22,344 nt of DNA from a virus. The notes beneath the pieces are model-generated. The model was not told where the DNA came from. It made no database searches and was given only the letters and a program-made list of their open reading frames with translations. The stretch spans positions 1-22,344 of the IMG/VR virus record IMGVR_UViG_3300043466_000002; one strand, 5' to 3'. Both the position numbers and the translations under genes were made by a program. This document shows, piece after piece, positions 1 to 22,344 of the stretch. Every line of letters begins with the position of its first letter. Position 1 is the stretch's first letter.

Positions 1-93
1 GCCAGACAAGACAGGAAGGGCGGCGGCAAGCCACCAGCCCTTTACGTCAAAGCCAGCGATCCGCAGGCCGTTGGTTTCAGCTTCCTCGCTCAC
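1..93 (-). CDS. N-terminus of a probable small membrane protein (partial, runs off the left edge)
   Basis: A GTG start at 93 overlaps the TGA stop of the preceding gene in a GTGA arrangement, the same coupling used elsewhere in this operon. The 31 visible codons are fully open to the window edge. They begin MSEEAETNGLRI, followed by a short polar stretch ending in FDVKGWW, and then a hydrophobic run LAAALPVLSG that looks like the start of a membrane segment. I do not recognise a family. Its place after a row of exported proteins makes a holin-like or other small envelope protein a reasonable guess, but this is inference from context only. The alternative is that the GTG is chance and no gene is here. 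Confidence 0.55.
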   Translation of the reverse strand, partial: MSEEAETNGLRIAGFDVKGWWLAAALPVLSG

Positions 94-839
94 GAGCCGT
101 AGCCCGCAGCGTAGACATCCTCCACCGACACAGTGTTGGCTTGCAGCAGCCCTTGCAGGCCGATGCCGAAGGCGTTAGCGCCGGAGATGTTCAGAATGTC
201 AGCCGTGGCGCTGTAGGCCACAGTGGTGCCGTAGAGGCTGGTGCCGCTGTTGGCAGCGTAAGCATCCACCGTCCCGGTCATGGTCGTGTTGCGCGAGGCA
301 GCCAAGAAGGCACCAGCATCGCGGGCATAAGCCTGCACAGCGCCCAGAGCGTTGTTGTAGTTGCTCACGTCTGCGGCGCTGATGGTCATGTCGTTGTTGC
401 TCAAGACAGCCTGCACAACCATCTGCTCCTGCACAGTGTCGGCGTTGGCAGCCATGTTCGCTACCGCCTGCACCTCCATCAGAACCGCAGTCGCGGCAAC
501 GAGGTTATCGACAGCCGAATCGAGATTGACCATTGTTGCGGTGTATTGATCCTGAAACAACAGTTCGGCGTTGTAGTACGTTGCGTCGATCACCCCCTGA
601 ACATCAGAGTTGTAGTCGAGCCGCATCTGTTCGGTGACGCTGGCCGTCTGCATGACGCCCGGTGCGAGGATGTCGCCGTTGCTGGCGCTGTAGATCGCAC
701 CAGCCGTCAGGCTCTGCGAGGCTGTAAGCTGGTCAAGGATTGCTTGGGCTGACCCCTGAAGGTTGGTCATCGTCGGCTCTGCGTGTGCGGCGGAAACGCT
801 CAGACAGAGTAGGGCCAGTGTTCTCTTGAGCAACGACAT
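90..839 (-). CDS. Sec-exported protein of unknown function
   Basis: The 249-residue product starts with a textbook signal peptide: MSLLKR, a hydrophobic core (TLALLCLSVSA) and a probable cleavage site after AHA, near residue 20. The mature part is acidic, rich in Ala, Ser, Thr and Asn, free of cysteine, and has no second membrane segment. It would therefore be periplasmic or released. I recognise no enzyme motif. The start is supported by an AGGAG ribosome binding site about 8 bases upstream (on the complement of 846-856). The first 107 bases overlap the 3' end of the upstream gene in another frame. It probably works with its neighbours in an envelope-targeted cassette; the role is unknown. 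Confidence 0.75.
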   Translation of the reverse strand: MSLLKRTLALLCLSVSAAHAEPTMTNLQGSAQAILDQLTASQSLTAGAIYSASNGDILAPGVMQTASVTEQMRLDYNSDVQGVIDATYYNAELLFQDQYTATMVNLDSAVDNLVAATAVLMEVQAVANMAANADTVQEQMVVQAVLSNNDMTISAADVSNYNNALGAVQAYARDAGAFLAASRNTTMTGTVDAYAANSGTSLYGTTVAYSATADILNISGANAFGIGLQGLLQANTVSVEDVYAAGYGS

Positions 840-1446
840 CAGGTAGCTCCTCGTTCATCATCAGGAAGGCGTCCCAGAACGCCTGATCTTCGGCGTATCC
901 TACCACATAAGTATGGGGTTCGTCACGCATTGCGAGATACCCTTCCCGACCGACCAGCAACTTGCCCGTGGCGATGGAGTAGATCGGGCAGGGTGTGCTG
1001 GCCAGAGCCATCGCTTTGAAGATCGCGGGGCTTTCGCACATGACCGAGATGCCACTGACTTGCAGGCCGAGACCGCCGCTTTCCTGCGGCGTGCCTAAGA
1101 GGCGGGCGTCCTTGCGGCGGTTGCACTCTCGGTCCTGTTCCATCTTGCCCTCGGCTCTGCCGAAGATGCTGACTTGGAAGGCCTGCTGGTAGGGGATGAG
1201 GCAGCTATCGTTGCCACCGCCACCCATGACTGTCGGCGCGGCGGCTGTCGGTACGGGCTGCGAGAAGGGCGAAGACCCGGCACCGTTGTAGTTCTTGGTC
1301 TCACTGGTGGAGACGTTGCCGCTGTCGATGGTTGAGTTGGTGTTGCCGGAGTTGGTGTTCAGATCGCCCGTGACTTGGGCGTTGGCTGTGGCTGTCAGTA
1401 GACAGAGCAGAGCGCACCCATAACGTCCCGCGTTTCGCCAGAGCAT
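733..1446 (-). CDS. Sec-exported cysteine-containing protein, conserved phage envelope-cassette type
   Basis: The frame is open back to 1515, but I choose the ATG at 1446 because it puts a signal peptide at the N-terminus: MLWRNAGR, hydrophobic core CALLCLLTATA, likely cleavage after ANA before QVTG. The product is 237 residues. A Ser/Thr/Asn/Gly-rich linker follows, then a compact domain with four cysteines, in GGNDSC, DRECNRR, VMCESP and STPCP. From memory this Cys and Arg pattern resembles a family seen late in other phage genomes near lysis genes; I cannot name it. The last 50 or so residues (PDVVAQ onward) are charged and look disordered. The start lies inside the upstream lipoprotein gene (52-base overlap) and the end lies inside the next gene (107-base overlap). 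Two disulfides in the periplasm are plausible. Confidence 0.7.
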   Translation of the reverse strand: MLWRNAGRYGCALLCLLTATANAQVTGDLNTNSGNTNSTIDSGNVSTSETKNYNGAGSSPFSQPVPTAAAPTVMGGGGNDSCLIPYQQAFQVSIFGRAEGKMEQDRECNRRKDARLLGTPQESGGLGLQVSGISVMCESPAIFKAMALASTPCPIYSIATGKLLVGREGYLAMRDEPHTYVVGYAEDQAFWDAFLMMNEELPDVVAQENTGPTLSERFRRTRRADDDQPSGVSPSNP

Positions 1447-1610
1447 AGCAACTCGTTGGCCGCGTCTCCGTGCGCCATGTAGTAAAGCGTTTCCGCGTTC
1501 TGTCTGATCTCGCACTGGCGGTCACCTTTCGGGCAGGCCGTCGTGTAGGCCACGGACGATACAGTAACAGGGCCGCAGCCAGCGACCAAGAGGACGAGTA
1601 GCAGTCTCAT
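1395..1610 (-). CDS. Small lipoprotein, possible outer-membrane lysis component
   Basis: The 71-residue product has a short lipoprotein signal, MRLLLVLLVAGC, with the lipobox VAGC and the acylated cysteine at residue 12. The mature 60 residues carry four more cysteines (26, 33, 56, 68), enough for two disulfides. The ATG overlaps the stop of the preceding gene as ATGA. Lambda Rz1 and other o-spanins are small lipoproteins in the same size range, encoded just after or within an inner-membrane coiled-coil partner, and that is the arrangement here. However, o-spanins are usually proline-rich and this one is not, so the spanin idea is tentative. A cysteine-bridged lipoprotein with another envelope role, such as exclusion of a second phage, is an alternative. 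Confidence 0.7.
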   Translation of the reverse strand: MRLLLVLLVAGCGPVTVSSVAYTTACPKGDRQCEIRQNAETLYYMAHGDAANELLCSGETRDVMGALCSVY

Positions 1611-1837
1611 TTACTCATCCCCTGCAAGATGCGGTCGATCTTGGTGTCGAGGCTGTCAATCCGTGACAGCACCCGGTTGATGTCAGCGTGCATGTCGGCC
1701 CGCGTGGCATAGTCCTCGCGCGTCCTGTTGAGCAGGATTTGCAACCGCTTCACCTCGTCCACATGGCTCTTGAGTATCCAGCCGACGACAGCGACGACGC
1801 CTGATAGGACCGCGCTCCAGAGCATCTCAGGTGTCAT
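1607..1837 (-). CDS. Membrane-anchored coiled-coil protein
   Basis: The 76-residue product has one hydrophobic segment (about residues 6-22, within MLWSAVLSGVVAVVGWIL) followed by a charged heptad-rich helix from about residue 27 to the end (VDEVKRLQILLNRTRE and then IDSLDTKIDRIL). This fits a small inner-membrane protein with a coiled coil. It overlaps both neighbours by ATGA (1837 with the upstream stop, 1607-1610 with the lipoprotein start). Small proteins of this build occur near lysis genes of many phages. It could be an i-spanin-like partner of the lipoprotein, although i-spanins are usually about twice as long and the positive charges after the membrane segment do not clearly favour a periplasmic C-terminus. 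Confidence 0.75.
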   Translation of the reverse strand: MTPEMLWSAVLSGVVAVVGWILKSHVDEVKRLQILLNRTREDYATRADMHADINRVLSRIDSLDTKIDRILQGMSK

Positions 1838-2028
1838 GCGTCAGCCTCTTGGATCACAAGGGTGCCAGCTTCGACCTGACGCATGATCTCGTCGTAGTGA
1901 CGGTTGCCCGGTGCCAAGGGGACGAAGCACTCATTCCCGTCGATAGTGGCCTTGATGCTGGACGGTTGGCCTGTCATGGCGCTGTTGACGTATTGGGCTG
2001 ATGTAATGGTCATGGTGTTCATGGTCAT
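1834..2028 (-). CDS. Small conserved tail-region protein
   Basis: The 64-residue product begins MTMNTMTITSAQYVNS and contains the stretch IKATIDGNECFVPLAPGNRHY, then an amphipathic end with EAGTLVIQEADA. The motif of a short beta hairpin followed by VPL..xNRHY..I...V..GTL.I.EAD is familiar from many small phage proteins encoded next to tail fibre genes, but I know of no assigned function. There is no membrane segment or signal peptide. It starts at an ATGA overlap with the upstream fibre gene and ends in another ATGA with the coiled-coil gene, so it sits at the boundary between host-recognition genes and the envelope cassette. Confidence 0.75.
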   Translation of the reverse strand: MTMNTMTITSAQYVNSAMTGQPSSIKATIDGNECFVPLAPGNRHYDEIMRQVEAGTLVIQEADA

Positions 2029-3047
2029 AGCTCCGCGTCTGCGCGTAGGGAAAGAGCCACCTGCGCCATCCCAGCTGCCGATCCGGTGGCTTGCATAAAG
2101 CCTGACGTTGCGCCTCCACTAAAACCGCCCACAGCGGCAGTAGTTGCGTTTGAGAACGCCACGTTTGCGGTTGACAGCGTGGGATTTGCCCGCATTTGGA
2201 CAGGGATACATATAGGTGTGTAGAACGCCGTGACTCCGCTAACGTAGGTTCTATACTCAAACAACGCAGACCCCGAGGTGTAATAATACCTCTGACATCT
2301 CACCAACTCCGGCCCCAGTTCAGGCTGACGATAGAGGTCCACGGCAGAGGTCGTGTGGGTGCCTTGCTTGATGTGGATGCCCCACAGGTCAACGCCGATG
2401 GTTTGCAGGCCGAGGGAGTTGGTGCGGGCGTTGTAGTCGCTGCCTGCGGAGGTCCAGAAATTGCACGCAAGAAAGTCGTTTCCGTTTGAACCTAGCGTCT
2501 TGCCACTAATTGACGGCACAGCAATGGTGACAGCAAACGGCGCAAACGACCCGGTAAGCGTGACCGTTTGAGAAGCAATAAGAACCTCGGAGGACGGAGA
2601 GCCGCCAGTGCCGAAATCCTGCACGAGTTCAACTGCCATGTTGCCGGAGCCAGACGACCTACGCGCCCAGCCAAGAATGGTGATAGTCTGGCCCGCATAA
2701 GAACGGACACTTTCAATACGCTGTTGCGTGATTGCATACTGCCCAGACGTAGATTGGCCGCTCACAGTTTGCCGCAAGAAGTAGGTTGGGCTGTTGCTGC
2801 CCAGAGTATCGCCAAGCGTAAGGGCTTGCCTAGACTGTGTTACAGTGCCGCCGCTCAGCGAATTAAGCCACCGATCAGCCCCATACGCAAAAGCAGTAAA
2901 ACTCGTCCCCCGCTGCCAGAAGTCGAAGGCCCCGTTGATGATGCGGTTTTCAGGGTCCAGAACGCCGGGGCGCAGAGGCACAGTGTTGATCGTAGCCGTG
3001 TTGCCACCAGAGGCGTCGAGGATCGCGTTTGTGCGGAGTTGGGACAT
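2025..3047 (-). CDS. Tail fibre or receptor-binding-type protein
   Basis: The 340-residue product begins MSQLRTNAILDASGGNTATI, a fibre-tip type N-terminus. At about residues 34-60 it has NRIINGAFDFWQRGTSF and YGADRW, a pair of motifs common in fibre-associated beta-sandwich domains (jelly-roll, carbohydrate-binding-like) of marine and other phages. The remainder is Ser/Thr/Gly-rich and predicted beta, with LRPG, TITILGWARRSS and VDLWGIHIK as landmarks. It starts at a TAATG junction with the small upstream gene and ends in ATGA with the next. It probably decorates the tail fibre or binds a surface glycan; this is inferred from motif style and position. No S74 chaperone domain is present. Confidence 0.75.
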   Translation of the reverse strand: MSQLRTNAILDASGGNTATINTVPLRPGVLDPENRIINGAFDFWQRGTSFTAFAYGADRWLNSLSGGTVTQSRQALTLGDTLGSNSPTYFLRQTVSGQSTSGQYAITQQRIESVRSYAGQTITILGWARRSSGSGNMAVELVQDFGTGGSPSSEVLIASQTVTLTGSFAPFAVTIAVPSISGKTLGSNGNDFLACNFWTSAGSDYNARTNSLGLQTIGVDLWGIHIKQGTHTTSAVDLYRQPELGPELVRCQRYYYTSGSALFEYRTYVSGVTAFYTPICIPVQMRANPTLSTANVAFSNATTAAVGGFSGGATSGFMQATGSAAGMAQVALSLRADAEL

Positions 3048-3304
3048 TAGTTGGCCTCCAGTTGTGCAGCCAGATGCGCCGCGTAGGCCGCCTTAACCGC
3101 GTCAGTGTGGACCGCAGCCACAACAGCTTGCACCTCGGGGCTTTGGCCCGAAGCATCATCCGCAGGGGAGATCACATGCCGATGGTAGTTCCGGCTGATC
3201 TCGACCCCATCGCGCTCAATGATCGTGGCCGTGCGAACCTGAACGTGCTTAAAGGCCCCGACGATCTCGATCTTGTCTTCGACTGTGCGTTCCGTGAGTG
3301 CCAT
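3047..3304 (-). CDS. Small conserved fibre-region protein
   Basis: The 85-residue product begins MALTERTVEDKIEIVG and has the well-kept core FKHVQVRTATIIERDG followed by VEISRNYHRHVISP. I have the impression of similar small proteins beside fibre genes in other phages, without known function. The C-terminal third is Ala-rich helix ending AAQLEAN, almost the same ending as the S74 fibre upstream (KAQLEAN). An AAGGAGA ribosome binding site lies about 6 bases before the ATG. The stop overlaps the next start as TAATG. It is the only gene in the fibre block preceded by a clear gap (45 bases), suggesting it came in as a separate module together with the gene after it. Confidence 0.75.
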   Translation of the reverse strand: MALTERTVEDKIEIVGAFKHVQVRTATIIERDGVEISRNYHRHVISPADDASGQSPEVQAVVAAVHTDAVKAAYAAHLAAQLEAN

Positions 3305-3333
3305 CGTTTATCTCCTTATGGCAGGACTGTCCG

Positions 3334-3350
3334 ACCCCTTGGTGTGGGGT
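3334..3350 (-). promoter_or_regulatory. Weak intergenic hairpin between fibre genes
   Basis: A 5-bp perfect inverted repeat (ACCCC / GGGGT) with a 7-base loop begins at the stop codon of the upstream fibre gene and lies within the 45-base gap. There is no T run after it, so it is not a convincing intrinsic terminator. It may be chance or a minor RNA structure. Confidence 0.25.
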
Positions 3351-3925
3351 TAGGTTTGATATGTTATGCTGAGCTGAACTTCACCAACTGAATTACAGTC
3401 TTGAAGCTGAACTGCAGTCCAAGAAGCGTTGTCGTTGACAAAACGAAGCAATAACTTGTCGAGGTTACCATCAATCGCCACGACGATCTGCTTACCTCCA
3501 CCCGTATCAACGCCCTCAAAAGTTCCAAGAGAACCGCCAGCCCGCGCAGCCGTAATGCCCGCAAAAGGCAGAAATGGTAGGTTGTTGACGTATAGATCGC
3601 CGCTGCCAGACCTAGCCGTCCACACAATCCGAAGGCTCAAGGTAACGCTGTTTCCAATCTTGGTGTAATACGAGTCTCTTGCTCCGTATGTCCAAGTTCC
3701 ACCACCAAAAGTCGGCGTAAACGTCCCCTCCTCATAGTCATCCAGCAGGTTAGCCGAGCCAGAGCCGCCGAGGTAAACGCCGCCTAATTCCGGGGTCGCT
3801 CCAGAGACAACCACAGTCCCCGTCGCATCCGGCAGCGTCAGCGTCCGATCCGTGTTGCTATTGGGCGAGGCGAGGGTGAAGTTCCCCGTGCCAGAGGCGT
3901 TGCCGCTCAGAGTAATACGGGACAT
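3350..3925 (-). CDS. Tail fibre or tip accessory protein
   Basis: The 191-residue product begins MSRITLSGNASGTGNFTLAS, continues with DRTLTLPDATGTVV, a widespread fibre repeat motif, and at about residue 60 has NLLDDYEEGTFTPTF, a motif found at the start of many C-terminal fibre domains. The C-terminal 125 residues look like a beta sandwich (SYYTKIGNSVTLSLRIVW, then GGKQIVVAIDGNLDKLLL). This is probably a receptor-binding or fibre-tip domain encoded as a separate gene. It starts at a TGATG overlap with the S74 fibre. No chaperone domain is visible; folding could rely on the upstream fibre or on the chaperone-like gene at 5884-6306. Confidence 0.75.
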   Translation of the reverse strand: MSRITLSGNASGTGNFTLASPNSNTDRTLTLPDATGTVVVSGATPELGGVYLGGSGSANLLDDYEEGTFTPTFGGGTWTYGARDSYYTKIGNSVTLSLRIVWTARSGSGDLYVNNLPFLPFAGITAARAGGSLGTFEGVDTGGGKQIVVAIDGNLDKLLLRFVNDNASWTAVQLQDCNSVGEVQLSITYQT

Positions 3926-5853
3926 CAGTTTGCCTCCAATTGTGCTTTGAGGCTGTCAACCTCGGCCTTGAGTTCCTTCAACGCGGCGACCAAGGTGGCG
4001 ACCAAGAACGAGGTGTCTACGCCCTGATACTGCGGGTTGCCCTCGGCATCTACAGCGTCCTTCTCACCCGTCACGCAATCAGGCACGACAGCTTGCAGTT
4101 CATGCGCGATGAAGCCTTGGCCGTCCGAGCCGTCAGCCTTCCATGTGTAGGTCACAGGGTTCAACTGGGCGATAACCGCCAGAGCATCCTGCATGGGCTG
4201 GACGTTCTCTTTCAGGCGATAGTCGGATGAGGTGGCGTAAGATGTGGAGGTGTTGGTGTGGGTGATGGAACCAACGGTGTTGCCGCCGTCTTGGAACAAT
4301 GCCGCCGTCCCGACCGAAGCGCTTTGTACACGGTTCCAATACGCAAGCGCAGTTGCAGCGACAAAGTTTCCTGAACCCGTCGAATATCTGGGTTGAATTG
4401 TAAGAGCGCCTTGCGTCCCCGCTACCGTTCCCCCAACCAGCAGGTTCCCGCTCGCATCCAGCGTCATAGCCTGCGTGAAGGTGATCGCGTTGCCTGCGGT
4501 GCCGGAGGGGGCAATATACCATTTGTGAGTACCAGCGTTCATGTCGTAGTTGGCAGCCGCTGATCCAGTGCGACCATATCTCCATACGTCGGAAGCGTAG
4601 TAACCATTGGCTGAAAGCACAGGCCCGCCACCAGACCCCGAAAACAGCGCGTCCCCAAGCCGACCAATTTCAATGGCCTTAAACGCGCTATTCCAAGCAC
4701 TCGGCGTAACCCCCAAACCGAGGTTGCCTGATGTATCCAAGAACATACGCTCAGTCGCATTGGTGAGGAACCCAAGCGCGTGGTTCGAGAACGTGCCGAC
4801 CAACCCTTTGTTCGACCAGCTAAAACCCGTGGTGTAAGTGCCGTTGCCAGCGCCAAGCGTACCAAGCACATCCAGCTTATACCCCGGCGAACTTGTCCCA
4901 ATCCCCACGTTGCCTGATGCGTCGATACGCATACGTTCGGTGGCACCGCACTGCCAAACATGCTGCGCGTCGGCAAAAACACCAGCGTTGTAGATAACGC
5001 CGTTGTCATTGGTTGATGTGGAGTTGAACGTGCTGATAGCAAGCCCACGGCCATCCACATTGGAGAACCGAGCCTGAAGGCTGTTTACCGCCCCAGCCAC
5101 CCTGAGCCTTGCGTCAGGACTACTCGTCCCAATCCCAACGTTTCCCGAAGTGTCGATACGCATCTTTTCAGACGCACTGACCTCGAAAATCAGCGGGATG
5201 GACGTGGATGTAAAAACGGACGCAATAGAACCAGCCGTTCCCCCTGTGGTCAGGCCCTTGTCAGAAAACGCCATAAGTGTGGTGTCAACACCCGGTTGGG
5301 TGACAAACCACCCAGCGCCAGAGCCAGATGCAGGGCGGATACGAGCCACCGCAATGCCCGATGTCTGGATGTCCAAAACTTGCTCGGGTGTGCGGCCAAT
5401 CCCCACGTTGCCGATATCAGATACCCGAAACCGTTCAGTCCCACTCGTCTCCACCGTCACGGTATCAGCCGCAGGGAAACGGATCGCAGTGTCGGTGTCG
5501 CCAGAGTGGATGATCTTATCCGTGATCGTTACGTCACCAGTGGCCGTGATGGTTGTCCCGGTGATGGCTGCGGCAGACGATCCACCAATGACAGCGCCGT
5601 CCACAGTGCCGCCGTTGATGTCCGCAGAGGTTATTGTCAGGGATGCCAGCGTGTTGCCCGAGAGAGCATTGTTCAGGCTGGTGTCGGAGACGTTGGCAAG
5701 ATCAGCCCGCGCCGCTTCCACACCGCCAGCCGTCGTTCCGTCGTGAACGTGGATCGACTTGTTGGTCGTGTTGACGCTGATTTCACCCTCGGCACCAGTA
5801 AAGCTGGTGTGCTGGGTGGAAGTCCCACGGCGGCGTTGAACCTGCTTAGTCAT
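3925..5853 (-). CDS. Tail fibre with C-terminal S74 intramolecular chaperone
   Basis: The 642-residue product has three parts. The N-terminus (about 1-50; QRRRGTSTQHTSF, AEGEISVNTT, HVHDGTTAGG) is a typical attachment-end motif of fibres. The shaft (about 50-535) is beta-rich and holds five irregularly spaced copies of a 15-20-residue motif of the type ERMRIDxSGNVGIGTSSP. The C-terminus (543-642) is a peptidase S74 domain with SSDYRLKENV, GFIAHELQAVVP and a final helix. In S74 proteins the Ser-Asp pair supports self-cleavage after trimer folding, releasing the last 100 or so residues; S543 is the candidate serine. The start has a GAGGTG ribosome binding site 5 bases upstream. It most likely forms a side or tip fibre. 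Confidence 0.88.
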   Translation of the reverse strand: MTKQVQRRRGTSTQHTSFTGAEGEISVNTTNKSIHVHDGTTAGGVEAARADLANVSDTSLNNALSGNTLASLTITSADINGGTVDGAVIGGSSAAAITGTTITATGDVTITDKIIHSGDTDTAIRFPAADTVTVETSGTERFRVSDIGNVGIGRTPEQVLDIQTSGIAVARIRPASGSGAGWFVTQPGVDTTLMAFSDKGLTTGGTAGSIASVFTSTSIPLIFEVSASEKMRIDTSGNVGIGTSSPDARLRVAGAVNSLQARFSNVDGRGLAISTFNSTSTNDNGVIYNAGVFADAQHVWQCGATERMRIDASGNVGIGTSSPGYKLDVLGTLGAGNGTYTTGFSWSNKGLVGTFSNHALGFLTNATERMFLDTSGNLGLGVTPSAWNSAFKAIEIGRLGDALFSGSGGGPVLSANGYYASDVWRYGRTGSAAANYDMNAGTHKWYIAPSGTAGNAITFTQAMTLDASGNLLVGGTVAGTQGALTIQPRYSTGSGNFVAATALAYWNRVQSASVGTAALFQDGGNTVGSITHTNTSTSYATSSDYRLKENVQPMQDALAVIAQLNPVTYTWKADGSDGQGFIAHELQAVVPDCVTGEKDAVDAEGNPQYQGVDTSFLVATLVAALKELKAEVDSLKAQLEAN

Positions 5854-5883
5854 GCTGTCACCTCGAAGCTGCGCCTCTTTGTA

Positions 5884-6306
5884 TCACGATTCAGGCGGGT
5901 TGGGCCAGATTATGTTGAGCGGAAATCCATCTTGCAATGTCACGTCGCGCAATGCCTGCCGATAGGCGGACCAAGCTTCACGATCAACGGGCGCATCGGC
6001 AACTTGCGTCCAATCGCAGGCTGACAAAAGTGAATTGCGATCAGACCGAGCAGACAAGCGCATGTCTTCAATTTCAGCCTCTGAGATCGGCGGCTCATAC
6101 CAAGCGCCGACGACATAGTTGAATTGTGACCTGTCCGTCGGTTTCGGCCCTTTGGCGACCAGCGTACCATCTCTCACATAAAATTGGCGGGCAAGATCCG
6201 GCGCGAGGTCGATGTTCACCTGAATGTTTGGCCGGGAACTATCCACTGGCATATTGATGCTTGATCCTGTGATCATGCCGTGCGCGTCGTGATAGATCGT
6301 CTTCAC
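5884..6306 (-). CDS. Tail fibre assembly/tail assembly chaperone-like protein
   Basis: The 140-residue product has a variable beta-rich N-terminal half (NIQVNIDLAPDLARQFYVRDG, WYEPPISEAEIEDM) and a conserved C-terminal domain at about 85-138 with RNSLLSACDWTQVADAP, WSAYRQALRDV and GFPLNIIWPNPP. That C-terminal pattern is the hallmark of the XkdW / phage tail assembly chaperone group (Pfam Phage_tail_APC type), which accompany fibre genes. The start codon is GTG, overlapping the gpJ-like stop as GTGA. It lies between the tail tip gene and the first fibre gene, as expected for a protein that helps fold or attach fibres. The exact function of the family is not well established. Confidence 0.85.
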   Translation of the reverse strand: MKTIYHDAHGMITGSSINMPVDSSRPNIQVNIDLAPDLARQFYVRDGTLVAKGPKPTDRSQFNYVVGAWYEPPISEAEIEDMRLSARSDRNSLLSACDWTQVADAPVDREAWSAYRQALRDVTLQDGFPLNIIWPNPPES

Positions 6307-9300
6307 TTGAAGAACTCCTCATATTGCAGCGCCATGCCGTAGTAATCGGCCTTGAACCTGTCTCCCGTGTTGGTGCGCTCACTTCTGAAATAGAACTTTG
6401 ATTCTATAGTATCTCCGGCAGCGTAAGCACCGCTTGGCTTGGTAAGCAAACGCGCACGTTGGGTAACAGCGGTAGGGAATGGAGCATAGGTCATGGAGTT
6501 CCTTGCCGCCCAGCCCCAAAGAGGTTGCGCGACAGTGCCACTGACCCTGACAGTGCCATCTGACCTGCGAACAATGATTTCGTGCTTTACAAAGACATAG
6601 CACGCCCTGACCGTTGAACTTGAATTCAACGAAATAACGGTTGGAATAACCTCTAAGATATATGGCTGCAAAAGAATGCGTTCAGGAACGTCTGCATCAG
6701 TTGCGCTCAAGGTAATTGATGTGGACCACATCAAGCGGTCTGCGTTGTAGGTTTCGGGGTCCAAGATCGTGCTGTAGTCCGCAACTACTGAAACGCTACT
6801 GACAGCCCCGTTGGCAATCTTGATGCGCTGCACGGCAAGGTTAGAGATCGCAGCATTTTCGGCTGTAATGGAGTTCGCTGCGATTGCATTCGCCGTGACA
6901 GCCCCCGTCGCGATCTTCGACGCGATGATCGACCCGGCCAAAATCTTGTCAGCCGTGACGGCATCGGTGGCGATCTTGTCTGCTGTGATCTGGCCAGCGG
7001 CGATCTTGGCGCTGACGACGGCGTTGGCCGCGATCTGGTCCGCGTTGACAGCGCCAGCCGCAATCTTGCCAGCGATGACGCTATTGGCCGCCAGCTTGTC
7101 GCTTTCGATGGACCCAGCCGCGATCTTGGCCGCCGTGATGGCGTTGGCTGCAACCTTGTCAGCCGTCACAGCATTGGCCGCGATCTTGTCGGCGGAAATC
7201 GCGCCTGCGCTCACTTTGTCTGCCGTCACCGCGCCAGCATTGATCTGGGTGGCCGTCACGGAGTTGGCCGCAATTTTGCTGGTGGTGATGGCGTTGTCGG
7301 TGATCTGCGTCCCGGTGATCTGCCCGGTAAGATCGGTCGCAGGCACGGCGGCTGTCCACGCAGAGCCTGTGTAGCGATACAACTTGTTGTCTGTCGTCAG
7401 GAGGACGACGCGGCCCTGATAAAGGTCAATCGACGGCAGCGCGGCGACAACCTCAATGGGACGCAGGCCGTTGGAGAACAGTTCAGCCCCGAGCGTGCCG
7501 TCAATGTCGGTGGTGCTGACAGCCGTTGTCCATGCGCCGTCAACCAGACGATACAGCTTGCCGTCAGTGGTCAGAACAACAATCCGAGGCCCTGTATAGC
7601 CAGCCACCGTAGGTAGCGTCGTCACCACCCCGACAGGCTCAATGCCAGCGGCGAAGCTGGCAAATGTCAGAGAGCCAGCCTCAACCGAGGAAGCGGTGTA
7701 GATGTCTGTGGACCAAGACGACGTTGCGGCATCCCAGCGGTAGATCGTGATCTCAGGCAAAAGCAGCACAAGCTGGCCGTCGAAGCCACCTGTAGCTGGC
7801 AGCGACGAAACAGGCTCCACGCCAAACGCTCCAGCCTCGGTAAACAGATCGTTCACAGCTTGGTCGAAGTCCGCAGGTGCGATCAAGAGCGTGGTCGAGT
7901 TGACGGACGCCGTGAATGGCGACTTGTTCAGAGAATAGTCAACCGCTCTGATCCAGTGATAGAGCGTCACGTCATTGGCGAGATTGGCGCGGACAAAGTT
8001 TGAGCCTGACGACTGCCCGATCTGCGTGGCGCTGGCCAGATTGTTGGTCGCGCTTTCCCAGATTTCGACGTGGGCAAAATCCTGATCTGCCGGGTTAATC
8101 CAGCGCAGTTCGATGTATTTCAGACCCGGCGATGATGTCAGGTTCGACGGCGTGCCGGGAGGCGTCGTATCACCGACCGATGCGATAGAATTGGAGATGA
8201 ACGGAGATCGCACGCCAAGCGAGTTTACGGCGCGGACGCGGACAATGTAGTCGTAACCGTTCAAGACGGGCTGGATCAGGAAGCTATTGGTCGTCCCGAG
8301 GACACTAACATACTCCGCATCCGGCGTGATGATTGGCTCGTTTGTAAGCCCCCAATCTTCTGTGGATGTCGCCACCACCGTGATGCTGCCCCAGTTCTCG
8401 CTTTCTGTCTGGGCGTCGGCAATGGAGCCATAATCCTCTTCACCGCCGAGGCGCTTATATTGCACCTCATAGTATTGCACGAAGCGGTCTACCGTGGCCG
8501 TCCAAGACGCACGGATGGCAGGGAGAGCGATGCCATCATCGTTCAGAACAGTTGTGGCCGTGAGAACAAGATCGGACGGCGCTGGCACGGTGTTGAAAAT
8601 CGGCAGCGTGGTGTTGTTACTGATGATCGCCGTCTCGTCGGCATCCCAATCGAAGGCTGCCTCTGATGTTTCGCGCAGGGTCAGTTTAACGCGCAGATCG
8701 CCAGCGTCCTGATCCGCAAAGAACTGCCAGCCGACAACCTCAAACTCTTTTGCAGACCATCCGTATCGGCTGTTGGTAATGCCGACGATATCGCCAACCT
8801 GCACGCCGAAAGCGGCAACGCTAAAGTCTGCGTTCAGGGTGATCTGCTCCCGCCCACGGTTTAGCGTGAGGGCCGCAATGCGCTGAGCGGTGGCCGCAGA
8901 TGTCGTGTAGGGCAGGGTCAGGTCGAGCGGGGTTTCGACGTTGTTGTCCTCGGCAAGATAGGTCGCGCTCGTTATCTCTGGATAGTCAGCAACGATATAA
9001 TCCTGAGACCTGTCGGTGAAGGTGCCGCGCACGACGTTGAACACGTCGGCCATCGACTGCCGGGTCTGCATCTGTATCGGACTGCGGAAGTCATCCAGCG
9101 TGAAGGTCTTGACCGGGCTGGTGTAGTGACCAGCCTTGAGTTGCCAGTTGCCCTGACCCCAGAACAACGTGCCAGCGCAGGCCGTCATCATGTCTTGCAA
9201 CACGCTGCCCGGCGTTTGATCGGCCCGAATGACGCCGTTCATTGTGTACCGCTTTTCCGTGCCACTGGTGGCCAGCGTGACGTTCTCGTCACTGATGTTT

Positions 9301-10073
9301 GCTGCGGCTGCGAAGGTGGTTTCATCCACGCCAACGTCGCCGAGGCCATAGTCCGTGATGATGTAATCACGCACGCAAAGGGCGGCATTGGAGGAGTGGG
9401 CTGTCAGTGCGCTGCGCGGGTCATAGACCTTCTTGCCGTTTACGATGGCGGTGAACAGCGGCATCCCGTTGGGGAATGCGTCTTGGTCATACTCCAAGCG
9501 GATGTAGAGGTAGGCGATCCCAGAGCCGATAAAGCTGCTGTCGATCTGGGCGCTTTCGGCCAAAAGTTCAGCCGGAGCCGCGGTCTGCGATCCCGTGTAC
9601 TTCTTGATCCTGATCTTGCTATTCCAGCTTTGGCTGGTGACGAAGCCATTGGCGTCGAGCGATGCGACCTGATCGTCAATGTAGATGTTGCCGATCGATG
9701 CAACCTCATGGCCCGATAGCGTCAGGATGATGTGCAGATACTCGTTCTGACCGCCCGTGGCTTCCATGTAGGTGATGACGCCACCCTTGCGGACGGTGCC
9801 GTAGACATACTCCTGCGGGGCTGCGGCCTCGCGTGCGTTGACCAGCGTGCCACGGGTTCCAGAAAGATCAGGCTTTGGCGTCAGGGCGGCGACAGCCCAA
9901 GATGTCACAAGTGACACGCCGACATAAACAGCGGCTGAAACCAGGAACGTCCCGACAACGCTGGTGACACCAAGTGCGCCCGCGATGGCCCCAGCGATGG
10001 CAGGAACCCGCACCAAATAGCCCGGATGCGAAAGCGACGTTGTGCCTGTCAGGAGCTTTTTAAGCGGCGTCAT
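6303..10073 (-). CDS. gpJ-like host-specificity / central tail tip protein
   Basis: The 1256-residue product is the largest here, close to lambda J (about 1130). Visible order: an Ala-rich hydrophobic stretch (about 22-66); the gpJ hub region (about 70-480; EYVYGTVRKGG, VRDYIITDYGLG, DQTPGSVLQDMM, NVVRGTFTD); two fibronectin-III-like domains (about 491-634 and 635-730; DTTPPGTPSNL at 635); three 59-residue repeats (751-917; LTTDGKLYR type); fifteen exact decapeptide repeats of the TADKIAANAV type (930-1079); and a unique C-terminal domain (1080-1256) ending ALQYEEFFK, the likely receptor-contact end. It overlaps the upstream gene by 14 bases and has a GGTGAG ribosome binding site. In lambda, J forms the tail tip and binds the receptor; the same role is inferred. 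Confidence 0.92.
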   Translation of the reverse strand: MTPLKKLLTGTTSLSHPGYLVRVPAIAGAIAGALGVTSVVGTFLVSAAVYVGVSLVTSWAVAALTPKPDLSGTRGTLVNAREAAAPQEYVYGTVRKGGVITYMEATGGQNEYLHIILTLSGHEVASIGNIYIDDQVASLDANGFVTSQSWNSKIRIKKYTGSQTAAPAELLAESAQIDSSFIGSGIAYLYIRLEYDQDAFPNGMPLFTAIVNGKKVYDPRSALTAHSSNAALCVRDYIITDYGLGDVGVDETTFAAAANISDENVTLATSGTEKRYTMNGVIRADQTPGSVLQDMMTACAGTLFWGQGNWQLKAGHYTSPVKTFTLDDFRSPIQMQTRQSMADVFNVVRGTFTDRSQDYIVADYPEITSATYLAEDNNVETPLDLTLPYTTSAATAQRIAALTLNRGREQITLNADFSVAAFGVQVGDIVGITNSRYGWSAKEFEVVGWQFFADQDAGDLRVKLTLRETSEAAFDWDADETAIISNNTTLPIFNTVPAPSDLVLTATTVLNDDGIALPAIRASWTATVDRFVQYYEVQYKRLGGEEDYGSIADAQTESENWGSITVVATSTEDWGLTNEPIITPDAEYVSVLGTTNSFLIQPVLNGYDYIVRVRAVNSLGVRSPFISNSIASVGDTTPPGTPSNLTSSPGLKYIELRWINPADQDFAHVEIWESATNNLASATQIGQSSGSNFVRANLANDVTLYHWIRAVDYSLNKSPFTASVNSTTLLIAPADFDQAVNDLFTEAGAFGVEPVSSLPATGGFDGQLVLLLPEITIYRWDAATSSWSTDIYTASSVEAGSLTFASFAAGIEPVGVVTTLPTVAGYTGPRIVVLTTDGKLYRLVDGAWTTAVSTTDIDGTLGAELFSNGLRPIEVVAALPSIDLYQGRVVLLTTDNKLYRYTGSAWTAAVPATDLTGQITGTQITDNAITTSKIAANSVTATQINAGAVTADKVSAGAISADKIAANAVTADKVAANAITAAKIAAGSIESDKLAANSVIAGKIAAGAVNADQIAANAVVSAKIAAGQITADKIATDAVTADKILAGSIIASKIATGAVTANAIAANSITAENAAISNLAVQRIKIANGAVSSVSVVADYSTILDPETYNADRLMWSTSITLSATDADVPERILLQPYILEVIPTVISLNSSSTVRACYVFVKHEIIVRRSDGTVRVSGTVAQPLWGWAARNSMTYAPFPTAVTQRARLLTKPSGAYAAGDTIESKFYFRSERTNTGDRFKADYYGMALQYEEFFK
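6837..7286 (-). repeat. Fifteen tandem decapeptide (30-bp) repeats within the gpJ-like gene
   Basis: Residues 930-1079 are built from fifteen units of exactly ten residues without an insertion. The consensus is T-A-D-K-I-A-A-N/G-A/S-V/I, for example SADKIAANAV, TADKVAANAI, TADKIATDAV. At DNA level this is a degenerate 30-bp tandem array. Hydrophobic residues recur at positions 5 and 10, fitting a trimeric beta-structured or helical stalk. Similar arrays occur in other phage central tail proteins. Confidence 0.9.
7323..7823 (-). repeat. Three 59-residue (177-bp) repeats within the gpJ-like gene
   Basis: Units start at residues 751, 810 and 869, an exact 59-residue spacing. Each begins G-x-x-P-(V/I), continues with LP, a (L/V)VLL or IVVL strand, an IYRW / LYRL / LYRY motif, and a W with Ser/Thr following (SSWS, GAWT, SAWT). 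The third unit runs directly into the decapeptide array. They look like small beta domains stacked on the tail tip shaft. Confidence 0.85.
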
Positions 10074-10500
10074 CGTTTCTCACCCATGCGCTGTCGATGT
10101 ATTCGATGGGGTAATATACCACGCCAGCCTCGGAAAGAAACGCCGCGTTTGATCCGACAGATATTCCAAAGCCAACGCCCATATATCTCGCCTGTATCAC
10201 GCCAGAACTGCCGACGACCAGCGCGCCTCTCGGCGGCACATTGTAGGCCTGCGAAAGACGCTCAGACAGCGCGTCCTCGACATTTTGGTAGCCATACTCC
10301 CGGCGAAGCTGGAAGCGCGTCAGAGGGCGTCCTGCGTCCATGTAACGGCCCGCCAGATCATCGCCCCACCCTTTGCCGTACATGCGCCGGAAAGCTGTGT
10401 TGGTGAAAATCAGGCAATCCCACACGCCCCATTCGAAAGGCCTGTTCGCGACCTCACGCAAGAAGGCGTGCAGCGCCTTTATGCTTCCTTCCTGCCCCAT
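10060..10500 (-). CDS. NlpC/P60-related (DUF6950-like) tail tip protein
   Basis: The 146-residue product contains PFEWGVWDCLIFTNTAFRRM at about 21-40, the D-C motif of the NlpC/P60 and DUF6950 group, with the candidate cysteine at residue 29. It also has the later PRGALVV ... MGVGFGISVG beta motif and ends near IDSAWVR. The only histidine is at residue 11, before the cysteine, so the Cys-His pair of active NlpC/P60 hydrolases is not seen. I therefore expect a structural or weakly active protein. It sits where lambda K/I-type genes lie, just before the gpJ-like gene, and overlaps the previous gene by 22 bases. In lambda-like phages such proteins are part of the tail tip and may help cell wall passage. 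Confidence 0.8.
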   Translation of the reverse strand: MGQEGSIKALHAFLREVANRPFEWGVWDCLIFTNTAFRRMYGKGWGDDLAGRYMDAGRPLTRFQLRREYGYQNVEDALSERLSQAYNVPPRGALVVGSSGVIQARYMGVGFGISVGSNAAFLSEAGVVYYPIEYIDSAWVRNDDAA

Positions 10501-11030
10501 ACCACCGACTTGTCCTGAAGGTCTGCGACGAAGCTAAAGAAGGTGTCGTCTGGGTGCCGCGCCTGATGGCTTTCGTGCGTATAGCGGCGAACTCTAGCCC
10601 GGTTCAGTTCGATCAGCTTGCTCTCGACCGTCAGAGAGATGTTCGATGTCTCGCCGCTGTCTTCGATGGTCATCGTGTTCATGTAGCCAGAGAACACCTC
10701 GACCACATCAGACACGCTGGAGACGCCGAAGAAGATGCGGCAAATCCGACGCTGATAAGGCTCTGCCAGCGCCAGCGCGACGATGGCATTGTCGATGCCG
10801 CTCAAGGTTAGAGATGCCGACTTGGCCGACAAATCGCCAGCCTCCTCAAGCCCGCTGATCGACATCAAGTTACCCGTGCCGATGTAGGTGTTGAGGCTGA
10901 TCGTGCGGTCGCCGTAGCCCGTCCAGAGCCGCAGGGGAGCCGTGTCGAACATCATCTCGACGGCATAGAACGGATAGACCTCGGGCTGGGCCAGAGCGGT
11001 CAGGATCGCGGCTGGAACTGTTCTCGACAT
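10479..11030 (-). CDS. Tail tip (gpL-position) protein
   Basis: The 183-residue product starts MSRTVPAAILTALAQPEVYPFYAVEM. I choose the ATG at 11030 because it overlaps the upstream stop as TAATG and has GGAGG 7 bases upstream; the frame is open for 20 more codons but that extension has no support. Landmarks are LRLWTGYGDRTI, ASLTLSGIDN, VEVFSGYMNTMTIED, LTVESKLIELNRARVRRYT and SFVADLQDKSVVWGRKEA. The C-terminal ending (arginine-rich RRYTHE, then LQDK..VWGRK) recurs in tail tip proteins of other phages as I recall them. By position it matches lambda L, a hub component under the gpJ trimer. Sequence similarity to L itself is not evident to me. Confidence 0.75.
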   Translation of the reverse strand: MSRTVPAAILTALAQPEVYPFYAVEMMFDTAPLRLWTGYGDRTISLNTYIGTGNLMSISGLEEAGDLSAKSASLTLSGIDNAIVALALAEPYQRRICRIFFGVSSVSDVVEVFSGYMNTMTIEDSGETSNISLTVESKLIELNRARVRRYTHESHQARHPDDTFFSFVADLQDKSVVWGRKEA

Positions 11031-11650
11031 TAGACGGCCTCCATCGCTGAGAACGTGATGCCGTAAATGCTGGCTTCGTTGATCGACCAAGCCTGCTCGT
11101 TGCTGGCCAATCTAAAAAGACCCTTGGCGCTGCTTACGGTCACGGCTGCATTGTCGGCTGGCGCGGTGCGGACGTGCGGCCAGAGTTCAAGCGTGACGTT
11201 GCCAGAGCCGTCGCTGTTGGCGTCCTGCAAGACCTTGTGCAAGCGTGCCGTCCCGCCGCTGCCGATCTGCACATAGTCGCCAGCCTTCAGCCAGCCAGTG
11301 ACGCCGGATGTTGCCCCGTCGATGTTGATGGTGCCGCCAGTCTGCGATCCACCCTTGATGAGCGGCGTGCCTGTTGCGACACCACGCGCAGTCGCTCCGA
11401 GAGGATCGCCGAGCAGTAATGTTCCCAGTGATCCGCGCAAGCTGACGAGCCAAGCAACCCACTGCTCAGCGTCTGCACGCTTCATCGGCGGCAATGTCAC
11501 ATCAGCCTGCCACATCTGGCCAGCATAGGCGAAGGCCTGCCCGGCGAAGGTGAACGGGCTTCTGCTGTAGGCCACCGCGTTGACTGCCCGCAGCTCGATG
11601 CTGCGGATGCCTGTGTGTGTCGGCAGCGCGAGAGGATAACTGATGGCCAT
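11030..11650 (-). CDS. Distal tail / tail tip (gpM-position) protein
   Basis: The 206-residue product begins MAISYPLALPTHTGIRSIEL. It contains FTFAGQAFAYAGQMWQADVTLPPM (about 33-56), the R-A-D-A-E-Q-W-V-A-W helix and LRGSLGTLLLGDP at about 70-83, then a beta-rich second half with VQIGSGGTARLHKV and LELWPHVRTAP. This alternation of a beta barrel with a pattern of aromatic residues suits a distal tail protein. It directly follows the tape measure (TAATG overlap) where lambda M lies. I recognise it as a common protein of lambda-like tails but cannot give it a family name with certainty. Confidence 0.75.
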   Translation of the reverse strand: MAISYPLALPTHTGIRSIELRAVNAVAYSRSPFTFAGQAFAYAGQMWQADVTLPPMKRADAEQWVAWLVSLRGSLGTLLLGDPLGATARGVATGTPLIKGGSQTGGTINIDGATSGVTGWLKAGDYVQIGSGGTARLHKVLQDANSDGSGNVTLELWPHVRTAPADNAAVTVSSAKGLFRLASNEQAWSINEASIYGITFSAMEAV

Positions 11651-13455
11651 TATGCGAAGGCTCCCCCATATGCGCCACCGCGCCGCTTGGCGTCCAAGAC
11701 AGCCGCCTTGGCGCTGTCCGCGATCTGCGGCATCAGCGATTTGATCTCGGCGCGGACGGTCTGCTGCACGCCCGTGGAGACGTTGATATTCTGCACGACA
11801 GTCACGCCGCCGCCGCCAAGTTGGTTATTCGGGATGACCTGCGCGTTGCGCGAAGGCACGACAAGCTCTGGCCCGCGCTCCCCGACCATGTAGGCCTGAC
11901 CGCCAGTGACCGGGCCGCCCATTGCCTTAAAGCCAGCAATGGCAGGTGCCAGAGCCGGGAAGGCCTTTCCAACGACCCCCATGATCCCGTTGACCAGCCG
12001 CTGCACGACCAGAACCTCATAGAGCTTCATGATGATGTTGCGGGCCATGTCGCGGAAGGCGTCCTTGACCGACTTGGTGCCGTCAACCATCGACATGAAG
12101 GCGCTGGAGAAGGATTCGCGGATCGTGTTTGCGATGGCCTTCATGTTCTCTTGCTGCTGGGTCAACTCTTCAGTTGCCGCCTTAGCCGCTCCACCAGCCT
12201 TGTCGGCGGCTTCTGCCGATGCATCGCCGAAGATGTTGACCTCAGTGGTGCCAGCCGCCACAGCATCATTTAATGCCCCGAAGGCCTCTGTGACCCCACC
12301 CCATGCGGACGAAATCTTGGTGCCAGCAGATGCAAATGCCGTGCTTGCTTCGCCTCGCGCCGTCTCCGAAGCTTTATCAAGATCGTTTTGCAACCGCCCG
12401 ACAGATGACAGAGACCCAAGAACCGCACTATTCACGTCATCAAGGCCAGCCTCTCCAGAAGACCTAGCGATAGTTTCCAAGAAACTATACCAAGTCCCAA
12501 CAAGTCCAGAAACCATGCTGGTAAAACCAGCCTTGATGGTCATCCAAACCCCAGAAAGCGCATCTGGTATTGCTTTGGCGCTATCTACCATGCCCTGCCA
12601 AACAGCCCCGACGAGATCGCCAAGCAGCTTCATGGCCTCGCCAAAACCACCAGCGCCTTCCTTGAGGCGCAAGAAAATTTCAATCAGTTTGGCCAAGCCG
12701 ACGAGAAGCGCCACTGGTAGCAGCTTCATCAGGATCGCACCGACAGCAGCGAAAGCAGCGCCGACAGTCATCGCTGTGGCCCGCAAGAAGATCAGCGCGC
12801 TAGAGAAAGAGCCAGCAGAGATCGCAGATGCCACTACGGCGGCCCTGAAGGTGACCATTGCCGATGCGAATAGGCCAGAGGCCCCAGTAGCCGCAAGCAT
12901 CGCAGGCACAGACCTGATCGCCATCGCGCCAGCAAAGAGACCCACCGCGATGATCGCCGTGTCGATCTCACCAGATAGATTGCCAAAAACAGAGCCGAGC
13001 GCGGCACCAGCCTGCTTGACCGCATCTGCCACCGCTCCTAGCGGAGCCTGAAGCACGCCAAGAGCAGAGCCAAGGTTTTCGATCTCACTGCCAGATTTCT
13101 GGGCAACAACGCCCAATGCCGCCACGACGGCGACAACGGCACCGATCACGGCACCAGCCGGGCCGAAGATTTGCAGAAGCTGCGGTGCCTGCTGACCGAA
13201 TGCCTGCAAGCCGTTGGTGCCGTTGGCCACCTGAACCGCGAAGTCGCCGATCTGGAAGCCAGCCTGCTGAAGCGCGCCTTTTGCCCACTTCTGGGTTGCC
13301 GTGTTGGCAAGGCCAGATGCTTGGGCAAAGCCCCTCATGCTGGAGTTGGCTGTGTTGATGGTGGCCGCAGTGCGGGTGACCTGAGCCTGAACGGCCTTCA
13401 ACGGCGCAGTAGCGCGGTCGATGGCCTGCAACTCAAATACGAGTCTTTCGCTCAT
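11650..13455 (-). CDS. Tape measure protein
   Basis: The 601-residue product begins MSERLVFELQAIDRATAPLK, typical of tape measures. It contains a hydrophobic segment (about 96-118) and an extended Ala-rich hydrophobic region (about 165-260), then helical stretches (RESFSSAFMSMVDGTKSVKDAF), and near residue 513 the diagnostic C-terminal signature GGPVTGGQAY / VGERGPELVVP. Tape measure length sets tail length; at the usual 0.15 nm per residue, 601 residues suggest a tail of about 90 nm, shorter than lambda (853 residues). The gene starts inside the end of the frameshifted gpGT frame (23-base overlap), as in lambda H. It ends in TAATG with the next gene. Confidence 0.95.
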   Translation of the reverse strand: MSERLVFELQAIDRATAPLKAVQAQVTRTAATINTANSSMRGFAQASGLANTATQKWAKGALQQAGFQIGDFAVQVANGTNGLQAFGQQAPQLLQIFGPAGAVIGAVVAVVAALGVVAQKSGSEIENLGSALGVLQAPLGAVADAVKQAGAALGSVFGNLSGEIDTAIIAVGLFAGAMAIRSVPAMLAATGASGLFASAMVTFRAAVVASAISAGSFSSALIFLRATAMTVGAAFAAVGAILMKLLPVALLVGLAKLIEIFLRLKEGAGGFGEAMKLLGDLVGAVWQGMVDSAKAIPDALSGVWMTIKAGFTSMVSGLVGTWYSFLETIARSSGEAGLDDVNSAVLGSLSSVGRLQNDLDKASETARGEASTAFASAGTKISSAWGGVTEAFGALNDAVAAGTTEVNIFGDASAEAADKAGGAAKAATEELTQQQENMKAIANTIRESFSSAFMSMVDGTKSVKDAFRDMARNIIMKLYEVLVVQRLVNGIMGVVGKAFPALAPAIAGFKAMGGPVTGGQAYMVGERGPELVVPSRNAQVIPNNQLGGGGVTVVQNINVSTGVQQTVRAEIKSLMPQIADSAKAAVLDAKRRGGAYGGAFA

Positions 13456-13938
13456 TTTCCTCGCGCTCCTTCATGACGGCAAAGTAGGCCATCCATTCAT
13501 TATACTCATCCAGCGAGATTTCCTCAATCTCCGAGATGGTCTTGCCCAACCTGTCCGCCAGCGCCACCAAGTTGAGCCTGAATGGGTCGGCCCTTAGTTT
13601 TTTGCGTGATCCTCAATGCTCGTCGCGTTAAACACAGCGCCGAACACTTTGGCGATCACTCCGACAGGCTCACTCATCAGGATCGGCTTGTCCTCAAGGG
13701 TGAACGCCTTGTCGCCCTTCTGGTCTTCGCACTTTTCAATGACCATCTCGACCATCGCACCCAAGGAGGTGTTGGTCAGAAAGTCCTTGTACTTGCGCTG
13801 GACCTTTTCGATGTCCCGTGCGCTCACAGACGTGAAGAAGAGGCGAAGGGGAGTTTCCCCCTCGCCCCATTCTTCGACATCGACGAAGCCACGCTGCTGG
13901 TCAGCCCGTTTGGCTGCAATGCGCTTCGCCAAGCTCAT
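13433..13938 (-). CDS. gpGT-like tail assembly chaperone made by -1 frameshift
   Basis: If ribosomes slip one base back at the A AAA AAC heptamer (13603-13597), the gpG-like frame continues at base 13597 for 54 more residues to a TGA at 13433. The added part begins LRADPFRLNLVALADRLGKT and goes on through ISLDEYNEWMAYFAVMKERE; this is the classical gpT-type domain (LADRLGKT..E, EYNEWMAYF). The full product is 114 + 54 = 168 residues. In lambda about 4 percent of ribosomes shift, and gpG and gpGT together load the tape measure for tail tube assembly. The extension lacks its own ATG start and would be missed by simple gene calling. The location is join(13938..13597, 13597..13433). Confidence 0.88.
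13594..13938 (-). CDS. gpG-like tail assembly chaperone (zero-frame product)
   Basis: The 114-residue product (MSLAKRIAAKRADQQRGF ... IEDHAKN) is acidic and helical, without membrane segments. It has the position, size and genetic layout of lambda gpG: after the tail tube gene and before the tape measure, ending at a slippery sequence. The TAA stop follows immediately after the slippery AAA AAC codons. It starts at TAATG with the tail tube stop. Direct sequence similarity to lambda G is not obvious, but this family is highly variable and is identified by context. Confidence 0.88.
   Translation of the reverse strand: MSLAKRIAAKRADQQRGFVDVEEWGEGETPLRLFFTSVSARDIEKVQRKYKDFLTNTSLGAMVEMVIEKCEDQKGDKAFTLEDKPILMSEPVGVIAKVFGAVFNATSIEDHAKN
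13597..13603 (-). promoter_or_regulatory. Programmed -1 ribosomal frameshift site (A AAA AAC)
   Basis: The heptamer A AAA AAC is in the correct zero-frame phase (codons AAA AAC before TAA) and is among the most efficient X XXY YYZ sites in bacteria. The -1 frame beyond it gives a recognisable gpT-type domain and the zero frame stops at once. I saw no strong downstream hairpin or pseudoknot by eye. Confidence 0.88.
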
Positions 13939-14330
13939 TAGGAAGCCGTCGCTTGCGACAGAGCGCCAGTGCCTTGCACGCTGATCGACATCTCAACCAG
14001 ACCGTCATACGACGCAGAGATGGAGCGACCCGTCACAATGGCGGTGCCAGTGTAATAGATGTCACCAGTGGTCGAACCCTCGGGATAGAGGTTCAGCGTG
14101 ACGGAGGCACCGATGGTCAGAGCGCCTTGGCCCGTGGTGTCGGTCTCGTCCCACAGAACGTCAATCGTCCCGGTGTAGGTGGTCAGCGACGGCTTATAGG
14201 TCCGTGCGCTATCACCCATAGAGGTGTCTTCAAGGGTGTCAGCCGATTCTTCAATCGAATACGACCGAATTTCGGCGATTGCGTTGGCTCCGACTTTGAC
14301 GGTGCCTTCGCTGCCAGCGTGCGTAGCCAT
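13938..14330 (-). CDS. Major tail tube protein
   Basis: The 130-residue product (MATHAGSEGTVKVGANAIAE ... SVQGTGALSQATAS) is beta-rich with the familiar tail tube pattern: a start with EGTVKVG and IAEIRSYSIEE, the DTLEDTSMGDSARTY loop, and TGTIDVLWDETDTT. It ends with an immunoglobulin-like strand SYDGLVEMSISVQGTG. It forms the hexameric rings of the tail tube, so it is needed in hundreds of copies. Consistently, it has a consensus ribosome binding site, AAGGAGG, at 14345-14339, 8 bases before the ATG and overlapping the upstream stop, instead of a simple coupled overlap. Compared with lambda V (246 residues) it lacks the extra C-terminal domain. Confidence 0.92.
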   Translation of the reverse strand: MATHAGSEGTVKVGANAIAEIRSYSIEESADTLEDTSMGDSARTYKPSLTTYTGTIDVLWDETDTTGQGALTIGASVTLNLYPEGSTTGDIYYTGTAIVTGRSISASYDGLVEMSISVQGTGALSQATAS

Positions 14331-14344
14331 AGCAGGAGCCTCCT

Positions 14345-14800
14345 TTATTTGGCTGTTTCGACATCAGTTAGACTAGTGACATACCTTACAGCAAAAGTCA
14401 TCGTTGCGATGCCAACAGGCTGCTCAGTCTCACCAGAAAAGTCGATGCTCGTCGATGTTAGCACCGATTCCTTCGCAATGCCACCTAGCGTGAAGTCCGC
14501 TCCGATAGCCTCTTCAACCTGCACCGCGATGGCGTCAACCGCGCTATCAAGCGATGCAGTGGCATTCTCATAGATTGAAACCGTGATCTCCACCGTACGA
14601 TCCAATGACTTGACGCCCATCGTCGCGCCCATCGTCATCAGGCCGGATGTCTCCGCACCCGCTGTGACCGTGATGGCTGGCAACTTGGCCTGCGTCAGCG
14701 GATAGACCCGCGTGGCGAAAACCCGGCTGGAGACCAGAGTGACGCCAGAGGTCAGACGCGTCACGAACTGGTCGCGTATCTGCTTTCTGACGTGGGACAT
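14345..14800 (-). CDS. Tail terminator / minor tail protein (gpU or gpZ position)
   Basis: The 151-residue product begins MSHVRKQIRDQFVTRLTSGV and continues VFATRVYPLTQAKLPAITV, a helix-then-strand start typical of tail terminator (gpU-like) proteins. TVEITVSIYENA and a helical region with VDAIAVQVEEAI follow, and the end has MTFAVRYVT. Lambda has two genes here (Z and U); this phage has one. I favour the tail terminator, which caps the tube and joins it to the head. It starts at TAATG with the preceding gene and its stop codon overlaps the ribosome binding site of the tail tube gene. Confidence 0.78.
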   Translation of the reverse strand: MSHVRKQIRDQFVTRLTSGVTLVSSRVFATRVYPLTQAKLPAITVTAGAETSGLMTMGATMGVKSLDRTVEITVSIYENATASLDSAVDAIAVQVEEAIGADFTLGGIAKESVLTSTSIDFSGETEQPVGIATMTFAVRYVTSLTDVETAK

Positions 14801-15096
14801 TACTGCTTCTCCAACTGAACAACGGTGACGCCCGTGCCATCATGTATCCAAGCGCGAACCTTGTAGGTCACGCCAGAGATGACCATCGTCTGGTCCTCTG
14901 CAATGGATGGGACATCCGTGGTGCGACAGGTCAGGCGAGGCTGCTCCTGATGCACGGAAACAAAGCCGCCAGCGTCCACTGGCACCGTCTCATTGTCAAA
15001 GATGCCACGGATCGTACCGCCACTGTAAGTGACGTTGACCGCGAACTCATTGACGTTGAACAGTGTCAGCAGATCGGTGGCGAAGGGCAGGGCCAT
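14800..15096 (-). CDS. gpFII-like head-tail attachment protein
   Basis: The 98-residue product (MALPFATDLLTLFNVNEFAV ... WIHDGTGVTVVQLEKQ) has the short beta-barrel pattern of the FII / Gifsy-2-like head-tail joining group: DLLTLFNVNEFAVNVTY, GIFDNETVPVD, then PSIAEDQTMVISGVTYKV and the terminal VVQLEK. It follows the 72-residue gene by 2 bases with AAGGAA as the ribosome binding site. In lambda, FII sits at the base of the completed head and forms the site to which the tail attaches. Its length (98 versus 117 in lambda) and position agree. Confidence 0.85.
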   Translation of the reverse strand: MALPFATDLLTLFNVNEFAVNVTYSGGTIRGIFDNETVPVDAGGFVSVHQEQPRLTCRTTDVPSIAEDQTMVISGVTYKVRAWIHDGTGVTVVQLEKQ

Positions 15097-15098
15097 GA

Positions 15099-15317
15099 TT
15101 ATTCCTTCTTGGCCCGCTTCGAAACTTTAGGCGCATCGCTGACTTCAAGGCCAACGCTGCGGTCAGCGACGGCAGGAGCCGCGCTCTCTGGGGCAACCTG
15201 AACACGACCCATAGCCAAGAGAGACTTCCCCTCCTGCTCGGACAGTTCGACGATCTCGCCAGCACTGCGGGCAGCGCCGCCAGCCATGCAGGATTTTAGG
15301 ATCAGGTAGTTTGCCAT
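15099..15317 (-). CDS. Small head-region protein, function unknown
   Basis: The frame is open back to 15377 but I choose the ATG at 15317: an AGGAGG site lies 5 bases upstream, and the extension would translate through a strong hairpin into unlike sequence. The 72-residue product begins MANYLILKSCMAGGAARSAG and has EIVELSEQEGKSLLAMGRVQ, a compact beta-hairpin-plus-helix motif common in small proteins encoded near the capsid gene of many phages. It then has a basic, low-complexity tail ending VSKRAKKE. It stands where lambda FI lies, between capsid and FII-like genes, but is not visibly related to it. A role in packaging or head completion is possible. Confidence 0.8.
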   Translation of the reverse strand: MANYLILKSCMAGGAARSAGEIVELSEQEGKSLLAMGRVQVAPESAAPAVADRSVGLEVSDAPKVSKRAKKE

Positions 15318-15336
15318 TTTAGCCTCCTGTTGAGGT

Positions 15337-15360
15337 TGGGGGCGACCGAAGCCGCCCCCA
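15337..15360 (-). promoter_or_regulatory. UUCG-capped stem-loop after the capsid gene
   Basis: In the minus-strand RNA a perfect 8-bp GC-rich stem (TGGGGGCG / CGCCCCCA) is extended by a G-U pair and a C-G pair closing a UUCG tetraloop, one of the most stable known loop types. It fills most of the 58-base space between the capsid stop (15377) and the ribosome binding site of the 72-residue gene. No T run follows, so it is not a standard intrinsic terminator. It could protect the capsid mRNA from 3' decay, define a processing point, or reduce downstream expression. Confidence 0.85.
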
Positions 15361-15376
15361 TTCCACTTCAAAACCA

Positions 15377-16612
15377 TTAGGTTTCGTCGTTGTTGTAGGC
15401 GAAGGACACAGCGTGACGAACCGCCACATCGACCGTCTGGAGGGCGCGGATGCGAACCGTACCCGAAGACGAAGCGGTGTAGGGATCGACGAGGATGTCC
15501 AAGCCGCCATACATGCCGATCAGCAGGTCCGAGAAGTTGCCGAAGAACAAGTCGCCAGCGGTGACTTGGTTCGAGACAATCGCACGGTAGCCGTTGATCG
15601 TGTTGCCCGGCTGCTCGACCACGAAGAGACCCTGACCAGAGGCCTTGGCGGTGGTCTTCAGCGCGCCATACATGCCAGCAGGCAGGATGTACGCGAGGTT
15701 GCCCAGCAGAGCGTTGTCCTCGGCCACAGCGGTTTCCAGAGCCACGACTTCAGCGAAGGTCGGGTTGGCAGCCGCGAAGGCGGTCGGCTTGTTGACGCCC
15801 GAGGTCGCCTTGATGCCCGTGGGCTGGCCCGAGGAACCAGTGCCACGCAGGCCGCCCGCGTCGATGGCGAGAGCGATAGCACGCGACAGGTCGTCACGAA
15901 CCAGAGCTTCGATATCGGGCGAGGACTGCTGCATCATCAAGCGGGTGATGTCGGTGAAGGCACCAAGCACCTTGGGCGACATCGTGACCTGACCGAAGGT
16001 CGGCTCCGACTCAGACGCAGCGCCACCTTCCGACGAAATCCAGCCAGCGGAAGCGCCAGCAGTCTTCTTCGGAATGGCCACGTTGCCCTTGAGGCCGTTC
16101 AGCATGGTCGCGCCAGCCTGCATCACAGACGAAGCGTTACGCAGAACGTCGATGAAGTCACCGCCACGGAAGTCCTGCGCGATCACGCTGGAATCGTCCG
16201 AGGTGTTCAGGTCACGCTTTGCCCACGAGCGCAGAACGTCGCCGGGGATCATCAGACCCTTGGCATCGACGCCAGCAGCACGTTGAGCAGCAGCCGAAGC
16301 TTCGAATTCGAAGCGGGCTTCTTCCTGAGCGCGGAAGTCGGTCGGGTTCGCCATAGCGCGGATCGCAGCCATGAGCGAGAACTTGCGGACCTCTTTCTGG
16401 GTCAGGCCGATGTTGGCCGTTTCCAGAGGCTTGTTGCCGATTGCTTCCAGCAGTTCGCCACGGAATTCCGCGAGAGAACGGCCAGCAGCGATGGCCTTTT
16501 CAGCCAGATCACGCTTGTTGTGCGATGCGCCGAGACGGATCATCTCGCCAGCATCTTTGGCAGCGGCACGGGCAGCTTCGGCCTTGACCGCGTCCAGATC
16601 AAATTCAGCCAT
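15377..16612 (-). CDS. Major capsid protein from an internal start (nested in the protease-capsid fusion)
   Basis: An ATG at 16612 (residue 421 of the fusion) is preceded by a consensus ribosome binding site AAGGAGG with a 5-base spacer. Translation from it yields 411 residues beginning MAEFDLDAVKAEAARAAAKD: exactly the capsid part with its helical, scaffold-like N-terminal arm (421 to about 550 of the fusion). Length is normal for an HK97-type capsid protein before maturation. I infer that most capsid subunits start here, while the weaker upstream start gives the few protease-linked copies. The nested-start principle is known for lambda C/Nu3, though there the nested product is a scaffold, not the capsid. 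Confidence 0.8.
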   Translation of the reverse strand: MAEFDLDAVKAEAARAAAKDAGEMIRLGASHNKRDLAEKAIAAGRSLAEFRGELLEAIGNKPLETANIGLTQKEVRKFSLMAAIRAMANPTDFRAQEEARFEFEASAAAQRAAGVDAKGLMIPGDVLRSWAKRDLNTSDDSSVIAQDFRGGDFIDVLRNASSVMQAGATMLNGLKGNVAIPKKTAGASAGWISSEGGAASESEPTFGQVTMSPKVLGAFTDITRLMMQQSSPDIEALVRDDLSRAIALAIDAGGLRGTGSSGQPTGIKATSGVNKPTAFAAANPTFAEVVALETAVAEDNALLGNLAYILPAGMYGALKTTAKASGQGLFVVEQPGNTINGYRAIVSNQVTAGDLFFGNFSDLLIGMYGGLDILVDPYTASSSGTVRIRALQTVDVAVRHAVSFAYNNDET

Positions 16613-17872
16613 TTTGGCCTCCTTGATAGGGGTTGCAGGGATAGAGGTGGTCAGGTCGTCCGCCGCCGATCTGCCAACGCCCACTGTCCTGTCGGCGGGG
16701 ATAGAAACGATGGAAACTTCCATAGGCATCCAAGAAGTGGCTCGGTACGTTTCCTTGCCTTCCTTGTCGAGTTTGTTGATCTGATAGCCGACCGAGATGT
16801 TGGCTCGGATGCCATCAGTCACGTCATCGAAAACCTCTTTGGCAAGCCCGTTTCTCCCGAAACGAACAGTCGCACGGAGACGCCGTGCCGAGCCATCCAA
16901 GGCAACCGATTCTACAACGCCGATCTGCTTGGTCGGATCGTGATCCAGCAGAAGAGGCGCTCGGCCAGAATTCAAGAACGACAGATCGATGCTGCCGGGC
17001 TTGTGGTCGAGGATTTCAATGCCGAAGGACCGCTCAACGGGTTCCTCGGACGAGACAGCGATCTTGACGCGCCGGGCGTCACCATCGATCACCTTGTCTT
17101 CAAATGCCATCGCACGGGTTTCGATCCCGTCACGCGAATAACGCTCGGCCTGAAGCTCAAGATCATCCTCTTGCGCCTCGGTCGGTTCGATGTGTTCTTC
17201 TTCCAGCATCGCTGCGTCCTCCATTTCACGGGCGATCATATCAAACTCACCCCCATCTTGCATAGAGCGCGCTTCTTCGGTGGCAGGCTCAAACTCAATC
17301 GGCTCAAAGTTATTGCGATCCAGCCATGCCCGAGCCTCTGCCACAGTGAAGAACTGGGTGCGGAAACGGATCGCCTGAATCTCGCTGGTGTCGTCCTTGA
17401 TGCCGAAGATGTAGTCAACGCCCCGGCCACCGCCGTTGTTGCGACGGCGGAAGCTGTCGTATTGGCGAGGATCGCGGATGCGGGCAGCATGTTCATTCGC
17501 GTAAGGACGCTCACCAGCAGCGCGGGTGCGGTCATCCTCATCATCCATGTCTTCGTCCTCATCGTCCATGTCGTCAACGATGCCATCGGCCCATGACTTG
17601 CCTGCATCGCCTCCCCAGAGCGCCCACGCGATCCGGCCATTCGACGGATATCCATCTTCACCGGGCCGGAAACCTTGAGCCTCTTTGTCCACCTCATGGC
17701 GGGCGAAGAAGCTCTTCATGCGCTTGACAGTGCTGTCAGAAAGCTCCTTGCCGTTCACGATGTCACGGGCGCGGGCAATGCCGACCTCGGTGCCACCGCG
17801 CCCGAACTCACGCCGCCAATCAAGGCCGCGCTGGGCTTCTTCCTTCATCTCCCCGGTCGGCTCATAGGACAT
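15377..17872 (-). CDS. Four-part fusion: accessory domains + HK97-type prohead protease + HK97-fold major capsid protein
   Basis: The product is 831 residues. (a) About 1-95: a domain with RGLDWRREFGRGGTEVGIAR and GRIAWALWGGDAG, seen in other phage and prophage head proteins. (b) An acidic linker (99-114, Asp/Glu/Met). (c) About 120-200: YANEHAARIRDP, GVDYIFGIK, IQAIRFRTQFFTVAEARAWL, another accessory domain that tends to travel with head proteases. (d) About 250-405: prohead protease with LLLDHDPTKQIG (His311), RANISVGYQ (Ser360) and MEVSIVSIPADR. (e) 421-831: HK97-type capsid with SWAKRDLNTSDDSS, IPKKTAG, a WISSEGG loop, DIEALVRDDLSRAIA, TGSSGQPTGI and C-terminal FAYNNDET. It follows the portal stop by 2 bases with a weak site (GGTGGAG). 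It should cleave head proteins during maturation. Free capsid is probably made from the internal start at 16612. Confidence 0.92.
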   Translation of the reverse strand: MSYEPTGEMKEEAQRGLDWRREFGRGGTEVGIARARDIVNGKELSDSTVKRMKSFFARHEVDKEAQGFRPGEDGYPSNGRIAWALWGGDAGKSWADGIVDDMDDEDEDMDDEDDRTRAAGERPYANEHAARIRDPRQYDSFRRRNNGGGRGVDYIFGIKDDTSEIQAIRFRTQFFTVAEARAWLDRNNFEPIEFEPATEEARSMQDGGEFDMIAREMEDAAMLEEEHIEPTEAQEDDLELQAERYSRDGIETRAMAFEDKVIDGDARRVKIAVSSEEPVERSFGIEILDHKPGSIDLSFLNSGRAPLLLDHDPTKQIGVVESVALDGSARRLRATVRFGRNGLAKEVFDDVTDGIRANISVGYQINKLDKEGKETYRATSWMPMEVSIVSIPADRTVGVGRSAADDLTTSIPATPIKEAKMAEFDLDAVKAEAARAAAKDAGEMIRLGASHNKRDLAEKAIAAGRSLAEFRGELLEAIGNKPLETANIGLTQKEVRKFSLMAAIRAMANPTDFRAQEEARFEFEASAAAQRAAGVDAKGLMIPGDVLRSWAKRDLNTSDDSSVIAQDFRGGDFIDVLRNASSVMQAGATMLNGLKGNVAIPKKTAGASAGWISSEGGAASESEPTFGQVTMSPKVLGAFTDITRLMMQQSSPDIEALVRDDLSRAIALAIDAGGLRGTGSSGQPTGIKATSGVNKPTAFAAANPTFAEVVALETAVAEDNALLGNLAYILPAGMYGALKTTAKASGQGLFVVEQPGNTINGYRAIVSNQVTAGDLFFGNFSDLLIGMYGGLDILVDPYTASSSGTVRIRALQTVDVAVRHAVSFAYNNDET
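16618..16624 (-). promoter_or_regulatory. Internal ribosome binding site for the major capsid protein
   Basis: AAGGAGG, a full match to the anti-Shine-Dalgarno core, is located inside the fusion reading frame where it also encodes part of IKEAK. It is 5 bases before the ATG at 16612 and lies exactly at the protease/capsid domain boundary, which makes chance unlikely. Confidence 0.85.
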
Positions 17873-17874
17873 GC

Positions 17875-19341
17875 TTATTGCTCCACCTGAGCTTCGACAG
17901 GCAGCTTTGACCCGAATGGCTCGTAGGCCATCGCCAGCCCAAACTGCTTGGCCATTTCCTTGTCTCGCTCAATCTGCGCGAAGGTCTCTTCAGCATCACG
18001 GCCATAGGTGGCAGCGATGTCGGTGTGGCTCAAGATGCCATTCTGTAGGCCGACGACAGCCGCGTTGATCTCCTTCAGCGGGTCAACCCACTGGAAGCCA
18101 CGCGCACGCCAAGAGATGCCCATTGAGAACTTGTCGAACTTGCCCGGCCCGTTGATCGGGATCAGCGCGAAGTCCATGACGTGGGCCATCCAGACGCGGA
18201 ACAGCGGATCGATGAAGTGTTCGATGAAGAAACGCTGCTGGGTCTTGTAGAAGTCCCGCTCCTCAAGCGCGCCCTGCCGAACCGACGAATAGGAGGTGCC
18301 TTCCAGATCGTTGGCCAGCGCGGTGTAGCTGATACCAAGACCGCCAGCGATGCCGCGCAGGATCGCCTTCTCAAAATCGGCAAAGGCCGATGTCGGGTGG
18401 TTGGGGTCAAACGGGGTGAAATCAACGCCAGCCGGAAGCTGATGGAACGTGCCGGGTTCAGCGTCGTACATCGGGGTGAAGGTGTCTTCGAACCCGTCAG
18501 CGGTGAAGCCATCGCCAGCCGGGGATGTGAAGAAGCCCATCTTGGACGCTCCGACGCGGGCAGCCGTCAATTCGGCCTCACGGTAGCCGTGCAGCATCTT
18601 CAAGGCGGGCATGGCCGTGGCAAGCTCAGGCACGCCACGGGTCTGATCTGCGCGCTCCTGCACATAGATGTGGATCATCTGATCTGCTGGGATGCGCTGG
18701 CGATACAAGCCTTTGGTAGTGGTGGTGTAATCATAGTCACCGGGGTTGTTCACCAAGACGTGATAAGCAGAAACCCGGCGCGTTACCGAGTCCAATTCCA
18801 CGCCCATGCGGACCTGATTGCCGTCGCGCAGCGTCTCGTTCATCTGCTCATCGACGCGATCAGGCTCAATGATCTGAACGCCGATGCCGTGGCGCAGATA
18901 GGGCTTGCGGACGATGTGCAGGAACACCTCGCCGTCACGCTTCACGCCGCGAACCACTGCATTCGACAGGTCTGTCATCGACATCTTGCCGTCAACGGTC
19001 GATCCGCCGAGACGCGAGAACTCGGCCCAAGCCGCCTCAATGATGTTGTTCCCGGCCATGTCGATGGAGCCATCGATGTTCCGGCCCTTTAGCTGAAGGC
19101 GGAAGCCATTCTCGCCGACCACGTTGGTCTGAACGAGTTGCAGATAGCGGCGGGCGTATTCGTTGTTACGCTCCAGTTCGCGGGCGCGGTTGCGTAGATC
19201 ACGCAGAACCCACCGAATCTCAGAGTCGGCAGACTTGTTGCTGCCCTTGAAGTCCATGTACAGGCGGCCCTTTGAGGCGGCCAGATAATCACGCTTCCCG
19301 GTCGCCTTTTTCTGGCGCTTGAACATGTCGAAAAGGCCCAT
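17875..19341 (-). CDS. Portal protein, lambda family
   Basis: The 488-residue product begins MGLFDMFKRQKK and has the lambda portal signature early on: RDLRNRARELERNNEYARRYL (about 47-67) followed by LVQTNVVGENGFRLQ. Further landmarks are IQIIEPDRVDEQ, GVELDSVTRRVSAYHVL, IHIYVQERADQTRGVPELA, LHGYREAELTAARVGASKMGF and ISYTALANDLEGTSYSSVRQG. These match the lambda gpB / Mu-type portal family. The dodecamer forms the head vertex ring through which DNA enters. Length is slightly below lambda B (533), and the C-terminus ends soon after the DAEETFAQIERDK helix. It starts at a TGATG overlap with the gpW-like gene and is followed 2 bases later by the protease-capsid gene. Confidence 0.95.
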   Translation of the reverse strand: MGLFDMFKRQKKATGKRDYLAASKGRLYMDFKGSNKSADSEIRWVLRDLRNRARELERNNEYARRYLQLVQTNVVGENGFRLQLKGRNIDGSIDMAGNNIIEAAWAEFSRLGGSTVDGKMSMTDLSNAVVRGVKRDGEVFLHIVRKPYLRHGIGVQIIEPDRVDEQMNETLRDGNQVRMGVELDSVTRRVSAYHVLVNNPGDYDYTTTTKGLYRQRIPADQMIHIYVQERADQTRGVPELATAMPALKMLHGYREAELTAARVGASKMGFFTSPAGDGFTADGFEDTFTPMYDAEPGTFHQLPAGVDFTPFDPNHPTSAFADFEKAILRGIAGGLGISYTALANDLEGTSYSSVRQGALEERDFYKTQQRFFIEHFIDPLFRVWMAHVMDFALIPINGPGKFDKFSMGISWRARGFQWVDPLKEINAAVVGLQNGILSHTDIAATYGRDAEETFAQIERDKEMAKQFGLAMAYEPFGSKLPVEAQVEQ

Positions 19342-19928
19342 CAGCCGAACCTCACTTTAATCGTGCTTCCTGTGGGCTTACCGCGCCGCGCTCGGTCTTT
19401 GACGACCTCCTGCTGGAACTCGGCCTTGTATTGGTCCCGCGCCGTCATCAACTCGGCAAAGCTCATCTTGGTCAGAGAGCGGCCAGCGATGGAGTAGCTG
19501 CCGACATCGCTGTCGGCCTTGCCTTGCAGGATCGATTCGATCTTGTCGATCATGATCTGAGCGTGGCTGCGAGGATCGGCACCGTTCACGTCCAGATCGG
19601 CTAGCGCTGTGAACTCGCCGCGATCCACCACCAAGCGGTTGCTGCTTGATGTCTGGATCACCTCAAGCTGCCAGTGGTAGTAACCCGGCTCAAATCCAGA
19701 TGTCGTTGAGCTTGATGCAGTGAACAGATATGTGCCACCTGTCTCGGTGGCAGGGATCGTGACTTCCGTGTTTCCACCGCCCGTTATCCGAGCGACATAT
19801 TGCGCGCTGTAGGATGCCAGCGGATAATCCTGAACCAGATCAGAACGCTTCCACTGAATGAAATCGCCGACGACGATCTCAAGCGGTTCGCCCTCTGGCG
19901 CGTTGGCAGCGTCAAAAAGATTGGCCAT
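19341..19928 (-). CDS. gpW-like head-tail joining protein with extra N-terminal beta domain
   Basis: The 195-residue product sits between large terminase and portal, the gpW slot. Its last 70 residues (about 120-195; HAQIMIDKIESILQGK, GRSLTKMSFAELMTARDQYKAEF, ending RRGKPTGSTIKVRF) have the gpW layout: two helices around a short hairpin and a basic tail after an R-R-G. Lambda W is only 68 residues. Here about 115 N-terminal residues precede it (VGDFIQWKRSDLVQDYPLA, YVARITGG, GYYHWQLEVIQTS), apparently a small immunoglobulin-like or other beta domain. It starts at TAATG with the terminase and ends at TGATG with the portal. The gpW link rests on position and C-terminal pattern; I would check it by structure prediction. 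Confidence 0.75.
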   Translation of the reverse strand: MANLFDAANAPEGEPLEIVVGDFIQWKRSDLVQDYPLASYSAQYVARITGGGNTEVTIPATETGGTYLFTASSSTTSGFEPGYYHWQLEVIQTSSSNRLVVDRGEFTALADLDVNGADPRSHAQIMIDKIESILQGKADSDVGSYSIAGRSLTKMSFAELMTARDQYKAEFQQEVVKDRARRGKPTGSTIKVRFG

Positions 19929-21778
19929 TACCTGTATCCGTGGACAAAACCGCTCCGCATCGGCACCTTCGGCTTGCGGGGGGCCGCAGGTTGCTCACCA
20001 GATGATACCCGATTTTGGGCCTGAGTGTAAACAGCCTCAAGGTTTAGGTTGAGAATAGCCAAAGCAGCCGTCGCATAGACCCGGCAGTCGAGGGCTTCGT
20101 TGCGCGTCCTGATCTTTGCCCATTCCATCCTCGGCCTGCCCTTGAAGTAGCGCGTGACCTTCTTTTCAGCCGTCAGCATGCGGAAATACTCGTCGCTGCG
20201 GCCAACCGGGAAGTGGCAATAGCCCTCGCCCTCCTCCCTGATCTTCAGCCGTGCGTAGACGATCTCCTTGGCCGTGTCGGTGCCGACCGGGAACAAATTG
20301 ATCTTGCCGATGTTGTTCTTCGTCGGCCTGCCCACAATCGGCTTGCCCTCGCCGCCGACGCCCTTGATGGCGAACACACGTCGGCCAGCCCGCAGCCGCG
20401 CATAGTTGTAGACCTGCTGGGTGTAGTGGCCGCCAGAGTCCACGCAGACAGATCGAATGACCATGTCACCCAAGGTCGGGTGGTCAAACTTCCGCCCCAA
20501 CGTCACGTCGAGGCGGTTCCACAATTCAGCCGACGATGGGTCGCCGTACATCGTCTCATAGGCCAGCGACCATGTTTCCTCGCCTCGGCCCCAGCCAACG
20601 ATCTCGATTTCCAAGCGGTCGTCCTGCACGTCAACGCCAGCGGTGATGAGCAGCACATCCTCGGGCAACTCATCGCCCCAGTTCTCGGCCCGCTCCATCA
20701 GGTCCATCTCGTCGATCTGTTCGCCCTGCTCTTCCCATGTCTCGCCCAAGAACGTGTTGATCCACGTCTTCAGGCGCATGGGATCGCGCTTGCTGTTCAT
20801 AAAGTCCGAGACGGCCTCATAGAGCGGGGTCCACGGGCTATACAGGCCATTGATGTGGAAGCCAGCGACCTTGCCCTTCGGCTCGGCGGTGGCCTGCCAT
20901 TTGCCCTTCCTGATCGCCCGAAATCTCGCCGCGTCATCCCACGCCGATCCGCAATGCTCACAGGTGTAAACCGCCGAATACGGGTTTTTGTCCGTCCAGT
21001 GGACCTGCCCCCACTTCAGCACTTGAGTTTCTCCGCAATCCCCGCAAGGCACGAAAAACTTGCGTTGATCGCTCTCCGAGTAGGCTGCTTCGATCCGGCT
21101 TGCCCCTTTGTCGGTCGGCGTGCTGACCAAGATGATCTTGCGGTTCCAGAACGTGCTGGATCGCTTCTTGGCCAGCGAGACGGGGTCGCCCTCTGTGCCT
21201 GCGCTGATCGGATAGCGGTCAACCTCGTCGCACAGGATCACCCGGCACGGGCGAGATGCCAAGCTGGCCGGGCTGTTCGCCCCGCAGGCAGTGACATGGC
21301 CGCCAGCAAATGTCTTGTGCAGCGTCGTGTTGCCGCTGTCGCGTGATCTGGGGTCTTTGACCTTGTTGCTCAGAACGGGCGTATCGCGCAGGCATGGAGC
21401 CAGACGGTCTTTCGACCATGTCTGCGCCATCTCCAGCGTCGGCTGGACCACCAGCATCGGGGCCGGGTCTTGGTGGATGTGATAGCCGACGACGTTGTTG
21501 ATAAGCTCGGTCTTGCCGACCTGCGCGCATGTCATCAGAACGACAGTCTCAATGTCGGGGTTGGACACAGCATCCATCATCCCGCGCTGATACTCGGCCC
21601 GCGATGTGGACCACTTGCCCGGCTCTGCCGAACTCTCGCTCGAAAGCACCCTGAAGGTGTCAGCCCATTCGCTCACCGTCAGCTTCGGCGGCGGCTTCAT
21701 TGCCAGCGACACGGCCTCAACGAGCCGGGCTTCCAGCTTGTCAGCCTGCGTCTGCCTCGTTGATTCCTGCGAGTTCAT
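19928..21778 (-). CDS. terL: Terminase large subunit, GpA family
   Basis: The 616-residue product has an N-terminal ATPase with a Walker A-type motif CAQVGKTE (84-91) and Walker B ILCDEVD (181-187). It also has a cysteine pair set C245-GD-C248 and C273-EH-C276 forming a likely zinc ribbon, and a C-terminal RNase H-like nuclease with GVDVQDD (D383), CVDSGGH (D447) and RNEALD (D564). The motif order and the LGETWEEQGE segment match the lambda gpA / Terminase_GpA family. It cuts concatemeric DNA (probably at a cos-like site) and pumps it into the prohead through the portal. The start at 21778 lies inside the small terminase gene (38-base overlap), with GAGG 6 bases upstream. The stop overlaps the next start as TAATG. 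Confidence 0.96.
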   Translation of the reverse strand: MNSQESTRQTQADKLEARLVEAVSLAMKPPPKLTVSEWADTFRVLSSESSAEPGKWSTSRAEYQRGMMDAVSNPDIETVVLMTCAQVGKTELINNVVGYHIHQDPAPMLVVQPTLEMAQTWSKDRLAPCLRDTPVLSNKVKDPRSRDSGNTTLHKTFAGGHVTACGANSPASLASRPCRVILCDEVDRYPISAGTEGDPVSLAKKRSSTFWNRKIILVSTPTDKGASRIEAAYSESDQRKFFVPCGDCGETQVLKWGQVHWTDKNPYSAVYTCEHCGSAWDDAARFRAIRKGKWQATAEPKGKVAGFHINGLYSPWTPLYEAVSDFMNSKRDPMRLKTWINTFLGETWEEQGEQIDEMDLMERAENWGDELPEDVLLITAGVDVQDDRLEIEIVGWGRGEETWSLAYETMYGDPSSAELWNRLDVTLGRKFDHPTLGDMVIRSVCVDSGGHYTQQVYNYARLRAGRRVFAIKGVGGEGKPIVGRPTKNNIGKINLFPVGTDTAKEIVYARLKIREEGEGYCHFPVGRSDEYFRMLTAEKKVTRYFKGRPRMEWAKIRTRNEALDCRVYATAALAILNLNLEAVYTQAQNRVSSGEQPAAPRKPKVPMRSGFVHGYR

Positions 21779-22205
21779 TCAAAGCCTCAATGATATGTCG
21801 CTCTATGAGCGCCTGCACTTCCTTCGCGTCATCAGCCGCCGCCGCTTCGGGCGCGACCTTGGTTGGCACGGCCAGCAACTTGGTCTTCACATTGGACAGC
21901 GCGACCTCGACCCGCTTTGCCACGTCCTCAATGTACACCAATTCGCCCCGCGTGATCGCGTTTTCCATCTCTTTGGCGTCGGCCTGCTCCTTGGCAAGCC
22001 GGGCGCGCTCGTCCGTGAGGTTGAGATCGCCATTGCCAACGCGAGATGCTGCCATCTCCCGAAGCCGCGAGATGTAACCCTTCAGACATACGTCCAGATC
22101 GTATTCGCCCTTGCCCTGCTTTTCGATTGTGCCGTTAGCCAACAGGTCTTGGACGGTCTTCGTCGAGACCCCCAAGTGGGCAGCGACTTGCTGCAAAGTA
22201 GCCAT
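21741..22205 (-). CDS. terS: Terminase small subunit (Nu1-like)
   Basis: The 154-residue product begins MATLQQVAAHLGVSTKTVQDLL, a winged-helix / helix-turn-helix DNA-binding domain like lambda Nu1. It continues with LTDERARLAKEQADAKEMENAITRGELVYIEDV, the typical helical oligomerisation region of this family, and ends with IERHIIEALNELAGI. I choose the ATG at 22205 because GAGGGG lies 4 bases upstream and the product starts at the HTH; the frame is open to 22271 but the extra 22 residues are Cys/Arg-rich and start inside a palindrome. It recognises phage DNA and guides the large subunit. First gene of the visible operon. Confidence 0.88.
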   Translation of the reverse strand: MATLQQVAAHLGVSTKTVQDLLANGTIEKQGKGEYDLDVCLKGYISRLREMAASRVGNGDLNLTDERARLAKEQADAKEMENAITRGELVYIEDVAKRVEVALSNVKTKLLAVPTKVAPEAAAADDAKEVQALIERHIIEALNELAGINEADAG

Positions 22206-22344
22206 TGTTCCCCTCAAACTGCGCCTGCCCCTATATTGCGCCAAAATGCACAGATCGCAACATCTCTGCATTTTTGCACAGGTCTGGTCGTTACAACTCT
22301 TTAGTGTGCGCTGGCGCTAGGAAAGATTTGGGGCGCGAACTACC
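22206..22344. other. Upstream region of the packaging operon, no gene seen
   Basis: This 139-base stretch to the window edge has no convincing gene on either strand. It contains the 32-bp palindrome described separately, some T/A-rich segments, and the small-terminase ribosome binding site. A late promoter, the end of an upstream gene, or part of a cos/pac region are all possible. A weak promoter-like pair (TTGCGA at 22260-22255 and TATAGG at 22235-22230) has a 19-base spacing, so I do not call it. Confidence 0.5.
22243..22274. repeat. 32-bp hyphenated palindrome upstream of the small terminase
   Basis: Half-sites AAAATGCACAGAT (22243-22255) and ATCTCTGCATTTT (22262-22274) are inverted repeats matching at 12 of 13 positions around a 6-bp spacer. 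The centre is 53 bp upstream of the terS ATG. Such a dyad suits a dimeric DNA-binding protein (operator) or a terminase recognition element; in RNA it could form a strong hairpin. Confidence 0.8.

Follow-up and report, generated by a model that had tools for sequence, protein, structure and literature searches.

The analysed window is an entire IMG/VR record of 22,344 bases, so no sequence of this genome lies to the left of position 1. It covers the minus-strand late region of a lambda-like siphovirus, with a GpA-type terminase, a lambda-type portal, a protease-capsid fusion encoded in a single frame (Table 1), tail genes, fibre genes with an S74 chaperone, and a tail-fibre assembly chaperone. 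Five envelope genes at positions 1-1837 are the last before the left edge. A sequence-only reading had described them as overlapping and envelope-targeted, and we find all five frames present on the minus strand. The cut gene at the edge reads VSEEAETNGLRIAGFDVKGWWLAAALPVLSG, and its 31 residues match the start of a 143-aa TM/coiled-coil protein that is complete in relatives.

Table 1. Genes of the window and of related loci referred to in the text
Locus	Product	Positions	Strand	Features
Window	76-aa protein	1607-1837	-	N-terminal TM segment, then heptad-rich coil; accessory
Window	71-aa lipoprotein	1395-1610	-	lipobox LVAGC, five Cys; o-spanin-like candidate
Window	237-aa exported protein	733-1446	-	signal peptide ..TATANA/Q, N/S/T-rich linker, four-Cys domain
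Window	249-aa exported protein	90-839	-	signal peptide ..AAHA/EP, helical bundle and small C-terminal beta part, no Cys
Window	143-aa inner-membrane protein, first 31 residues	1-93	-	cut by record end; i-spanin-like candidate
Window	831-aa fusion protein	15377-17872	-	Peptidase_S78 prohead protease and major capsid protein
L003	143-aa protein			TM and coil; follows the 249-aa gene
L003	63-aa protein	9031-9222		single TM, four Cys (YRYPCQDPANW..ECxPPIC), no family match
L003	93-aa protein			two hydrophobic segments, holin-like
L003	71-aa small protein			
L003	135-aa nuclease-like exported protein	9709-10116		thermonuclease-like, signal-peptide-like N-terminus
L003	290-aa endolysin			GH19-like and PG-binding
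L083, L084 (CRP-810, CRP-207)	deposited 'lysozymes'	12647-13069, 3292-3873		143-aa TM/coiled-coil family
L193	exported protein at the place of the 249-aa protein	6473-8110		no family match
L188	exported protein at the place of the 249-aa protein	6497-8041		no family match
L239	exported protein at the place of the 249-aa protein	6488-8080		no family match
L088 (CRP-207)	538-aa protein among tail genes	24210-25826	-	transglycosylase-like and GH19/endolysin-like regions
L115	two-TM holin-like protein	11778-12080		EF-hand-like motif near N-terminus

Compared with 103 relatives, mismatches are concentrated at codon position 3 (rates at positions 1/2/3 are 0.069/0.033/0.251 for the 71-aa gene, 0.148/0.087/0.319 for the 237-aa gene, and 0.131/0.081/0.292 for the 249-aa gene), and we therefore regard the frames as real genes. 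The 237-aa gene can also be read as a longer, 260-aa ORF starting at 1515. Substitutions in the stretch 1447-1515 track the 71-aa frame (0.101/0.045/0.286) rather than the 260-aa one; because the constraint between both starts is that of the 71-aa frame, the start at 1515 was rejected, and this pattern fits a 237-aa product starting at 1446. When the cassette proteins were scanned against Pfam, PHROG, NCBIfam, and PADLOC, a functional family was returned only for the endolysin and the nuclease that relatives encode.

Relatives were collected with the 249-aa protein (99 found, 80 kept) and with a profile of the 237-aa protein (at least 583 confirmed IMG/VR stretches, 80 kept). The gene order 71-237-249-143 and its overlaps are invariant in about 150 viral loci of unrelated virion types. 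The 71- and 237-aa genes overlap in 117/117 loci (median 52 nt), the 237- and 249-aa genes in 108/108 (median 107 nt), and the 249- and 143-aa genes in 116 of 123 (median 4 nt). This core is found in lambda-like siphovirus (this record), P22/T7-like podovirus, and HMO-2011-type backgrounds; in MW202675 it is accompanied by a P22-like stabilisation protein and internal virion proteins. Roseobacter phage CRP-810 (gp53-gp51) carries the core, as does CRP-207 (gp75-gp73), which belongs to the HMO-2011-type group (PMC9038755), and their homologues of the 237- and 249-aa proteins share 36-61% identity with ours. The deposited records label the core genes as OmpA family protein (the 237-aa homologue of CRP-810), lysozyme, or hypothetical, and leave the lipoprotein gene unannotated. 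We rejected the lysozyme label of CRP-810 gp51 and CRP-207 gp73, which are TM-coiled-coil proteins with no glycosidase match and fall into the 143-aa family (Table 1).

A variant of the core occurs in pelagiphage-type loci, where the 237-like and 143-like genes are kept, a separate lipoprotein gene is missing, and the 249-aa protein gives way to a larger exported one of about 400-580 aa (three examples of roughly 510-550 aa are listed in Table 1). The 237-like proteins of these phages end in a C-terminal hydrophobic tail in 64 of 83 cases. Two short-pattern-dependent scans did not find the core in 84,980 bacterial/archaeal species genomes or in prophages.

The family of the 71-aa lipoprotein has a lipobox in 140 of 148 members, four conserved Cys residues in the mature part, and never an Asp at position +2 after the lipid-carrying Cys, from which sorting to the outer membrane is expected. 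Exactly four mature Cys residues are likewise present in 117 of 120 members of the 237-aa family. A profile-profile comparison of the two families gave 94.5% (hhalign), and a search with the lipoprotein HMM hit pelagiphage 237 proteins 82 times (best 1.4e-8). One four-Cys domain is thus common to the lipoprotein and the 237-aa exported protein. Structure prediction, which had been proposed for both exported proteins, succeeded for one of them: the AlphaFold2 model of the 249-aa protein (pLDDT 86) shows long helices packed in a bundle and a small beta part, whereas that of the 237-aa protein (pLDDT 54) was too poor for a structure search. The 249-aa model matches only unnamed viral proteins and has no PDB match with E <= 0.001 (best E 0.07), and PDB sequence-profile searches with both proteins gave no match. 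Cys is absent throughout the 249-aa family (136/136). In the 143-aa family, also devoid of Cys, 134 of 136 members have a hydrophobic segment at the N-terminus; the predicted coiled coil after it varies in length (whole proteins of 137-226 aa), and by a weak charge rule, the positive flank is N-terminal in 73, tied in 59, and C-terminal in 4, a slight N-in bias. Of the 138 loci with enough upstream sequence, 82 have the 76-aa gene directly 5' of the lipoprotein gene and 87 have it within 1.5 kb; 50, HMO-2011-type ones among them, have no match to it. The charge pattern of the 76-aa protein suggests, by the same weak rule, a cytoplasmic coil.

The window indeed shows neither a holin nor an endolysin, but this is not biology. 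In the near-identical relative L003, whose 249-aa protein is 96% identical and whose upstream tail-fibre gene is the same, the 249-aa gene is followed by six genes that end with an endolysin (Table 1, in gene order). The homologous endolysin of L004 matches PHROG 181 'endolysin' (E 1.5e-64) as well as PG_binding_1. Looking beyond the left edge through relatives, as had been advised, we found a GH19-type endolysin and a two-TM holin-like gene in all 52 close relatives whose sequence continues for 4.5 kb or more after the 143-aa gene. The missing endolysin is therefore an effect of truncation, and a biological lack was rejected, since the record ends there and relatives carry the gene within 4.5 kb. 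Searching whole records with Pfam GH19 was insensitive, as it missed the L004 endolysin found with PHROG 181, and it was not used to argue for absence. Most close relatives, like L003, have a gene after the holin-like ones and before the GH19 endolysin whose thermonuclease-like product starts with a signal-peptide-like segment.

More distant loci combine the core with other lysis genes. In L156 it is followed by PF11351 GTA_holin_3TM (3e-16) and PF05838 GH108 (7e-27). The reduced version precedes a GH24 lysozyme in pelagiphages; in the pelagiphage-type locus L193, the 237-like, 545-aa, and 143-like genes are followed by PF00959 lysozyme (5e-12) and PF11351 GTA_holin_3TM (2e-8), and HTVC023P encodes a PF08291 M15 peptidase (1e-14), which lies four genes beyond the 237-like one. 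The core thus usually, but not always, travels with holin and endolysin. In CRP-810 its neighbours are a fibre gene on one side and the capsid gene on the other; holin and endolysin, in a 2TM - 3TM holin - GH108 trio of the same kind, lie about 23 kb away. In HMO-2011-type loci (CRP-207 and many marine ones) the core precedes TerS/TerL, and we found no endolysin beside it. Because lysis genes adjoin the core in most but not all loci, we treat it as a unit of its own. CRP-207 encodes a 538-aa protein among its tail genes (Table 1), possibly a virion lysin.

Known spanins consist of two proteins or one, with i- and o-spanin genes usually adjacent, and require an outer-membrane lipoprotein together with an inner-membrane protein that has a periplasmic domain. 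In the core, these parts would be played by the 71-aa lipoprotein, with its lipobox and lack of an inner-membrane retention Asp at +2, and by the 143-aa protein. The lipoprotein gene is the best lipoprotein candidate in MW202675 and CRP-810; CRP-207 has one other lipobox ORF, which lies within the DNA polymerase gene in another frame and probably arose by chance. Together, the two proteins have an estimated periplasmic length of about 165 aa, inside the 62-300 residues of known spanin pairs, of which 507 of 528 carry Cys (PMC6139136), as the mature lipoprotein does. The scanned cassette proteins match no spanin in Pfam, PHROG, or NCBIfam, and the Rz family PF03245 was not found in 30 related records; 91 of 677 surveyed phages have no recognisable spanin (PMC6139136). 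As the 71- and 143-aa proteins fit spanin roles by prediction and PF03245 is missing from those 30 records, we tentatively read the core as a spanin-like lysis arm.

The likeness to lambda Rz/Rz1 and T4 PseT.3/PseT.2 lies in the predicted pairing of an inner-membrane coiled-coil protein with a small, Cys-bearing outer-membrane lipoprotein, in the linkage to lysis genes, and in the overlapping frames. Unlike these pairs, to which we found no sequence relation, the core encodes two extra exported proteins between the two candidates in all loci, and its lipoprotein domain is duplicated in one of them. Where it sits far from holin and endolysin, it resembles T4, whose spanin genes also lie apart from them (PMC6139136). 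The downstream half of the cassette in relatives is of the same kind as the GH19/GH108/GH24 cassettes with GTA_holin_3TM or a two-TM holin in phages of alphaproteobacteria; in the papers we found, no upstream envelope module is described with those.

In the proposed scheme, the upstream half of the cassette, cut by the record end, would encode its envelope arm. The 71-aa protein would be held in the outer membrane by its lipid and the 143-aa protein in the inner membrane, its coiled coil reaching into the periplasm, and the exported 237-aa (four-Cys) and 249-aa (helical) proteins would connect or regulate the two. Once the downstream holin and GH19 endolysin had removed the cell wall, the complex of all four could disrupt, perhaps fuse, the outer membrane, doing the job of a spanin without kinship to known ones. 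Membership of the genes in the lysis block, judged apart from any mechanism, is likely, and the link to lysis is well supported. Its spanin-like action we infer, and we see about even chances that the genes at 1-1837 are the outer-membrane arm of the cassette acting in this way. Speaking against such an arm are the HMO-2011-type and CRP-810 cores without an adjoining endolysin, the number of four proteins, the non-adjacent i- and o-spanin candidates, and the missing match to known spanins. The suggestion of a non-standard lysis system survives to the extent that the five genes form the upstream half of a lysis block, with endolysin and holin-like gene past the edge in relatives.

If the 76-aa (TM and coil) and 71-aa proteins were instead an ordinary i-/o-spanin pair, the 237-, 249-, and 143-aa proteins would do something else. 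The order and 4-nt overlap of the two adjacent genes are those of two-component spanins and their combined length is in the known range, but the 76-aa gene is absent from HMO-2011-type loci, where 71-237-249-143 stays together. With its charge pattern also pointing, if weakly, to a cytoplasmic coil and the 71-aa protein sharing a domain with the 237-aa protein, we consider such a pair unlikely. A function in lysis timing, with periplasmic proteins that sense the state of the envelope and hold or release holin or endolysin in the manner of T4 RI, would suit exported, Cys-rich proteins encoded directly 5' of holin-like genes, and the cassette contains a further TM/four-Cys protein of 63 aa. The core is, however, found with GH19 and GH108 endolysins, its reduced form with GH24 or M15 ones, and the holins are of two-TM as well as three-TM type, which makes a specific holin partner unlikely; timing control also leaves the outer-membrane lipoprotein and inner-membrane coiled coil unexplained, and appears rather unlikely to us.

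The sequence-only reading had also raised the blocking of superinfection. A module that changes the envelope and blocks the receptor or entry of rival phages, like T5 Llp or the lambdoid Cor lipoproteins, could well include a small lipoprotein adjoining tail-fibre genes and exported partners with no enzyme motif. Yet this module does not vary among phages whose fibres and hosts are unrelated, lies in a late gene block with an endolysin, matches no defence or conversion family in PADLOC or NCBIfam, and shows no sign of lysogenic conversion in the two short-pattern-dependent scans of the 84,980 genomes, so that exclusion now seems quite improbable. We give similarly little credence to virion or genome-injection components forming a trans-envelope channel or associated with ejection. 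The core does often adjoin tail-fibre or terminase genes, as in CRP-810 between fibre and capsid, and coiled-coil TM proteins could line a channel, but Sec signals (237 and 249) and a lipobox (71) would remove the proteins from the cytoplasm, where virions assemble, and the core is common to phages with lambda-like, P22/T7-like, and HMO-2011-type particles. We found no published proteomics or genetics of these proteins in the literature searched. Holin, endolysin, and spanin genes elsewhere, combined with evidence for virion components, had been named as what would speak against the original proposal; endolysin and holin-like genes were found in relatives, together with neither a classical spanin nor evidence for virion components.

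Extending the spanin-like reading beyond this record, we tentatively suggest, while giving it less than even chances, that the four proteins form an outer-membrane disruption machine with no kinship to Rz/Rz1, unimolecular spanins, or disruptins. Many of the phages that are most abundant in fresh and marine waters would rely on it, namely those of HMO-2011 and CRP-810 type and, with a variant of it, pelagiphages. The module occurs in at least 583 IMG/VR loci and in cultured phages of dominant marine bacteria, with its genes unnamed or miscalled lysozyme or OmpA. If it performs the outer-membrane step, it closes the spanin gap in abundant aquatic phages; the cultured Roseobacter phages make this testable. 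CRP-810 gp33, CRP-207 gp72, and a protein of L115 (Table 1) are two-TM holin-like proteins with a calcium-binding EF-hand-like motif (DxNGNGxxD or similar) near the N-terminus and are possibly calcium-sensing lysis proteins.
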